This document shows positions 1-64,000 of a stretch of DNA of 64,000 bases, piece after piece. The DNA lies in assembly GCF_028830055.1 (NCBI RefSeq), contig NZ_CP101655.1, forward strand, positions 1,554,780 through 1,618,779, given 5' to 3'. The notes under the pieces were generated by a model, which ran no database searches, was not told where the DNA came from, and was given only the letters and a program-made list of their open reading frames with translations. Source of the DNA: Pseudomonas serboccidentalis. Lineage in GTDB: Bacteria; Pseudomonadota; Gammaproteobacteria; Pseudomonadales; Pseudomonadaceae. The position numbers were made by a program, and so were the translations under genes. Position 1 is the first letter of the stretch. Every line of letters starts with the position of its first letter.

Positions 1-680
1 ACGTGGCGAGTCGCTACGTCCAGCTCGCCGGTTTGCGGGGTGTCGTAACCGACGCGCGCCAGTTGCGCCTGGAACCAGCTGATGCTCGGCAGCTCGGCGT
101 TGAACTGCGCCTGCTGACGCGCCACTGCTTGTTCATTGGGCCACACGCCCAGGCCTTCGGTGGCCAGACGCTTCCACGGGAACAGCGGGCCCGGATCGAG
201 TTTGCGCAGCGGCGCGATGTCGCTGTGGCCGATGATATGGCGCGGGCTGATGCCCTGGCGCTTGCTGATGTCCTTGAGCAGCACGATCAGCGATTGAATC
301 TGCGCTTCGCTGTACGGATACCACAGACGCCCGGTCGGCGTGTCCTTGAAGCCCGGGTTGACGATTTCGATGCCGATCGAGCTGGAGTTGAGCCAGGTGC
401 GGCCCTGCCATTGGCTTTCTCCGGCGTGCCAGGCGCGCTGGTTTTCATCCATCAGTTTGTAGATGGTGCCGCTTTTGTCGTCGCCGATCAGGTAGTGGCT
501 GCTGACTTCGCCGTGGGTCAGCAATTGCAGCGAGCGCGCCAGTGAGGCGGAGGTGTAGTGCACGATCACGAACTGAACGCGGCTGTCGTGATTGGCCGAA
601 GGATGGCTGGTGTCGTAACGCGGGCCGCTGGCACAACCGGCCAGAACGAGTAGCGACGCGAGGAGGGCAATAAATTTCAT
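1..680 (-). CDS. amiD: N-acetylmuramoyl-L-alanine amidase, AmiD/AmpDh2-type lipoprotein (3' end outside window)
   Basis: Cleaves the amide bond between N-acetylmuramic acid and the stem peptide, in peptidoglycan turnover at the outer membrane. Translation from the ATG at 680 begins MKFIALLASLLVLAGC, a lipoprotein signal with Cys16 as the acylated residue. The Amidase_2 zinc ligands appear as His41 (VIVHYTS), His152 (IGHSDIAP) and Asp162 (KLDPGP), with a likely catalytic Glu105 (GIEIVNP). The stretch after residue 200 (SWFQAQLARVGYDTPQTGELD) reads as the start of a C-terminal peptidoglycan-binding domain. About 226 codons are visible and the stop lies beyond the window start. Family assignment is firm. 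That it is the AmpDh2 ortholog rests on the lipobox and on its position near dgcP and dsbA. Confidence 0.9.
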   Translation of the reverse strand, partial: MKFIALLASLLVLAGCASGPRYDTSHPSANHDSRVQFVIVHYTSASLARSLQLLTHGEVSSHYLIGDDKSGTIYKLMDENQRAWHAGESQWQGRTWLNSSSIGIEIVNPGFKDTPTGRLWYPYSEAQIQSLIVLLKDISKRQGISPRHIIGHSDIAPLRKLDPGPLFPWKRLATEGLGVWPNEQAVARQQAQFNAELPSISWFQAQLARVGYDTPQTGELDVATRH

Positions 681-780
681 GGCAGAAGGCAGTACACGCA
701 AGACAATAATGCAACAGTGTAACGTACTGCCTTGCGTATCGACGGCCAACGGGCTGATTTAAACAAAATGGAACAATTGC

Positions 781-2868
781 TCAGCCCAGCTCGACCCGGT
801 TGCGTCCAGCATTTTTTGCCCGGTACAGCGCCTGATCGGCTCTTTTGAGCACCAGATCGCTGTGTTCTCCCGCCCGGAATGACGCCAGCCCCATGGAAAT
901 GGTGATCGTCACCCGTTCACCCTTGAAGTGAAACGGGCAGGCTTCGATCGCCGCGCGCAGGGTCTCCAGCAGTTTGGCGCCCACCGCAGGCGTGGTGGCC
1001 GGCAGCAGCAGAACGAACTCCTCACCGCCAAAACGGGCAATGAAATCGGCAGCGCGCAGGCGTTTGCGCAGCACCGTGGCGATGATCTTCAACACCTTGT
1101 CGCCGGCCAGATGGCCGTAACTGTCGTTGATTCTTTTGAAGTGATCGAGGTCGAGCATCGCCAGGCTCAAGGTGTTGCCGTGCTGCTGCCACTGTTTGAT
1201 CTCGTGTTCGAGCCGTTCGCTCCACGCGGCGCGGTTGGGCAGGCCGGTGAGCGGGTCGATCAGGGCTTTCTGGCGTTGTTCTTCCAGGTGTTCGCGGAAG
1301 CCCAGGGCTTCCTGCTCCATGTGCGCCACGCGCTCGGCCAGGCCCTTGAGGCGTGCCGCGACTTCCTGCTCGCGGGCGTCACGCTGTTTCTGGTGCTGGT
1401 CCATGGTGCCGAGCAGGCCTTCGAGGTGGTTCTCCAGCACTTGCTTGAGGTCATCCAGATCGGCTGCCTCCTGCACGCTGGTCTGCAAGCCGTCGACCTG
1501 TTCGCGAATCTGCGTGTCCATCGCCCGCGCCGCCGAGCTGTTGTCGGCGTGGCCCTCGCTGGCGGCCTGCAGATTGCTCTGGAACGCTTCGAGGCGTTCG
1601 TTGAGTTGCTGCAGATAGGCTTCGAACTCGTGCTGGCCGCTGTCGGTGATCGCCAGCATCAAGGTGGCAAGATCGTCGAGAATCGGCAGCAGTTCGTACC
1701 AATTCAGTCCATTTTTCAACCGATCACGCATTGCCTCGGCTTGCGGTCGGTGGCGCTCGGGCAACGTCAGGTCGTCGAGCAGCCCGATCAGCGTGTCTTC
1801 GATGTGTTTGGCCACCGAGCTATAGGACGGCTCCGGCGAGTCGGGCAGGGCGTAGAGAATGTCCTGCTCGGATTGCTCCGGATCGATGGCGGCCAGTGCC
1901 TGGGCGATGGGGCCGGGCAGAGGCAGGCTGTCAAGGAGCAGCGGGGTCGGGTTCGGACGGTCGCCGGGATGGATCAGCTCATCGGGGTTGATCGCCGTTA
2001 CAGGGGCTGGCGGTGCGCTCGGGGCGGCTGTTGGCTCGGGTTTGGTTTCGGGTACCGGCAGCGTGGGGGCGGTAGCTGTGTCGTTGGCTGTCTCGACAGC
2101 AATAACCGGCGGCACGCACGTAACCACAGGCGGTTCGGCCTGTGTTTGCGCGGCTGGCGCCTCGGGATGGGTGGCTTCAGGTGTTTGCTCGACAGGGCGC
2201 GCAATGGCTGGCGCCGGCGGAATCGGCTCGACGGGCGCCAGCTGCACGGGCTCGGGTGTCGGCGCAGTGCTGGGAGATGGCGCCGGTGCTTGAGATTGAT
2301 CCGCTGTCGGCGGTGCCACTGGCGTTGCCGGAGTCTCTTCGCTGTCGCGGCTGCCAAACAGGCGCTGCAGAAAGCCCGGGCGGTCCGGTTCGGCGGGTGT
2401 TTCCAGCTGGCTTAACGCCTTGCCCTGCAAGCCGCTGAGTTCGCTCAGCAGCAGCGGCATTTCCCGCGCCTGACCGACCCGGCTGTCGAGTTGCTTGGCG
2501 AATTTCTTCAGCGGCTGCGCGACTTCCCGCGGCAGCGGCAAGGCTTGCAACTGGGTGACCAGCGCGGTCAGCGCCGTGCTGACCTGATCGATTCGGGTCT
2601 CGCGGCGCTGCTCGGAGTCGAGCACGGCTTTTTCCAGGCGTGGCAACAGGGCGGCGAGGCCGGCATCCATGTCGTCGGTGCGCACCACGTCGCGCATCTC
2701 TTTCATGCACTGATCAACGGCTTTGTCGGTGCCTTCGGCCGCCAGGGTGCTGCGCACCAGGCCGCGACGCAGCAAGTCGAGCCTGGCGGCCCAGCGACGT
2801 TCGAGCTTGTCCTGTTGTTCGATGCTTTTGAGGTACTTCTCTTTCCAGCGCTGGGCGTCGTCGCTCAT
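781..2868 (-). CDS. dgcP: Diguanylate cyclase DgcP (polar GGDEF protein)
   Basis: Makes cyclic di-GMP from two GTP. The 695-residue protein has an N-terminal coiled-coil/helical part (about 1-170), a long Pro/Ala-rich low-complexity linker (about 175-310), a second helical and coiled-coil part (about 320-535) and a C-terminal GGDEF domain. The active-site motif is intact as GGEEF (614-618), and an RxxD product-inhibition site (RAAD, 605-608) sits five residues upstream, so the enzyme should be active and feedback-inhibited. No membrane segment or PAS/REC input domain is seen. Its start codon overlaps the stop of the upstream EEP gene (ATGA), and dsbA lies just above, matching the dsbA-dgcP arrangement known in P. 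aeruginosa. DgcP there localises to cell poles; I infer the same role here. Confidence 0.9.
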   Translation of the reverse strand: MSDDAQRWKEKYLKSIEQQDKLERRWAARLDLLRRGLVRSTLAAEGTDKAVDQCMKEMRDVVRTDDMDAGLAALLPRLEKAVLDSEQRRETRIDQVSTALTALVTQLQALPLPREVAQPLKKFAKQLDSRVGQAREMPLLLSELSGLQGKALSQLETPAEPDRPGFLQRLFGSRDSEETPATPVAPPTADQSQAPAPSPSTAPTPEPVQLAPVEPIPPAPAIARPVEQTPEATHPEAPAAQTQAEPPVVTCVPPVIAVETANDTATAPTLPVPETKPEPTAAPSAPPAPVTAINPDELIHPGDRPNPTPLLLDSLPLPGPIAQALAAIDPEQSEQDILYALPDSPEPSYSSVAKHIEDTLIGLLDDLTLPERHRPQAEAMRDRLKNGLNWYELLPILDDLATLMLAITDSGQHEFEAYLQQLNERLEAFQSNLQAASEGHADNSSAARAMDTQIREQVDGLQTSVQEAADLDDLKQVLENHLEGLLGTMDQHQKQRDAREQEVAARLKGLAERVAHMEQEALGFREHLEEQRQKALIDPLTGLPNRAAWSERLEHEIKQWQQHGNTLSLAMLDLDHFKRINDSYGHLAGDKVLKIIATVLRKRLRAADFIARFGGEEFVLLLPATTPAVGAKLLETLRAAIEACPFHFKGERVTITISMGLASFRAGEHSDLVLKRADQALYRAKNAGRNRVELG

Positions 2869-3743
2869 TCAAGGGTTCCGCGAGGGGCAGGACTCAACGC
2901 GGGCAATGCATCGGCCGTGAGCGAACCCGGCAGACGAATCTCTACCGCGACCGGCAGGTGATCGGAAATGGGTTGGGCCAGCACTTCGACCTTTTCCAGG
3001 GTCAGGGTCGGGCTGAGCAAAATATGATCAAGGCAACGCTGCGGCCGCCAGCTGGGAAACGTGGCTTCCATCTGCGGGGCCAGCAAGCCGAGATCGCGTA
3101 ACGGTGACTGTTGTAGCAGATCGCTGGCATGGGTGTTCATGTCGCCCATCAATACCTGGTGCTTGTAGCCACCGATCAGGTCACGAATATAGGCCAGTTG
3201 CAGGCTGCGCACCCGTGCGCCGAGGGCCAGATGCATCATCACCACCACCAGTGCCTCCGGGCCTTCGCCGAAGCGCAGCAGGATGGCGCCGCGACCTTTC
3301 GGGCCGGGCAGCGGATGGTCTTCGATCGCCCACGGCTTCAGTCGACTGAGCACGCCATTGCTGTGCTGGGCCAGTCGGCCAAGGTTGCGATTGAGTTGTT
3401 GATACCAGTAGGGGAAAGCGCCGAGGTGCGCCAGGTGTTCGACCTGATTGACGTAGCCTGAGCGCAGGCTGCCGCCATCGGCTTCCTGCAGGGCGACCAG
3501 ATCGAAGTCGCCAAGCAGGTCACCGATCTTCTGCAGATTGCCGGAGCGTCCGGTGTGCGGCAGCAGATGCTGCCAGCTACGGGTCAGGTAATGCCGATAG
3601 CGCTCGGTGCTGATGCCGACCTGAATATTGAAACTGAGCAAGCGCAGACGATGGTCTGCGGGCAGGCCCGTGGACTCCAGGTGATGCTCGTTGACCTGCG
3701 GATCATGCAGGCCAACGATGCGTTCGGTTCCCCAGCGGCGCAT
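2865..3743 (-). CDS. Endonuclease/exonuclease/phosphatase (EEP) family protein
   Basis: A 292-residue cytoplasmic protein of the EEP (DNase I-like) fold. Family motifs appear in order: LLSFNIQVG (metal-site Asn), VALQEADGG (metal-site Glu), VLMGDMNTHAS (catalytic Asp/Asn), CLDHILLSP and the C-terminal ISDHLPV (catalytic Asp-His). All catalytic residues look present, so it is probably an active metal-dependent phosphodiesterase. The substrate cannot be told from sequence; nucleic acid, lipid or another phosphodiester are all possible. It starts 14 nt after the dsbA stop and overlaps dgcP by four bases, so the three genes are almost certainly one transcription unit. Confidence 0.8.
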   Translation of the reverse strand: MRRWGTERIVGLHDPQVNEHHLESTGLPADHRLRLLSFNIQVGISTERYRHYLTRSWQHLLPHTGRSGNLQKIGDLLGDFDLVALQEADGGSLRSGYVNQVEHLAHLGAFPYWYQQLNRNLGRLAQHSNGVLSRLKPWAIEDHPLPGPKGRGAILLRFGEGPEALVVVMMHLALGARVRSLQLAYIRDLIGGYKHQVLMGDMNTHASDLLQQSPLRDLGLLAPQMEATFPSWRPQRCLDHILLSPTLTLEKVEVLAQPISDHLPVAVEIRLPGSLTADALPALSPAPRGTLE

Positions 3744-3757
3744 GGCGATTACCGCGC

Positions 3758-4399
3758 TTAGTTGGCAGCTGCCTTGTTGGCTGCTCGCTCTTTGGCTACC
3801 AGGTCGTCAGCCAGTTTCAGCGCTTGCTCGGCACCACCGGCGGAGCCGATATCGAAGCGGTACTTGCCGTTGACGATCATGGTTGGCACGCCCGTGATTT
3901 CATACTTCTTGGCCAGTTCACGCGCCTTGACGATCTGACCTTTGATGGCGAAAGAGTCGAAGGTGGCGAGGAACTTGTCCTTGTCCACGCCTTGGGTGGC
4001 GAGGAAGTCAGCCATGTCGTTCTTGTCAGTCAGCTTCTTGTGTTCTTTCTGAATCGCATTGAATACGGCGTTGTGAACCTTGTGCTCGACACCCATGGCT
4101 TCGAGGGTCAGGAACATCTGGCCGTGAGCGTCCCATGGGCCACCGAACATGGCTGGAATACGCACGAAGTTGACGTCGGATGGCAGTTTCTCAACCCAAG
4201 GGTTGATCACTGGCTCAAAGGCGTAGCAATGCGGGCAGCCGTACCAGAACAGCTCGACCACTTCGATCTTGCCAGGCTCTGCAACCGGTACCGGGTTGGC
4301 CAGTTCGACGTAAGGGGCGGCCGGTGCTTCGGCGGCCTGGGCGGTCACGCCGAACAGGCTGGCAGCGACGAGAGCGGCGCTGATGATCAGATTACGCAT
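3758..4399 (-). CDS. dsbA: Thiol:disulfide interchange protein DsbA
   Basis: Periplasmic oxidase that introduces disulfide bonds into exported proteins and is re-oxidised by DsbB. The 213-residue precursor has a Sec signal peptide of about 22 residues ending AQA. The thioredoxin-fold active site is CPHC (residues 55-58, context FWYGCPHCYAF), and the cis-proline loop is TGVPTMIVNG. It is first gene of the dsbA-EEP-dgcP operon and has its own promoter in the 188-nt gap after the cytochrome c4 terminator. A strong AlgU promoter match lies 44-71 nt upstream of the ATG. Induction of dsbA by AlgU/AlgT has been described in mucoid P. aeruginosa. Confidence 0.96.
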   Translation of the reverse strand: MRNLIISAALVAASLFGVTAQAAEAPAAPYVELANPVPVAEPGKIEVVELFWYGCPHCYAFEPVINPWVEKLPSDVNFVRIPAMFGGPWDAHGQMFLTLEAMGVEHKVHNAVFNAIQKEHKKLTDKNDMADFLATQGVDKDKFLATFDSFAIKGQIVKARELAKKYEITGVPTMIVNGKYRFDIGSAGGAEQALKLADDLVAKERAANKAAAN

Positions 4400-4442
4400 G
4401 CTTTACTCCTGGACAATTTGGGTCGCCTCGCGCGACCTGTTT

Positions 4443-4470
4443 TCAGACAGATCCTGGCGGGCATGAGTTC
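4443..4470 (-). promoter_or_regulatory. Candidate AlgU (sigma-22) promoter of dsbA
   Basis: On the minus strand GAACTC (4465-4470) is followed after exactly 17 nt by TCTGA (4443-4447). The AlgU/RpoE-type consensus is GAACTT-N16/17-TCTGA, so only one base of the core differs. The predicted start would give a 5' leader of roughly 35-40 nt before the dsbA ATG at 4399. Confidence 0.7.
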
Positions 4471-4492
4471 TGTAGTGTAACGGCAGCGGCCA

Positions 4493-4523
4493 CAAAAAAG
4501 GGCGGCCAAAGCCACCCTTTTTA
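4493..4523 (-). terminator. Rho-independent terminator of the cytochrome c5/c4 unit
   Basis: Inverted repeat AAAAAGGGCGGC / GCCACCCTTTTT around a CAAA loop with one mismatch, A-rich on the left so that minus-strand RNA ends in a U run. It lies about 65 nt past the cytochrome c4 stop and isolates it from dsbA. Confidence 0.7.
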
Positions 4524-4587
4524 TACTTGCTGCGACGGATTAATCGAGCGTTAACGTCGCGCGAGATCTATCGCTGCCAGCGCGGTC

Positions 4588-5205
4588 TTAGTGCAGACCT
4601 TGAATGTAGCTGGCGACCGCGGCGATGTCTTCGTCGCTCAGTTTGCGCGCGATGGTGCGCATGGTCATGGCGTCGCCGTCGTTGCTGCGACCGGCGGCCG
4701 GGTCTTCCTTGCGGAAGTCGGTCAGTTGTTTGGCGATGTATTGAGCGTGTTGGCCACCCAGATGCGGGAAGCCGGCGGCGGCGTTGCCGGCCCCGTTCGG
4801 CGAGTGGCAGCCGGTGCAGGCTGGCAGGCCTTTTTCCAGATTGCCGCCACGGAACAGCGCTTCACCACGGGCGACGATTTTTGGATCAGCTGCGCCGACG
4901 CTGCCTTTCTGGCTGGCGAAGTAGGCAGCGATGTCGGCCAGATCCTGATCGCTCAGGTTGGTCAGCAGGCCCGTCATTTCCAGAACGGTGCGCTTGCCCG
5001 ACTTGGTGTCGTGCAGTTGCTTGGTCAGGTAGCGTTCACCTTGACCGGCCAGTTTCGGGAAGTTTGGTGCCATGCTGTTCCCGTCCGGGCCATGGCAGGC
5101 TCCGCATACGGCAGCTTTTGCCTGGCCGGCGGCTGCATCACCTGCAGCATGGGCCATGCCGGAGATTCCCACGGTCAACAGCAGACTCACGATCAATTTG
5201 TTCAT
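4588..5205 (-). CDS. cc4: Diheme cytochrome c4
   Basis: Periplasmic electron carrier that donates electrons to terminal oxidases. The 205-residue precursor has a signal peptide ending AHA at residue 20 and two class I cytochrome c domains. Each has one CXXCH site: CGACH (34-38) and CTGCH (130-134). Met axial ligands are available in both halves (NSMAPNFP and AMTMRTIA). Length and two-domain layout match cytochrome c4. It lies 32 nt downstream of a small monoheme cytochrome on the same strand, so both are probably co-transcribed and end at the terminator near 4500. A role supplying the aa3 or cbb3 oxidase is inferred from the family. Confidence 0.93.
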   Translation of the reverse strand: MNKLIVSLLLTVGISGMAHAAGDAAAGQAKAAVCGACHGPDGNSMAPNFPKLAGQGERYLTKQLHDTKSGKRTVLEMTGLLTNLSDQDLADIAAYFASQKGSVGAADPKIVARGEALFRGGNLEKGLPACTGCHSPNGAGNAAAGFPHLGGQHAQYIAKQLTDFRKEDPAAGRSNDGDAMTMRTIARKLSDEDIAAVASYIQGLH

Positions 5206-5237
5206 CAGCTAATCCAACTACGGCTAAGGGTTAAGAG

Positions 5238-5543
5238 TTATGGACCGGGTTTACTCTCGCTCATCCAAAGGATGATGGCCTGGTAATCCTCGGCACTGCA
5301 GTCCATGCACAAACCACGCGGCGGCATCGCCTTGAAACCCTGGGTCACGTGTTGCACCAGCGTCTCCATACCTTTCGCCAACCTCGGCGTCCAAGCTTCC
5401 TGATCGCCTCTTTCGGGCGCCATGGGTAGTTGGCCGGAATGACAGGCACCACAAACACGGTTGTACACGGCTTCCGGTTCCTGTGTAGCCTGTGCGCTGT
5501 AAAGCGGTATCAGGACTCCGGCAGCCAGCAGCCATTTCGTCAT
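5238..5543 (-). CDS. Small c-type cytochrome, c5-like
   Basis: A 101-residue monoheme cytochrome with a signal peptide (about 1-19) and a heme site CGACH at residues 31-35. It also has a second cysteine pair, CMDC near the C terminus, typical of the cytochrome c5 group, plus a candidate axial Met in KAMPPRGLC. It is periplasmic, probably soluble or loosely membrane-bound. It is upstream gene of the cytochrome c4 pair and transcribed divergently from engB. The c5 assignment rests on the size and the extra cysteine pair. Confidence 0.85.
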   Translation of the reverse strand: MTKWLLAAGVLIPLYSAQATQEPEAVYNRVCGACHSGQLPMAPERGDQEAWTPRLAKGMETLVQHVTQGFKAMPPRGLCMDCSAEDYQAIILWMSESKPGP

Positions 5544-5734
5544 AAAACGACCTTTTCAGGGTTGAGAGCGTTCTGCGTTCTGATGCGCAATCAAGGTCTT
5601 TGGCTCTCGTGAACTTCATCCTTCGCTGGGACAAAGCACACACAAAATCTGCGGCATTATATACTGGCGTCACTGAAACGGAAGCGACACCGCGTTCCGC
5701 GCCCAATCCCGGCGCCGCCCACATCGGAAATCCC

Positions 5735-6379
5735 ATGCAACTCAAGAATCCCATCCTCGGCCTGTGCCAACAGTCCACGTTTATGCTCAGTGCCGCCAAA
5801 GTCGATCAATGCCCTGACGACGAAGGCTTCGAAGTGGCGTTCGCCGGTCGTTCCAACGCCGGTAAATCCAGCGCGCTGAACACCCTGACTCACGCCAGCC
5901 TGGCGCGCACCTCGAAAACCCCGGGTCGCACACAGCTGTTGAACTTCTTCAAGCTAGACGATGAACGGCGTCTGGTCGACCTTCCGGGCTACGGTTATGC
6001 AAAAGTACCGATCCCGCTCAAGCAACACTGGCAGCGTCACCTTGAGGCTTACCTCGGTGGCCGGGAGAGTTTGAAGGGTTTGATTCTGATGATGGACATC
6101 CGTCATCCAATGACCGACTTCGACCTGCTGATGCTCGACTGGGCCGTTGCGGCCGGCATGCCGATGCACATTCTGCTGACCAAGGCCGACAAGCTGACCT
6201 ACGGCGCAGCCAAGAACACGCTGCTGAAAGTGCAGTCGGAAATTCGCAAGGGCTGGGGTGATCTGGTGACGATCCAGTTGTTCTCCGCACCAAAACGCAT
6301 GGGGCTGGAAGAGGCCTACACTGTGTTGGCAGGCTGGATGGAACTGGCTGATAAAGGCGCTGAATTGCCTGCTGAGTAA
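5735..6379 (+). CDS. engB: Ribosome biogenesis GTPase EngB (YihA/YsxC)
   Basis: Small essential GTPase of the TrmE-Era-EngA-EngB family acting in large-subunit ribosome assembly. G motifs are G1 [10 protein letters not shown]3 DLPGYG and G4 TKADK. The frame is open further upstream to 5600, but the ATG at 5735 ([12 protein letters not shown]) gives the usual family start and 214 residues, while the upstream codons look non-coding. It is divergent from the cytochrome c5 gene. Immediately downstream lies the engB-polA intergenic space with the small RNA locus, as in enterobacteria (spf) and P. aeruginosa (ersA). Confidence 0.95.
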
Positions 6380-6388
6380 ATCGCAGGC

Positions 6389-6435
6389 AAAAAAAGCCCC
6401 GGACTTCATATGGGGAGGGAGAAGTTCCGGGGTTT
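6389..6435 (-). terminator. Terminator hairpin of the ErsA-like RNA
   Basis: On the minus strand AACCCCGGAACTTC pairs with GAAGTCCGGGGCTT with one bulge, around a C-rich loop, followed by seven U residues. The polarity of the U run is leftward, so it serves the minus-strand RNA rather than engB. Confidence 0.8.
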
Positions 6436-6521
6436 AAGGTCCGAACCGCTAGGGCGGGGTTCAGATATCTGCCAACACTTAACACAACATAGGAGCATCG
6501 AAGGGCTTCACCAGCCATTCA
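6389..6521 (-). ncRNA. ersA: ErsA-like small regulatory RNA (spf-position locus between engB and polA)
   Basis: The engB-polA gap carries a complete sRNA-like unit on the minus strand: an AlgU-type promoter (6527-6554), a predicted start near 6521, an internal hairpin GAACC...GGTTC (6443-6462) with a C-rich loop, and a strong terminator hairpin (about 6396-6435) ending in a U run at 6389-6395. The terminator loop reads UCCCUCCCC, resembling an anti-Shine-Dalgarno seed. Predicted length is about 130 nt. P. aeruginosa ErsA has the same position, about the same size (132 nt), AlgU dependence and a C-rich loop. Transcript ends are inferred, not measured. Confidence 0.75.
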
Positions 6522-6526
6522 GTATC

Positions 6527-6554
6527 TCTGAGTAGTGAGTTGTCAGATTAGTTC
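6527..6554 (-). promoter_or_regulatory. Candidate AlgU (sigma-22) promoter of the ErsA-like RNA
   Basis: Minus-strand GAACTA (6549-6554), 17-nt spacer, TCAGA (6527-6531). The core matches GAACTT-N16/17-TCtGA with one change in each element, and position fits an RNA start near 6521. Confidence 0.65.
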
Positions 6555-6662
6555 AGATTTTTTTCAAAAAGCTTTGGAATAACGCCAAGCGCGTTTCGAA
6601 ATAAGGTCATTTCGGGCGTTTGCCGCGACGATGTGTCGCGGCAAACGCCCGGGCCAGACGCC

Positions 6663-9467
6663 TTAGTGAGCTTCATCCCAGTTGTTGCCGACGCCGACTT
6701 CCACCAGCAGCGGCACGTCCAGTTTCGCCGCTTCGCTCATGTGCAGGCGGATTTCCTGGCTCACCTGATCGACCAGATCCTCGCGAACTTCCAGCACCAG
6801 TTCGTCGTGCACCTGCAGGATGACTTTGGCGTCCAGTCCGGACGAAGCCAGCCAGTTATCCACCGCCACCATGGCTTTCTTGATGATGTCCGCCGCGGTG
6901 CCCTGCATCGGCGCGTTGATCGCCGTGCGTTCGGCGGCGGCGCGCTCCTGCGGCTTGTTCGAATTGATTTCCGGCAGGTACAGGCGACGGCCGAAGAACG
7001 TCTCGACGTAGCCCTGATCGGCCGCCTGCTTGCGGGTGCGCTCCATGTATTCGCGCACGCCCGGGTAGCGGGCGAAATAGGTGTCGATGTAGGCCTTGGC
7101 GGTCTTGGTGTCGACGCCGATGTCCTTGCCGAGCTTTTGCGCGCCCATGCCGTAGATCAGGCCGAAGTTGATCGCCTTGGCGCCACGGCGCTGATCGGAA
7201 GTCACTTCGTCGAGCTCGACCTTGAACACTTCGGCGGCGGTCGCGGTGTGCACGTCCAGGTTGTTGCGGAAGGCGTTCATCAGGCCTTCGTCTTTGGACA
7301 GGTGGGCCATGATCCGCAGTTCGATCTGCGAGTAGTCCGCGGCCAGCAGTTTGTAGCCTTTTGGTGCCACGAAGGCTTGGCGGATGCGCCGGCCTTCAGC
7401 GGTGCGCACCGGAATGTTCTGCAGGTTCGGATCGCTGGAGGACAAGCGACCGGTGGACGCCACGGCCTGATGATACGAGGTGTGGATGCGCCCGGTGCGC
7501 GGGTTGATCTGCTCCGGCAGGCGATCGGTGTAGGTGCTCTTCAGCTTGCTCATGGAGCGGTGCTCCATCAGCACTTTCGGCAAGCGGTGATCGTCCTCGG
7601 CGAGTTTCGCCAACACTTCCTCGGCGGTCGATGGCTGGCCCTTGGCGGTTTTCTTCAGCACCGGCAGGCCGAGTTTTTCGTAGAGGATCACGCCCAATTG
7701 CTTCGGTGAGCCGAGGTTGAACTCTTCTCCGGCGATCTCGAACGCTTCGCGCTCCAGCGCGACCATCTTGTTGCCCAGTTCAATGCTCTGGATACCGAGC
7801 AGTTCAGCGTCGACGAACGCGCCCTGGCGCTCGATGCGTGCCAGCACCGGCACCAGCGGGATTTCGATATCGGTCAGCACGCTGGCCAGGCTCGGGATCG
7901 CGCTGAGCTTTTCGAACAGGGTCTGGTGCAGACGCAAGGTGATGTCGGCGTCTTCGGCGGCGTACGGCCCGGCCTGTTCCAGGGCGATCTGGTCGAAGGT
8001 CAGTTGCTTGGCGCCTTTACCGGCGATGTCCTGGAAGCTCACGGTGGTGTGGTCCAGGTACTTCTGCGCGAGGCTGTCCATGTCGTGGCGGGTGGCGGTG
8101 GAGTTGAGCACGTACGACTCAAGCATCGTGTCGAAGGCGATGCCGCGCACGTTGATGCCCTGGCTTTGATCGCCGCCGATGGCGCAGTTGGCCAGAATGT
8201 TCATGTCGAACTTGGCGTGCTGACCGACCTTGAGTTTGTTCGGGTCTTCCAGAATCGGCTTGAGCGCGCGCAGCACGGTGTCGCGATCCAGCTGCTCCGG
8301 CACGCCGATGTAGGAGTGGGTCAGCGGGATGTACGCCGCTTCGTTGGCCTGCACTGCAAATGAGAGGCCGACCAACTGTGCCTGTTGCGCGTCGATGCCG
8401 GTGGTTTCGGTGTCGAAGGCGAACAGTTTGGCGTTGTGCAGTTTTTCCAGCCAGACGTCGAAGCGCGCTTGATCGAGGATGGTTTCGTACGCGGCTTCAG
8501 CAGGCGCTGCAGGGGCTTCTGCTGCTGGCGCGCTGAACAGATCGTCGGGCGGCGTGAGCTCGGTGGCTGCGCTCAGTTCCTGGCGCTTGGCGTCGCGATC
8601 CAGATCATTCAGCCAGCTCTTGAATTCCAGCAGGGTGTAGAGCTCGTAGAGTTTGGCCGGGTCTTCCGGGCCCATGCGCAGGTCGTCGAGGCCGATGTCC
8701 AGCGGCACGTCGACCTTGATGGTCGCCAGTTGATAGGAGAGGAACGCCATCTCCTTGTGCTCTTCGAGCTTGGCCGGCAGGGTCTTGGCCCCGCGAATCG
8801 GCAGGGTCGGCACGATGTCGAGCTGCGCGTAGAGCTCGGTCAGGCCGCCGTTGACGCCCACCAGCAGGCCGGACGCAGTCTTCGGGCCGATGCCGGGAAC
8901 GCCCGGGATGTTGTCGGAAGAGTCGCCCATCAGCGCCAGATAATCGATGATCTGCTCCGGAGCGACGCCGAATTTCTCCTTCACGCCCTCCACGTCCATC
9001 GAGCTACCGGACATGGTGTTGACCAAGGTAATGTGGCCGTCGACCAGTTGCGCCATGTCCTTGTCGCCGGTGGAGATGATCACCGGGCGATCCGCCGCCG
9101 CGCTGCTGCGCGCCAGGGTGCCGATCACGTCGTCAGCCTCGACGCCTTCCACGCACAGCAGCGGGAAGCCGAGGGCGATCACGCTCTGATGCAGCGGCTC
9201 GATCTGCACACGCATGTCGTCGGGCATGCTGGGACGGTTGGCCTTGTATTCGGCGTACATCTCATCGCGGAATGTCCCACCCTTGGCGTCGAAGACCACG
9301 GCGAACGGGCTGTCCGGGTACTGCTTGCGCAGACTCTTGAGCATGTTCAGCACACCTTTGACCGCGCCGGTGGGCAGGCCTTTGGAGGTGGTCAGCGGTG
9401 GCAGTGCGTGGAAAGCGCGGTACAGGTAAGACGAACCGTCCACCAGGACGAGGGGGGCTTGGCTCAT
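6663..9467 (-). CDS. polA: DNA polymerase I
   Basis: Okazaki-fragment processing and repair polymerase. The 934-residue protein has an N-terminal 5'-3' nuclease domain (about 1-290; [49 protein letters not shown]). Next is a 3'-5' exonuclease domain (about 330-520) with the DxE motif [10 protein letters not shown]. The C-terminal family A polymerase has motif [13 protein letters not shown], motif [15 protein letters not shown] and motif [11 protein letters not shown]. All catalytic acids look intact, so both nucleases and the polymerase should work. The ATG at 9467 ([13 protein letters not shown]) is preferred over an in-frame ATG four codons upstream, because homologs begin there. Transcribed towards the small RNA locus. 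Confidence 0.97.
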
Positions 9468-9541
9468 GAGCAGAATCAACCTTTTCGGCGGGCCCGGCGC
9501 TAGAATAGCGGGACCGTTGACGACAAAGGGACAAGGTTATC

Positions 9542-9832
9542 ATGCGTACGTTAAATCGCTTGCTGCTGGTCAGTTTGATTGCTGTCTCACCGCTGGCCGC
9601 GATGGCGGCGGATGATGCGCCGTCGGCGGAGCCGGAAGTTACCATCCGTACCGAGGGTGACCAAACCATCCAGGAGTACCGTCAGAACGGTTTCCTGTAT
9701 GCGATCAAGGTCACCAAGAAAGGATTCCCGCCCTATTTTCTGGTGCGTGCGGACGGTACCGATGCAAACTTCATCCGTTCTGATCAGCCGGATATGTTGA
9801 TTCCGGCATGGAAGATTTTCGAATGGAAGTAG
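9542..9832 (+). CDS. DUF2782 domain protein, secreted, function unknown
   Basis: A 96-residue protein with a Sec signal peptide (cleavage after AMA, about residue 22), then an acidic spacer and a compact beta-rich domain (TIRTEGDQTIQEYRQNG, GFPPYFLVRADG). It is of the DUF2782 type conserved beside polA in pseudomonads. It is divergent from polA with 74 nt between, where TAGAAT at about 9502 could be its -10 element. It lies 59 nt upstream of thrB and may be co-transcribed. A GC-rich inverted repeat (about 9848-9870) sits in the gap. No enzymatic motif is visible. Confidence 0.85.
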   Translation: MRTLNRLLLVSLIAVSPLAAMAADDAPSAEPEVTIRTEGDQTIQEYRQNGFLYAIKVTKKGFPPYFLVRADGTDANFIRSDQPDMLIPAWKIFEWK

Positions 9833-9891
9833 TCTCTTAAATTAATCGGCGCCGCTGTGCTGGCGGCGCCCGAACTGAGCAGTTTTTAACC

Positions 9892-10845
9892 ATGTCTGTG
9901 TTCACCCCCCTGGCTCGGCCCGAGCTGGAAACCTTTCTCGCCCCTTACGGGCTTGGCCGTCTGCTCGATTTCCAGGGGATCGCCGCCGGCAGCGAAAACA
10001 CCAATTTCTTTATCAGTCTGGAGCAGGGCGAGTTCGTTCTGACCCTGGTCGAGCGCGGCCCGGTGCAGGAGATGCCGTTCTTCATCGACCTGCTCGACGT
10101 GCTGCACGAGGCCGATCTGCCGGTGCCTTACGCACTGCGCACCACCGACGGCGTGGCGCTGCGTGAGCTGAAGGGCAAACCGGCGCTGCTGCAGCCGCGT
10201 CTGTCGGGCAAACACATTAAGGTCGCCAACGCCCAGCATTGCGCGCAGGTTGGCGAGTTGCAGGCGCATCTGCACCTGGCGACTCAGGGCGAGCGCATGA
10301 TCAAGCGCAAGACCGATCGCGGCCTGGACTGGATGCAGGAGGAGGGCACCGAGTTTCTCTCGCACCTGAGCGACGAGCCGCGTGCCTTGTTGCAAAAGGC
10401 CCTCGATGAAATCACCGAGCGCAAAGAGAAGATTCTCGCGCTGCCTCGGGCGAACATTCATGCCGACCTGTTTCGCGATAACGCGATGTTCGAAGGCACT
10501 CACCTGACCGGGCTGATCGACTTCTACAACGCCTGTTCGGGGCCGATGCTGTACGACGTGGCGATTGCCTTGAATGACTGGTGTTCGGACGATGATGGCC
10601 TGATCGACGGCCCACGAGCGCGGGCGTTCCTTGGCGCTTATGCGGCGCTGCGACCATTCACGGCGGCGGAAGCTGAGTTGTGGCCGACGATGCTGCGCGT
10701 GGCGTGTGTGCGGTTCTGGCTGTCGCGGTTGATCGCGGCGGAGCAGTTTGCCGGGCAGGACGTGTTGATTCACGATCCGAAGGAATTCGAGCAGCGGCTG
10801 GCGCAGCGGCAGCAGGTGCATACACCTCTACCGTTCGCCCTCTAA
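9892..10845 (+). CDS. thrB: Homoserine kinase (ThrB, aminoglycoside-phosphotransferase fold)
   Basis: Phosphorylates L-homoserine with ATP on the way to threonine. At 317 residues it belongs to the APH/choline-kinase-fold homoserine kinases found in Pseudomonas, not the GHMP-kinase ThrB of E. coli. Features are FQGIAAGSENTNFFI near the N terminus, the catalytic loop NIHADLFRDNAMFEG (Brenner-type HxDxxxxN) and the metal-binding Asp in GLIDFYNACSGP. It begins with MSVFTPLARPELETFLAPYGLG as usual. It is followed directly by a REPIN repeat. Confidence 0.95.
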   Translation: MSVFTPLARPELETFLAPYGLGRLLDFQGIAAGSENTNFFISLEQGEFVLTLVERGPVQEMPFFIDLLDVLHEADLPVPYALRTTDGVALRELKGKPALLQPRLSGKHIKVANAQHCAQVGELQAHLHLATQGERMIKRKTDRGLDWMQEEGTEFLSHLSDEPRALLQKALDEITERKEKILALPRANIHADLFRDNAMFEGTHLTGLIDFYNACSGPMLYDVAIALNDWCSDDDGLIDGPRARAFLGAYAALRPFTAAEAELWPTMLRVACVRFWLSRLIAAEQFAGQDVLIHDPKEFEQRLAQRQQVHTPLPFAL

Positions 10846-10849
10846 ATTT

Positions 10850-10961
10850 GTGGCGAGGGGGCTTGCCACCGTTGGAGTGCGGAGCGCTCCCCCAAGGATT
10901 CAGGATTGAAAATCTTTGGGGGCTGCTGCGCAGCCCAACGGGGGCAAGCCCCCTCGCCACA
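10850..10961. repeat. REPIN, family TGTGGCGAGGG (copy 1)
   Basis: Inverted pair of REP units: TGTGGCGAGGGGGCTTGCC at the left and its complement ending GCCCCCTCGCCACA at the right. Between them is a nested inverted repeat CCCCCAAGGATT...AATCTTTGGGGG. It lies between the convergent thrB and znuA genes. It shares its arms with the copy at 25712-25806. Confidence 0.85.
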
Positions 10962-10973
10962 GGATTTTGCGGG

Positions 10974-11894
10974 TTACAGAGATTCCAGGCATCCCGCCAG
11001 ATCATTGCCGAGCTTTTCCAGCACCTGCTCATAGCCCTGAGCCGTCGCCGGGGTGTACCCGCCCAACGCATCCAGTTCCGCCAGCTTCACCGGTAGCCCA
11101 GCCACCAGCGTCTCCGCCAGGCGCGGGCGCAACGGCGGTTCGCTGAACACACAGGTCTTGCCCACTTCCTGCAGGCGTTTGCGCATTGCCGCGACATGCT
11201 GCGCGCCCGGCTGCACTTCGGCGGCCACGCTGAACACACCAGCGTGCTTCAGGCCGTAAGCCTCCTCGAAGTAATCGAAGGCCTCGTGGAACACGAAGTA
11301 CGGCTTGCCTTCAATACCGGCCAGACGCTTCTTCAAACGTGCATCCAGTGCATCGAGGCGTCCATCGAACGCCTTGGCGTTGCTCTGATAGCGCTCGGCG
11401 TTGGCCGGATCAGCAGCGCTGAGGTCCGCGGCCATTTTGTCGGCAATTACCCGCGCGTTGACCGGCGATAGCCACAAATGCGCATCCAGGGTACCCGGGC
11501 GGTGATCGTGATCATGCTCGTCGGCCTCTTCGGCGTGGGAGTGGCTGTCTTCGGCAAAGCGGCGCAGCTTCATGCCTGGTAGATCCTGCACGGCGACGCT
11601 CGGCAGGGTCCGACCGTTCAGCACGCGAGGCAGGAAACCTTCCATGTCCGGGCCGATCCAGTACAGCAGGTCCACCGATTGCACTTTGCGCACGTCGGAC
11701 GGGCGCAACGCGTAGTTATGCGGCGAAGCGCCCGGCGGCAATAGCACTTCGGGAATGGCCACGCCGTCCTGCACTGCGGTGGCGATCAACTGCAACGGTT
11801 TGATGCTGGTGAGGACCTTGACCTCGGCCTGAGCCGAACCGATCAGCAGAAAACTGGCGACAAACGCCACAAAAACAGAAAAAAGTCGGGACAC
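10974..11894 (-). CDS. znuA: Zinc ABC transporter substrate-binding protein ZnuA
   Basis: Periplasmic high-affinity zinc receptor (cluster A-I/TroA fold). It has a signal peptide ending AQA, the N-terminal ligand region LPPGASPHNYALRPSD, and a charged His-rich loop HSHAEEADEHDHDH around residues 115-130 that is typical of ZnuA. Further zinc-site segments are DAHLWLSPVNAR, FVFHEAFDYFEEAYGL and VFSEPPLRPRLAETLV. The frame can also start at a GTG three codons earlier (11903). I prefer the GTG at 11894, because GAGTGG lies a suitable distance upstream and it gives a cleaner signal peptide. It is divergent from zur, sharing a gap of about 60 bp. Confidence 0.94.
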   Translation of the reverse strand: MSRLFSVFVAFVASFLLIGSAQAEVKVLTSIKPLQLIATAVQDGVAIPEVLLPPGASPHNYALRPSDVRKVQSVDLLYWIGPDMEGFLPRVLNGRTLPSVAVQDLPGMKLRRFAEDSHSHAEEADEHDHDHRPGTLDAHLWLSPVNARVIADKMAADLSAADPANAERYQSNAKAFDGRLDALDARLKKRLAGIEGKPYFVFHEAFDYFEEAYGLKHAGVFSVAAEVQPGAQHVAAMRKRLQEVGKTCVFSEPPLRPRLAETLVAGLPVKLAELDALGGYTPATAQGYEQVLEKLGNDLAGCLESL

Positions 11895-11921
11895 GATGAC
11901 CACTCAAGGAGGCGAGAACGG

Positions 11922-11936
11922 GTAACATAATAACGT
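11922..11936. promoter_or_regulatory. Candidate Zur operator between znuA and zur
   Basis: An AT-rich patch GTAACATAATAACGT stands out in the GC-rich 57-66 bp divergent gap. It carries two ATAAC/GTTAT-like half elements resembling gamma-proteobacterial Zur boxes, but symmetry is imperfect. The assignment leans on context: zur itself and znuA diverge here. Confidence 0.45.
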
Positions 11937-11960
11937 CTCTATCAAAACTCGTCGCCGCCC

Positions 11961-12443
11961 ATGCCTATTACACCGATTGCCAGCCGTCCCCACGACCACT
12001 CTCATTGCGTGCACAGCGCACTGACCGAGGCCGATGCCTTGTGCTCCCAGAAAGGCCTGCGCCTGACTGCGTTGCGCCGGCGGGTGCTGGAACTGGTGTG
12101 GCAGAGCCACAAGCCGCTGGGCGCCTACGACATTCTCGCGGTACTCAGCGAGCAGGACGGCCGCCGCGCTGCGCCGCCGACCGTGTACCGCGCACTGGAT
12201 TTTCTCCTGGAAAACGGCCTGGTACACCGCATCTCTTCGCTCAACGCCTTTGTCGGATGCGTGCATCCCGAGCATGCGCATCAGGGCCAGTTCCTGATCT
12301 GCCGCGACTGCCACGCCGCCATCGAGCTGGAACAGAAAGCCATCAGCGACGCGATTATCCAAAGCGCCAAAGACGTTGGTTTCATCGTCGAAGCGCAGAC
12401 CGTCGAAGTGGTCGGCCTGTGCGCCGGTTGCCAGGGGGCTTGA
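11961..12443 (+). CDS. zur: Zinc uptake regulator Zur (Np20, Fur family)
   Basis: Zinc-responsive repressor of the znu genes. The 160-residue protein has an N-terminal winged helix ([17 protein letters not shown] ... [20 protein letters not shown]) and a C-terminal dimerisation and metal domain. The structural zinc site is visible as CRDC (about residue 114) and a C-terminal CAGC. His-rich segments [13 protein letters not shown] and FVGCVH supply sensing ligands. Its stop overlaps the znuC start (TGATG), so zur-znuC-znuB form one operon and the regulator is autoregulated if the nearby operator is real. Confidence 0.94.
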
Positions 12444-13228
12444 TGAGCAACCCGTTGATCCGTCTCCAGCACGTCGCTGTCACCTTTGCCGGGCAGGCCG
12501 TGCTGGACAACATCGAGCTGAGTGTCGAGCCGGGGCAGATCGTCACCCTGATCGGCCCCAACGGCGCCGGCAAGACCACTCTGGTGCGCGCCGTGCTCGG
12601 GCTGTTGAAGCCGGACAGCGGCAGCGTCTGGCGCAAGCCGAAGCTGCGCGTCGGCTACATGCCGCAAAAACTGCATGTCGATCCGACCTTGCCGCTGTCG
12701 GTGCTGCGCTTCCTGCGTCTGGTGCCCGGTGTAGACCGCCCGCGTGCATTGGCGGCGCTCAAGGAAGTCGGTGCCGAACACGTCATCGACAGCCCGGTGC
12801 AAAGCGTTTCCGGGGGTGAGATGCAGCGTGTGCTGCTGGCCCGGGCGCTGCTGCGCGAGCCGGAGCTGTTGGTGCTGGATGAGCCGGTGCAAGGCGTCGA
12901 TGTCGCCGGGCAAGCCGAGCTGTACAGCCTGATCACCCGCCTGCGCGACCGTCACGGCTGCGGCGTGTTGATGGTGTCCCACGATTTGCACTTGGTGATG
13001 AGCACCACCGATCAGGTGGTGTGCCTGAACCGTCACGTCTGTTGCTCCGGGCATCCCGAGCAGGTCAGCGGCGACCCGGCGTTCGTCGAGCTGTTCGGCA
13101 AGAACGCGCCGAGCCTGGCGATCTATCACCACCATCACGACCACGCCCACGATCTGCACGGTTCGGTGGTCAAGGCGCCCGGTGCGGGCCACACCCACGT
13201 TCACGGAGACCACTGCAAGCATGGCTGA
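12443..13228 (+). CDS. znuC: Zinc ABC transporter ATP-binding protein ZnuC
   Basis: ATPase of the zinc importer. At 261 residues it has Walker [11 protein letters not shown]-loop YMPQKL, signature [15 protein letters not shown], Walker [13 protein letters not shown] and the H-loop VSHDLH. The frame is open far upstream through zur, but the ATG at 12443 overlapping the zur stop gives the canonical [15 protein letters not shown]. The C-terminal tail after about residue 225 is strikingly His-rich (HHHHDHAHD ... [12 protein letters not shown]). This suggests a cytoplasmic zinc-binding extension; that function is my inference. Confidence 0.95.
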
Positions 13229-14009
13229 TTTTCTGTTGTATGCCCTGCTTGCAGGTCTGGCCCTGGCGGTGGTCGCCGGGCCTTTGGGCTCATTTGTGGT
13301 CTGGCGGCGCATGGCCTATTTCGGTGACACCCTGTCCCACGCCGCGCTGCTTGGCGTGGCGCTGGGCTTTCTGCTGGATGTCAGCCCGACCGTTGCGGTG
13401 ACGGTCGGCTGCTTGCTGCTGGCAGTACTGCTGGTGACGTTGCAACAGCGTCAACCGCTGGCGTCCGATACGTTGTTGGGAATTCTCGCACCGAGCACGC
13501 TCTCTCTCGGGCTGGTGGTACTAAGCTTCATGCATGAAGTGCGGATTGACCTGATGGCCTATCTGTTCGGCGACCTGCTGGCGATCAGCCCGACCGATCT
13601 GGCGTGGATCCTCGGCGGCAGCGCGGCGGTGCTGGTGTTGCTGGTGACGCTGTGGCGACCGCTGCTGGCGATCACCGTGCATGAAGAGCTGGCCAGGGTC
13701 GAAGGCCTGCCAGTGGCGGGTCTGCGCATGGCGCTGATGCTGTTGATCGCGGTGGTGATCGCGGTGGCGATGAAAATCGTCGGTGTGTTGCTGATTACCT
13801 CGCTGTTGATCATCCCGGCGGCTGCGGCACAGCGTCACGCCCGCTCGCCGGAGCAGATGGCCCTGGGCGCGAGCCTGCTGGGCATGCTCGCCGTGTGTGG
13901 CGGGTTGGCGCTGTCATGGTTCAAGGACACCCCGGCGGGGCCGTCTATCGTTGTGACGGCGGCCGCACTGTTTCTGCTGAGTTTTGTTCTGCCCCGTCGA
14001 GGGGTGTAG
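13221..14009 (+). CDS. znuB: Zinc ABC transporter permease ZnuB
   Basis: Inner-membrane permease of the cluster 9 (metal) ABC family, 262 residues with about eight hydrophobic segments. Family sequence features are [20 protein letters not shown] near the N terminus and [17 protein letters not shown] towards the C terminus. The ATG at 13221 ([13 protein letters not shown]) overlaps the last eight bases of znuC, which argues for translational coupling. The reading frame extends 13 codons further upstream within znuC, but that part is not conserved in character. Confidence 0.94.
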
Positions 14010-14046
14010 ACTTGCTCGCTTTTTGCGCAATTAGAGAGTCGCAGGA

Positions 14047-14760
14047 ATGAAGCCGTTCGCCTCCCGTTATCTGCTCCTTGTCGCATTTTCCGTGCTGCTG
14101 GGCGCCTGCCAAAGCACGCCGCCGGTGGCCGAAGTCCCCGACGCGCGGGCCACGGCCATCGCACAGCTGGAGCAAAGCCTGGCCAGTAGCGAACTGGCCA
14201 CCGCTGAAGACCAATTGGCCGCCTTGCAGGCACAGAACCCCAACGATCATTCCCTTGAGCAATACCAGCGCCAGTTGGCCGAAGCCTATCTGCGCCGCAG
14301 TCAGATCGTGTTGCAAAAAGGTGATGTGAACGCCGCAGCCACCGCGCTGAGCCGTGCCCGCGCCCTGATGCCCAAAGCCCCGGCGCTGACCGGTGGGGTC
14401 AACGGCGCCATCACTGAAGCCCGTAAAGCCGAGCTGGAAAAAGCCGAAGCGGCGCTGCTGGCGGCCGAAGCCAGACCGAAAGCCAAGGTGATCGATCCGA
14501 CCGCCGAGAGCACCACTATTGCGCTGAACATCAACGATAGCCGCAAACTTCGCCGGCAACTGGATGCGATCGCCGCCGATGTAGTGAATTACGAGTGTGC
14601 CGTCAGCATTCAGGCACCGCGCACCCACGATTATCCTTGGCTGGCGACGTTGCTGACCAAGCGGGTGAAGAAACTCAATCCGGATTTCGACCTGCAGATC
14701 GAAAAGCAGATCCTGCGCACGGTGCCGGCGCAGATGGTCTTGAGCCCTCGTAAACCGTAA
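14047..14760 (+). CDS. Lipoprotein of unknown function, helical repeats
   Basis: A 237-residue protein with a lipoprotein signal (lipobox LLGAC, Cys19). An Ala/Glu/Gln-rich helical region follows (about 25-160) that looks TPR-like (AIAQLEQSLASSELATAEDQ, EQYQRQLAEAYLRRSQIVL). A C-terminal segment (NYECAVSIQAPRTHDYPW) carries one Cys. It is conserved after znuB in pseudomonads and begins 37 nt after its stop, so it may be in the same transcript. No enzymatic motif is seen. A scaffold or envelope-stability role is only a guess. Confidence 0.75.
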   Translation: MKPFASRYLLLVAFSVLLGACQSTPPVAEVPDARATAIAQLEQSLASSELATAEDQLAALQAQNPNDHSLEQYQRQLAEAYLRRSQIVLQKGDVNAAATALSRARALMPKAPALTGGVNGAITEARKAELEKAEAALLAAEARPKAKVIDPTAESTTIALNINDSRKLRRQLDAIAADVVNYECAVSIQAPRTHDYPWLATLLTKRVKKLNPDFDLQIEKQILRTVPAQMVLSPRKP

Positions 14761-14840
14761 AAAAGATCGCAGCCTGCGGCAGCTTTTACATGGGATTGAG
14801 GTACACCCTGCAGGAGCTGCCGAAGGCTGCGATCTTTTGC
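14761..14840. repeat. REPIN, family GATCGCAGCCTGCGGCAG (copy 1)
   Basis: AAAAGATCGCAGCCTGCGGCAGC at the left and GCTGCCGAAGGCTGCGATCTTTT at the right form an imperfect inverted pair around about 35 nt. It starts at the stop codon of the lipoprotein gene and ends next to the convergent katE stop, so it may also serve as a bidirectional transcript end. Confidence 0.8.
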
Positions 14841-14842
14841 TT

Positions 14843-16981
14843 TTAGGCCGGAATGGCTTTCGCCTTAGGCTCCCGCGCCCAGACCCGATGCTGTCCGATC
14901 GCCGCAAAGAACGGTTTGCTCAACGCCGGCACCTCCTTGCCCTGCAGCAACCCCGCATCCGCCTCCAGCTTCAGCAGATCCTGCAACTGCTTGGCCTCGC
15001 CGTGCAGCGCAATCGCCTTCAGGTGCTTGTACGCCTCCAGCAAGTAATGCAACGCGACGCCATCGCCGCTCAACGCCTTGATCGACGCAGCGCCACCCGG
15101 CACGAACACCGCATCGAAGATCACCGAAGGCATGCCTTCCATCGACGCATCCACCGCCAGGCTTTTGCCGTCGGACGTCTTTACGGGCGCTGATGTCGGG
15201 CCCAGCAATTTGGCGTGCGCACCTTCAGCGGCGAGAGCCTTCTTCATCGCATCAATCGCCGCACCATCAACGCCGTTGGCGGCAAGAATCGCCACTTTGC
15301 GGGTTTTGATGCTTTCCGGCAGCAGATTGGCCTGACTCAGCGCCGGCGAATGATCGAACGAGGTTTTGCGCACTTGGACCGTGCCTTTGCTCGGCGCCGG
15401 CAGGCCCAGATTGGCCGCGACACGCTTGGCCAGTTCCAGGTCGATGTTGGCGAGAATCTCGTTCACTTCCCGCGCGCGAATGAACTCACGTTCAACCTTG
15501 CCCAGCTCGAAGCTGTAGGCAGCGATGATGTGCTCCTTCTCGTGCGGGCTCATGCTGTTGAAGAACAGTCGCGCCTGGGAGAAGTGGTCGCTGAACGATT
15601 CGCTGCGCTGGCGGATCTTGTTCGCATCGATGCGTTCCGGGTAACTCTCGAAGCCGCCGTCCTGCGCCGCTGGCGGGGTTTCCTTCGGCCAGCCGCCATC
15701 GATCGAATTCGGCTCGTAGGACGCGCGACCCTTGTCGATCACCGTGCGGTGCTGCGCGTCGCGCTGACCGTTGTGGAACGGCGCCACCGGGCGGTTGATC
15801 GGCAGTTCATGAAAATTCGGCCCGCCGAGTCGGCTGATTTGCGTGTCGGTGTAGGAAAACAGCCGACCTTGCAGCAGCGGATCGTTGGAGAAGTCGATGC
15901 CGGGCACGATATGGCCGGGGCAAAACGCGACCTGCTCGGTCTCGGCGAAGAAGTTGTCCGGGTTACGGTTGAGGGTCATCTTGCCCAGCGGGGTGATCGG
16001 CACGATTTCTTCGGGGATCAGTTTGGTCGGGTCGAGGATGTCGAAATCGAAGTCGTGTTCGTTTTCTTCCTCGATGATCTGCACACCCAGCTCCCATTCC
16101 GGATAGTCGCCCATCTCGATGGCTTCCCAGAGGTCGCGACGGTGATAGTCGGTGTCTTTACCGGCGAGCTTCTGCGCCTCGTCCCACACCAGCGAGCAGG
16201 TGCCGGCGGTCGGGCGCCAGTGGAATTTGACGAAGCGTGATTTGCCCTCGGCGTTGATCAGGCGGAAGGTGTGCACACCAAAGCCCTGCATGCTGCGCAG
16301 GCTTTTCGGGATCGCCCGGTCGGACATTGCCCAGATCACCATGTGCGCCGATTCCGGCACCAGCGAAACAAAATCCCAGAACGTGTCGTGGGCCGAGCCG
16401 CCGGTCGGGATTTCGTTGTGCGGCTCGGGCTTCACCGCGTGGACGAAGTCGGGAAACTTGATCGCGTCCTGAATGAAGAACACCGGCATGTTGTTGCCGA
16501 CCAGATCGAAGTTGCCTTCGTCGGTGAAGAACTTCACGGCAAAACCCCGCACGTCACGCACGGTATCGCCGGATCCGCGTGGCCCCTGCACCGTGGAAAA
16601 ACGCACGAACACCGGGGTCTTTTTTCCCGGATCCTGCAGGAAACCGGCCTTGGTCAGCGTCGAATGGTTCTCGTAGGCCTGGAAGAAACCATGGGCGCCG
16701 GTGCCGCGTGCGTGGACGATGCGCTCGGGAATGCGCTCGTGGTCAAAGTGCGTGATCTTTTCACGCATGATGAAGTCTTCCAGCAGCGATGGTCCACGCG
16801 GGCCAGCCTTGAGGGTGTTCTGGTTGTCGGCGACCTTCACCCCCTGATTGGTGCGCAGGGCCTGGCCGGTGGCGTCGGAGCGAAATTTCTCCAGGCTGTC
16901 GAGTTTGGCGTTGGTGTTGGCGCGATCCTGGGTATCGGTGCCGGCCAGTTGGCTTTTATCGGACGTAGGCTTCTTGCTCAT
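14843..16981 (-). CDS. katE: Catalase HPII (large-subunit monofunctional heme catalase)
   Basis: Disproportionates hydrogen peroxide. At 712 residues it is a clade 2 large catalase. The catalytic His is in [12 protein letters not shown] (about residue 90), the distal Asn in [12 protein letters not shown] and the proximal heme Tyr in [14 protein letters not shown]. After the core (to about 510) comes a C-terminal class I glutamine amidotransferase-like (DJ-1/PfpI fold) domain ([12 protein letters not shown] ... [14 protein letters not shown]). The N-terminal extension of about 70 residues is also typical of HPII. A GAGGAG Shine-Dalgarno sequence lies 10 nt before the ATG. HPII enzymes are usually induced in stationary phase, but I see no unambiguous promoter here. 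Confidence 0.95.
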
Positions 16982-17241
16982 CAGTCGTAAACTCCTCGGT
17001 TGACCCCGATACGGGCGGGGACTCTTGAGTGGTTCCCGGGCACGGCACCCGGGGTTTCAAGTCGCTTACTTAATGACTGACGAGGGTTTTGGGCGTTCCT
17101 TTTTTATGACCTTTGATCTTGTTATTGCCAAATCGAAGGTTAATTGCGAAATAAATGCTAAGAACCTCTATACGGACAGGCTAAAATGCGCGCCCGGCTA
17201 ACCGCTGATCCTTTTCTAACGCGCCCCACAAGGTTCGCTAC

Positions 17242-18249
17242 GTGATCGAGTTTCAAAACGTCCACAAAACTTACCGCGTCGCCGGTAAGGACATTCCCGC
17301 CCTGCACCCGACCAGTCTTTCGATTGAAAACGGTCAGGTATTCGGCCTGATCGGCCATTCCGGTGCGGGAAAAAGTACCCTGCTGCGTCTGATCAATCGC
17401 CTGGAAGATTCCAGCGGCGGCAAGATCATCGTCGACGGCGAAGAAGTCACCGCGCTGGACGCCAACGGCCTGCGCCGTTTCCGCCAGCAAGTCGGGATGA
17501 TCTTCCAGCACTTCAACCTGCTCGCTTCCAAGACCGTGGCCGACAACGTCGCGCTGCCGCTGACCCTGGCCGGCGAGCTGTCGACCAACGAGATCAATCA
17601 GCGCGTCGCCGAGTTGCTGGCGCGGGTCGGTCTGTCCGATCACGCCAAAAAGTACCCGGCACAATTGTCCGGTGGCCAGAAGCAGCGCGTCGGTATTGCC
17701 CGCGCCCTGGCGACCAAGCCGAAGATTCTGCTGTGCGACGAGGCCACCAGCGCCCTCGACCCGCAGACCACCGCATCGGTTCTGCAACTGCTGGCCGAGA
17801 TCAACCGCGAACTGAAACTGACCATTGTCCTGATCACTCACGAGATGGATGTGATCCGTCGCGTCTGCGATCAGGTGGCGGTAATGGACGCTGGCGTGAT
17901 CGTCGAGCAAGGTTCGGTGGCCGATGTGTTCCTGCATCCGAAGCACCCGACCACCAAGCGTTTCGTCCAGGAAAGCGAGCAGATCGACGAAAGCGAACAG
18001 CGTGATGACTTCGCTCACGTGCCGGGCCGCATCGTGCGCCTGACCTTCCAGGGTGAAGCGACCTACGCGCCGTTGCTCGGTACCGTCGCCCGGGAAACCG
18101 GGGTCGACTACAGCATCCTCGCCGGTCGCATTGACCGCATCAAAGACATTCCTTACGGGCAACTGACCCTCGCCGTCACCGGTGGCGACATGGAAGCGGC
18201 CTTCGCCCGCTTCACCGCCGCTGACGTTCACATGGAGGTGCTGCGTTAA
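17242..18249 (+). CDS. metN: Methionine ABC transporter ATP-binding protein MetN
   Basis: ATPase of the D- and L-methionine importer. It has Walker [10 protein letters not shown], signature [15 protein letters not shown], Walker [14 protein letters not shown] and H-loop ITHEMD in residues 1-240. A C-terminal NIL (regulatory substrate-binding) domain follows (about 260-335). The start is a GTG at 17242 ([13 protein letters not shown]), 335 residues, the normal family length. First gene of metNIQ; its stop overlaps the metI start. The 260-bp divergent gap to katE contains a CCCGGG...CCCGGG hairpin on the katE side and a TAAAAT -10-like element at about 17181. I found no recognisable riboswitch. 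Confidence 0.95.
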
Positions 18250-18923
18250 TGGAAGCCCTGATGAATTTCTTCACCAATATCGACTGGTACGAAATCTGGC
18301 TGGCCACCGGCGACACGATGCTGATGCTCGGCGGTTCGCTGTTGTTCACCGTGCTGCTCGGCCTGCCGCTGGGTGTGCTGCTGTTTCTCTGCAGCCCGCG
18401 TCAGCTCCTGGAAAACCGTGGCCTCTACGCATTCATGTCGCTGGCGGTGAACATCCTGCGTTCGCTGCCGTTCATTATTCTGTTGATCGTGATGATCCCG
18501 TTCACCGTGCTGATCACCGGCACCTCGCTGGGCGTGGCCGGGGCGATTCCGCCGTTGGTAGTGGGGGCGACCCCGTTCTTCGCGCGTCTGGTGGAAACCG
18601 CACTGCGTGAAGTCGATCGCGGCATCATCGAAGCGACCCAGTCGATGGGCGCGACCACCCGGCAGATCATCATGAACGCCTTGCTGCCGGAAGCCCGTCC
18701 GGGCATTTTCGCGGCGATTACGGTGACGGCGATTACACTGGTGTCCTACACGGCGATGGCCGGTGTGGTCGGCGCGGGTGGTCTGGGTGACCTGGCGATC
18801 CGTTTCGGCTACCAGCGCTTCCAGACTGACGTGATGATCGTCACCGTGGTGTTGTTGCTGATTCTGGTGCAAGTGCTGCAAATGGTGGGCGACCGACTGG
18901 TCGTGCATTTCTCGCGCAAATAA
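18249..18923 (+). CDS. metI: Methionine ABC transporter permease MetI
   Basis: Inner-membrane permease, 224 residues with about five hydrophobic segments. The EAA-type loop contacting MetN is in FARLVETALREVDRGIIEATQSMGA. The start codon overlaps the metN stop (TAATG), so the two are translationally coupled. The gap to metQ is 75 nt. Confidence 0.94.
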   Translation: MEALMNFFTNIDWYEIWLATGDTMLMLGGSLLFTVLLGLPLGVLLFLCSPRQLLENRGLYAFMSLAVNILRSLPFIILLIVMIPFTVLITGTSLGVAGAIPPLVVGATPFFARLVETALREVDRGIIEATQSMGATTRQIIMNALLPEARPGIFAAITVTAITLVSYTAMAGVVGAGGLGDLAIRFGYQRFQTDVMIVTVVLLLILVQVLQMVGDRLVVHFSRK

Positions 18924-18998
18924 CCGGTTTTGTATTCAAGAATGAGCCGGCCATTCGCTGGCAGGCGCCAGACGGGCGCCTCAAAAGGAGTTAGCTGA

Positions 18999-19769
18999 AT
19001 GAAAAAACTGATCGCTGCTTTCGCTGCCGTAGCCGCTTTTTCGGCCCAGGCTGAAACCCTGACCGTTGCCGCCTCCCCGGTGCCGCACGCGGAAATCCTC
19101 GAATTCGTGAAGCCGGCACTGGCCAAGGAAGGCGTGGATCTGAAGGTCAAGGTGTTCACCGACTACGTTCAGCCAAACGTACAGGTTGCCGAAAAGCGTC
19201 TGGACGCCAACTTCTTCCAGCACCAGCCGTACCTTGATGAGTTCAACAAGGCCAAAAGCACCAATCTGGTGGCCGTGACCGGTGTGCACCTGGAGCCGCT
19301 GGGCGCCTACTCGAGCAAGCTCAAGGATCTGAAGGACCTGCCAAGCGGCGCCAACGTGGTGATTCCGAACGACGCCACCAACGGCGGCCGTGCGCTGTTG
19401 CTGCTGGACAAGGCGGGCGTGATCAAGCTGAAGGATTCGAAGAACATTCTGTCGACCGTCAAAGACATCGCCGAGAACCCGAAAGACCTGAAGATCCGTG
19501 AACTGGAAGCCGCGACCATCCCGCGCGTGCTGACCCAGGTCGATCTGGCGCTGATCAACACCAACTACGCGCTGGAAGCCAAGCTCGATCCGTCCAAGGA
19601 TGCGCTGGTGATCGAAGGCAACGACTCGCCGTACGTGAACATCCTGGTGTCCCGTGCGGACAACAAGGACAGCGACGCGATGAAGAAACTGGCTGCTGCC
19701 CTGCACAGCCCGGAAGTGAAGCAGTTCATCACTGACAAGTACAAAGGCGCGGTACTGCCGGCGTTCTGA
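18999..19769 (+). CDS. metQ: Methionine-binding protein MetQ (NlpA family), non-lipidated signal
   Basis: Periplasmic receptor of the methionine importer, 256 residues. NlpA/MetQ features are LTVAASPVPHAEILEFV, DYVQPNVQVAEKRLDANFFQH and PYVNILVSR. Most MetQ proteins are lipoproteins, but this one has a plain Sec signal cleaved after FSAQA with no lipobox Cys, so it should be a soluble periplasmic protein. An AAAAGGAG Shine-Dalgarno sequence precedes the ATG. A strong terminator follows 23 nt after the stop. Substrate preference among MetQ paralogs cannot be settled from sequence. Confidence 0.93.
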   Translation: MKKLIAAFAAVAAFSAQAETLTVAASPVPHAEILEFVKPALAKEGVDLKVKVFTDYVQPNVQVAEKRLDANFFQHQPYLDEFNKAKSTNLVAVTGVHLEPLGAYSSKLKDLKDLPSGANVVIPNDATNGGRALLLLDKAGVIKLKDSKNILSTVKDIAENPKDLKIRELEAATIPRVLTQVDLALINTNYALEAKLDPSKDALVIEGNDSPYVNILVSRADNKDSDAMKKLAAALHSPEVKQFITDKYKGAVLPAF

Positions 19770-19791
19770 TACCGGACGGGACAGGCGCAAT

Positions 19792-19824
19792 AAAAAAGGC
19801 GATCCCTCGGGATCGCCTTTTTTT
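19792..19824 (+). terminator. Rho-independent terminator of metNIQ
   Basis: AAAAAAGGCGATCCC / GGGATCGCCTTTTTT stem with a two-base loop and a U run, immediately after metQ. Confidence 0.92.
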
Positions 19825-19840
19825 GTGCGGCAAATTCCCC

Positions 19841-19934
19841 TGTAGGAGCTGTCGAGTGAAACGAGGCTGCGATCTTTTGATCTTGCTTTTGAAGATCACG
19901 AGCAAAAGATCGCAGCCTTCGGCAGCTCCTACAG
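19841..19934. repeat. REPIN, family GATCGCAGCCTGCGGCAG (copy 2)
   Basis: TGTAGGAGCTG...GGCTGCGATCTTTT at the left and AAAAGATCGCAGCCTTCGG...CTCCTACA at the right form a long inverted pair. The left unit is degenerate. A third partial unit CTGTAGGAGCTGA follows at 19951-19963, next to the sco1 stop. Confidence 0.82.
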
Positions 19935-19964
19935 AGGAATGCATACCCCCCTGTAGGAGCTGAC

Positions 19965-20600
19965 TTATTTGCGGTTAAGCATCACCGGCAGTTGTGCGAC
20001 CAGTTTGGCATTGTTCAACGGCGCACGGATAAAGCCACGCTGCGTCCCGTCCGGCCCGATCACCGCCAGATTGCCGCTATGGTCGACGGTGTAATTCGGT
20101 TTGCTGGTGTCGGCCGGAATGAACGGGATGCTCACCGCATTAGCGACCTTCTGCAGCTCTTCGATCGACTTCGGCGTCAGGCCGATGAACTGCGGATCGA
20201 AGTAGCCCAGGTACTGCTTCAACTGCTGCGGGTTATCGCGGTTGGGGTCGACGCTGACCAGTACGATCTGCAACTTGTCCACAGCGTCTTTGGGCAACTC
20301 GCTCTTGATCTGGCGCAGTTGGGCGAGGGTGGTCGGGCAGATGTCCGGGCAGAAGGTGTAGCCGAAGAACAGCAGGCTCCACTTGCCTTTCAACTCGTCG
20401 ATGGCCACCGGTTGACCATCCTGATTGGTCATCGTCACGCCCGGCAGGGTGCGGCTCTGCGGCAGCAGGATGATGCCGGCGTCGATCAGCGCGGTGGGGT
20501 CGCCCTGGCCCTTGCCACTCAGCACTTTATTGACGGTAAGTCCCAGGATCAGCGCGATCACGGCGACGAGGATGAAGACGGTTTTCTGGGTTCGAGTCAT
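19965..20600 (-). CDS. SCO1/SenC copper chaperone for cytochrome oxidase
   Basis: Membrane-anchored thioredoxin-fold protein that delivers copper to the CuA site of oxidase subunit II. At 211 residues it has an N-terminal membrane anchor (about 6-28), the copper-binding CxxxC in [14 protein letters not shown] ([10 protein letters not shown]) and the conserved distal His in [16 protein letters not shown]. The ATG at 20600 overlaps the cyoE stop (ATGA); the frame stays open upstream only as read-through of cyoE. It is last gene of the heme A and assembly half of the cox locus. Confidence 0.93.
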
Positions 20601-21496
20601 AGGTTCAACAGTAAGTAGTGGTCTACGAGCAGGGCGATGAACAACAGGAACAAGTAATAAATAGAGTACTTGAAGGTGTTGATCGCCGCGTGCGGCCGAG
20701 TGCCACGGTACAGCACCACGGCCCATTGCAGAAACCTTGCGCCCAGCGCGAGGGCGCAGAGCAGATACAGCACGCCGCTCATGTGGATCACGTACGGCAG
20801 CAGACTGACCGCCAGCAGGGCGAAGGTGTACAGCAGAATGTGCACCTTGGTGTAGTGCTCACCGTGGGTGACCGGCAGCATCGGGATGTCGGCCTTGGCG
20901 TATTCCTCCTTGCGATGGATCGCCAGCGCCCAGAAGTGCGGCGGGGTCCAGGCGAAGATGATCAGCACCAGCAGCAATGGCTCGGCGCTGACATGGCCGG
21001 TGGCGGCGGTCCAGCCGAGCAGTGGGGGTGCCGCGCCGGCGAGACCGCCGATGACGATGTTCTGTGGCGTCGCACGCTTGAGGAAACCGGTATAGATCAC
21101 CGCGTAGCCGAGCAGGGAGGCGAGGGTCAGCCAGGCGGTCAGCGGATTGGTAAAAGTCAGCAGCAAGGCCTGGCCGAGCAGCGCCAATACCAGCGCAAAG
21201 GTCAGAGCCGCGGCAGGCGACACCCGACCTTCAGCCAATGGCCGTTTGTGAGTGCGCGCCATCACCGCATCGATGCGGCGGTCGACCACATGGTTGACCG
21301 CCGCCGCACCGCCGGCACACAGCGCAATACCCAAATTACCGAACACCAGCACTGTCCACGGCACCCCGGCGCGGGTCGCGAGGAACATGCCGACCAGCGA
21401 GGTGATGAGCATCAGCACCACCACTTTCGGCTTGGTCAGCTCCAGATAGTCACGCCACAGCGCTTGCGCGGGACGTTCGCCGATCAGAAGCGCCAT
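20597..21496 (-). CDS. cyoE: Protoheme IX farnesyltransferase (heme o synthase)
   Basis: Adds a farnesyl group to heme b to make heme o, precursor of heme a. At 299 residues it is a UbiA-family membrane protein with about nine hydrophobic segments. The two Asp-rich motifs are [19 protein letters not shown] and the later region [18 protein letters not shown]. It overlaps ctaA upstream by 13 nt and sco1 downstream by four bases, a tightly coupled set. A separate cyoE with a cyo operon may exist elsewhere; this copy belongs to the aa3 locus. Confidence 0.95.
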
Positions 21497-22563
21497 GGCG
21501 TTTCTCCTTTTATTGTTATGGGCGCGGCCACGGGTTTACGCGGACTCAGGCGCCAGCGTGCGAGCACCGGCTGTTTGACCCGAACCAGACTGGTCCGCGC
21601 GTGGTAATTGACCAGCACCATGGTCAGCAGCAGCGCGGCGCCGCCGGCGTTGTGCGCTACCGCCACCGGCAACGGCAGATGCAACAGCACGTTGCTGATG
21701 CCGAGGGTGATTTGTGCGCCGAGGGCGACCAGCACCAGCCCGGCGAGCCGGGTCATGCCGACAGCCCTGAGTTGCCAGGCCAGCCCCAGCAGCACCAACG
21801 TCACCAGCAGCGCGCCGATGCGGTGAGTCAGGTGAATCGCTGTGCGCGCATCGCTGTCGAGCTGGCCGCCGAGGTAATTCGGGCCGATGTGCTGGGTCAG
21901 GTGAAAGCCGTTGGCAAAATCAGCGGGCGGCAGCCATTGGCCGTGGCAGGTCGGGAAGTCGATGCAGGCCACCGCCGCGTAGTTGGAACTGACCCAGCCA
22001 CCCAGGGCGATCTGGCCGATCACCAGCAACAGTCCGGCAGTCGCCCAATACTGCAAGCGCTTGGGCACCATGAGCGCCGGTAGCACGCCGGACAATCTCA
22101 AGGTCAGCAGGAACAGCAGGCTCAATGTCGCAAAGCCGCCGAGCAAATGCCCGGTGACCACTTGCGGCCAGAGCTTGAGCGTCACCGTCCACATGCCGAA
22201 CGCCGCTTGCGCAAACACCACCGCCAGGAGAAACAGTGGCAGCTTCAACGGTTGCCCCGGATGACGCCGGTTGACCCACGCACGCCCGGCCAGAATCGAA
22301 ATCAGCAGGCCGAGGGTCCCGGCGAAGTAGCGGTGAATCATCTCGTTCCAGCCCTTGTGCGCCACCACCGGCGAGTCGGGGTAATGCAGTTCGGCATGGG
22401 CCAGTTGGGCTTCGCTGTTCGGCACGCTGATAAAGCCGTAGCAGCCCGGCCAGTCCGGACAGCCGAGGCCGGCGTGAGTCAGGCGGGTGTAGGCGCCGAG
22501 CAGCACGACGATCAGTGCCAGCAGGGTGGCAAACAGCGCGAGGCGAAATCCAGGTTTGGCCAT
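21484..22563 (-). CDS. ctaA: Heme A synthase (COX15/CtaA)
   Basis: Oxidises heme o to heme a for the aa3 oxidase. At 359 residues it has eight predicted membrane segments in two four-helix halves. Candidate heme-ligand His residues are in [33 protein letters not shown] and [12 protein letters not shown]. It has the conserved N-terminal glycine-rich segment [15 protein letters not shown] and a Cys pair in [12 protein letters not shown]. It is eight nt or so downstream of the SCO-like gene and overlaps cyoE. Confidence 0.95.
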
Positions 22564-22573
22564 GACGATGCCC

Positions 22574-23167
22574 TTATCCGATGTTCGACAGTTTCAGCAG
22601 ATGGCGCAGGTCGTTGAGCAAGTCCTTGCCCTTCACGCTCGGGTCGTAGCGCAGCACGAGGTTGCCGTGCGGGTCGATGATCCACAGCTGCGGCGTGGCC
22701 TTGTCGCCCGTGGCCTTGCTGAAGGTTGCGGCGTCCAGCGGGTAGCGTTGCAGCTGCGGGTATTCGCGGTTCAGCTTGGCTTCGTAGTCGGCGCTCAGCG
22801 GTTGCGCGGCGGCGAGGGCGTGGCTGGCGCGTCCGGCATCGCGGCCCAGGCCGATCTGGATCTGCCGGGCGAGGTACACCAGTTGCTGGCAATCGACGGC
22901 GCAGTCCTTGGGCGCGGTCACCAGCATCTGCCAGCGCTGTTCGTCGGCCTGTACACCAAGGTCGACGCGGGACTGGCCGTTGCCGATCAGTTCGCCGTGG
23001 TAGCTGCGGCCTTCCGGCACCCAGAACTGCAATTTGTACATGCCGGTGGCGAGGATCATCGGGCCGACCACGCCGAGCAGAATCAGCAGCAGCTGGATCC
23101 GTCCGCGACGACGGCTGGCCGGGGTTTTTGCCTCAGACATGCTGGGTGGATTCATGGCCGTTCCCAT
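22574..23167 (-). CDS. SCO-like membrane-anchored protein of the cox locus
   Basis: A 197-residue protein with a single N-terminal membrane segment (about 25-45), then a thioredoxin-like domain. It keeps a CxxxC pair (PKDCAVDCQQLVYLARQ) at the spot where SCO proteins bind copper, and ends with PQLWIIDPHGNLVLRYD, as in SCO1/SenC. A distal His equivalent is less clear. The ATG at 23167 follows AAGGAGA at a good distance. It overlaps the end of the SURF1 gene. It is conserved in this place in pseudomonads, usually annotated as hypothetical. I infer a redox or copper-handling role in oxidase assembly. Confidence 0.75.
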   Translation of the reverse strand: MGTAMNPPSMSEAKTPASRRRGRIQLLLILLGVVGPMILATGMYKLQFWVPEGRSYHGELIGNGQSRVDLGVQADEQRWQMLVTAPKDCAVDCQQLVYLARQIQIGLGRDAGRASHALAAAQPLSADYEAKLNREYPQLQRYPLDAATFSKATGDKATPQLWIIDPHGNLVLRYDPSVKGKDLLNDLRHLLKLSNIG

Positions 23168-23873
23168 GGTGGTTCTCCTTTGCGTTGTGCAATCCAAGGT
23201 AGAGGTAGAGGCCGAGCAGGGCGGTAGCCATGGCGAACCACTGCACGGCGTAACCAAGGTGTTTTTCCGGGCCCATGGCAACGACCGGCCAGTCGGCCTC
23301 ATAGCTGGCGGGGCCGGGTTCGGCGCGCAGTTCGTAAGCGAAACCGTCGCGGTCGAGGGTTTTCCACAGCCTGGCCGGCTCAACGGCGGTGATGGTTTGC
23401 GGCCACATGCTGCTGGCCGGGTCGGCGTGCAGCTGGAAGGTGGCGCCGGGGGCGACGTAGACCCAGGCGTCGATACTCAGCGCATCGGTCGGGGTGGTGA
23501 ATTGCGGTGTAACGCGGCGGTCCGGCCACGGCAGCCAGCCGCGATTGACCAGCAGCCACAGGCCGGTGGCTCGATCCTGAAACGGTTGTAGCAGCTCGAT
23601 GCCGACCTTGCCGTTGCGCTGACGGTTATCGAGCAGCAGGCTGTGGGCGCCATCGAACCGGCCGTAGAGATGCACCCGGCGATAGGCCGGGTCGGTACTG
23701 TGCAGCAATTCGCTGCTGGCCATCGGTTCGGCGGCGCGACGTTCGGCGTAACTGGCGAGCAGGGCGGTTTTTTCCGCGCCCCGGCCCAGTTGCCAGAAGC
23801 CCAGCGACACCAGCAGCGGCAATAACAGCGCCACCACCACGGTCGGTATCACGCCCGGGCGAAAGCGCTTCAT
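23133..23873 (-). CDS. SURF1 family oxidase assembly protein
   Basis: A 246-residue inner-membrane protein with two terminal membrane helices (about 10-30 and 205-225) around a periplasmic domain, the SURF1 topology. Typical segments are LGFWQLGRGAEKTALL, LLVNRGWLPWPDRR and HLGYAVQWFAMATALLGLYLYL. SURF1 helps insert heme a into subunit I. The C-terminal tail is His/Asn-rich (HNAKENHHGNGHES). It is the first gene of the minus-strand set surf1 - SCO-like - ctaA - cyoE - sco1. Confidence 0.92.
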   Translation of the reverse strand: MKRFRPGVIPTVVVALLLPLLVSLGFWQLGRGAEKTALLASYAERRAAEPMASSELLHSTDPAYRRVHLYGRFDGAHSLLLDNRQRNGKVGIELLQPFQDRATGLWLLVNRGWLPWPDRRVTPQFTTPTDALSIDAWVYVAPGATFQLHADPASSMWPQTITAVEPARLWKTLDRDGFAYELRAEPGPASYEADWPVVAMGPEKHLGYAVQWFAMATALLGLYLYLGLHNAKENHHGNGHESTQHV

Positions 23874-23943
23874 GGCCGCACCACAAAGTCAGTCGTCGCG
23901 ATCGCTATACTCAACTGCATCGCCTGTCCCCCGGAGTCTTCCC

Positions 23944-24147
23944 ATGCTCAAAGCAGCCATTGTCGTGCTGCTGATTGCCACGGTGATCAGCCTGTTCAGC
24001 GGCCTGTTTTTCCTGGTCAAGGACGACAGCAGCTCCAATCGCCTGGTCATCGCCTTGAGTGTTCGGGTGGCGCTGGCCGCTGCCACCGTCGGCTTGATCG
24101 CCTGGGGCTTCTACAGCGGCCAACTGGTGTCCCACGTGACGTGGTAG
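23944..24147 (+). CDS. DUF2909 twin-transmembrane protein
   Basis: A 67-residue protein made of two hydrophobic helices (about 3-25 and 40-62) linked by a short polar turn (KDDSSSNRL). The ATG at 23944 (MLKAAIVVLLIATVISLFSG) is chosen; codons upstream would run into the surf1 start. It lies on the plus strand, opposite to all cox genes, between surf1 and ctaE. It is a recognised small family often found beside cytochrome oxidase genes. An accessory role there is inferred only from location. Confidence 0.82.
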   Translation: MLKAAIVVLLIATVISLFSGLFFLVKDDSSSNRLVIALSVRVALAAATVGLIAWGFYSGQLVSHVTW

Positions 24148-24202
24148 CTGCAAGCTTCTAGCTTTGAGCTGCAAGCTTGGAGCTCGCGGCTTGCCGCGGT
24201 TG

Positions 24203-25090
24203 TTAAAGCACATAAACGAAGATGAACAAGCCGATCCACACCACATCGACGAAGTGCCAATACCAGCTCGCCGCCTCGAAACCGAACTGATGCTCGGCAT
24301 CGAAGTGGCCCTTCATGATCCGCATCAGCATCACGAACAGAATGATCGTGCCGATGGTCACGTGGGCGCCGTGGAAACCGGTGAGCATGAAGAACGTCGC
24401 GCCGTAGATACCCGAACCGAGGGTCAGGCCCAGTTCGTGGTAGGCGTGCATGTATTCCTCAGCCTGGAAGCCGAGGAACGCGCAGCCCAGCAGCACGGTG
24501 ATCGCCAGCCAGATTTTCAGCGCGCCGCGATGGCCCTTCTTCAAGGCATGGTGGGCGATGGTGATGGTCACACTGGAGCTGACCAGCAGGATCGTGTTGA
24601 TCAGCGGCAGGCCCCACGGGCTGATGACTTCCTTGGGCGGCGGGAACAGTGTCGGGTCAGGCGTGTGCAGCAGCGGCCAGGTGAACTGGAAGTTCGGCCA
24701 GAGCATGTGCGCGATGCCTTTCGGGCCTTCGCCACCCAGCGCCGGGCCGGAGATGTGCCGCACGTAGAACAGCGCGCCGAAGAAGGCGATGAAGAACATC
24801 ACCTCGGAGAAGATGAACCAACTCATGCCCCAGCGAAACGAGCGATCCAGCTGCGGGCTGTACAGCCCCGCGCGACTTTCCTTGATCACTGCGCCGAACC
24901 AGCCGAACAGCATGTACGCCAGCAACAATCCACCGACGAAAAAGATGTACGGGCCGTGGGATTCCGGGCGCGCGGCCTTCAGATCGTTGAACCAGGTCGC
25001 CAGGCCGTACACGGTGATGACCATGCCGAACGTGGCGATGATCGGCCATTTGCTCTGGGCCGGGACGTAATAGTGCTCATGAGTTGCCAT
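24203..25090 (-). CDS. ctaE: Cytochrome c oxidase subunit III
   Basis: Structural subunit of the aa3 oxidase, 295 residues with seven membrane segments. Subunit III signatures are WFIFSEVMFFIAFFGALFY, LTGFHGAHVTIG and the C-terminal SWYWHFVDVVWIGLFIFVYVL. An acidic residue lies in the lipid-contact helix (AEEYMHAYHELGLTLGSGIYG). It lies 25 nt after ctaG on the same strand. Confidence 0.96.
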   Translation of the reverse strand: MATHEHYYVPAQSKWPIIATFGMVITVYGLATWFNDLKAARPESHGPYIFFVGGLLLAYMLFGWFGAVIKESRAGLYSPQLDRSFRWGMSWFIFSEVMFFIAFFGALFYVRHISGPALGGEGPKGIAHMLWPNFQFTWPLLHTPDPTLFPPPKEVISPWGLPLINTILLVSSSVTITIAHHALKKGHRGALKIWLAITVLLGCAFLGFQAEEYMHAYHELGLTLGSGIYGATFFMLTGFHGAHVTIGTIILFVMLMRIMKGHFDAEHQFGFEAASWYWHFVDVVWIGLFIFVYVL

Positions 25091-25115
25091 TTATTGTTCT
25101 CCTTATCGGGCACGC

Positions 25116-25667
25116 TTAACCGCCAGTGTTTGCAGCCACCGGAGGATGTCGGGCGGTGATATCGAACAGCGTGTAGGACAGCGTCAGGTGCTTCACGTCC
25201 TTGGGCATGTCGCGGTCAACGATGAAACGCACCGGCATCTCGATCTGCTGACCGGGCTGCAGCACCTGCTGGGTAAAGCAAAAGCATTCGGTCTTGTGGA
25301 AATACGCCGCCGCGTTGCTGGGCGCGATACTCGGCACGGCTTGGGCGCTCATCGGTTTGTCGGTGGGGTTGCGCGCGATGAAAATCATCTCGTTGACCGC
25401 GCCGGGGTTGGCGGTCAACTCGTCGTGCTTGGGATAGAACTCCCACGGCATGTCGATGTTGTTGGTCGACAGAAACTGCACGCGCACCTGGCGCGAGCTG
25501 TCCACCACCTGCTCGCCCTCGTATTGCCCGGCGGTCTTGCCGTTGATGCCGAAGGCCTTGCACATCACGTCGTAGATCGGCACCAGGGCAAAGCCGAAGA
25601 CAAACATTGCCACGACGACTCCGAGCAGGCGGGTGACCAGTTTCTTCAGCGAGATCGAGTCAGCCAT
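25116..25667 (-). CDS. ctaG: Cytochrome c oxidase assembly protein CtaG/Cox11
   Basis: Copper chaperone for the CuB centre in subunit I. It has an N-terminal membrane anchor (about 10-30) followed by a periplasmic immunoglobulin-like domain. The Cox11 copper site CFCF is present in HKTECFCFTQQVL, and another conserved Cys lies in YDVMCKAFGINGKT. Length (183) is normal. It sits between ctaD and ctaE as in other proteobacteria; a REPIN separates it from ctaD. Confidence 0.95.
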   Translation of the reverse strand: MADSISLKKLVTRLLGVVVAMFVFGFALVPIYDVMCKAFGINGKTAGQYEGEQVVDSSRQVRVQFLSTNNIDMPWEFYPKHDELTANPGAVNEMIFIARNPTDKPMSAQAVPSIAPSNAAAYFHKTECFCFTQQVLQPGQQIEMPVRFIVDRDMPKDVKHLTLSYTLFDITARHPPVAANTGG

Positions 25668-25711
25668 GGTGCATGCCCTCTACACGACGAGCCCCTGTAG
25701 GAATGAGTACC

Positions 25712-25806
25712 TGTGGCGAGGGAGCTTGCTCCCGCTCGGCTGCGTAGCAGACGCGAAGCTCTTGGGGCCGCTTCGCGCCCCAGCGGGAGCAAGCTCCCTC
25801 GCCACA
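25712..25806. repeat. REPIN, family TGTGGCGAGGG (copy 2), inside the cox operon
   Basis: TGTGGCGAGGGAGCTTGCTCCCGC at the left and GCGGGAGCAAGCTCCCTCGCCACA at the right, nearly perfect, around about 45 nt that includes GCGAAGC...GCTTCGC. It sits in the 168-nt gap between ctaD and ctaG, which are co-oriented, so it may modulate the relative stability of the two parts of the message. Confidence 0.88.
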
Positions 25807-25835
25807 ATGGCTCGCACCCACAGGGAGATCGGTGT

Positions 25836-27422
25836 TCATTTCACTTCCGGCGGCGTAGTAAAGGTGTGATACGGCGCCGGTGACGGCACGCTCCACTCCA
25901 GGCCTTCGGCGCCATCCCACGGTTTGGCCGGGGCCGGGGCGCCACCGCGAATGGTCTTGATCACGATGAACAGGAAGAAGATCTGCGTGGCACCGAACAT
26001 GAATGCGCCGATTGACGAGACCATGTTGAAGTCGGCGAACTGCAGGTTGTAGTCCGGGATCCGCCGTGGCATCCCCGCCAGCCCCACGAAGTGCATCGGG
26101 AAGAAGGTCAGGTTCATGCCGACGAACGACAGCCAGAAGTGCAGCTTGCCGAGGGTTTCGTCGTACATGTGCCCGGTCCACTTCGGCAGCCAGTAATAGG
26201 CTGAGGCGAAGATCCCGAAGATCGCCCCCGGCACCAGCACGTAGTGGAAGTGCGCGACCACGAAGTAGGTGTCCTGGTACTGGAAGTCCGCCGGCGCGAT
26301 GGCCAGCATCAGCCCGGAGAAACCGCCGATCGAGAACAGGATCACGAAGGCCACGGCAAACAGCATCGGTGTCTCGAAGGTGATCGAGCCTTGCCACATG
26401 GTGCTGGCCCAGTTGAACACCTTCACCCCGGTCGGCACGGCGATGAGCATCGTTGCGTACATGAAGAACAGCTCGCCCACCAGCGGGATGCCGACCACGA
26501 ACATGTGGTGCGCCCAGACGATGAACGACAGGAACGCGATGCTCGCCGTCGCGTAAACCATCGAGGTGTAGCCGAACAGCGGCTTGCGCGAGAAGGTCGG
26601 GATGATCTGGCTGACGGCACCGAAGGCCGGCAGGATCATGATGTACACCTCGGGGTGGCCGAAGAACCAGAACACATGCTGGAACAGCACCGGATCACCA
26701 CCACCGGCGGCACTGAAGAAACTGGTGCCGAAGTGGATGTCCATCAGCATCATCGTCACGCACCCGGCCAGCACCGGCATCACCGCGATGAGCAGAAACG
26801 CGGTGATCAGCCAGGTCCAGACGAACAGCGGCATTTTCATCAATGTCATGCCGGGGGCGCGCAGGTTGAGGATGGTCGCGATCACGTTGATCGCGCCCAT
26901 GATCGAACTGATCCCCATCAAGTGGATGGCGAAGATGAAGAACGTCACGCTCTCCGGTGCATAGGTGGTGGACAGTGGCGCGTAGAACGTCCAGCCGAAG
27001 TTCGGTCCGCCACCGGCGGTGAACAGGGTCGAGACCAGCAGCAGGAACGCCGCCGGCAGCAGCCAGAAGCTGAAGTTGTTCATTCGTGGCAGGGCCATGT
27101 CCGGCGCGCCGATCATCAACGGGATCATCCAGTTGGCGAGGCCGACAAACGCCGGCATCACTGCACCGAACACCATCACCAGACCATGCATGGTGGTCAT
27201 CTGGTTGAAGAACGCCGGCTCGACGATCTGCAGGCCGGGCTGGAACAGCTCGGCGCGGATCACCATGGCGAACGAGCCGCCGAGCAGGAACATGCAGAAC
27301 GCAAACCACAGGTACAGCGTGCCGATGTCCTTGTGGTTGGTGGTCAGCACCCAGCGCATCAGGCCTTTGGCGGGGCCGTGAGCGTGGTCGGCATGACCGT
27401 GGTCATCGATTACAGCGCTCAT
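25836..27422 (-). CDS. ctaD: Cytochrome c oxidase subunit I
   Basis: Catalytic subunit of the aa3-type oxidase, 528 residues, twelve membrane segments. Seen directly are the low-spin heme ligand in TTMHGLVMVFG, the CuB/Tyr cross-link region in FWFFGHPEVYIMILPAFG and the CuB His pair in WAHHMFVVG. The high-spin heme region is in TYFVVAHFHYVL. K-channel and D-channel residues look conserved. Together with ctaC, ctaG and ctaE it makes a complete aa3 locus. Oxidases of this kind in P. aeruginosa are used mostly under starvation. Confidence 0.97.
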   Translation of the reverse strand: MSAVIDDHGHADHAHGPAKGLMRWVLTTNHKDIGTLYLWFAFCMFLLGGSFAMVIRAELFQPGLQIVEPAFFNQMTTMHGLVMVFGAVMPAFVGLANWMIPLMIGAPDMALPRMNNFSFWLLPAAFLLLVSTLFTAGGGPNFGWTFYAPLSTTYAPESVTFFIFAIHLMGISSIMGAINVIATILNLRAPGMTLMKMPLFVWTWLITAFLLIAVMPVLAGCVTMMLMDIHFGTSFFSAAGGGDPVLFQHVFWFFGHPEVYIMILPAFGAVSQIIPTFSRKPLFGYTSMVYATASIAFLSFIVWAHHMFVVGIPLVGELFFMYATMLIAVPTGVKVFNWASTMWQGSITFETPMLFAVAFVILFSIGGFSGLMLAIAPADFQYQDTYFVVAHFHYVLVPGAIFGIFASAYYWLPKWTGHMYDETLGKLHFWLSFVGMNLTFFPMHFVGLAGMPRRIPDYNLQFADFNMVSSIGAFMFGATQIFFLFIVIKTIRGGAPAPAKPWDGAEGLEWSVPSPAPYHTFTTPPEVK

Positions 27423-27504
27423 GGCCGCTCTCCTTTACGTGAGTGGACGGGGCTGACCGGGGCGTGCTGCCCCGGCCGGTTCACGAGGTACGCGATGGAC
27501 CGGC

Positions 27505-28632
27505 TCATTTGCTTTCCGCCTGTTTGAGCTCAAGCACTTCTTTTGGCGTGACCATGTCGCCCTTGTTGTTGCCCCAGGCGTTACGTTCGTAGGTCACGAC
27601 CGCTGCGATATCGACTTCCGACAACTGCTTGCCGAACGCCGCCATGGCGGTGCCGGGCTTGCCGAAGTACACGCGGTGCAGGTGGTCGGCTTTGGGCCCG
27701 GTGGCAATCGGCGAGCCTTTGAGCGCCGGGAACATCGGTGGCAGGCCCTGACCTTCGGCCTGGTGACAGGCTACGCAGGTGGTGTGATACACCTTGTCGC
27801 CCCGTTCCTTGAGTTCGTCGAGGGTCCATTCCTTGCTGGTCAGCTCTTTAAGCTGCGCCGCTTCGGCTTTGCGGTCGGCCAGCCACTTGTCGTAGTCGGC
27901 CTTCTCTTTGACGTCGACCACAATCGGCATGAAGCCGTGATCCTTGCCGCACAGCTCGGCGCACTGACCACGGTAGATGCCCGGCTTGTCGATCCGCGTC
28001 CAGGCTTCGTTGACGAACCCCGGGATCGCATCGCGCTTGACCGCGAAGGCCGGCACCCACCACGAGTGAATCACGTCGGCGGAGGTCACGAGAAAGCGCA
28101 CCTTGGCGCCGATCGGCAGCACCAGCGGCTTGTCGACTTCGAGCAGGTAGTGCTCGCCCTTGGCTTCCTTGTTGTGGATCTGTTCGGCGGGGGTGGCCAG
28201 GTTGCTGAAGAACTCGACGTCCTGGCCCAGGTATTTGTAGTGCCATTTCCACTGGTAACCGGTGATCTGGATATCGATATCCGGCTCACTGGTGTCGTAC
28301 ATGCGGATCAGGGTGGCAGTCGCCGGAACGGCCATCGCCACCAGAATCAGCAGCGGCACGACGGTCCAGAGAATTTCGACGGTGGTGCTTTCGTGGAATT
28401 TTGCGGCGACCTGCCCGGTCGAGCGGCGATGCACGATCATCGACCAGAACATGGCGCCGAAGACGATGATCCCGATCACCACACAGATCCAGAAAATGGT
28501 CATGTGCAGGTCGAATACTGCGTGACTGATTTCAGTCGCTCCAGGCGCCATATTCACAGTCCAGGCCGCATTGGCCGGGCTGAAAATCGACCACAACAGG
28601 AGGCCCATCCAGACGTGTGGATGTCGCATCAT
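27505..28632 (-). CDS. ctaC: Cytochrome c oxidase subunit II with fused cytochrome c domain (caa3-like)
   Basis: Electron-entry subunit, 375 residues. A signal peptide is followed by two membrane helices (about 40-65 and 85-110), then the CuA domain with its ligands in VIHSWWVPAFAVKRD and GQCAELCGKDHGFMPIVV. A C-terminal cytochrome c domain follows, with heme site CVACH (about residue 290) and axial Met in GTAMAAFG. The fusion means electrons pass through an attached heme c before CuA. AAGGGG lies about 8 nt before the ATG. An RpoS-like promoter candidate is found 140 nt upstream. Confidence 0.96.
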   Translation of the reverse strand: MMRHPHVWMGLLLWSIFSPANAAWTVNMAPGATEISHAVFDLHMTIFWICVVIGIIVFGAMFWSMIVHRRSTGQVAAKFHESTTVEILWTVVPLLILVAMAVPATATLIRMYDTSEPDIDIQITGYQWKWHYKYLGQDVEFFSNLATPAEQIHNKEAKGEHYLLEVDKPLVLPIGAKVRFLVTSADVIHSWWVPAFAVKRDAIPGFVNEAWTRIDKPGIYRGQCAELCGKDHGFMPIVVDVKEKADYDKWLADRKAEAAQLKELTSKEWTLDELKERGDKVYHTTCVACHQAEGQGLPPMFPALKGSPIATGPKADHLHRVYFGKPGTAMAAFGKQLSEVDIAAVVTYERNAWGNNKGDMVTPKEVLELKQAESK

Positions 28633-29001
28633 TGCGGGTTCCCCTTATCGTTCTTGTTATCCCGCCGGCTTTCGCCTGCGGCAAGGGAGCGGCTGCATCA
28701 GACTACGAACTTGAATCGCCGGGCCTTGCTGCGGGTGCAGTCGGGCGTCATCAGCTAACTCCATTCAATGGCGAGTATAGACAGCGAGGGAGAATTGCAA
28801 CGCGATCGCGTAAATCATCTGAAACAGCTTGTACTTGCGTTCCAGACCACGAATGGAGAAGGATGCAGACGAGTGGTGGCAAACCGATATAACGCCGCTG
28901 CATCAAGGATGAAATAATTATGACAAATGCGTCTTAGCATTTTTCGTAAGCCAGCTAAGTTATGTCTTCCCTATTTCATTGCCTTGTTCCCTGGAGTTTT
29001 C
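28633..29001. other. 369-bp divergent intergenic region between ctaC and the 216-aa protein gene
   Basis: Apart from the candidate cox promoter I see no gene here. The part beyond 28880 is AT-richer than its surroundings and probably holds the rightward promoter of the next gene. CTGGAG (28991-28996) serves as its ribosome-binding site. Confidence 0.5.
28774..28800 (-). promoter_or_regulatory. Candidate promoter of the cox operon, RpoS-like -10
   Basis: Minus-strand TTGCAA (28795-28800) and CTATACT (28774-28780), 15 nt apart. CTATACT is close to the extended -10 favoured by sigma-S (CTAYRCT). This fits reports that the P. aeruginosa aa3 oxidase is RpoS dependent. It implies a leader of about 135 nt. 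Confidence 0.45.
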
Positions 29002-29652
29002 ATGAACACCGCCGCATTGCGCGAGCAGATCCAAAAAGCCCAACAGCACGAGAAAGAAACCGGCCTGCTGACCCGTCAGCTGGAAAGCAAGCTGCCTCAT
29101 TTACATCCGGCGATCCAGTTGCCGGAAGCCGACGCCAATGGCGTGCTGACGCGTTTTGTCGCCGCCTACATCGATGAAGTGCCAGACCTGCTGGATGCAG
29201 CCAATGAAGTTGCCAGGGAAGCGGGAATCGAATCGCAGATCAAACCGGTGCTGACAATCGCCGAGCAGTATTTCCTCCAGCCGCCGGCCATCATGGCCGG
29301 GCACGTTGGTCTGGACAGCCTGCTGGACGAAGCCTATCTGGCGCACCGCTTTGTCGAAGAGGTCAACGACCTGTACATCAAGCATTTCGGCCAGCCACTG
29401 ATCCCCTTGGACATGACGGTCGCCAATCTGATTGCTCATCAATTGATCGGTGAGGAATTTGCCAACCAACTGGACGAAGCCGTGCATCACGCCATCGACG
29501 AGATGCTCAACGACGAGAGTTTTGCGCTGGAGTCGGTAGAGGCCTACCGCGACAAACTGAGCAGCCCGGACACCGGTGCGGCCTGGAAGCGCTGGCCGTG
29601 CATGGGCCGCCGCCTCGGCGTGGGCCTGGAGCTGGATCAGCCTGCTGCCTGA
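29002..29652 (+). CDS. Conserved protein of unknown function beside the cox locus
   Basis: A 216-residue soluble, acidic, mostly helical protein with no signal peptide or membrane segment. The ATG at 29002 (MNTAALREQIQKAQQHEKE) has a CTGGAG ribosome site six bases upstream; the frame is open further up but without one. Many acidic and His residues lie on predicted helices (LAHRFVEEVNDLYIKHFGQP, LDEAVHHAIDEMLNDESF), which might bind metal, but no known motif is completed. I do not recognise the family. From memory the same position in P. aeruginosa also holds a hypothetical protein. Confidence 0.75.
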   Translation: MNTAALREQIQKAQQHEKETGLLTRQLESKLPHLHPAIQLPEADANGVLTRFVAAYIDEVPDLLDAANEVAREAGIESQIKPVLTIAEQYFLQPPAIMAGHVGLDSLLDEAYLAHRFVEEVNDLYIKHFGQPLIPLDMTVANLIAHQLIGEEFANQLDEAVHHAIDEMLNDESFALESVEAYRDKLSSPDTGAAWKRWPCMGRRLGVGLELDQPAA

Positions 29653-29668
29653 GTTACACACAATAGAA

Positions 29669-29754
29669 TGTAGGAGTGAGCCTGCTCGCGATGGCGGTGG
29701 GTCAGTCAACAGAGATGTTGATTGATCGCCATCGCGAGCAGGCTCACTCCTACA
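29669..29754. repeat. REPIN, family GAGTGAGCCTGCTCGCGA (copy 1)
   Basis: TGTAGGAGTGAGCCTGCTCG at the left and its exact complement ending CTCACTCCTACA at the right. The arms are about 30 nt long and extend through CGATGGCG/CGCCATCG. It lies between two convergent genes. Confidence 0.9.
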
Positions 29755-29776
29755 GGGTTAAGTTCAACCCGGAGAT

Positions 29777-31303
29777 TTAACCGGCCGCACCGATCCCGGT
29801 ATTGGTCCGAACCCTGCCCTCAAGCCGTCGTTTCAACCCGCGCGACTCGATCACCAGCTTCGACCCCTTCGCCGCATTCGCCCGGCCCCACTCTTCCAGC
29901 AACTCCAGACACGAATGGTCGATGTAGCTCAGGTTGTTGAGCGGCACGTGCACCGTCGTACCCGCTGGAATGCTGCCCAGCACCTGGGTCAGCGCCGGCA
30001 CTTTGAGGAAGGTCGCCGCACCCACCAGACGCAACTCCATCTCACCGTCTTGCGGCAGATCGATCAGGCTGATTTTCAGTCGCGAAGCCTTGAGCGCCAG
30101 TTTCACCAGGGTCAGACCGAAGCCAATCAGCACACCGGTCAGCAGGTCGGTGAAGATGATCGCCAGCGCTGTCGCCGCATAGGTGAACATCGGCATCCGC
30201 CCATAACGGCTCAGACCGCGAAACGCTTTGAGATCGACCAGTTTGAACCCGGTGTACACCAGCACCCCCGCCAGACTCGCCACTGGAATGCTTTGCAGCA
30301 CGCTCGACAGCAACAGCACGAACGCCAGCAGCCACAGACCATGGAAGATTGTCGAATAACGGGTGGTTGCACCGGCCTGGACGTTGGCCGAACTGCGCAC
30401 AATCACCCCGGTCATCGGCAGCGCGCCGACCAGACCGCAGAGCATATTGCCGACGCCTTGTGCCGACAGCTCACGGTCGAAGTCCGAACGCACACCGCTG
30501 TGCATGCGATCCACCGCCGCTGCAGACAGCAGGGTTTCGGCGCTGGCAATGAATGCCACGGCGAAGGCGGCGATCAGCAGGGTTGGGTCGGCCAGGCTCA
30601 ACAAGTCCGCCGGTTTCAGCCAGTCGATGGCTTCGGCCAGATTCTCCGGTACCTCGACCCGTTTCACCTGCAACGCCAGCAGCAGGCTGGCGCCGGTGGC
30701 CAGACCAACGCCGAGCAGCGCACCGGGAATAAACCGCAGCGAGTGCGGACGAAATTTTTCCCACAGCCACATCACCGCAATGGTCGCCAGCCCGAGCAAC
30801 CCGGCCTGCCAGCCGAACGACGGCAACGCTTGCGCCACCGCGCCGGGGAAAGCCGTGAGGTTATCCAGCCCGGAGGGCTGTGGTTTGGCATCGAGCATCA
30901 CATGCACTTGCGAGAGTACGATCAGCACACCGATCCCCGCGAGCATGCCGTACACCACCGCGGGCGCCGTGACCCGAAACCAGCAACCGAGCTTCAAGCG
31001 CCCGGCCACCAGTTGCAGGAATCCGGCGAGCAACAGAATCGGCCCGAGCATCTCGATACCGTGCTGGCGCACCAGCTCGAATACCAACACCGCCAACCCT
31101 GCCGCCGGCCCGCTGACCTGCAACGGCGAACCCGCCAGCCACCCCACTACCAGACCGCCGATGATCCCGGTGATCAGGCCTTTGGCCGGCGGCAACCCTG
31201 AAGCAATCGCAATACCCATGCACAACGGCAGGGCGACCAGGAACACAACCACCGAAGCCAGCAGCTCCCGTGGCAGAACCGCTTTCAATTGAGCAGCACG
31301 CAT
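29777..31303 (-). CDS. SulP family anion transporter (probable bicarbonate transporter)
   Basis: An inner-membrane SLC26/SulP protein of about 508 residues: some ten or more membrane segments (about 10-400) and a C-terminal STAS domain (about 420-490; VPALTQVLGSIP, YIDHSCLELLEEWG). The ATG at 31303 (MRAAQLKAVLPRELLAS) with GGGAGAG just upstream is preferred over one ten codons earlier. A beta-carbonic anhydrase gene lies 90 nt upstream on the same strand. This pairing is recurrent in bacteria and points to bicarbonate or sulfate rather than an organic anion, but the substrate is inferred. Confidence 0.88.
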   Translation of the reverse strand: MRAAQLKAVLPRELLASVVVFLVALPLCMGIAIASGLPPAKGLITGIIGGLVVGWLAGSPLQVSGPAAGLAVLVFELVRQHGIEMLGPILLLAGFLQLVAGRLKLGCWFRVTAPAVVYGMLAGIGVLIVLSQVHVMLDAKPQPSGLDNLTAFPGAVAQALPSFGWQAGLLGLATIAVMWLWEKFRPHSLRFIPGALLGVGLATGASLLLALQVKRVEVPENLAEAIDWLKPADLLSLADPTLLIAAFAVAFIASAETLLSAAAVDRMHSGVRSDFDRELSAQGVGNMLCGLVGALPMTGVIVRSSANVQAGATTRYSTIFHGLWLLAFVLLLSSVLQSIPVASLAGVLVYTGFKLVDLKAFRGLSRYGRMPMFTYAATALAIIFTDLLTGVLIGFGLTLVKLALKASRLKISLIDLPQDGEMELRLVGAATFLKVPALTQVLGSIPAGTTVHVPLNNLSYIDHSCLELLEEWGRANAAKGSKLVIESRGLKRRLEGRVRTNTGIGAAG

Positions 31304-31393
31304 GGTGACTCTCCCGAAGTTTTCTTCAGGCATGGCTTCGCCGAACCGCTGAAACAGCGGCCGGCGTCAAACCACACAGATGTTTAGGAAGAT

Positions 31394-32125
31394 TTAGAAG
31401 CGCGCTTTGGGCGTCGCCACCGGAATCGGATGGCTGCCGTCGAGCGGCAGGAAGCGTCCCTGATCGGCGTCGTAAGCTTTGATTTCACTGGTTTCGATGT
31501 TGTAGACCCAGCCATGGATGAACAGATGACCGTTCGCCATGCGTGAGGCTACCGAAGGATGGGTACGCAAGTGCTGCAGTTGGGCGATGACGTTCTCCTC
31601 GGTGAGGATCGGCATGCGTTCTTTTTCGTCGGTGCAGTTGCAGTTGTCATGCACCATGGTCTTCGCCACTTCCGCATGACGCAGCCAGGCTTTGACTGTC
31701 GGCATTTTTTCCAGGCTGTCCGGATTGAGCACTGCGCGCATGGCGCCGCAATCGGAGTGGCCGCAGATGATGATGTGCTGCACGCCCAGCGCCAGTACCG
31801 CGTATTCGATGGCAGTGGAAACGCCACCGTTCATCTGGCCGTAAGGCGGCACGACGTTGCCGACGTTACGGGTCACGAACAGATCGCCCGGCGAACTCTG
31901 GGTGATCAGCTCGGGCACGATGCGCGAGTCGGCACAGGTAATGAACATCGCCCGTGGCGATTGCGCCGTGGCGAGTTTCTTGAAGAGCTCTTCCTGCTGG
32001 GGGAAGACCTCATGATGAAAATGCAAAAAGCCGTCAATGATCGTTCTCAGCGCTGCATCGGCGGATTCCGCCCCAGGGGCGGCTTGCGCCGACGCAGCCA
32101 ACGGCTGTTTATCCTTGTCACTCAT
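31394..32125 (-). CDS. can: Beta-class carbonic anhydrase
   Basis: Interconverts carbon dioxide and bicarbonate using zinc. At 243 residues it has the zinc ligands Cys and Asp in FITCADSRIVPE and His and Cys in IICGHSDCGAMRAV. Residues typical of the active cleft (RNVGNVVPPYG) are present. It is cytoplasmic; a poorly conserved N-terminal extension of about 30 residues is Ala/Glu-rich. It lies just upstream of the SulP gene, so the pair probably supplies or balances bicarbonate. From memory it corresponds to PA0102 (psCA1). Confidence 0.93.
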   Translation of the reverse strand: MSDKDKQPLAASAQAAPGAESADAALRTIIDGFLHFHHEVFPQQEELFKKLATAQSPRAMFITCADSRIVPELITQSSPGDLFVTRNVGNVVPPYGQMNGGVSTAIEYAVLALGVQHIIICGHSDCGAMRAVLNPDSLEKMPTVKAWLRHAEVAKTMVHDNCNCTDEKERMPILTEENVIAQLQHLRTHPSVASRMANGHLFIHGWVYNIETSEIKAYDADQGRFLPLDGSHPIPVATPKARF

Positions 32126-32362
32126 GATTCATCCTCTTTGGCGGATTCGGGGAGTCGTTCCCGTGTATTCCGGTATGAAGCCAGTGGCTGTTTAAAACAT
32201 CCGGGTCATCCCGACCCGTCAGTCACTCGATGAACAAGGTAGCCGTCGAAACTTAACTCAAACTGAATCAAGCGCTCTAGAACGTGTGTTCCAGGTCACA
32301 AAAAACGTGACTGGTACATTTCGACGGTAGGATTCCAACCCATCAACCATAGCTAATTGTCG

Positions 32363-33421
32363 CTAAATCAACGACATCTGGCGACCCGGCGGACAGAAGG
32401 CGGTGCAGTCGAGGTTATAGCCCTCGCGGTGATTGAGTCCGAGCCGTTTGATCGCTTTGGCGAAACGTTGCGCCAGCAGGTCGGCGAACGGTCCCTCGCC
32501 GCGCATCCGGGCGCCGAAACGGCTGTCGTAGAGTTCGCCGCCGCGGCTCTGACGCACCAGGCTCAGCACATGGGCGGCCCGCTGCGGGTAATGCGCCTGC
32601 AGCCATTCTTCGAACAGCGGCGCCACCTCCAGCGGCAGACGCAGCATCATGTACGCGGCGCTTTGCGCACCGGCAGCATGCGCTTCGGTCAGCAGGCTTT
32701 CGATTTCGCTGTCGTTGATCATCGGAATCATCGGCGAACACAGCACCCCCACTGGAATGCCCGCTTCGCGCATCACCCGAATCGCCCGCAACCGGGCCTT
32801 GGGCGCCGCTGCGCGGGGTTCGAGGATGCGTTTGAGTTCGTCGTCCAGCGTGGTCAGGCTGATCATCACCGCCACCAGCCGTTGTTGCGCCAATTCGGTG
32901 AGCAGGTCGAGGTCACGCAAAATCAGCGAACCCTTGGTAACGATGGTCACCGGGTGCCGGTAACGCAGCAGCACTTCGAGGGTCTGGCGGGTGATTTTGT
33001 GTTCACGTTCGATGGGCTGATAGGGATCGGTATTGGAGCCGAGGTTGATCGGCGCGCACTGGTAGCCGCGTTTGCTCAACTGTTCTTCCAGCACCTGGGC
33101 GGCGTTGGTCTTGGCGATCAGCCGGGTTTCGAAATCCAGCCCCGGCGACATGTCCCAATAGGCGTGGCTGGGTCGCGCGTAGCAATAGATGCAGCCGTGC
33201 TCGCAGCCGCGATAGGGATTGATCGAGCGATCGAAGGGCAAGTCCGGCGAAGTGTTGCGGGTAATGATGGTTTTCGCGGTCTCGATCATCACCTCGGTGT
33301 TCTGCGTCTCGGGTACTTCCTGATACCAGCCGTCATCCTCGGCCACCGAACGATTCGGCGCGAAACGGTTGTGCGGGTTGGTCGCGGTGCCGCGGCCGCG
33401 TGGTGGCAATGGAGTAGACAT
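32363..33421 (-). CDS. Radical SAM protein, PA0069/SplB-like, under LexA control
   Basis: A 352-residue protein with the radical SAM cluster CEHGCIYC (in RGCEHGCIYCYARPSH), followed by TIM-barrel segments (NLGSNTDPYQPIERE, VTIVTKGSLILRDLDLL) like those of the SplB/COG1533 group. The ATG at 33421 (MSTPLPPRGRG) is preferred to one nine codons upstream, because that one falls inside the LexA box. COG1533 relatives include spore photoproduct lyase, so a DNA-repair role is plausible, but the catalysed reaction is unknown. P. aeruginosa PA0069 is reported as a member of the small LexA regulon. Confidence 0.85.
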   Translation of the reverse strand: MSTPLPPRGRGTATNPHNRFAPNRSVAEDDGWYQEVPETQNTEVMIETAKTIITRNTSPDLPFDRSINPYRGCEHGCIYCYARPSHAYWDMSPGLDFETRLIAKTNAAQVLEEQLSKRGYQCAPINLGSNTDPYQPIEREHKITRQTLEVLLRYRHPVTIVTKGSLILRDLDLLTELAQQRLVAVMISLTTLDDELKRILEPRAAAPKARLRAIRVMREAGIPVGVLCSPMIPMINDSEIESLLTEAHAAGAQSAAYMMLRLPLEVAPLFEEWLQAHYPQRAAHVLSLVRQSRGGELYDSRFGARMRGEGPFADLLAQRFAKAIKRLGLNHREGYNLDCTAFCPPGRQMSLI

Positions 33422-33436
33422 GAAAACGCCCCGATA

Positions 33437-33452
33437 CTGTATATGCACACAG
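33437..33452. promoter_or_regulatory. LexA box (CTGT-N8-ACAG) before the radical SAM gene
   Basis: CTGTATATGCACACAG is a canonical SOS operator, 16 nt, with the expected AT-rich middle. It ends 16 nt upstream of the radical SAM ATG. It sits inside a longer inverted repeat (33426-33462) whose arms continue as CGCCCCGATA / TATCGGGGCG. Confidence 0.88.
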
Positions 33453-33495
33453 TATCGGGGCGCGGTTCATCTGGCTAGTGCCGTCGGGCGACTGG

Positions 33496-34803
33496 TCAGT
33501 TGTGTTGCGTGACCTGACCGAGGTCGTCGCCGGAGGTGTGTTTCATATCCTCCTTGCGCAACTCGGCGACGTCGGCGGCTTTCACTGGCGCACCTTGGTT
33601 ACCCCAACTGCCACGGATAAAGCTCACCACGTTCGCCACTTCCTGATCCGACAGGCGCCAGGCGAAGCCCGGCATGGTGAAGGTCGATGGCGCCGTGTGC
33701 GTGGCCGGCAGGGTGCCGCCCTTGAGCACGATGTGAATCAGCGACGTCGGGTCTTCCGATTGCAGCACCGGATTGCCTGCCAGGGCCGGGAACACTCGGG
33801 TATAGCCGTGGCCGTCGGTACGGTGGCAGGCCGCGCAGTTGTCGATGTACACCGCCGCGCCGCGTTGGCTGTCGTCGCCGTTCCACAAGGCCTTGGCGGC
33901 TTTTTCGTCGTACTGGTGCGGCTGATCGTTCGGATCAGTTGCGGGCAGGGACTTGAGGTAACGAGCAATCGCGGTCAGGTCGGCGTCGGTCATGTATTGC
34001 ATGCTGTGGGTGACCACATCGCTCATGCCGCCGAACACCGCGCTACGGTCGCTGCGCCCGGTTTTGAGGAACTGCACCAGTTGCGCTTCGCTCCAGCCGC
34101 CGAGACCGTCCTTGTGATCACCGCGCAGGCTCTTGGCGATCCAGCCTTCCAGCGGCGCACTGCCGGCGAGGAAGTTTTTGCCATCAGTGGCGCTCAGGGA
34201 TTTTTCCTGCATGGTCAGGGCACGCGGCGTATGGCAGGCGCCGCAATGGCCGAGGCCTTCGACCAGATAGGCGCCGCGATCGATCACTGGATCGTCCGAG
34301 GTTGCCTGGTAGTCCTCGACCTTCGGCGCAAACATCCAGCGCCAGCCCATCAGCGGCCAGCGCATGCTCAGCGGCCATGGAATGTCGCTGGCCTTGTTCT
34401 CTTGCGCGACCGGTTCGACGCCGTGCATGAAGTAGGCGTAAAGCGCCTGCATGTCGCCTGAGCTGACCCGGGCGTAGGACGGATACGGCATTGCCGGGTA
34501 CAACGTACTGCCGTTTTTCGCGACGCCGTGGCGCACCGCTTTGTCGAAGTCCTCGAAGCTGTATTCACCGACGCCGGTTTTGTCCGGGGTGATGTTGGTC
34601 GAGTAGATCGTGCCGATCGGGGTTTCCATCGGCAGGCCGCCGGCGAACGGCTTGCCGCCCTTGGCGGTGTGGCAGGCCACACAGTCGCCAGCGCGGGCGA
34701 GGTATTCGCCTTGTTTGATCAACGCTTGGTCGACGTCAGCGGCGTGCACAGCAGCGCTGCCGAGCAGGGCCAGGGTGGCGATAACGAGATTGTTCATGGT
34801 CAC
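33496..34803 (-). CDS. Membrane-bound dehydrogenase cytochrome c subunit (three hemes)
   Basis: Electron-transfer subunit of a flavoprotein-type alcohol/gluconate dehydrogenase, 435 residues. A signal peptide of 21 residues is followed by three cytochrome c domains with heme sites CVACH, CGACH and CAACH. This is the triheme cytochrome that passes electrons from the periplasmic dehydrogenase to ubiquinone or a terminal oxidase. It starts six nt after the flavoprotein stop and is the third gene of the operon. Gluconate is the most likely substrate by gene order; 2-ketogluconate or sorbitol cannot be excluded. Confidence 0.9.
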   Translation of the reverse strand: MTMNNLVIATLALLGSAAVHAADVDQALIKQGEYLARAGDCVACHTAKGGKPFAGGLPMETPIGTIYSTNITPDKTGVGEYSFEDFDKAVRHGVAKNGSTLYPAMPYPSYARVSSGDMQALYAYFMHGVEPVAQENKASDIPWPLSMRWPLMGWRWMFAPKVEDYQATSDDPVIDRGAYLVEGLGHCGACHTPRALTMQEKSLSATDGKNFLAGSAPLEGWIAKSLRGDHKDGLGGWSEAQLVQFLKTGRSDRSAVFGGMSDVVTHSMQYMTDADLTAIARYLKSLPATDPNDQPHQYDEKAAKALWNGDDSQRGAAVYIDNCAACHRTDGHGYTRVFPALAGNPVLQSEDPTSLIHIVLKGGTLPATHTAPSTFTMPGFAWRLSDQEVANVVSFIRGSWGNQGAPVKAADVAELRKEDMKHTSGDDLGQVTQHN

Positions 34804-34809
34804 CGCTCC

Positions 34810-36594
34810 TTATGCCTGAACCAGTGGGCCGGGGTTTTTCAGGTATTGCTCGCGGATCGCCTTGGCCGACCAGTAGGTCAGCGCCGCGACCAGCCCGGTC
34901 GGGTTGTAACCCAGGCCTTGCGGGAATGCCGACGCGCCCGGAACAAATACGTTGTGCACATCCCAGCTTTGCAAGTAGCGGTTCAGGGCGCTCTTCTTCG
35001 GATCGGTGCCCATGATTGCGCCGCCGTTGAGGTGGGTGGTCTGGTAGGCCGCCGTATTGAAGTGATCGCCGACCTGCTTGCCGATCACCGCAATGGCTTT
35101 CGGGCCCATGGCTTGGGCGACCTTGCCCATTTTCTCGACCATGAAGCGGTTCATCTTGATGTCGTTTTCCTGCCAGTCGAAGGTCATCCGCAGCAGCGGC
35201 AAACCGTAGGCATCGCGGTACACCGGGTCCAGATCGAGGTAGTTGCCTCGGTAGGACTGATGCGCGCCGTGGGCGTCCATCGACACCTGGTGGGTGTAGT
35301 AATCGGCGGTCGCGCGTTTCCATGCGCTGCCCCAGGCTGGAGTGCCCGGCGGGTTCGATGTCCCGGCAATAGGCCGACTGCCGGCCTGGTTGACCCACAT
35401 CGGTGAGCCGCCGACGAAGCCGTGCGGGCCGTGGTCGAAGTTGTCGGCGTTGAAGTCATCCAGCGCGACGCCGTTGCCGCCGGCACCGATGAAGTTGTTG
35501 GTGTGGGTGTCCTTGTCGAAGAACGCCTTGATGGTCGCCATGTTTTGGTAGGCGAAGTTACGCCCGACCACGCCTTCACCGCTGATCGGGTCGTACGGCT
35601 TGCCGATGCCCGAGAGAAGCATCAGGCGCACGTTGTGCAGCTGGAAGGCGCCGAGGATCACCAGATCCGCCGGTTGCTCGATCTCGCGACCCTGGCCGTC
35701 GATGTAAGTCACGCCGGTGGCTTTGGATTTGCTGCTGTCGAGGTTGACCCGCAGCACATGCGAATTGGGCCGCAGCTCGAAATTCGGCAGCGGCTTGAGC
35801 GCCGGCAGAATGTTCACGTTCGGCGATGCCTTGGAATACATGTAGCAAACGTAGCCGCTGCAGAATCCGCAGAAGTTGCACGGGCCCATCTGCGCGCCGT
35901 AGGGATTGGTGTACGGCCCTGAAGTATTCGCCGATGGCAGGTTGTAGGGTTTGTAACCGACTTCTGTCGCCGCTTTGCCAAACAGCTGTGCGGAAACGGT
36001 GTTCTTCTGCGCCTCCAGCGGGAACGGATTCGAGCGATCCGGCGCGTAAGGGTTGCCGCCCTTGCCCTGACCGACCAGTTGGCCCTTCACGGTCCAGGCC
36101 TGGCCGGAGGTGCCGAAGACTTTTTCGGCGAAATCGAAGAACGGCTCCAGCTCTTCGTAGCTGACGCCGAAGTCCTGGATGGTCATGTCCTTGGGGATAA
36201 AGCTTTTGCCGTAGCGCTCTTCGTAGTGGCTGCGCATGCGCAACTCGATCGGATCGACGCGAAAGTGCACACCCGACCAGTGCAAACCGGCGCCGCCCAC
36301 GCCATTACCCGGCAGGAACGCACCCAACTGGCGGTTCGGCAGGGCGATGTCGTTGACGCTGTGGCGGATGGTGACGGTTTCTTTCGAAATGTCCTGAAAG
36401 AGTTTTTTCCGCACGCTGTAGGTGAGTTCGTCGATCACCTGCGGATAGTTGCCGTCGGGGTAGGTGTCCTGCATCGGCCCGCGCTCCAGCGCCAGCACGT
36501 TGAGCCCGGCTTCGGTCAGCTCTTTGGCCATGATCGCGCCGGTCCAGCCAAAACCGACGATCACTGCGTCGACCTTCTTCATTACGGTTGCCAT
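34810..36594 (-). CDS. Gluconate 2-dehydrogenase-type FAD flavoprotein subunit (GMC family)
   Basis: Catalytic subunit, 594 residues, periplasmic and probably exported as a complex with its Tat-dependent small subunit, because it has no signal of its own. The N-terminal FAD fold reads DAVIVGFGWTGAIMAKEL, with a further FAD-contact segment GNGVGGAGLHWSGVH. A GMC-type catalytic His/Asn pair is likely in LNGGAIMGTDPK and VFVPGASAFPQGLGYNPT. A Cys cluster CNFCGFCSGYVCYMY may bind an iron-sulfur cluster, as reported for related dehydrogenases. The ATG at 36594 (MATVMKKVDAVIVG) lies two nt from the upstream stop. Confidence 0.9.
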   Translation of the reverse strand: MATVMKKVDAVIVGFGWTGAIMAKELTEAGLNVLALERGPMQDTYPDGNYPQVIDELTYSVRKKLFQDISKETVTIRHSVNDIALPNRQLGAFLPGNGVGGAGLHWSGVHFRVDPIELRMRSHYEERYGKSFIPKDMTIQDFGVSYEELEPFFDFAEKVFGTSGQAWTVKGQLVGQGKGGNPYAPDRSNPFPLEAQKNTVSAQLFGKAATEVGYKPYNLPSANTSGPYTNPYGAQMGPCNFCGFCSGYVCYMYSKASPNVNILPALKPLPNFELRPNSHVLRVNLDSSKSKATGVTYIDGQGREIEQPADLVILGAFQLHNVRLMLLSGIGKPYDPISGEGVVGRNFAYQNMATIKAFFDKDTHTNNFIGAGGNGVALDDFNADNFDHGPHGFVGGSPMWVNQAGSRPIAGTSNPPGTPAWGSAWKRATADYYTHQVSMDAHGAHQSYRGNYLDLDPVYRDAYGLPLLRMTFDWQENDIKMNRFMVEKMGKVAQAMGPKAIAVIGKQVGDHFNTAAYQTTHLNGGAIMGTDPKKSALNRYLQSWDVHNVFVPGASAFPQGLGYNPTGLVAALTYWSAKAIREQYLKNPGPLVQA

Positions 36595-36596
36595 GC

Positions 36597-37343
36597 TCAA
36601 GCCCTCTCGCCGCGAATCGAAACTGCCGGGAAGGGGTATTGCTCGTTGCGTTCCACCCAATCCATGAAATCGGCGCGGGCGCCGGGGAAGCCGATCATGG
36701 TCCAGCCGACCATGCCTTTATTGCCGCCGTGGATCGGGTCGCAGAAGAACCCTTCCTTGGTGTTTTGCAGCAGCAGGTTGAAGAAAATCTTCGCCGGAAC
36801 GGCATCGAACTGCGGTTTTCCAGCCTCGAGTTGCTTGAGCAAATCGTCTCGGGTAGCGCTGTCTTGCTCGGCAAATGTTTTACCGTTGAGTGATTTTGCC
36901 CACTGATCCGCGGCGGCGATGCCCAGGCGATAGATCTCTTTGGGCACCAGTTTGCTCTGCCAGCCCATCTCCGGCGCTGCATCGGCGTTGAACGGACCCT
37001 GCATGTACCACAGGGCACCGGCGGCATACGGAGTGTTCATCTGGCGGTCGATGTATTCCGGCACGCCGGCTTCCAGAGCGCCCGGACCCTGGTCGTCGTT
37101 GGGGATCAACTGCGCCACGGCGGCATTGATGAAGGCCCATTCCTCGGCGGTGAAATAGCTCGGCTGGTAAGCGCCGGCCTCGGTCTTCGACGCAGTTGCG
37201 GCGGGCGCCGCCGGGGTGGCTTCAGGCGCCGCTTGCAAGACGCTGCTGCCCAGACCGGTACCGGCGAGGGTGACCACGGGAATCAGGGTCAGGGATTTGC
37301 GCAAGAACTCACGCCGCGGGTTGTCTCGATCTGCATCAGACAT
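36597..37343 (-). CDS. Gluconate 2-dehydrogenase subunit 3 (small subunit, Tat signal)
   Basis: A 248-residue chaperone-like subunit needed for export and assembly of the flavoprotein. The N terminus carries a twin-arginine signal (NPRREFLRKSLTLIP, then a hydrophobic stretch), followed by an Ala/Pro-rich linker. The family domain follows (YFTAEEWAFINAAVAQLIP, GFFCDPIHGGNKGMVGW). The ATG at 37343 with GAGGTG upstream gives the Tat signal close to the start; the longer frame upstream is unlikely. It is the first gene of the three-gene dehydrogenase operon. Confidence 0.9.
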   Translation of the reverse strand: MSDADRDNPRREFLRKSLTLIPVVTLAGTGLGSSVLQAAPEATPAAPAATASKTEAGAYQPSYFTAEEWAFINAAVAQLIPNDDQGPGALEAGVPEYIDRQMNTPYAAGALWYMQGPFNADAAPEMGWQSKLVPKEIYRLGIAAADQWAKSLNGKTFAEQDSATRDDLLKQLEAGKPQFDAVPAKIFFNLLLQNTKEGFFCDPIHGGNKGMVGWTMIGFPGARADFMDWVERNEQYPFPAVSIRGERA

Positions 37344-37648
37344 GGGGTGCACCTCATCAGGCATTGATGGTTGTCCGTTTCTGCGAACGGCTTGAGCATT
37401 TTTTCGTCGCGGCGCGTGGCCCGTTTGACCGGGAAAAGGGGGACGCCTGCAACATCGTGTGACAAATGGTAGCAGGCTAATCATCTAGTTGAACCGATTC
37501 AGCGGAAAAAGCCGCGGTTTTTTTACGCGGCGCTCAATGAAATCGCGCGGATTCACGATTCTTTGACAAGTGCCTCACAGGGCTTTGACCGCCAGACGTA
37601 GAAGCTGCGGGACCTTTCATTGATGAATCCCGATACGGTCAACCCAGC

Positions 37649-38293
37649 ATGTCCCGAGTGCGCCTTTTCCCTGCTTTGTGTTTGTCGCTTGTCGCCCTGC
37701 TGCACTTGATACCGGCCCAGGCTGACGCCGCTGCAACATCGCGTCCCCCGGAATGGGCGCAACCGGTTGAAGTGCAGTACAACCTGTTTCAGATGTCGCC
37801 AACGTTGTACCGCAGTGCCTTGCCGGACGGCGGCGCGGTGCCGTTGCTGAAGAACCTCAAAGTGGCGACGGTGATCAACTTCCTGCCGGAAGCCGACAGC
37901 AGCTGGCTGTCCGAGCCGAGCATCAATCAAGTGCAACTGCCTTATCGCACCAACCATGTCGATGACGCTGATGTGCTCAAGACCCTGCGCGCGATTCAGG
38001 CCGCCGAAGCCAATGGCCCGGTGTTGATGCATTGCAAGCATGGTTCCGACCGCACCGGCCTGATGGCGGCGATGTACCGGATCGTGGTGCAGGGCTGGAG
38101 CAAGGAAGACGCGCTGAATGAAATGACTCAGGGCGGTTTTGGTGAAAGCGGCCATTTCAAGGATGGCGTGCGCTATGTGATGCAGGCCGATGTCGACAAA
38201 CTGCGCACTGCTCTGGCCAATGGCGATTGCAGCACCAGCGCATTTGCCACCTGCTCGATGAAGAGCTGGTTCCAGTCGGTCAACCTCAAATAA
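37649..38293 (+). CDS. Periplasmic dual-specificity/tyrosine phosphatase, TpbA-like
   Basis: A 214-residue precursor with a Sec signal peptide (cleavage after ADA, about residue 26) and a DSP-type phosphatase domain. The P-loop is HCKHGSDRTG (HCX5R, nucleophile Cys about 131). The general-acid Asp is probably in HVDDADVLKTL. Segments MSPTLYRSALP and AAMYRIVVQGW resemble, from memory, P. aeruginosa TpbA. TpbA dephosphorylates the periplasmic part of diguanylate cyclase TpbB and lowers c-di-GMP. Whether this is the ortholog or a paralog I cannot tell. It is transcribed alone and ends at a perfect hairpin. Confidence 0.82.
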   Translation: MSRVRLFPALCLSLVALLHLIPAQADAAATSRPPEWAQPVEVQYNLFQMSPTLYRSALPDGGAVPLLKNLKVATVINFLPEADSSWLSEPSINQVQLPYRTNHVDDADVLKTLRAIQAAEANGPVLMHCKHGSDRTGLMAAMYRIVVQGWSKEDALNEMTQGGFGESGHFKDGVRYVMQADVDKLRTALANGDCSTSAFATCSMKSWFQSVNLK

Positions 38294-38297
38294 GCGG

Positions 38298-38331
38298 AAC
38301 CCTCCACGGTGTTGCACCGTGGAGGGTTATT
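38298..38331. terminator. Bidirectional terminator between the phosphatase and yheV
   Basis: Perfect 14-bp stem AACCCTCCACGGTG / CACCGTGGAGGGTT with a 3-nt loop, located between convergent stops. U runs are short on both sides. Confidence 0.75.
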
Positions 38332-38338
38332 CGCCGGC

Positions 38339-38623
38339 TCAGTCTTCGGACTTTTTCTTCAGTTTCGGATTCGGGAAAAACTGCACGGCCTGGACGTTCT
38401 TGTCCGGCGCCGGCTTGAGCGCGCTGGTATTGACCCGCGTGCCCAGCTCCTTGGGAACCGACAACCCCTGCTCGTTCAGCGTATCCGAGTAACCGCAAGC
38501 CACGCATTCGCGGTGCGGCACGCTGTCCTCGTTCCACATCATCAGCTTGTCCGGCTCGCTGCATGCCGGGCAGACCGCCCCGGCGATAAAGCGTTTCTTG
38601 GTAATCACAGGTGCCTCACTCAT
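38339..38623 (-). CDS. yheV: YheV family zinc-ribbon protein
   Basis: A 94-residue basic cytoplasmic protein with two Cys pairs forming a zinc ribbon, CPAC (about residues 18-21) and CVAC (about 40-43), separated by about 18 residues. The C-terminal tail is Lys/Pro-rich. It overlaps the prlC stop by four bases, so it is translationally coupled to oligopeptidase A. Function is unknown in any species I can name. Confidence 0.86.
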   Translation of the reverse strand: MSEAPVITKKRFIAGAVCPACSEPDKLMMWNEDSVPHRECVACGYSDTLNEQGLSVPKELGTRVNTSALKPAPDKNVQAVQFFPNPKLKKKSED

Positions 38624-40671
38624 GCTGCTGCGTCCTCACTCAGGCCGCTGTGGCGCAAGAGTGCGTCAATCGATGGCTCGCGGCCACGGAAGTCGACGAA
38701 CAGCACCATCGGCGCCTGCGAACCGCCACGCGCCAGAATCGCTTCGCGGAAGGCGCGACCGGTGTCGGCATTGAGCACGCCGTCTTCTTCGAACTTGGAG
38801 AAGGCATCCGCCGACAGTACTTCCGCCCACTTGTAGCTGTAGTAACCCGCCGCGTAACCGCCGGCGAAGATGTGCGCGAAGCTGTTGGGGAAGCGGTTGT
38901 ACGCCGGTGGACGCATCACCGAAACCTCGTCACGCACGCCTTCCAGCACCTGGGCAACGCTGCGACCGTCACCGTGGGTGGCGTGCAGTTCGAAGTCAAA
39001 CAGCGAGAACTCCAGCTGACGGACCATCATCAGGCCGGACTGGAAGTTCTTCGCCGCAAGCATTTTTTCCAGCAGGTCCTGTGGCAGCGGCTCGCCGGTT
39101 TCGTAGTGACCGGAAATCAGCGCCAGGCCTTCCGGCTCCCAGCACCAGTTTTCCATGAACTGGCTCGGCAGCTCGACCGCATCCCACGCCACGCCGTTGA
39201 TTCCGGAGACCCCGGCGTGATCAACACGGGTCAGCAGGTGATGCAGGCCATGACCGAATTCATGGAACAGGGTGGTCACTTCATCGTGGGTCAGCAGCGC
39301 GGGCTTGCCGCTGTCGGCCGGGGTGAAGTTGCACACCAGGTTGGCCACCGGGCTTTGCAGCACGCCGTCGACGGTGCGTCGACGGTCGCGGGCGCCGTCC
39401 ATCCAGGCGCCGCCACGCTTGTTGGCGCGGGCGTAGAGGTCGAAGAAGAAGCGGCCGACGTGCTGGCCGTTTTCCTTGATCTCGAACAGGCGCACGTCCG
39501 GGTGCCAGGTGTCGAAGCCTTTCAGCTCGGCGATTTCGATGCCGTACAGACGCTGGACGATAGCGAACAGACCGCCGAGGACTTTATCGATCGGGAAGTA
39601 GGCACGCAGGGTTTCCTGAGCGACGCTGTAGCGTTGCTCGCGGAGTTTTTCCCCGTAGAAACCGCTGTCCCAGCTTTGCAGATCGGCGCAGCCCTGTTCG
39701 GCGGCGTAAGCGCGCAGCTGTTGCAGGTCCTGCGCGGCGAACGGCTTGCTGCGCTTGGCCAGGTCGCGCAGGAAACTCAGCACCTGGTCGCTGGACTCGG
39801 CCATTTTGGTCGCCAGGCTCAGCTCGGAGAAGCTGGCGAAGCCCAACAATTTGGCCAGTTCCTGACGCAGATCGAGGATCTCTTCCATCACCGGGCCGTT
39901 GTCGTTCTGCCCGGCATTCGGGCCTTGGTCCGACGCACGGGTGCAGTAGGCGGCGTAAACTTCTTCGCGCAAGGCACGGTCCTGGGCGTAGGTCATCACC
40001 GCGTAGTAGCTCGGGAATTCCAGGGTGATCAGCCAGCCATCGAGGTCTTTGGCTTGCGCAGCGGCAGCCATTTGCGCCTTGGCCGAGTCGGTCAGGCCGG
40101 CGAGGGCGGCTTCGTCGGTGATGTGCTTGGTCCACGCCTGAGTGGCGTCGAGCAGTTGATTGGAGAAGCGGCTGCCCAGCTCGGACAATTTGCTCTGCAC
40201 TTCGGCGTAGCGCTTTTGTTCGGCTTCCGGCAGGTCGATACCCGACAGACGGAAATCGCGCAAGGCGTGTTCCAGGATGGTTTTTTGCGCCACATCGAAC
40301 CCGGCGGCTTCCGGGCTGTTGGCCAGCGCTTCATAAGCCTGGAACAGTTCGCGGTTCTGGCCCATCTCGGTGGAATAGGCGCTCAGGGCCGGCAGGCACG
40401 ACTCGTAGGCTTCGCGCAGCTCGGCGCTGTTGCACACGGCGTTGAGGTGGCTGACCGGGCTCCACGCGGCACCGAGGCGATCGTTGAGCTCGTCCATCGC
40501 CAATACCAGGCCGGCCCAGGTCGGGTTCTCGACTTGAGTCTTGAGGATCTCGGCGATGGCGGCGCGGTTGTCGGCCAGGATGGTTTCAATGGCGGGCAGC
40601 ACGTGTTCGGCACGGATCGTGGAGAACGGCGGCAGGTCGTAGGACTGCAGAAGAGGGTTGTTCACGCTCAC
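38620..40671 (-). CDS. prlC: Oligopeptidase A (M3 metallopeptidase)
   Basis: Cytoplasmic zinc peptidase that degrades signal peptides and small peptides. The catalytic motif is HEFGHGLHHLL (HExxH), about two thirds along, with the third ligand Glu in the following helix. Length is about 683 residues from the GTG at 40671 (MSVNNPLLQSYDLPPF), preceded by an AAGGTG Shine-Dalgarno match. An ATG nine codons upstream at 40698 is possible but has no ribosome site. It forms a unit with yheV and is divergent from the gamma-carbonic anhydrase gene. Confidence 0.95.
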   Translation of the reverse strand: MSVNNPLLQSYDLPPFSTIRAEHVLPAIETILADNRAAIAEILKTQVENPTWAGLVLAMDELNDRLGAAWSPVSHLNAVCNSAELREAYESCLPALSAYSTEMGQNRELFQAYEALANSPEAAGFDVAQKTILEHALRDFRLSGIDLPEAEQKRYAEVQSKLSELGSRFSNQLLDATQAWTKHITDEAALAGLTDSAKAQMAAAAQAKDLDGWLITLEFPSYYAVMTYAQDRALREEVYAAYCTRASDQGPNAGQNDNGPVMEEILDLRQELAKLLGFASFSELSLATKMAESSDQVLSFLRDLAKRSKPFAAQDLQQLRAYAAEQGCADLQSWDSGFYGEKLREQRYSVAQETLRAYFPIDKVLGGLFAIVQRLYGIEIAELKGFDTWHPDVRLFEIKENGQHVGRFFFDLYARANKRGGAWMDGARDRRRTVDGVLQSPVANLVCNFTPADSGKPALLTHDEVTTLFHEFGHGLHHLLTRVDHAGVSGINGVAWDAVELPSQFMENWCWEPEGLALISGHYETGEPLPQDLLEKMLAAKNFQSGLMMVRQLEFSLFDFELHATHGDGRSVAQVLEGVRDEVSVMRPPAYNRFPNSFAHIFAGGYAAGYYSYKWAEVLSADAFSKFEEDGVLNADTGRAFREAILARGGSQAPMVLFVDFRGREPSIDALLRHSGLSEDAAA

Positions 40672-40774
40672 GGTTGGCACCTTGGCTGGAAGAAACATGC
40701 ATTTAGGAACATAGCCACATCTTAATTACAATCGGCACCCACCGCAGCTATCGGCGACAGAGAGAGAAATTATC

Positions 40775-41320
40775 GTGTCCGTTCGCAAGTACCAGAATCA
40801 CACCCCGCAGCTCCGCAAAGGCGCGTTTGTCGACGGCTCGGCGGTGGTGATCGGCGACGTCGAAATCGGTGAAGACAGCTCGGTCTGGCCGCTGACCGTG
40901 ATCCGTGGCGACATGCATCGCATCCGTATCGGCGCGCGCACCAGCGTGCAGGACGGCTGCGTGCTGCACATCACCCACGCCGGGCCGTTCAACCCGGAGG
41001 GCTTCCCGCTGCTGATCGGTGATGACGTGACCATCGCCCACAAGGTCATGCTGCATGGCTGCAGCGTCGGCAGCCGCGTGTTGATCGGCATGGGCAGCAT
41101 CGTCATGGACGGCGCGGTGGTCGAGGATGACGTGATCATCGGCGCCGGCAGCCTGGTGCCACCGGGCAAGCGCCTGGAGAGCGGCTTCCTGTACGTGGGC
41201 AGCCCGGTGAAACAGATCCGCCCGCTGACCGACAAGGAACGCGCCTTCTTCACCTACAGCGCAGCGAACTACGTGAAGCTCAAGGATCTGCATCTGGCCG
41301 AAGGCTACGATCAGCTCTGA
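40775..41320 (+). CDS. Gamma-class carbonic anhydrase family protein
   Basis: A 181-residue left-handed beta-helix (hexapeptide repeat) protein of the YrdA/CaiE group. Three zinc His ligands are available in LHITHAGPF and TIAHKVMLHGCSVG, and repeats such as IGDDVTIAHKVMLHG and IGMGSIVMDGAVVEDD run through the core. The start is a GTG at 40775 (MSVRKYQNHTPQLRKG) after an AGAGAG purine run. Many members show weak or no carbonic anhydrase activity, so the reaction is uncertain. It lies 28 nt upstream of the HAD gene and is probably co-transcribed. Confidence 0.9.
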   Translation: MSVRKYQNHTPQLRKGAFVDGSAVVIGDVEIGEDSSVWPLTVIRGDMHRIRIGARTSVQDGCVLHITHAGPFNPEGFPLLIGDDVTIAHKVMLHGCSVGSRVLIGMGSIVMDGAVVEDDVIIGAGSLVPPGKRLESGFLYVGSPVKQIRPLTDKERAFFTYSAANYVKLKDLHLAEGYDQL

Positions 41321-41348
41321 ATCGCCTTACACCTGCTCAGGATTTCTC

Positions 41349-41999
41349 ATGCGTTACCAGACCGTACTGTTCGACCTCGATGGCACCCTGACCGACCCGC
41401 GTGAGGGCATCACCCGTTCCATCCAGTTCGCCCTCGCCAAGCTCGGCATCGATGAGCCGGACCTGACCAAACTGGAACACTTCATCGGCCCGCCGTTGTT
41501 GCAGGCGTTCATGCAGTTCTATGACTTCGACGAGGCCAAAGCCTGGGAAGCGGTGAATTTCTATCGCGAGCGCTTCAAGGTCACTGGCCTCTACGAAAAC
41601 CGCGTGTTCGACGGCGTCACGTCATTGCTCGAAACCCTGAGCGGCCAAGGCCGACAGCTGTATATCGCGACGTCCAAGCCATGGGTGTTCGCCCGCGAGA
41701 TTGCCCGGCACTTTGACTTCGCCAAACACTTCAAGGTGATCTACGGCAGTGAACTGGATGGCACGCGGACCAACAAGGTCGAGCTGATTGCGCATCTGCT
41801 GGCCGAAGAAGGGCTGGATCCGGCCAACACGCTGATGATCGGCGACCGCAAACATGACCTGATCGGCGCGCGCAGCAACGGGCTGGACGCGGCAGCGGTG
41901 GGCTATGGGTTTGGCAGCTTTGAAGAGTTGAGTGCCGAGGCGCCGGCGTATCATTTTGAAACGCTGGCCGAGTTGCATCAGGCGTTTTTACAGCGCTGA
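41349..41999 (+). CDS. HAD-superfamily hydrolase, phosphoglycolate phosphatase-like
   Basis: A 216-residue phosphatase of HAD subfamily IA with a helical cap. Motif I is FDLDGTLTD (nucleophile Asp), motif II the Thr/Ser of IATSKPW, motif III the Lys in TNKVEL and motif IV GDRKHDLIGA. The cap region IQFALAKLGI ... FIGPPLLQAF resembles Gph-type enzymes. Substrate is not predictable. A separate gph with trpE is usual in Pseudomonas, so this is a paralog. Confidence 0.88.
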   Translation: MRYQTVLFDLDGTLTDPREGITRSIQFALAKLGIDEPDLTKLEHFIGPPLLQAFMQFYDFDEAKAWEAVNFYRERFKVTGLYENRVFDGVTSLLETLSGQGRQLYIATSKPWVFAREIARHFDFAKHFKVIYGSELDGTRTNKVELIAHLLAEEGLDPANTLMIGDRKHDLIGARSNGLDAAAVGYGFGSFEELSAEAPAYHFETLAELHQAFLQR

Positions 42000-42003
42000 T
42001 CAG

Positions 42004-42075
42004 ATGGCTATCGCGAGCAGGCTCACTCCTGCATTTGGAGCGCCTTCCCCTTTAGGAGTGAGCCTGCTCGCGATG
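42004..42075. repeat. REPIN, family GAGTGAGCCTGCTCGCGA (copy 2)
   Basis: ATCGCGAGCAGGCTCACTCCT at the left and AGGAGTGAGCCTGCTCGCGAT at the right, 21 bp, around about 25 nt. It lies between convergent genes, just past the HAD stop. Confidence 0.9.
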
Positions 42076-42092
42076 ACGTCCACCCAATCAAC

Positions 42093-43175
42093 TCAACTGT
42101 TTGTATCTGCCAATATTCTCAAAGCCACCTTACGCTCAGCCAGCGGCAGCTCACCCAACCTCTCGACCTCGGCATAAAACCTCACCCAATCCCCCCCAAC
42201 CTGCCTGAACAGCGCCGCAAATGCCGGCACCCACTGGTCATACAGGCCGAACGGTAAAAGCCGCGCATTGTTCAGCGGCATATTCACCCACGCGTCATAG
42301 CGTTTGTCCCCGGCCCACTGGCTGTCGCGCATCAATCGATATGCGCGACGGAACTGCTCGAACGCCGCCGCTTTACGCTCGCGCATCTGCTCGGCCGGCA
42401 GCGACCGGGCGTAGAGTTTTTCCAGCCGTGACCGCGTTTCCAGCACCAACTCGATGAACTGATCGCGCTGCTTGAGCCGCACATCGGTGTCCGGCGGCAG
42501 ACCACGAAACGCCCGCCACTGTCGGGTGCCTTGCTGTTCGACAAACGTGGCGAAGGACTCGTTGAACTCGGTGTCGTCCTTCACGTAGAAGCGCTGATGC
42601 GCCAGCTCATGAAAGATCAGCGTGGCCAGACGTTCGTCGCCCCAGCCCATCATCGAATTGAGAATCGGGTCATTGAACCAGCCGAGGGTCGAATAGGCTT
42701 CGACGCCGCCAATCGCCACGTCCATGCCTTGCAGGCGCTGGATCGCCGCTGCGCCACGGGCAGCGCTCTGGCTGTAGTAGCCGCGATAGGCCACGCAACC
42801 GGCGATCGGGAAGCAATGGTTCTGCGGGGTCAGGGAAAACTCCGGGGTGGCGAACACGTTCCACACCACGTACGGCCGGCCAATGTCGGCGTACAGGCGA
42901 TAGCTTTGGTTGTCCGGCAGGTGCAGCTGTTCGCTGGCGAAGGCCCGGGCTTTTTGCGACTGAGTCAGATGAGCGCGCAGCGAAGCGTCGTGGCTGGGGT
43001 CGGCGATCACCTTGGTCACTGGCTCGCGCGCCCGCAACAACTGCAACTGGCCGCTGGCCAACTGACTGTAATAGCTGACGCTGGCGCAACCGTTGAGCAA
43101 CAAAAACATCACCCCCGGAAACAAAATCCGAAAAACGCGATCAAGTAACCCATGGCTTGGAAGCGGCCTGCTCAA
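42093..43175 (-). CDS. Predicted aminopeptidase, lipoprotein-type metalloprotease
   Basis: A 360-residue protein of the COG4324 aminopeptidase group. It has a long N-terminal signal ending in a lipobox-like LLLNGC (Cys29) and a zinc motif FHELAHQRFY (HExxH). Downstream acidic residues (FNESFATFVEQQG) supply the third ligand. The start is a TTG at 43175 supported by AAAGGA eight bases upstream; no in-frame ATG precedes the signal peptide except one close to the lipobox. It would act in the periplasm. It is divergent from the first of two small lipoprotein genes, 58 bp away. Confidence 0.82.
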   Translation of the reverse strand: MSRPLPSHGLLDRVFRILFPGVMFLLLNGCASVSYYSQLASGQLQLLRAREPVTKVIADPSHDASLRAHLTQSQKARAFASEQLHLPDNQSYRLYADIGRPYVVWNVFATPEFSLTPQNHCFPIAGCVAYRGYYSQSAARGAAAIQRLQGMDVAIGGVEAYSTLGWFNDPILNSMMGWGDERLATLIFHELAHQRFYVKDDTEFNESFATFVEQQGTRQWRAFRGLPPDTDVRLKQRDQFIELVLETRSRLEKLYARSLPAEQMRERKAAAFEQFRRAYRLMRDSQWAGDKRYDAWVNMPLNNARLLPFGLYDQWVPAFAALFRQVGGDWVRFYAEVERLGELPLAERKVALRILADTNS

Positions 43176-43233
43176 AATAAAAATCCTTTGGAAAGTCTGC
43201 CCGCAAGACTATCCCGCCATTTGGAGCTTCGCT

Positions 43234-43656
43234 ATGCGCATGTTGTTGCTGACAGGAGGCCTGCTGACACTGGCCGGTTGTGCCGGATTCGGAATGCCCG
43301 ACCCTGACCCCTCGCAAGCCTGGATCGATCTCGATGCCCGGCAACAGGACACGGCGCTGCAAGCGCTGCAAGTGGATAGCCGAACCACGGTCGACAAACG
43401 TTATTTCGAGGTGCAGCCCGGCAGTCATGAGCTGAAGGTGCGTTATCAGTTTCCGGTCGAAGCCACCAACATTGGCCCCGACGCCGAGCCACTGTGGCGC
43501 GACTGCCAGTTGAATGTGAAATTCAAGGACTTCAACGCCGGTCAGCGCTATCAGCTGCAGGCCGGCAGCATCGGTTTCCGGCCATGGGCGAAGCTCTACG
43601 ACGAGCAGCGCAAGGTTGTCGGCCAAGGCACACCGGCAGGCTGCCAGCGCACTTGA
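43234..43656 (+). CDS. Small lipoprotein, tandem copy 1
   Basis: A 140-residue lipoprotein (lipobox LAGC, Cys16). After a short linker comes a beta-rich domain with the core FEVQPGSHELKVRYQF and later FNAGQRYQLQAGSIGFRPWAKLYD. Two further Cys (WRDCQLN and the C-terminal PAGC) could pair in the periplasm. The ATG at 43234 is preceded by TTGGAG. The neighbour 40 nt downstream is a clear paralog with the same block order. Function unknown; these are conserved in Pseudomonas near the aminopeptidase gene. Confidence 0.82.
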   Translation: MRMLLLTGGLLTLAGCAGFGMPDPDPSQAWIDLDARQQDTALQALQVDSRTTVDKRYFEVQPGSHELKVRYQFPVEATNIGPDAEPLWRDCQLNVKFKDFNAGQRYQLQAGSIGFRPWAKLYDEQRKVVGQGTPAGCQRT

Positions 43657-43696
43657 TCGGCGCTATGCTGGAGATCTGAATCCTTGGACGTCCATC

Positions 43697-44116
43697 ATGC
43701 GCAAGTTGATGCTGTTGCTCGCGGTCGGCGTAATCGCCGGCTGCCAGACCCCGCTGCCCCCGGTCGATCCGAACATGGCCTGGGTCGATTTCTCGACCCC
43801 GACCCCGGGTGGCGAACTGCTCATGGCCGAGCGCCTGGATAACGTTCGCCTGACTGATGGCAGGTTTTTCCAGGTCACACCCGGCAGCCATGAGCTGCGG
43901 GTGCGTTTTGACTTTGAAGTATTTGGCGGCGGCGGCAGCCTGATGACCGGCCCGGTCGAACGTCTGTGCTATCTGTACATCCGCTACGACCATTTCGAAG
44001 CCGGCCAGCGTTACCTGCTGGAAGGGCGTTCGCTGGGCTTCACGCCGAGTGCCCGGTTGTACAACGCCAAACGCGAGATCGTCGCCGAGGATCGTGACAT
44101 GGTCTGCCTTACCTGA
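43697..44116 (+). CDS. Small lipoprotein, tandem copy 2
   Basis: A 139-residue lipoprotein (lipobox IAGC, Cys16). It shares with its upstream neighbour the blocks VDPNMAWVDF, FFQVTPGSHELRVRFDFEVF, CYLYIRYDHFEAGQRYLLEG and SLGFTPSARLYNAKREIV, including both late Cys residues. The pair arose by duplication; identity is moderate, so it is not recent. It starts at the ATG at 43697. The next gene is convergent, seven nt away. Confidence 0.82.
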   Translation: MRKLMLLLAVGVIAGCQTPLPPVDPNMAWVDFSTPTPGGELLMAERLDNVRLTDGRFFQVTPGSHELRVRFDFEVFGGGGSLMTGPVERLCYLYIRYDHFEAGQRYLLEGRSLGFTPSARLYNAKREIVAEDRDMVCLT

Positions 44117-44122
44117 GGTGAA

Positions 44123-44362
44123 TCAGTTGCTGTTCTTCTGATAAATGATCGCTTTGGTGCCGTTGTCGCAAGTGCCGACGACCATGGCCACGTCGTGTTT
44201 CTCGGCCTCTTCCTTGCTGACGATTTCCAGCGTGTAGGAGGGCACGGCGTTAGCCTGGATCTTGACCTCGATCTCGTTTTTCAATTCTTCACAGTCTTTC
44301 GGTGCGGCAAGAACCGTTGTGGCCAGTGCACTGCAGAGAATCGCCAAGCCAATACGTTTCAT
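44123..44362 (-). CDS. DUF1161 secreted protein, copy 1
   Basis: A 79-residue protein with a Sec signal (cleavage after VLA, about residue 19) and a short mature domain with two Cys (DCEELKNEIE and VGTCDNG), probably disulfide-bonded. GGGAGC precedes the ATG. A GCGCGCAC/GTGTGCGC hairpin lies in the leader (about 44385-44402). A second copy is 2.1 kb away. Function unknown. Confidence 0.85.
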   Translation of the reverse strand: MKRIGLAILCSALATTVLAAPKDCEELKNEIEVKIQANAVPSYTLEIVSKEEAEKHDVAMVVGTCDNGTKAIIYQKNSN

Positions 44363-44487
44363 ATTTGAAGCTCCCTGGTGCAGCGCGCACGGGTGTGCGC
44401 TGAAGCTGCTGTCACTTATTCGACCATATTTTTGCAGAGTGGGTTCTGACTTCGCTCACATCTTCAGGCACTGCGGTGATTTCAGGA

Positions 44488-44569
44488 TCGCTTTCGCCAG
44501 CAGGCTCGCTCTCACATTGGACGTGTTCACAACACAATCCCCTGAGGGAGCGAGCCTGCTCGCGAATGG
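44488..44569. repeat. REPIN, family GAGTGAGCCTGCTCGCGA (copy 3, diverged)
   Basis: TCGCCAGCAGGCTCGCTCTCA at the left and GGGAGCGAGCCTGCTCGCGAA at the right, an imperfect inverted pair. Arms differ from the other copies in several positions, indicating an older insertion. It lies upstream of the DUF1161 gene and downstream of osmC. Confidence 0.75.
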
Positions 44570-44585
44570 GTCAGTCAGCGCCGAC

Positions 44586-45017
44586 TTAGCTGACCAGCGA
44601 AGCCTCAAGGGTAATCTTCGCATTCAACACCTTGGACACCGGGCACCCTTCCTTGGCCTTGGTGCTCAGTTCTTCAAACTGCGCCTGCGTCGCCCCCGGG
44701 ATCTTCGCCTTGAGAATCAGTTTGACCGCAGTGATGGCAAAACCGCCGTCCACCTGGTCCAGCGTGACCTCTGCCTGAGTGTCGATGCTGTCAGCCTTAA
44801 GGCCTGCATCGCCGAGAATCATCGAAAACGCCATGGAAAAACAGCCGGCATGGGCGGCGCCGATCAGTTCTTCCGGGTTGGTGCCCTTGCCGCCTTCGAA
44901 GCGGGCCTTGAAGCCGTAAGGCGCTTCTCTGAGGACGCCGGTTTCGGTAGAGATCGAGCCAATGCCGGTTTTCAGATCGCCTGCCCAATGCGCGGATGCT
45001 TTCTTCACGATAGCCAT
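44586..45017 (-). CDS. osmC: Organic hydroperoxide reductase OsmC
   Basis: Thiol peroxidase of the OsmC/Ohr fold, reducing organic hydroperoxides. At 143 residues the two reactive Cys are in HAGCFSMAFSMIL (about 58) and EGCPVSKVLNAKI (about 124). The N-terminal KKASAHWAGDLKTGIGS is the OsmC rather than Ohr form. GAGGAGG precedes the ATG. An AlgU-type promoter with perfect -35 lies 61-88 nt upstream, consistent with osmC belonging to the AlgU regulon in P. aeruginosa. Confidence 0.93.
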   Translation of the reverse strand: MAIVKKASAHWAGDLKTGIGSISTETGVLREAPYGFKARFEGGKGTNPEELIGAAHAGCFSMAFSMILGDAGLKADSIDTQAEVTLDQVDGGFAITAVKLILKAKIPGATQAQFEELSTKAKEGCPVSKVLNAKITLEASLVS

Positions 45018-45077
45018 GTTTGCCTCCTCAAGATCTGGCGCGGAACGCCGCGCCGTCGTGGTTTTGCTTGCAAGGCT

Positions 45078-45105
45078 TCTGAGGATAGACGCCGGAACAA
45101 AGTTC
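45078..45105 (-). promoter_or_regulatory. Candidate AlgU (sigma-22) promoter of osmC
   Basis: Minus-strand GAACTT (45100-45105), 17-nt spacer, TCAGA (45078-45082). The -35 is a perfect consensus match and the -10 differs in one base from TCTGA. Predicted leader is about 50-55 nt. Confidence 0.72.
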
Positions 45106-45256
45106 AGCCCAGGTGAATCGTTGACTTTTTTAGTAGGATTTTTCCCTCAGCTATTGAAACTCGGGTATATGCCCTCATTGCACAGAACACGCTTATGAAT
45201 TCGGCAGGTTTTCGTTCGCAAGAAAAACCTGCCTCCTCACTCGGAGACGCAGGTTT

Positions 45257-46258
45257 ATGAAGCAACTGTCCGACGTAAAGTTTTCCACCCTCGATCTGGT
45301 GCCCGTGCGCGAGAACGGCAGCCCGGCGCAATCGCTGCGCAACTCGCTGGACCTGGCGCAGCATGTCGAGAAGTTCGGCTACACCCGATTCTGGGTCGCC
45401 GAGCACCACAACATGGACGGCATCGCCAGTTCCGCCACCTCGGTGTTGCTGGGGTATCTGGCCGGCGGCACCTCGACGATTCGTGTCGGCTCCGGCGGGG
45501 TGATGCTGCCCAACCATGCGCCGCTGGTGATCGCCGAGCAGTTCGGCACCCTTGAGAGCCTGTATCCGGGGCGCATCGACCTCGGGCTGGGCCGTGCGCC
45601 GGGTTCCGACCAGATGACCGCCCGCGCCCTGCGCCGCGAGCGCTCCGGCAGTGCCGATGATTTCCCGGAAGATGTTGCCGAACTGGCGCGTTTCCTCGGC
45701 CCGCGCACCCCGGATCAACGGGTGATCGCCATGCCCGGCACCGGCACCAATGTGCCGATCTGGTTGCTCGGCTCCAGCCTGTTCAGTGCGCAACTGGCCG
45801 GTGAGCGCGGTTTGCCCTACGCCTTCGCCTCGCACTTCGCCCCGCGCTTCATGCACGAGGCGATCCGCGTCTATCGCAACCACTTCAAGCCCTCGGCGGT
45901 GCTCGACAAGCCGTACGTGATGCTCGGTGTGCCACTGGTGGCGGCGGATACCGATGAGCAGGCCGACTACCTGGCGACCTCGGTGTATCAGCGCATTCTC
46001 GCGTTGATGCGTGGGCAGAGTCTGGTGCAGCGTCCGCCGGTGAAAAGCATGGACGGCCTGTGGCTGCCTCATGAACGTGAGGCGGTGGGGGATTTCCTCG
46101 GTCTGGCGATGGTCGGCAGCCCGCAGAAGATCCGCGCGAAGCTGGAGGTGCTGGTCGAGCAGACCCAGGCCGATGAGCTGATCTTCACCTGCGACCTGTA
46201 TGAGCATGCTGATCGCCTGCATTCCTATGAGTTGCTGGCGCAGGTCATGAAGGGCTGA
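45257..46258 (+). CDS. LLM-class flavin-dependent oxidoreductase
   Basis: A 333-residue luciferase-like TIM-barrel monooxygenase of the YhbW/MsnO8 type. Conserved segments are [56 protein letters not shown] and [27 protein letters not shown]. It should use reduced FMN supplied by a separate reductase. Substrate unknown. The start [17 protein letters not shown] follows GGAGACGCAGG. It stands alone between osmC (divergent) and a convergent DUF1161 gene. Confidence 0.88.
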
Positions 46259-46267
46259 CTACAACCC

Positions 46268-46359
46268 CTGTACGAGTGAGCCCGCTCGCGATGACGGCGT
46301 GTCAGCCACCCCATCCGTTGACTTAAACACCGCTATCGCGAGCAGGCTCACTCCTGCAA
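46268..46359. repeat. REPIN, family GAGTGAGCCTGCTCGCGA (copy 4)
   Basis: TGTACGAGTGAGCCCGCTCG at the left and CGCGAGCAGGCTCACTCCTGCA at the right around about 45 nt. It has two or three differences from copy 1. Located right after the oxidoreductase stop and before a terminator. Confidence 0.85.
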
Positions 46360-46377
46360 TGGAAAATCGTTGCCCAC

Positions 46378-46407
46378 AAAAAAGCCGACGCATTGGCGTC
46401 GGCTTTT
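46378..46407. terminator. Bidirectional terminator between oxidoreductase and DUF1161 copy 2
   Basis: AAAAAAGCCGACGC / GCGTCGGCTTTT, an 8-bp GC stem extended by A:U pairs, loop ATTG. It carries A and T runs on both sides, between convergent genes. Confidence 0.9.
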
Positions 46408-46422
46408 GCATTTCAGAGGCGA

Positions 46423-46647
46423 TCAACCGCGTTTGTAGACGATTTCCTTGGCGCCACCTTCGCAGGTGCCAACGACTGTGCCGTCACTGGCTGCACCCTT
46501 GTCGACAATCTCCAGCGAATACCCGGAAACGCCCTTGGCGTCCAGTTTCGCGGCAATCTCGCTTTTCAACTCTTCACAAGGCTTGCCAGCAGCAAACGCG
46601 CCACCCGCAAGGCTCAACAAACCTACTGCCAATATGAACTTCTTCAT
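46423..46647 (-). CDS. DUF1161 secreted protein, copy 2
   Basis: A 74-residue protein paralogous to the one at 44123-44362: same signal peptide layout (cleavage after AFA), same spacing of the Cys pair (PCEELKSEIA and VGTCEGG), same GYSLEIV core. It lacks the EEAEKHDV insertion of the other copy. GGGAG precedes the ATG at 46647, which is preferred over one three codons upstream. The leader of about 110 nt contains GAACTT on the same strand, but no good -10. Confidence 0.85.
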   Translation of the reverse strand: MKKFILAVGLLSLAGGAFAAGKPCEELKSEIAAKLDAKGVSGYSLEIVDKGAASDGTVVGTCEGGAKEIVYKRG

Positions 46648-46771
46648 CGGTCGCACTCCCTGGTCGGATTAAAAGAGGCGGGCATCGGGCATCCCGATGC
46701 GCTCACCTTGTAGCGCTTTGCCATTCCTATGGCACTCGGCCAGCGCGCAAGTTCAGAAGCGTAGCCCAAAC

Positions 46772-46987
46772 TCAGCTGCTGGCAATCCGGAAGCCGACCT
46801 TGAGCGTGACCTGGAAATGCGCAGCCTTGCCGTCCTTGATGTGGCCACGGGTGTCGACCACTTCAAACCACTCCAGATGCTTGATGCTCTTGTTCGCTTC
46901 GGCCAGTGCGTTGTTGATGGCGTCTTCGATGCTGCTGGTGGACGAGCCGACCAGCTCGACTTTCTTGTACGTGTGATGGTCACTCAT
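46772..46987 (-). CDS. Dodecin family flavin-binding protein
   Basis: A 71-residue protein with the dodecin pattern: a beta strand ([22 protein letters not shown]), a helix ending [16 protein letters not shown], and two further strands ([21 protein letters not shown]). It should form a hollow dodecamer storing flavins in the cytoplasm. The Trp in HLEWFEV is the one that stacks on flavin in known dodecins. AAGGAGA precedes the ATG. Confidence 0.92.
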
Positions 46988-47157
46988 GGCGATCTCCTTG
47001 GCGTGTGGAATTGACGTGTGGAATTGAGACTAGCAGTGAATCTGCACTGTTGATTTCGGTGGCCCTGCGCAAGCGAAGTTCAGATTTTCTGCACTTTCTC
47101 AAACCGCTGAAGTCCCAACCAACACACGCCACTCATCACCAATGCAGGAGAGCCACC

Positions 47158-47484
47158 ATGGCCAACACCTCTTTACGTAAAGCCTCGTTGCAAAGCATGG
47201 AAGCCGAGATCGAGAGTCTGCTCAAATCGTTGGAAAGCCTGAAGGATGACGCTTCGGACGAGTCGCGCAAGACACTCAAGGCGCTCAAGGGCAACGCCGA
47301 AAGCGCGCTGAAACATTCGCGCAGCCTGCTCAGCGATGCCTACGAAGAAGTCAAAGTGAAAACCCGTGAGACCGGGATCGCCACCCGCGATTACGCTCAG
47401 GAACACCCTTGGACCACCGCCGGTGTAGCCGTGGGTGCGTTGGGTCTGCTGGCTGCTTACTTGTTGTTCAAGCGCGGCGAGTGA
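47158..47484 (+). CDS. DUF883 (ElaB/YqjD-like) membrane protein
   Basis: A 108-residue protein: a helical, coiled-coil-forming N-terminal part (about 10-75) and one C-terminal membrane segment with small residues ([18 protein letters not shown]). This is the layout of YqjD/ElaB proteins that tether ribosomes to the inner membrane in stationary-phase E. coli. The ATG at 47158 ([17 protein letters not shown]) follows CAGGAGA. Its end overlaps the convergent trpI end by 28 nt. The ribosome-binding role is inferred from the family. Confidence 0.88.
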
Positions 47485-48374
47485 TCCGTCTGGCGCAGCT
47501 CGTTCTTGAGCCATTGCGCCAGTTGCCGGGCGCGTCCGTCTGCGGCGCGCTTGGGTAGCCACAACGCCAGTTGCGCCGGGGTTTCGCAGAAGCCCCACGG
47601 CGCAACCAGGCGACCGGCTTTCAAATCTTCGGCCACCAGCGGCTCTGGCGCGATCGCCACGCCAAGTCCGGCCACCGCTGCTTCCAGCAAATAATACAAA
47701 TGCTCAAAACCTTGCCCGAGCTTCAACGCTTTGGCGTCGAGGTGGTTTTGCTGTGCCCAGCTCGGCCAGGCTTGCGGGCGGGAGGTGGTGTGCAGCAGCG
47801 GTTCGCTGAGCAAGGCAGACGCGGGGGCTGCTTGCAGGCGCTGATAACCGCTGAACAGCGGGCTCATCACCGGCCCGATGCGTTCTGCCGCCAGCTCATA
47901 CACCTGCATGTCTGCCGGCCATGGCGGCTCGGCGAACAGCAGCAAGGCGTCGAGTCCGGGGCGTCGTGGATCGAGATCGCCTTCACCGGCCGACAGGTGC
48001 AGACGCAAGTCGGGCAGGTCGGCATTGAGCCGGCCCAGGCGTGGAATGAACCAGCGCGCCAACAGGCTACCGGAGCAACCGAGCACGAACGGCGCGTCGG
48101 CGGTGCTTTGCGTCAGCTCGGCACACACGCTGCGCAACCGATCGAACGCCTCGCCGCTGGCGTCTCGCAGACGAACCCCGGCATCTGTGAGTTTCAAGCC
48201 GCGCCCATCCTTGACGAACAGGCTGACGCCAAGATGCTCTTCGAGCACTTTGAGCTGGCGGCTGACCGCGCCGTGGGTGACGTGCAGCTGTTCGGCTGCC
48301 TGACTGACGCTGTTCAGCCGGGCCGTGGCTTCAAAGGCGCGCAAGGCGTTCAGCGGCGGAAGATCATGGCTCAT
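47457..48374 (-). CDS. trpI: LysR-type activator TrpI of tryptophan synthase genes
   Basis: Activator of trpBA responding to indoleglycerol phosphate in pseudomonads. The 305-residue protein has an N-terminal winged helix-turn-helix ([25 protein letters not shown], then [21 protein letters not shown]) and a C-terminal effector domain. Divergent from trpB across 113 bp, the arrangement known in Pseudomonas. The 3' end overlaps the convergent DUF883 gene. Confidence 0.94.
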
Positions 48375-48380
48375 GGTATC

Positions 48381-49719
<1,339 letters not shown>

Positions 49720-49720
<1 letters not shown>

Positions 49721-50532
49721 TGAGCCGCCTGCAAACCCGCTTTGCCGAACTCAAGCAACAGAACCGCGCTGCACTGGTGACCTTCGTCACCGCCGGTGAC
49801 CCGGACTACGCCACTTCGCTGGCGATCCTCAAAGGCTTGCCGGGTGCTGGCGCCGACGTGATCGAACTGGGCATGCCGTTCACTGACCCGATGGCCGACG
49901 GCCCGGCGATTCAACTGGCGAACATCCGTGCGTTGGGCGCCAAACAGAATCTGGCGAAAACCCTGCAGATGGTCCGCGAGTTCCGCGAAGGCAACAGCGA
50001 TACGCCGCTGGTGCTGATGGGCTACTTCAACCCGATCCACATGTATGGCGTGCCGCGCTTCATTGCCGATGCCAAGGAAGCGGGCGTCGACGGCCTGATC
50101 GTGGTCGACATGCCGCCGGAGCACAACACCGAGCTGTGCGACCCGGCCCAGGCTGCCGGTCTGGACTTCATCCGCCTGACCACGCCGACCACTGACGATG
50201 CGCGTCTGCCGAAGGTGCTCAACGGCAGCTCCGGCTTCGTTTACTACGTGTCGGTGGCCGGTGTGACCGGTGCCGGCGCTGCGACTCTGGAGCACGTCGA
50301 AGAAGCGGTGACGCGTCTGCGTCGGCATACCGACCTGCCGATCAGCATCGGTTTCGGTATCCGCACACCGGAGCAGGCTGCGTCCATCGCACGCTTGGCG
50401 GACGGTGTGGTGGTGGGCTCGGCCCTGATCGACCACATCGCCAACGCGACCACGCCGGACCAGGCCATCGACGGTGTGCTGAGCCTGTGCTCGGCACTGT
50501 CCGAAGGCGTGCGTCAGGCCCGCGTCAGCTGA
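49720..50532 (+). CDS. trpA: Tryptophan synthase alpha chain
   Basis: Cleaves indole-3-glycerol phosphate to indole and glyceraldehyde 3-phosphate. A 270-residue TIM barrel with catalytic Glu in [16 protein letters not shown] and catalytic Asp in [11 protein letters not shown]. Phosphate-binding glycines are in SVAGVTGAG and [12 protein letters not shown]. It is the end of the trpBA operon; a strong terminator follows. Confidence 0.97.
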
Positions 50533-50594
50533 AGGTAAAGTTCCTGATACAGAGGAATTAGCGCCTCACGACGCAGCCTAATTGAGCAAGACCG

Positions 50595-50627
50595 AGGGAT
50601 TCAGAACCGCGTTCTGAATCCCTTTTT
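50595..50627 (+). terminator. Terminator of trpBA
   Basis: AGGGATTCAGAAC / GTTCTGAATCCCT, perfect 13-bp stem with a 3-nt loop followed by U residues, 62 nt past trpA. Confidence 0.9.
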
Positions 50628-50653
50628 GCTGTGGTGCAGTGAGGAAAGACCCG

Positions 50654-51094
50654 ATGAAAATGCCGAAACGTCTGATTGCCGGACTGGGTGTGCTGATGTT
50701 CAGCGCGACACCGCTGCTGGCCAGCGCCGATCCACGCGATGATCATGACCACGGCGGCCCGCAACCGGGCCATTACGAGAACCACGGCGACGATCACCGT
50801 GGCCCGCAAAACGACCACCGTGGCGGCCCGCCGCGGGACTTCGGTCCGGTGCGGCAGACCATTCGCGATAATCACGGCTACTTCGTACGCGGTGCGCCGC
50901 CACCGCCGGGTATTCGTCTGGAGCGCGGTCGGCCGTTGCCGCGCGGTTATTACGGCGAGCGGCTGGACGGTCGGGCGCTGAGTCGTCTGCCGGTGTATCC
51001 GGGCTATGAGTGGCGCCGGGCCGGGGGCGATATCGTGCTGATCGCGGTGGGCACCGGGATCGTCTACGAAATTCTGGACGGTGTTTTGAATTAA
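50654..51094 (+). CDS. RcnB/CigR-like periplasmic protein
   Basis: A 146-residue precursor with a Sec signal (cleavage after LASA, about residue 25). A long His/Asp/Gly/Pro-rich disordered stretch follows (about 28-75; DDHDHGGPQPGHYENHGDDH), then a compact C-terminal domain with PRGYYGERLDGRALSRLP and a hydrophobic segment DIVLIAVGTGIVYEI. This layout matches the CigR/RcnB group. The His/Asp-rich region may bind divalent metals. GAGGAAA lies before the ATG at 50654. The function is not established. Confidence 0.78.
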   Translation: MKMPKRLIAGLGVLMFSATPLLASADPRDDHDHGGPQPGHYENHGDDHRGPQNDHRGGPPRDFGPVRQTIRDNHGYFVRGAPPPPGIRLERGRPLPRGYYGERLDGRALSRLPVYPGYEWRRAGGDIVLIAVGTGIVYEILDGVLN

Positions 51095-51108
51095 TCGCCA
51101 GGCAATAA

Positions 51109-51173
51109 AAAGATCGCAGCCTGCGGCAGCTCCTACATGGATTGTGTAGGAGCTGCCGCAGGCTGCGATCTTT
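51109..51173. repeat. REPIN, family GATCGCAGCCTGCGGCAG (copy 3), perfect hairpin
   Basis: Two 29-nt arms (51109-51137 and 51145-51173) are perfectly complementary with a loop of only seven bases. Arms begin AAAGATCGCAGCCTGCGGCA. A T-rich stretch follows on the right and an A run lies on the left, so it probably also ends transcripts of both convergent flanking genes. Confidence 0.92.
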
Positions 51174-51180
51174 CGTTTTT

Positions 51181-53142
51181 TTAAGGCAATTCCAGCCCGC
51201 CGGCTGCCTTGTGCAGTTTGCGCAGGTGTTCGCCGATCTGCTTCACGTTGGCTTCGCTGGCAGCAATCTCGGCCGCTCGCTTGGGTTCCAGCAACTTGCG
51301 CACTTCCTTGTCCAGATCGCCGCTCAGCGCCAGCAGTTGTTTCTGGCGTTGGCTGCTTTCGTCTTGCAGACGCTTGAACTCACTCGGTTGCGGCAGACCG
51401 TAGCCGCGGCTGTCGAGCAGTTCCGCCGGACGACTGAGGAAGCCGCTGTTGGCGAGAATTTCCTGCAGGGTGGCGTTGGCTTTGTCCATGCCACCGTTTT
51501 CCAGTTCACGGGCGCCGAGGTAGCGCTGCTTGACCTCATCCTGGGCCAGCAGCAACTGCCGGCGATAGCTCGCCTGTTCCAGCAGTAGTAACGCGGCACT
51601 GGTGCGCAGGTCCGCCCGTTCGAACCATTGCCGGCGTTCTTCGGCCGACAACGATAGCCAGTCCTCAACCGTGGTCTGCTGGATCGGCAACTGCTTCTTC
51701 AATACATCGAACATCGCCTGATAGCGATCGCGGAACGAGTCGAAGCGATAGCCCAGGCGCAGTGCTTCCTTGGGGTTGTCCAGCACACTGGTGTCGGCCA
51801 GCCCGCGACCCTTCATCACTTCCAGCAAACCGTTGGGCATGATGCTGTCGAGGCCGACGAGTTGCTTGTTATTGCTGCCGCTGCGCAACAGCTTGAGGCT
51901 TTCCACGGCGCAGTTGTTGGACAGGAAGAAGTAGTTGCCGTCGTAGCTCCAGTGCATCTCGGCGGCGTGTTCGACCACCTCTTCAATCTCGGTACGCGAG
52001 AGGTTCAGTGGCACCGAAGCGAGGCTGCGCAGTTCGGTCTTGGTGTACTCGTCGATCACCTGCGCCAGCGGCAGCACGAACAGCCGCGACGGGTACTTGC
52101 CGACCAGCCCGTCCCAGCTCGACAGCTGCACGTCACCGACGAAGGCGCGGTAGGACAGCACCAGATGCTGATCCAGGTCGAGTCGGCAATCCGGGCCACG
52201 TGGTCGGCCCGGCGCACAGATCACCAGGCGCAACATGCTGTGGCCCCAGCGGCTGACCCAGTTCTGGTTGGCTTCGGCCAGCAGGTAGTCGACGGCATAC
52301 ACCCGTTCCGGATCGACCTGCCCCAAGGGCTGTTTGGCGAAGTCGTTGCCGGCGTTGAGAAAGGCGAAGGTGTTGCTGCAGGTGTCCTTGGCCGGCGGTG
52401 CCCAGCCGAAGCGTTCCTTGTAGTAGCGATAGAGTGCCGGACGCCGACAGGCATAGCTCGGGTCGAGGAGGAAATACTCCATGTTGACCGCGACAAACTC
52501 TTTCGGACTGGAGATCTCGTACAGATCCGGGCTGCGGGCCACCTGACGGTTGTGCTGTTCACGCTCGCCGCGGCGCCCGACGTATTGTTGCCAACCGGCA
52601 AGGTCAAGCAGGCGCGGGTCATCGCTGAGGGTGAAGCGCCGCTCAGTCTGGCCACGGCAATCATCGGGAATGCCGATCAGCCCGGCACTGTTGTTGCGGC
52701 GGGTGCAGCGCTGGATCAGCGTGCGCTCGGCGGCGGGCCACAGGCGCGCGCGGTCATAAATGTGGGTGAGTTCGTGCAGCACTGTCGCCAGCAGTTCCTG
52801 ACGCACCGTGCCGTGGGGGCGGTTGGTTTTCTCGTTGGCCGCGCTGCCGTCGGTGAGGCCGGCAAGCAGTTTGCGGTTCAGGTCGAGTTCGGCAACCAGG
52901 GTCGCCTGGCCGTAGGCGTTGCCCGGCATGTCGTCGGTCCAGCCGACGTCGATGCGGCGGTCCAGCTGTTCGACGAAGCTGGGCGGCAGTTTTTGCATCG
53001 CTTCATCGAGCAGCGCCTGGCTGGCCTGCTGCTGAGCGGGGTTCAGGCCGTCGGTCTTGAGCCGCAATTGCAGGCTGGCGTGGGCGCTGTTGCCAACCAG
53101 CAACAACGCCCCGGCCAGCAGCCAGGCACCGAATGACTTCAC
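51181..53142 (-). CDS. DUF4105 protein: HExxH metalloprotease-like domain plus Lnb-like domain
   Basis: A 653-residue exported protein (signal peptide cleaved after AHA, about residue 22). Residues about 50-280 contain a zinc-peptidase-like motif HELTH (123-127) with a candidate third ligand Glu in NMEYFLLDP (about 222). Residues about 285-430 are the DUF4105 (Lnb periplasmic) region with conserved His301 (SRWGHSMLRLV) and Cys411 (SNNCAVESLKLL). The remaining 220 residues are helical and charged. The start is a GTG at 53142 overlapping the upstream DUF2388 stop. Lnb proteins are lipoprotein N-acyl transferases in Gram-positives; what this one does is unknown. Confidence 0.85.
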   Translation of the reverse strand: MKSFGAWLLAGALLLVGNSAHASLQLRLKTDGLNPAQQQASQALLDEAMQKLPPSFVEQLDRRIDVGWTDDMPGNAYGQATLVAELDLNRKLLAGLTDGSAANEKTNRPHGTVRQELLATVLHELTHIYDRARLWPAAERTLIQRCTRRNNSAGLIGIPDDCRGQTERRFTLSDDPRLLDLAGWQQYVGRRGEREQHNRQVARSPDLYEISSPKEFVAVNMEYFLLDPSYACRRPALYRYYKERFGWAPPAKDTCSNTFAFLNAGNDFAKQPLGQVDPERVYAVDYLLAEANQNWVSRWGHSMLRLVICAPGRPRGPDCRLDLDQHLVLSYRAFVGDVQLSSWDGLVGKYPSRLFVLPLAQVIDEYTKTELRSLASVPLNLSRTEIEEVVEHAAEMHWSYDGNYFFLSNNCAVESLKLLRSGSNNKQLVGLDSIMPNGLLEVMKGRGLADTSVLDNPKEALRLGYRFDSFRDRYQAMFDVLKKQLPIQQTTVEDWLSLSAEERRQWFERADLRTSAALLLLEQASYRRQLLLAQDEVKQRYLGARELENGGMDKANATLQEILANSGFLSRPAELLDSRGYGLPQPSEFKRLQDESSQRQKQLLALSGDLDKEVRKLLEPKRAAEIAASEANVKQIGEHLRKLHKAAGGLELP

Positions 53143-53459
53143 AGTGCGAGGATGGCTTCGGCGAGCACCTGATCACTGGCGTCGCGGGCTTCCGGCACGC
53201 GCGTGCGCAAGGTATTGAGGGCGGCTTCCAGGTGCGCACCGCGGATATCGCCGTTGGTGGCAACGAAGCTGGCCGCATCGTCGTGAGCTTCGCGGATGAT
53301 TTTCGAATCGCGAATCGACGTGGTGGTATCGGAGGTGAAATCGATAGTGCGCTGGGAGGCACGAACGATGATGTTACTGGTGGCTACCAGGGTGTGCGCC
53401 TGGGCCACGTCGGCCAACAAAAACAGGCCAAGGGCGGCAGCAATCAGCGGGCTACGCAT
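53139..53459 (-). CDS. DUF2388 secreted protein, copy 1 (coupled to DUF4105 gene)
   Basis: A 106-residue protein with a Sec signal (cleavage after AQA, about residue 22) and a small mature domain. It carries the family core AHDDAASFVATNGDIRGAHLEAALNTLR and the C-terminal LAEAIL. CGGAG precedes the ATG at 53459; the frame is open upstream without a ribosome site. Its stop overlaps the DUF4105 start (GTGA), so the two are translated together. It is one of three paralogs in 1.1 kb, with no Cys in the mature part. Confidence 0.85.
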   Translation of the reverse strand: MRSPLIAAALGLFLLADVAQAHTLVATSNIIVRASQRTIDFTSDTTTSIRDSKIIREAHDDAASFVATNGDIRGAHLEAALNTLRTRVPEARDASDQVLAEAILAL

Positions 53460-53502
53460 GGAACGACTCCGGAGGGGCAATGATAACGAAGGTCTGGGAT
53501 AA

Positions 53503-53811
53503 CTATTGGACGAGAATTGCCTGTGCCAGTTCAAGGTCGCTGACATGAAGTTTTGCTCGGGATTTGCGCAGGTAATGCAGCGCGGATTCGAGCTGCGCTC
53601 CTCGCAATTCACCATCACTGGCAACAAACGCTGCCGCGTCATCGTGAGCGGCGATCAACAGTTTACGGTCGAATGGCGCGGAAGACACCATTCCGGTGGC
53701 CCACACCGTCACCACGGTGTTCTGCGTGGAGACATCAAAGGCATCGACCGAAGTCGCCCAGCAGGCGCTGATCAAGGCAGAAGGGATAAGCAGGTTGGTC
53801 AGAAAACGCAT
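53503..53811 (-). CDS. DUF2388 secreted protein, copy 2
   Basis: A 102-residue paralog with a signal peptide (about 1-24, after VDA). The core AAHDDAAAFVASDGELRGAQLESALHYLR is followed by ELAQAIL at the C terminus. It is the most diverged copy in the region between the signal and the core. It lies 43 nt upstream of copy 1 and 107 nt downstream of copy 3, all on the minus strand. Confidence 0.85.
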   Translation of the reverse strand: MRFLTNLLIPSALISACWATSVDAFDVSTQNTVVTVWATGMVSSAPFDRKLLIAAHDDAAAFVASDGELRGAQLESALHYLRKSRAKLHVSDLELAQAILVQ

Positions 53812-53918
53812 GGGACTCGATAACGGTTAGCGAGTCTCAAGGCTAGCGTAATGCCCGGGCCAGAGCCAGCGGTGAAACATCGGGACACGACTGGCGTGTC
53901 CCTTGCTGCAATGACGGA

Positions 53919-54236
53919 TCAGATCGCCAGAATGGCTTGCGCCAGCTGTGCGTCGGTCGCGTTCAATTGCGGTGCCTGATGGCGGATAAGGTCCAGGGCA
54001 CTTTCCAGTTTCACACCGCGGATCTGGCCTTGGCTGGCAACGAAGCTGGCAGCGTCGTCACGGGCAGCGATTACGACTTTGTTGTCACGCAGCGAGGAGC
54101 TGACGTCGGAAGTGGCATCCGAAGAAGACTTCAGCGCGCCAACCACGGCGTCGGTGGTCACGATGAAGCTGGAGGCGCTGGCGTTGGCTGCCACGGCCAG
54201 CAAGGCGGCAGCGCTGAGCAGGCGAAGTCGGGACAT
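53919..54236 (-). CDS. DUF2388 secreted protein, copy 3
   Basis: A 105-residue paralog with a signal peptide (cleavage after ASA, about 22). The core AARDDAASFVASQGQIRGVKLESALDLIR is followed by LAQAILAI. CAGGAGA precedes the ATG. It is first of the three copies and probably first in the operon with the DUF4105 gene. A short hairpin GGGACAC...GTGTCCC (53882-53902) after its stop may attenuate read-through. Upstream is the inverted repeat GTCTGA-N4-TCAGAC (54278-54293). Confidence 0.85.
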   Translation of the reverse strand: MSRLRLLSAAALLAVAANASASSFIVTTDAVVGALKSSSDATSDVSSSLRDNKVVIAARDDAASFVASQGQIRGVKLESALDLIRHQAPQLNATDAQLAQAILAI

Positions 54237-54370
54237 GGTGTATCTCCTGAAAGTAAACCGTATTGAGAGGTGGCTTGTGTCTGATGAGTCAGACGCGGGT
54301 TACAGAAGATTCGCCACGTTCTGTCATGGATATTAGGCCTGCGCGCGAGGTTCGGACAGTGGGCAGAGTG

Positions 54371-54580
54371 CTAGCGCCAGAAAGGTTTCTCCAATTCGTT
54401 GAGCCGATCGGCGTGACTGAGCCCCATGTCCGCGAGGTCGCGCTGATCAAGCTGAGCCAGCAGGCGCCGCGTTCTGGCGCGCTCAAGCCCTTGCCACAAG
54501 CCACGCAGCAGGCGTCGCAGCGGGTGCACGCGAACGAGCGGTTGAATCGAAATTGTTGAAACATTCTGTAAGTCTTTCAT
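54371..54580 (-). CDS. DUF1127 small basic protein, copy 1
   Basis: A 69-residue Arg-rich protein. The C-terminal DUF1127 motif is LLAQLDQRDLADMGLSHADRLNELEKPFWR in pattern. The N-terminal half (VRVHPLRRLLRGLWQGLERAR) is strongly basic and could bind nucleic acid. DUF1127 proteins in alphaproteobacteria have been tied to RNA metabolism and phosphate control; in Pseudomonas the role is unknown. The upstream region carries GTACAG-type half-sites shared with copy 2. Confidence 0.85.
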   Translation of the reverse strand: MKDLQNVSTISIQPLVRVHPLRRLLRGLWQGLERARTRRLLAQLDQRDLADMGLSHADRLNELEKPFWR

Positions 54581-54661
54581 GGCGTATTCCTTAAGCCGAG
54601 AGGGGCTAAGGACATGCTGCGCCGGATGCAGGGTGGGGGAGCAGATACACCGATGTAAAAT

Positions 54662-54700
54662 TGTACTGGTTCAGATTTTTGTTTTTATAAACTGTACCTG
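54662..54700 (-). promoter_or_regulatory. Repeated TGTAC/GTACA operator half-sites before DUF1127 copy 1
   Basis: On the minus strand ACAGGTACAGTTT (about 54688-54700) and ACCAGTACAATTTT (about 54657-54670) are direct repeats; their GTACA cores lie 31 bp apart, three helical turns. Direct repeats of this kind are typical of MocR-type (GntR/PLP) regulators. Regulator identity is inferred. Confidence 0.45.
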
Positions 54701-54746
54701 TTCCTTCTGTGGGTGGCTGTGTGGGCGTTTTTCAAACCCTGAAACG

Positions 54747-54782
54747 ACAAAACCCGTCGCGGTTTCCCGCGACGGGTTTTGT
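54747..54782. terminator. Terminator of DUF1127 copy 2 (bidirectional)
   Basis: ACAAAACCCGTCGCGG / CCGCGACGGGTTTTGT, perfect 16-bp stem with TTTC loop, 55 nt past the stop of the minus-strand gene. Confidence 0.9.
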
Positions 54783-54837
54783 TTGTTCAATTCGGGTTGC
54801 TGGCGGTGGGTCTAACGACCAGAGCCAGCGACGCTAC

Positions 54838-55053
54838 TTAGCGCCAGAACGGCTTGCTCAGCTCTTCGTAGCGTTGTGCTTCGCTGATACCGGCGTCAGC
54901 CAGCAGACGCGAATCCAGGCGAGCCAGTTGGTGGCGGCTGGAGATGCGGCGCTGCCACAACATCAGGTTGGCGATAACGCGCAGAGGCAGGGAAGCCTGG
55001 TTTTTTGCAGCTTTGTCTTCGAAGAACAGTTCGGAACTGAGTGTACGTTCCAT
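54838..55053 (-). CDS. DUF1127 small basic protein, copy 2
   Basis: A 71-residue protein with the same C-terminal motif as copy 1 (LARLDSRLLADAGISEAQRYEELSKPFWR in pattern; identical end PFWR). The N terminus differs (MERTLSSELFFEDKAAKNQ). The ATG at 55053 has AAGGA nine bases upstream; an ATG three codons earlier would sit on that ribosome site and is rejected. It has its own terminator, so the two copies are separate transcription units. Confidence 0.85.
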   Translation of the reverse strand: MERTLSSELFFEDKAAKNQASLPLRVIANLMLWQRRISSRHQLARLDSRLLADAGISEAQRYEELSKPFWR

Positions 55054-55374
55054 GGTTGACATCCTTCCGCTTGTGGCGGGATCAGGTAGTGGTTTAACTG
55101 GTGCCCATGATCCTCTCGTTTGCCTAGTCTCTCTAGATACAGTTCAACTGTATTGTGAGTGACCAGTTAACTGTTTATAGGGGGTGTACGGGTCAAAATT
55201 GAGCAAACTGTACCTGTCCGCACTTATGTGGTGCATTTTTGCTCATTTCGAGGGGAGGGGTGGGTAAAAGCTGCAGGAAAACACCGGTACAGTAGTACAG
55301 TTTTTTGTCGTATGAGATGGAGAGACAAATCCGCTGACACAAACTGTGTTTGCATCAGCGGTTTGCTTGTGTGG
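55054..55374. promoter_or_regulatory. 321-bp regulatory region with clustered GTACAG/AACTGT sites, no gene
   Basis: Contains a perfect 17-nt dyad ATACAGTTCAACTGTAT (55138-55154) and CAGTTAACTG (55164-55173). TGTAC cores lie at 55185 and 55209 (the latter AACTGTACCTGT, as before copy 1), and GGTACAGTAGTACAG at 55286-55300. Sequence is AT-richer than average. Beyond the terminator at 55331 I see no gene in it. It probably controls DUF1127 copy 2. Confidence 0.55.
55331..55361 (-). terminator. Terminator of the acetyl-CoA hydrolase/transferase gene
   Basis: CCGCTGACACAAAC / GTTTGCATCAGCGG with two mismatches and a 3-nt loop, 14 nt past the stop. Confidence 0.7.
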
Positions 55375-56868
55375 TTACACCGCGAGCATGCGTCCGGTTT
55401 CTTCCAGGTTGATGTGCCAGCTCAGGGCTTCACGCAGGATATGCGGGGTATGACCACCGATGGCGCAGGCGGCGGTGAAGTAATCATTCAGCGCTTGGCG
55501 GTAATCGGGGTGCACGCAGTTGTCGATGATCACCCGGGCGCGCTCGCGCGGGGCCAGGCCGCGCAGGTCGGCCAGACCGACTTCGGTCACCAGGATGTCG
55601 ACGTCATGCTCGGTGTGGTCGACGTGGCTGACCATCGGCACCACGCTGGAAATAGCCCCGCCCTTGGCGATCGACTTGGTCACGAACACCGCCAGGTGCG
55701 CGTTGCGCGCGAAGTCACCCGAACCACCAATACCATTCATCATCCGCGTGCCACAGACGTGGGTGGAGTTGACGTTGCCGTAGATGTCGAACTCCAGCGC
55801 CGTGTTGATGCCGATGATGCCGAGACGGCGCACTACTTCCGGATGGTTGGAGATCTCCTGCGGACGCAGTACCAGTTTGTCCTTGTACTTCTCCAGATTG
55901 CCGAACACGTCGCTATTGCGCCGCTCCGACAGGGTGATCGAGCTGCCCGAGGCAAAGCTCAGCTTGCCCGCATCGATCAGGTCGAAGGTCGAGTCCTGCA
56001 GCACTTCGGAGTACATGGTCAGGTCTTCGAACGGTGAGTCGATCAGACCGCACATCACCGCGTTGGCGATGTTGCCGATCCCGGCCTGCAACGGGCCGAG
56101 CTTATTGGTCATGCGGCCGGCGTCGACTTCCTGCTTGAAGAAAGTGATCAGGTGCTCGGCGATGGCGTTGGTGTCGACATCCGGTGTCGATACCGTGGAC
56201 GGTGAATCCGCCTGCTGCGTGATGACGATGGCGACAATCTTCTCCGGTGGAATCGGGATCGCAGTGCTGCCGATGCGGTCGTCGACCTTTACCAGCGGGA
56301 TCGGCGTGCGGGTCGGGCGGTAGGTCGGGATATAGATGTCATGCAGGCCTTCGAGGTTGGCGTTGTGCGCCAGGTTGATCTCGACGATCACCTGCTTGGC
56401 GAAAATCGCGAAGCTCGCCGAGTTGCCCACCGAGGTGGTCGGCACGATGTGGCCTTGTTCGGTGATGGCCACGGCTTCGATCACCGCGATGTCCGGCAGC
56501 TTCAATTGTTGGTTGCGCAGTTGTTCGACGGTTTCCGACAGGTGCTGGTCGATGAACATGACTTGGCCGGCGTTGATCGCCTTGCGCAAGGTGCTGTCGA
56601 CCTGAAACGGCATGCGCCGCGACAGCACGCCGGCCTCGGTCAATTGCTTGTCGAGGTCGTTGCCCAGGCTGGCGCCGGTCATCAGGCTGATCTTCAGCGG
56701 CGTGACCTTGGCTCGCTCGGCCAGTGCGTGAGGGACGGCCTTGGCTTCGCCGGCGCGGGTGAAACCGCTCATGCCGACGGTCATACCGTCTTCAATCAGA
56801 GCGGCTGCGTCGGCGGCGCTCATCACTTTATCCAACAACGAAGGCTGGCGAATACGGTCACGGTACAT
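55375..56868 (-). CDS. Acetyl-CoA hydrolase/transferase family protein (succinate CoA-transferase type)
   Basis: A 497-residue class I CoA-transferase, moving CoA between acyl-CoA (acetyl- or succinyl-) and acetate or succinate. The catalytic Glu is in DILVTEVGLADLRGL. Oxyanion-hole glycines are in GIGGSGDFARNAHLA, and the N-terminal segment GMTVGMSGFTRAGEAKAVPHAL fits the family. Of the Ach1/Cat1 group, which includes acetyl-CoA:succinate CoA-transferases. Which pair of acids is used in vivo cannot be read from sequence. It is a single-gene unit. Confidence 0.9.
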   Translation of the reverse strand: MYRDRIRQPSLLDKVMSAADAAALIEDGMTVGMSGFTRAGEAKAVPHALAERAKVTPLKISLMTGASLGNDLDKQLTEAGVLSRRMPFQVDSTLRKAINAGQVMFIDQHLSETVEQLRNQQLKLPDIAVIEAVAITEQGHIVPTTSVGNSASFAIFAKQVIVEINLAHNANLEGLHDIYIPTYRPTRTPIPLVKVDDRIGSTAIPIPPEKIVAIVITQQADSPSTVSTPDVDTNAIAEHLITFFKQEVDAGRMTNKLGPLQAGIGNIANAVMCGLIDSPFEDLTMYSEVLQDSTFDLIDAGKLSFASGSSITLSERRNSDVFGNLEKYKDKLVLRPQEISNHPEVVRRLGIIGINTALEFDIYGNVNSTHVCGTRMMNGIGGSGDFARNAHLAVFVTKSIAKGGAISSVVPMVSHVDHTEHDVDILVTEVGLADLRGLAPRERARVIIDNCVHPDYRQALNDYFTAACAIGGHTPHILREALSWHINLEETGRMLAV

Positions 56869-57038
56869 GGATTATTTTCTCGGGAAGCGAGTAGCAGGAT
56901 GCGCAGTCTATTGAATTTCGCGGGCGCCTGTCCCGCTACCAAGGTCGCAAACGAGGCGTCTATTTAGCGGATTTCAAGTAAAACACCGTTACCGGATCTG
57001 CAACAACGCGGCAAATTGTCCGACGCTTTGCGCAAACG

Positions 57039-57066
57039 AAAACGCCCCGACAAGTCGGGGCGTTCG
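57039..57066 (-). terminator. Terminator of the pnt operon
   Basis: AACGCCCCGAC / GTCGGGGCGTT-type stem (CGCCCCGACaagTCGGGGCG) with flanking A:U pairs, 17 nt past pntB. Confidence 0.88.
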
Positions 57067-57082
57067 CAGCAGCAGGGGTGGA

Positions 57083-58516
57083 TTATTCGACCGCTTTGAC
57101 CATGTCTTCGATGACTTTTTTCGCGTCGCCGAACACCATCATGGTCTTGTCCAGGTAGAACAGTTCGTTATCCAGGCCGGCATAGCCGCTGGCCATCGAG
57201 CGCTTGTTGACGATGATGGTCTTGGCCTTGAACGCTTCGAGAATCGGCATGCCGGCAATCGGCGATTTCGGATCGTTCTTGGCAGCCGGGTTGACTACGT
57301 CGTTGGCGCCGAGCACCAGCACCACGTCGGCCTGGCCGAACTCGGAGTTGATGTCTTCCATCTCGAACACCTGGTCGTAAGGCACTTCGGCCTCGGCGAG
57401 CAGTACGTTCATGTGCCCGGGCATGCGACCGGCCACCGGGTGAATCGCGTACTTCACGGTCACACCGCGATGGGTCAGCTTCTCGGTCAGTTCTTTCAGC
57501 GCGTGCTGCGCACGGGCCACCGCCAGGCCGTAACCCGGAACGATGATCACGGTGTCGGCGTTGGTCAGCAGGAAGGTCGCGTCGTCGGCCGAACCGGATT
57601 TCACCGGACGGGCTTCTTTCGCACCGGCCGGGCCAGCGTCGGCCGTGTTGCCGAAACCGCCGAGCAGCACATTAAAGAAGGAACGGTTCATCGCCTTGCA
57701 CATGATGTACGAGAGGATCGCGCCGCTCGAACCCACCAAAGAACCGGCAATGATCAGCATCGAGTTGTTCAGCGAGAAGCCGATACCTGCCGCTGCCCAG
57801 CCCGAATAGCTGTTGAGCATCGACACCACGACCGGCATGTCGGCGCCACCAATCGGGATGATGATCAGCACGCCCATCACGAACGCCAGAGCCAGCATCA
57901 GCGCGAACGCTGCGAGGTTGCCGGTGAGCATGAAGGTCACACCGAGCACCAATGTCGCCAGGCCTAGTACGGCGTTCAGCTTGTGCTGACCGGCGAACTG
58001 TACCGGCGCACCCTGGAACAGGCGGAACTTGTACTTGCCCGACAGCTTGCCGAAGGCAATCACCGAACCGGAGAAGGTGATTGCACCAATCGCCGCGCCG
58101 AGGAACAGCTCCAGACGGTTACCCGCCGGGATCGAGTCGCCCAGTTGCTTGACGATACCCAGCGATTGCGGCTCGACCACCGCGGCAATCGCGATGAATA
58201 CCGCTGCCAGACCGATCATGCTGTGCATGAAGGCGACCAGTTCCGGCATCTTGGTCATTTCAACGCGCTTGGCCATGATCGAACCGGCGGTGCCGCCGAT
58301 CAGCAGGCCGACGATCACGTAACCGATGCCGGCCGTGGCGAGCTCAGCACCCAGCTTATAGATGAGGCCAATGGTGGTGAGGATGGCCAGCGCCATGCCG
58401 AGCATGCCGAACAGGTTGCCGCGCCGCGATGTGGTCGGGTGCGACAGGCCTTTGAGGGCCTGGATGAAGCAGATCGACGCGATCAGGTAGAGCGTCGTGA
58501 CGAGATTCATGCTCAT
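57083..58516 (-). CDS. pntB: NAD(P) transhydrogenase subunit beta
   Basis: Proton-pumping transhydrogenase, transferring hydride between NADH and NADP. The 477-residue subunit has about eight or nine membrane helices (about 1-270) and a C-terminal NADP-binding domain III. Domain III carries VIIVPGYGLAVARAQHAL, the contact region HPVAGRMPGHMNVLLAEA, and VVLVLGANDVVNPAA. It overlaps the pntA2 stop by one base. Makes NADPH for biosynthesis and stress defence when driven by the proton gradient. Confidence 0.96.
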   Translation of the reverse strand: MSMNLVTTLYLIASICFIQALKGLSHPTTSRRGNLFGMLGMALAILTTIGLIYKLGAELATAGIGYVIVGLLIGGTAGSIMAKRVEMTKMPELVAFMHSMIGLAAVFIAIAAVVEPQSLGIVKQLGDSIPAGNRLELFLGAAIGAITFSGSVIAFGKLSGKYKFRLFQGAPVQFAGQHKLNAVLGLATLVLGVTFMLTGNLAAFALMLALAFVMGVLIIIPIGGADMPVVVSMLNSYSGWAAAGIGFSLNNSMLIIAGSLVGSSGAILSYIMCKAMNRSFFNVLLGGFGNTADAGPAGAKEARPVKSGSADDATFLLTNADTVIIVPGYGLAVARAQHALKELTEKLTHRGVTVKYAIHPVAGRMPGHMNVLLAEAEVPYDQVFEMEDINSEFGQADVVLVLGANDVVNPAAKNDPKSPIAGMPILEAFKAKTIIVNKRSMASGYAGLDNELFYLDKTMMVFGDAKKVIEDMVKAVE

Positions 58517-58836
58517 TACTTCGGCGCCTCTTCTTTTGCTTTCGGGGCTTTCTTTTTGAACATCTCAAGCATGCGGCGGGTGACCAGGAAGCCACCGAAC
58601 ACGTTGACCGCCGCCAGTGCCACGGCGAGGGTGCCCATGGTCTTGCCCAGCGGGGTGACGGTGAGGGCAGCAGCCAGCATGGCACCGACGATCACGATTG
58701 CCGAGATGGCGTTGGTCACTGCCATCAGCGGCGTGTGCAGCGCAGGCGTAACGTTCCAGACCACGTGATAACCGACATAAATCGCCAGCACGAAGATGAT
58801 CAGGTTGTAGATACCGGGGGAGATAAGCTCTTCCAT
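58516..58836 (-). CDS. pntAb: NAD(P) transhydrogenase subunit alpha, part 2 (membrane)
   Basis: A 106-residue membrane part of domain II of the alpha subunit, with three hydrophobic helices (about 8-28, 40-62, 65-87; [23 protein letters not shown] core reads [20 protein letters not shown]). The C-terminal tail is Lys/Glu-rich. Split alpha subunits are usual in Pseudomonas. It lies between pntAa and pntB, 15 nt after the first and overlapping the second. Confidence 0.94.
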
Positions 58837-58851
58837 CGTCTGAATCCCTGC

Positions 58852-59973
58852 TTAGGCGTTTTTGCGGATGACTTGGCCGTCGCGGCACATCAGGCACGCG
58901 GCGACGATATCGTCTTCGAGGTTGACGTCGAACTGGCCTTCTTTGGTGAACACCAGCTTGAGGAAGTCCAGCAGGTTGCGTGCGTACAGTGCCGAGGCGT
59001 CTGCGGCGACTTCACCGGCCAGGTTGGTCGGGCCGACGATGGTCACGCCGTTCTCGACGACGACCTGATCGGCCACGGTCAGCGGGCAGTTGCCACCTTG
59101 GGCTGCTGCGAGGTCGATGACCACCGAGCCTGGCTTCATCTGCGCCACGGTGTCCGCGCTCAATAACGTTGGAGCCTTGCGGCCGGGGATCAGCGCGGTG
59201 GTGATCACGATGTCGGCCTGCTTCGCGCGTTCGTGCACGGCCTGGGCCTGACGCTGCATCCAGCTCGCCGGCATTGGCCGCGCGTAACCGCCGACACCGA
59301 CCGCGCATTCGCGCTCTTCATCGGTCTCGTACGGCACATCGACGAACTTGGCGCCGAGGGATTCGATTTGTTCCTTAACGGCCGGACGCACGTCAGACGC
59401 TTCGATCACCGCTCCCAGACGTTTCGCCGTGGCAATCGCCTGCAACCCGGCCACGCCTGCGCCAAGAATCAGCACGCGCGCCGCTTTCACGGTGCCCGCA
59501 GCGGTCATCAACATTGGCATGAAGCGCGGATAGTAGTGAGCGGCGAGCAACACTGCCTTGTAGCCAGCAATGTTCGCCTGCGACGACAGCACGTCCAGGC
59601 TCTGTGCGCGGGAGGTGCGCGGCGCCGCTTCGAGGGCGAACGCGGTAATCCCGCACTCGGCCATTTTGGCGATGGTTTCGTTATTGAACGGATTGAGCAT
59701 CCCCGCCAGCACCGTGCCGCGCTTGATCAGCGCCAGTTCGGCGTCGCTGGGAGCGACCACTTTGAGAATCAGCTCGGCACCGAACGCATCGTTGGCACTG
59801 CCAATGGTTGCGCCCGCTGCTTCATAGGCACTGTCGACAACACTGGCTTTAACGCCGGCGCCGGTTTGCACAGTGACCTTATGACCTTGGCTGATCAGCT
59901 TTTTAATGGTTTCCGGGGTTGCAGCAACCCGTGTTTCACCGGTCTGGGTTTCGAGAGGAACACCAATGTGCAC
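58852..59973 (-). CDS. pntAa: NAD(P) transhydrogenase subunit alpha, part 1 (NAD-binding)
   Basis: Soluble domain I, binding NAD, 373 residues, homologous to alanine dehydrogenase. Key segments are VPLETQTGETRVAATPET, the nucleotide fold ARVLILGAGVAGLQAIATA and ARPMPASWMQRQAQAVHE. The start is a GTG at 59973 (MHIGVPLETQTGE) with AGGAGA seven bases upstream; the frame extends 25 codons further without a ribosome site. First gene of pntAa-pntAb-pntB. Confidence 0.94.
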   Translation of the reverse strand: MHIGVPLETQTGETRVAATPETIKKLISQGHKVTVQTGAGVKASVVDSAYEAAGATIGSANDAFGAELILKVVAPSDAELALIKRGTVLAGMLNPFNNETIAKMAECGITAFALEAAPRTSRAQSLDVLSSQANIAGYKAVLLAAHYYPRFMPMLMTAAGTVKAARVLILGAGVAGLQAIATAKRLGAVIEASDVRPAVKEQIESLGAKFVDVPYETDEERECAVGVGGYARPMPASWMQRQAQAVHERAKQADIVITTALIPGRKAPTLLSADTVAQMKPGSVVIDLAAAQGGNCPLTVADQVVVENGVTIVGPTNLAGEVAADASALYARNLLDFLKLVFTKEGQFDVNLEDDIVAACLMCRDGQVIRKNA

Positions 59974-60407
59974 GTCAAATCTCCTGCGTGATCTTATTGA
60001 GTAAACCCAGGCACTGCGGATGGTGCGACTGGGGCGGCCGATCAGCACGATCCCGCCAAATTAGGGCGGGGCGCGGCATTTTGCAGGCGAACTTTATGCC
60101 CTTCAAGGGATTATGACGGGTGACGGAAAATTAACTACAAGTCATCCCGTGACCGAATGTCGCAGATGGCCAGTTGAATCCCTTGCGGGCCGTGCCTTGT
60201 AAGGATTCTGGCTGAATTTGAAAAAATTTCTCATCGGCGACGTGAATAGGCCGTAATGAGTCGCGGATGGAGGCTCAAAGCCACGTCCGCAGGCGCTTGT
60301 GGGACGTCTGTACGACTTTCGGATACAGTCTGCGATTTTGCGACAAATACTTATATCTGTAGGGCTTTGATTTTCCTGACTACGGGGTTAGTAATTGCTG
60401 GGGGCCT
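59974..60407. other. 434-bp region between gcdR and pntAa, no gene recognised
   Basis: Both flanking genes are on the minus strand. It should contain the end of gcdR and the promoter of the pnt operon. I found only weak sigma-70-like hexamers (minus-strand CATAAT near 60110) and no convincing hairpin, coding potential or operator. Confidence 0.5.
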
Positions 60408-61307
60408 TTATCCTTCTAGGTTGTAGCTGTTTGCCTGATGGACCAGCCAATCGCGAAATGCCTTAAGCGATGCCGATTCGACCTTGCGCTCAGGAATCAT
60501 CAGGTAATACGCCTTGATGCTGGAGAGCGCATTCGGGTTGGCGATCACCAGACGTTTCTCGGCCAGTTCGCGCTGAATCAGGAACGGCGGAATCAGCGCA
60601 ATCCCCATGTCGTGCATGGCCGCCTGGGCCAGCATGGAGAATAGCTCGTAGCGTGGACCTGTCATGTCGCGGGGGATGTTCAGGTGCTGTGAGTTGAACC
60701 ATTGGCGCCAGGCGTAGGGGCGAGTGGTCTGTTGCAGTAGCGGTAGCTCGGCGATTTCTTCGGGTGTCAGATGTGTTCTATTGCCGAGTAGGGCGGGACT
60801 GCACACCGGCATCGGATTTTCGCCCATCAACCTGTGGGATTCGGTACCCGACCAATCGGCGTCGCCAAAGTAGATCGCCGCGTCGAAATCGGTGTCGGCA
60901 AACAGGAACGGGCGGGTGCGGTTGGTCAGATTGACCGTGACCTCGGGGTGCTTGAGCTGAAAATCCTTGAGCCTTGGCAGCAGCCATTGCGTGCCGAAGG
61001 TTGGCACCACTGCCAGCTCGATCACATTGGCGCCCTGCTGGCCCATGACCGAAAGTGTGTCGCGCTCGACGGCGTCCAGTTGCGTGGCAATCCGACGGCT
61101 GTAGGAAAGGCCGGCTTCCGTCAGCTTCACCCCGCGTCGCGAGCGTCGGAACAGTTCCACACTGAGGAAGTCCTCAAGGCTGGCGATCTGTCGGCAAATC
61201 GCGCCCTGCGTGAGGGAAAGCTCTTCGGCGGCCTTGGTAAAACTCTCGTGGCGAGCGGCAGCCTCAAAGCTGATCAGGGCGGTGGTGCTGGGGATCTTTC
61301 TGCGCAT
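60408..61307 (-). CDS. gcdR: LysR-type regulator GcdR of glutaryl-CoA dehydrogenase
   Basis: A LysR regulator of about 299 residues. The N-terminal helix-turn-helix is TALISFEAAARHESFTKAAEEL, then TQGAICRQIASLEDFLSVELF, of the GcvA-like subgroup. The effector-binding part follows. The ATG at 61307 (MRRKIPSTTALISFE) is preferred to a GTG five codons earlier. It is divergent from gcdH across about 157 bp. The same arrangement in P. putida and P. aeruginosa encodes the glutarate-responsive activator GcdR. Confidence 0.87.
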   Translation of the reverse strand: MRRKIPSTTALISFEAAARHESFTKAAEELSLTQGAICRQIASLEDFLSVELFRRSRRGVKLTEAGLSYSRRIATQLDAVERDTLSVMGQQGANVIELAVVPTFGTQWLLPRLKDFQLKHPEVTVNLTNRTRPFLFADTDFDAAIYFGDADWSGTESHRLMGENPMPVCSPALLGNRTHLTPEEIAELPLLQQTTRPYAWRQWFNSQHLNIPRDMTGPRYELFSMLAQAAMHDMGIALIPPFLIQRELAEKRLVIANPNALSSIKAYYLMIPERKVESASLKAFRDWLVHQANSYNLEG

Positions 61308-61464
61308 GTACGTCAATCTCACTAATGCGCCGCATAAAAGGCATTCAGCGACGTTTCGGAGTGAGAAATTAGCACAACAGGATGCGAAATCCTCGTTTGC
61401 CGCGATGACGAACCGGGCCTAGGATCAATGCCACGTTAATTCACCGATTTGCGAGGACACACTC

Positions 61465-62646
61465 ATGGGCGGTAAAGCTAGCTTCAACTGGATCGATCCC
61501 CTGCTGCTGGATCAACAGCTCACCGAAGAGGAGCGCATGATCCGCGACACCGCCGCCCAGTTCGCTCAACAGAGCCTGGCGCCCCGTGTCCTCGAAGCTT
61601 TCCGTCATGAGAAAACCGATCCGGCGATCTTCCGTGAAATGGGCGAAGTCGGCCTGCTGGGTGCGACCATCCCTGAGCAATACGGCGGCAGCGGCCTGAA
61701 CTACGTCAGCTACGGTCTGATCGCCCGCGAAGTGGAGCGTGTCGATTCCGGCTACCGTTCGATGATGAGCGTGCAGTCCTCGTTGGTGATGGTGCCGATC
61801 AATGAATTTGGCACTGAAGCGCAGAAACAGAAATACCTGCCAAAACTGGCGTCCGGCGAGTGGATCGGCTGCTTCGGTCTGACCGAGCCGAACCACGGTT
61901 CCGATCCGGGCGCGATGATCACTCGTGCGCGCAAAGTCGACGGCGGCTACAGCTTGACCGGTGCCAAGATGTGGATCACCAATAGCCCGATCGCCGATGT
62001 GTTCGTGGTCTGGGCCAAGGACGACGCCGGCGACATCCGTGGCTTCGTACTGGAGAAGGGCTGGAAGGGCCTGAGCGCTCCGGCGATTCACGGCAAGGTC
62101 GGTCTGCGGGCGTCGATCACGGGTGAAATCGTCATGGACAACGTATTCGTGCCGGAAGAGAACATCTTCCCCGACGTGCGTGGCCTGAAAGGCCCGTTCA
62201 CCTGTCTCAACTCCGCTCGCTACGGCATCTCCTGGGGCGCATTGGGCGCCGCCGAGTTCTGCTGGCACACCGCTCGCCAGTACACCCTCGATCGTCACCA
62301 GTTCGGTCGCCCATTGGCTGCCACTCAGCTGATCCAGAAGAAGCTGGCCGACATGCAGACCGAGATCACGCTGGCCCTGCAAGGCTGCCTGCGCCTGGGT
62401 CGCATGAAGGACGAAGGCACTGCGGCGGTCGAGATCACTTCGATCATGAAGCGCAACTCCTGTGGCAAGTCGCTGGACATCGCCCGTATGGCCCGTGACA
62501 TGTTGGGCGGCAACGGTATCTCTGATGAGTTCGGCGTGGCCCGTCACCTGGTCAACCTGGAAGTGGTGAATACCTATGAAGGTACACATGACGTCCATGC
62601 GCTGATCCTGGGTCGCGCACAAACCGGTCTGCAGGCGTTCTATTAA
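61465..62646 (+). CDS. gcdH: Glutaryl-CoA dehydrogenase
   Basis: Oxidative decarboxylation of glutaryl-CoA to crotonyl-CoA, in lysine, tryptophan and glutarate breakdown. A 393-residue acyl-CoA dehydrogenase with FAD-site segments [17 protein letters not shown] and [17 protein letters not shown]. The catalytic Glu is in [20 protein letters not shown]-type residues such as the Arg/Ser of SVQSSLV and YGSSG-like [13 protein letters not shown] are seen. It is first gene of the operon with the CoA-transferase 13 nt downstream. Confidence 0.95.
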
Positions 62647-62659
62647 CAGGAGAGCGACC

Positions 62660-63880
62660 ATGGGCGCGCTGTCGCATCTGCGGGTACTGGATTTATCGCG
62701 AGTTCTGGCCGGGCCGTGGGCCGGCCAGATCCTCGCCGACCTTGGCGCCGAGGTGATCAAGGTCGAGCGCCCGGGCAATGGCGACGATACTCGCGCCTGG
62801 GGTCCTCCTTTCCTTAAAGACGCTTATGGGGAGAACACCAGCGAGGCGGCTTACTATTTGTCGGCCAACCGCAACAAGCAGTCAGTGACCATCGACTTCA
62901 CGCGTCCCGAAGGGCAGCAGCTTGTGCGGGAGCTGGCGGCGAAGTCGGACATCCTCATCGAGAACTTCAAGGTCGGTGGCTTGGCGGCTTATGGGCTGGA
63001 CTACGAGTCGCTGAAGGCGATCAATCCGGACCTGATCTACTGCTCGATCACCGGATTCGGCCAGACCGGGCCGTATGCCAAGCGCGCCGGCTATGACTTC
63101 ATGATCCAGGGGTTGGGTGGGCTGATGAGCCTGACTGGGCGTCCCGAGGGTGATGAGGGGGCCGGGCCGGTGAAGGTGGGGGTGGCGCTGACGGATATCC
63201 TGACCGGCCTGTATGCGACAGTGGCGATCCTCGCGGCTCTGGCACATCGTGATCACGACGGTGGCGGCCAGCACATCGACATGGCGTTGCTGGATGTGCA
63301 GGTCGCGTGCCTGGCCAACCAGGCGATGAACTACCTGACTACGGGCAACGCCCCCAAGCGTCTGGGTAATGCTCATCCGAACATCGTGCCTTATCAGGAT
63401 TTTCCTACGGCCGACGGCGATTTCATCCTCACCGTGGGTAATGACGGGCAGTTCCGCAAGTTTGCCGAGGTGGCCGGCCAGCCGCAGTGGGCAGATGATC
63501 CGCGGTTTGCCACGAACAAGCTGCGGGTGGCAAACCGCGCGGTGCTGATTCCGCTGATTCGCCAGGCGACGGTGTTCAAGACCACCGCCGAATGGGTCGC
63601 GCAGTTGGAGCAGGCGGGCGTGCCGTGCGGGCCGATCAATGATCTGTCGCAGGTGTTTGAGGATCCGCAGGTAAAAGCTCGCGGGTTGGCGATCGAACTG
63701 CCCCACGCGTTGGCGGGTATGGTGCCGCAGGTCGCCAGTCCGATTCGCCTCTCACAAACCCCGGTCGAATATCGTCGTGCACCGCCATTGCTGGGCGAGC
63801 ACACGCTGGAAGTTTTGCAGCGGGTGCTGGGTCTGGGCGCTGGGGTGGTGGCTGCGCTGAAAGCCGATGGCGTGCTCTGA
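62660..63880 (+). CDS. gcdG: CaiB/BaiF family CoA-transferase (glutarate CoA-transferase)
   Basis: A class III CoA-transferase, 406 residues, that probably activates glutarate with succinyl-CoA as donor. N-terminal features are VLDLSRVLAGPWAGQILADLGAEVIKVE and GDDTRAWGPPF. The catalytic Asp is in HIDMALLDVQVACLANQ. The position after gcdH fits the glutarate pathway gene called gcdG or gcoT in P. putida. CAGGAGA precedes the ATG. Confidence 0.9.
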   Translation: MGALSHLRVLDLSRVLAGPWAGQILADLGAEVIKVERPGNGDDTRAWGPPFLKDAYGENTSEAAYYLSANRNKQSVTIDFTRPEGQQLVRELAAKSDILIENFKVGGLAAYGLDYESLKAINPDLIYCSITGFGQTGPYAKRAGYDFMIQGLGGLMSLTGRPEGDEGAGPVKVGVALTDILTGLYATVAILAALAHRDHDGGGQHIDMALLDVQVACLANQAMNYLTTGNAPKRLGNAHPNIVPYQDFPTADGDFILTVGNDGQFRKFAEVAGQPQWADDPRFATNKLRVANRAVLIPLIRQATVFKTTAEWVAQLEQAGVPCGPINDLSQVFEDPQVKARGLAIELPHALAGMVPQVASPIRLSQTPVEYRRAPPLLGEHTLEVLQRVLGLGAGVVAALKADGVL

Positions 63881-63932
63881 GCTCCCTTCTATATAGAAGG
63901 GAGCTGATTCCCTCTTCTATATAGAAGGAATC
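63880..63932. repeat. Two tandem palindromes sharing TTCTATATAGAA after gcdG
   Basis: The first (63880-63905) is a perfect 26-bp palindrome beginning at the last base of the stop codon. The second (63906-63932) has the same 12-bp core and arms GATTCC/GGAATC with an extra CTC. Cores are centred 28 bp apart. A T5 run follows at 63939-63943. They may be a double terminator for gcdHG or a dyad binding site. Confidence 0.7.
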
Positions 63933-64000
63933 GAGTGCTTTTTAGCCTGTCTGCAAGTTATTGAAAGAAAAGTGAAATTAACGGTTGACGGCAGATTCTG

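Follow-up and report, generated by a model that had tools for sequence, protein, structure and literature searches.

We can say with high confidence that the 64-kb stretch of DNA analysed here (hereafter the window) carries the ersA gene of a Pseudomonadaceae genome, with an AlgU-type promoter and a small RNA (sRNA) that would act by Hfq-aided pairing through C-rich loops and a middle domain. ErsA is already known, and the window copy is an ordinary one that adds one genome to it. The new part is the pattern seen in the same place downstream of polA (the polA slot) in other genomes. By its sequences, this pattern suggests a wider group of RNAs, mostly unrecognised so far, of which ErsA would be one branch. 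Published work is cited from excerpts of the papers named.

When the whole window was searched with the Rfam covariance models, RF01719 (Pseudomon-1/ErsA) matched the minus strand at 6498-6381 with 133.8 bits (E 5e-27) against a gathering score of 50, over the full model (1-116). It is the sole family above the Rfam cut-off anywhere in the 64 kb, and the 6.0-Mb genome has one copy of it. Spot 42, which the original prediction had named for such a search along with ErsA, was unmatched in the window, and the sX13 model (RF02232) gave no match over its cut-off there. Matches to RgsA, miRNA and HCV families fell below the cut-off and were taken as chance. The ErsA-like sRNA proposed for the engB-polA gap is thus borne out, on the minus strand at 6520-6389. 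The accompanying remark that it is unlikely to be listed in automatic annotations fails for Rfam-based annotation, because RF01719 is already in Rfam; the family also figures in a table of a 2010 comparative study (PMC2864571). The features of the locus are as follows.

5735 to 6379, plus strand: engB (ribosome-biogenesis GTPase), convergent neighbour of ersA; from the reading frame and relatives beside homologues, the start being an ATG chosen within the listed frame 5600-6379
6389 to 6520, minus strand: ersA, predicted sRNA of 132 nt; from the RF01719 match, with ends set from the promoter and the U-tract
6389 to 6395, minus strand: U-tract of the terminator; from sequence
6397 to 6432, minus strand: hairpin 3, the terminator stem-loop, whose loop holds UCCCUCCCC at 6420-6412; from the Rfam structure, the fold and a covarying stem
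6441 to 6464, minus strand: hairpin 2, with the C-rich loop CCCCGCCCUAGCGG; from the Rfam structure line and the fold
6470 to 6497, minus strand: weakly paired or unpaired domain, with UGCUCC at 6497-6492 and the conserved block GUGUUAAGUGUUGGCA at 6485-6470; from the homologue alignment
6500 to 6520, minus strand: hairpin 1, at the 5' end; from the predicted fold and a stem covarying in 18 homologues
6527 to 6531, minus strand: -10 box TCAGA, AlgU/sigmaE-type; from motif and conservation
6549 to 6554, minus strand: -35 box GAACTA, AlgU/sigmaE-type; from motif and conservation
6663 to 9479, minus strand: polA (DNA polymerase I), upstream neighbour of ersA; from the reading frame and polA relatives beside homologous RNAs

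The gene order is polA > ersA < engB, with ersA on the polA strand. From 6520, about 7 nt past the -10 box, to the end of the U-tract at 6389, the predicted RNA is 132 nt long, which is the published size of ErsA in P. aeruginosa, where it is described as a separate, sigma22-dependent RNA (PMC5819304). There too the gene is placed in the polA-engB gap (PMC5819304, PMC7264166, PMC8575079 and PMC7565897 jointly). All the elements named in the original prediction lie on the minus strand, and the fit that it claimed to P. aeruginosa ErsA holds, as judged by sequence, for position, size, strand, promoter type and C-rich loop; we found no notable difference in these, in the full-length match to the model or in the number of hairpins. 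A plus-strand transcript was rejected: the overlapping plus-strand stretch folds like its shuffles (z = 0.0), and RF01719 matches the opposite strand.

The predicted promoter, GAACTA and TCAGA separated by 17 nt, is present at 6554-6527. The strict pattern occurs three times in the 64 kb, both strands counted, and the motif alone is weak evidence. It gains weight because GAAC..N16/17..TCNNA is found upstream in all 24 homologous loci, 27-31 nt before the start of the Rfam model in 23 of them and 43 nt before it in L018. In the alignment of homologues both boxes are conserved islands amid variable sequence. The genome also has an anti-sigma gene of the MucA/RseA type (G000:C1:726490-726693), and we infer that ersA would depend on AlgU in the present strain. 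The conserved promoter bears as well on whether there is an independent RNA at all. The hairpins lie directly downstream of polA and on its strand, as would those of a simple terminator of the polA transcript. That reading is most improbable, given a conserved promoter between polA and the RNA and the separate existence of the P. aeruginosa RNA.

The RNA is predicted to form three hairpins (6520-6500, 6464-6441 and 6432-6397) rather than the two first proposed; three are also described for P. aeruginosa ErsA (PMC8575079, legend). The C-rich, anti-Shine-Dalgarno-like loop and the terminator were placed correctly. The fold energy is only mildly below that of shuffled sequences (z = -1.9, with 8 of 200 shuffles equally good), a point against the ErsA reading; the fold by itself is not strong evidence. 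Covariation points to the stems: for two of them in 18 homologues, the number of cells with changes in both pairing partners is 81, compared with 34 on average after shuffling, and no shifted register does as well as the given one. Just past the polA stop, at 6614-6650, lies a perfect 16-bp inverted repeat (GGGCGTTTGCCGCGAC...GTCGCGGCAAACGCCC) without a T-run; no second copy of its arm occurs in the window with up to two mismatches allowed.

The same locus in E. coli has the order polA > RNA < yihA/engB, the RNA being Spot 42 (spf, RF00021), and an early label for the P. aeruginosa gene was 'putative Spot42', with 'conserved genomic context' (PMC3349714). The window RNA could accordingly be read as an orthologue of this carbon regulator, which we consider very unlikely. 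RF01719 alone passes its cut-off in the window; in E. coli, the Spot 42 family does detect Spot 42. With the wider model R3, described below, E. coli Spot 42 scores 14.4 bits (E 0.12), short of the control maximum of 21.0 bits. The window promoter is of the AlgU type, whereas Spot 42 is CRP-regulated and not sigmaE-driven, to go by the title of a cited reference. The identity with Spot 42 was rejected on the model scores; what is shared is the locus.

Spot 42 is reported to encode a small protein as well, and the window copy has an ATG frame of 30 codons beginning at 6498, which raises the idea that the ErsA RNA is also a message. Among the 13 Pseudomonadaceae copies, however, the frame varies in length and sequence or is absent (L004, L008 and L010, for instance), and the other 11 loci have not conserved it. 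The coding reading was rejected on this comparison across 24 loci and is highly improbable.

By analogy with P. aeruginosa, envelope stress would free AlgU from MucA and so permit transcription of ersA from about 6520. Hfq would then help the RNA to pair with the leaders of target mRNAs, presumably through the C-rich loops (the anti-Shine-Dalgarno-like UCCCUCCCC among them) and the U-rich middle domain. Some targets would be lowered, as are algC and oprD in P. aeruginosa, and others raised, as are amrZ and anr. In the excerpts cited, oprD repression is Hfq-dependent (PMC7264166), algC is repressed and amrZ affected positively (PMC5819304), and the positive effect on anr works via domain II (PMC8575079). 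These targets need not carry over to the present strain. Whole-RNA duplex energies, computed for 400 random stretches of the window, were dominated by the length of ErsA, and target prediction by this route was abandoned. Upstream of the likely algC start (in L251, identified by its N-terminus), GGAGCA could pair with UGCUCC at 6497-6492; this six-base match is no evidence for algC targeting.

Within Pseudomonadales, RF01719 exceeded its cut-off in 13 of 293 genomes, all 13 of the window's own family (f1). Below the cut-off it matched 11 loci in 10 genomes of other families, and polA, engB or both adjoin nine of the 11. In family f2, two ErsA-like copies (L014 and L021) have neither polA nor engB in the examined stretch, and the genome G001 has polA on another contig; the gene may have moved from the polA locus in that family. 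A further model, R1, was built from 18 sequences of both groups. As it was trained on 18 of the loci that it later matched, and its E-values are rough (short calibration), it was used only to list families: 34 of 390 Pseudomonadales genomes matched (18 of f1, two of f2, nine of f8 and five of f34), with two copies in six of the nine f8 genomes. Tandem ErsA-like units are seen in Endozoicomonadaceae (L024 980-1760, L023 1317-1720, L026 4127-4660). In G185 each of three units (two ErsA-like copies and a more divergent third) has a sigmaE-like promoter to itself, G226 has two units with nearly identical 5' halves, and Endozoicomonas sp. ISHI1 has two units and a remnant resembling the third, without evident promoter.

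That the polA slot holds a more general pattern was an idea prompted by a first look at 49 polA loci. The survey set consisted of 109 class loci, one genome per gammaproteobacterial family, drawn from 145 polA-bearing genomes besides the window's; the 109 are non-random, the genomes with the highest PolA similarity making up most of them. The counts predate the selection of loci for the models R2 and R3 described below, yet the idea came from the first look, in which 23 of the 109 were already included; one of the 21 loci found to have a C-rich terminator (L100) is among those 23. A fixed scan for intrinsic terminators covered 450 nt downstream of polA on the polA strand, a C-rich loop being defined as one with CCCC, CTCC or CCTC. 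For the control, 20 of these genomes supplied 40 random stretches of 20 kb, in which both strands together had 91 terminators.

C-rich loops were present in 22 of 33 polA-slot terminators (21 loci) vs. 4 of 91 in the control (Fisher p 1e-12). A C-rich loop together with an upstream sigmaE-like promoter was seen in 12 of the 33 (11 loci) and in none of the 91 (Fisher p 2e-8); two of the control terminators had such a promoter. The sigmaE-like motif occurs at 24 of the 109 loci on the polA strand vs. four on the opposite strand, and the control rate predicts about two. In a sample of 26 loci from the order, one of them the window's, five of 13 terminators were C-rich and four were C-rich with a promoter. 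The scan applies strict criteria: even the ErsA terminator of the window goes undetected, and by these criteria 88 of the 109 class loci have no C-rich terminator. Rfam names three of 20 scanned polA-slot loci (sX13 at L100 and anti-hemB at L136 and L153) and one of 18 further loci (ErsA at L059). An anti-sigma of the MucA/RseA type is present in all 21 genomes chosen for that check.

Many of the polA-slot RNAs share one plan: a 5' hairpin, a hairpin with the loop UCCUCCCUGA, a hairpin with the loop CCCCAAG, and a terminator with a mostly C-rich loop. Of 23 class loci chosen for their C-rich loop or promoter, 19 served to train a covariance model, R2. The sX13 locus, both anti-hemB loci and L168, which is without the shared plan, were excluded from its training, which contained no ErsA either. 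Among the 90 class loci outside the training set, R2 matched 24 with E-values of 1.1e-5 or lower vs. a best of 0.18 in 800 kb of control (its E-values, too, are rough from short calibration). It recovered the held-out sX13 locus (35.0 bits, E 1.4e-6) and both anti-hemB loci (L136 with 66.7 bits, E 3.6e-14, and L153 with 37.6 bits, E 3.4e-7). Over 151 whole class genomes, 79 had a match at E 0.001. In 51 of these (19 training and 32 non-training genomes) it lay no more than 3 kb from the 3' end of polA, on the polA strand in 47; the other 28 matched solely elsewhere, which may reflect relocations, contig breaks or false matches. Four genomes outside the class matched in a 160-genome sample of the phylum. 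At L093 (1178-1299 plus, G402) an R2 match of 61.0 bits sits in the polA slot on the strand opposite polA, and matches near polA in G423, G474 and G481 are likewise on the opposite strand.

Three helices with 21 pairs in all were examined in an alignment of 41 members, and both partners vary in 19 of the pairs. The covariation score is 0.386 vs. at most 0.142 for shifted registers, and none of 500 shuffles reaches it; the alignment was fitted to the R2 terminator pairs, and the columns of hairpins 2 and 3 were picked by hand from the rows. For promoter distance we count only the 22 rows held out from R2, the RNA start having been set from the promoter in 12 of the 41. In 19 of these 22 the RNA start lies -1 to 11 nt downstream of the end of the best sigmaE-like match, with at least nine of 12 promoter positions matching in 14 of those 19; sX13 (L100), anti-hemB at L136, and L176 have only seven of 12. 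When the upstream sequence of each was shuffled, the real match outscored 95% of the shuffles in just eight of the 22, so it is the constant position, more than any single score, that speaks for a promoter.

The window ErsA has the position and strand after polA, the sigmaE-type promoter and the C-rich terminator loop of this proposed family. A third model, R3, was trained on 41 class loci selected by R2, with no Pseudomonadales ErsA among them. In the window it aligned ErsA along the whole of the model with a moderate 33.9 bits (E 4.3e-7; next match E 0.41; E-values rough from short calibration), and it gave 28-37 bits to all 11 Pseudomonadaceae ErsA loci presented to it. ErsA ranks first in its own 6-Mb genome, ahead of a runner-up at 27.3 bits, and all 10 f1 genomes for which a match was listed have it as their top match.

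The runner-up, L255 1501-1608 (G000:C1:408387-408494, plus), is predicted to fold into three hairpins, CUCCCC being part of the terminator loop; 9 nt separate it from the end of an upstream GGGAACCT-N17-TCAGA. It matched no Rfam family and is a candidate for a second AlgU-type C-loop sRNA. The third match, L256 (G000:C1:3762314-3762387), is the 3' end of RgsA (RF00628), whose terminator loop is also C-rich.

One may object that ErsA has no kinship with the polA-slot RNAs of other families, that C-loop terminators with sigmaE promoters arose repeatedly, and that R3 sees C-loop terminators generically. R3 scores on a par with that of ErsA (33.1 and 33.9 bits) are attained by attenuator-like leaders in two Pseudomonadaceae genomes (G061 and G020). 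R2, in turn, aligns only the 3' part of the window ErsA (21.5 bits, E 0.0025). Where R3 matches were listed for f34 (five genomes) and f2 (two genomes), moreover, they differ from the ErsA-like copies found by R1; a direct search of the loci of those copies gives them 21-29 bits. We nevertheless regard independent origin as the less likely course, since ErsA is the best R3 match in its own genome and the 10 listed f1 genomes despite the absence of Pseudomonadales from the training, and locus, strand, promoter type and hairpin plan all agree. An R3 score alone is no proof of descent; common descent becomes likely once these are added. L257 and L259, R3 matches that define the background of this model, have a short frame (...AYFFYGYWFS...) leading into strong hairpins, which we read as attenuator-like leaders for aromatic amino acids.

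Our preferred reading, held as probable on comparative grounds, is that ErsA, sX13 and anti-hemB, rather than being separate inventions each confined to its taxon, are branches of one old sigmaE-driven C-loop sRNA gene. It would lie just downstream of polA across much of Gammaproteobacteria (in the GTDB sense, Burkholderia relatives included), carry several anti-Shine-Dalgarno-like C-rich loops, act as a conserved translation brake under envelope stress, and have been multiplied in tandem in Endozoicomonadaceae. ErsA would then be a derived branch, the Pseudomonas form of the class-wide family, and this placement is less certain than its identity. The likenesses to named RNAs are partial. sX13 (RF02232, Xanthomonadaceae) is encoded downstream of polA and has three stem-loops and C-rich loops, which act on G-rich mRNA motifs (PMC3771888); it differs in being reported as Hfq-independent (PMC3771888), in its weak promoter at L100 and in having no ErsA middle domain. 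Anti-hemB (RF02837, Burkholderia) occupies the polA slot at L136 and L153, with a strong sigmaE-like promoter at L153, and is expressed in B. cenocepacia as ncS04 (PMC5688073, table); on the other side, its promoter is weak at L136, it was named for a position antisense to hemB, and it too has no ErsA middle domain. The alpha-r7 sRNAs of Alphaproteobacteria are comparable by description: polA locus, three stem-loops and C-rich motifs (PMC3771888). Agrobacterium PmaR was considered as a further C-loop RNA and set aside, nothing in the excerpts found tying it to polA. Masking of G-rich ribosome-binding sites may be the older mode of action, because C-rich loops are what the wider family shares; domain II pairing may be an addition of the ErsA branch.

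In 2013 the sX13 gene was found only in Xanthomonadaceae, Spot 42 and alpha-r7 were noted at the polA locus, and it was asked whether the polA loci of other bacteria encode sX13-like sRNAs (PMC3771888). The literature searched, with subscription papers largely outside its coverage, held no paper naming both sX13 and ErsA, and none with ErsA, Spot 42 and polA together as whole words. The survey bears on that question: putative C-loop RNAs with sigmaE-type promoters are found in the polA slot of many families, where they have no Rfam name. If the family is true, the sigmaE response of much of the class would have a shared RNA arm, and results obtained with ErsA, sX13 and anti-hemB would be directly comparable.
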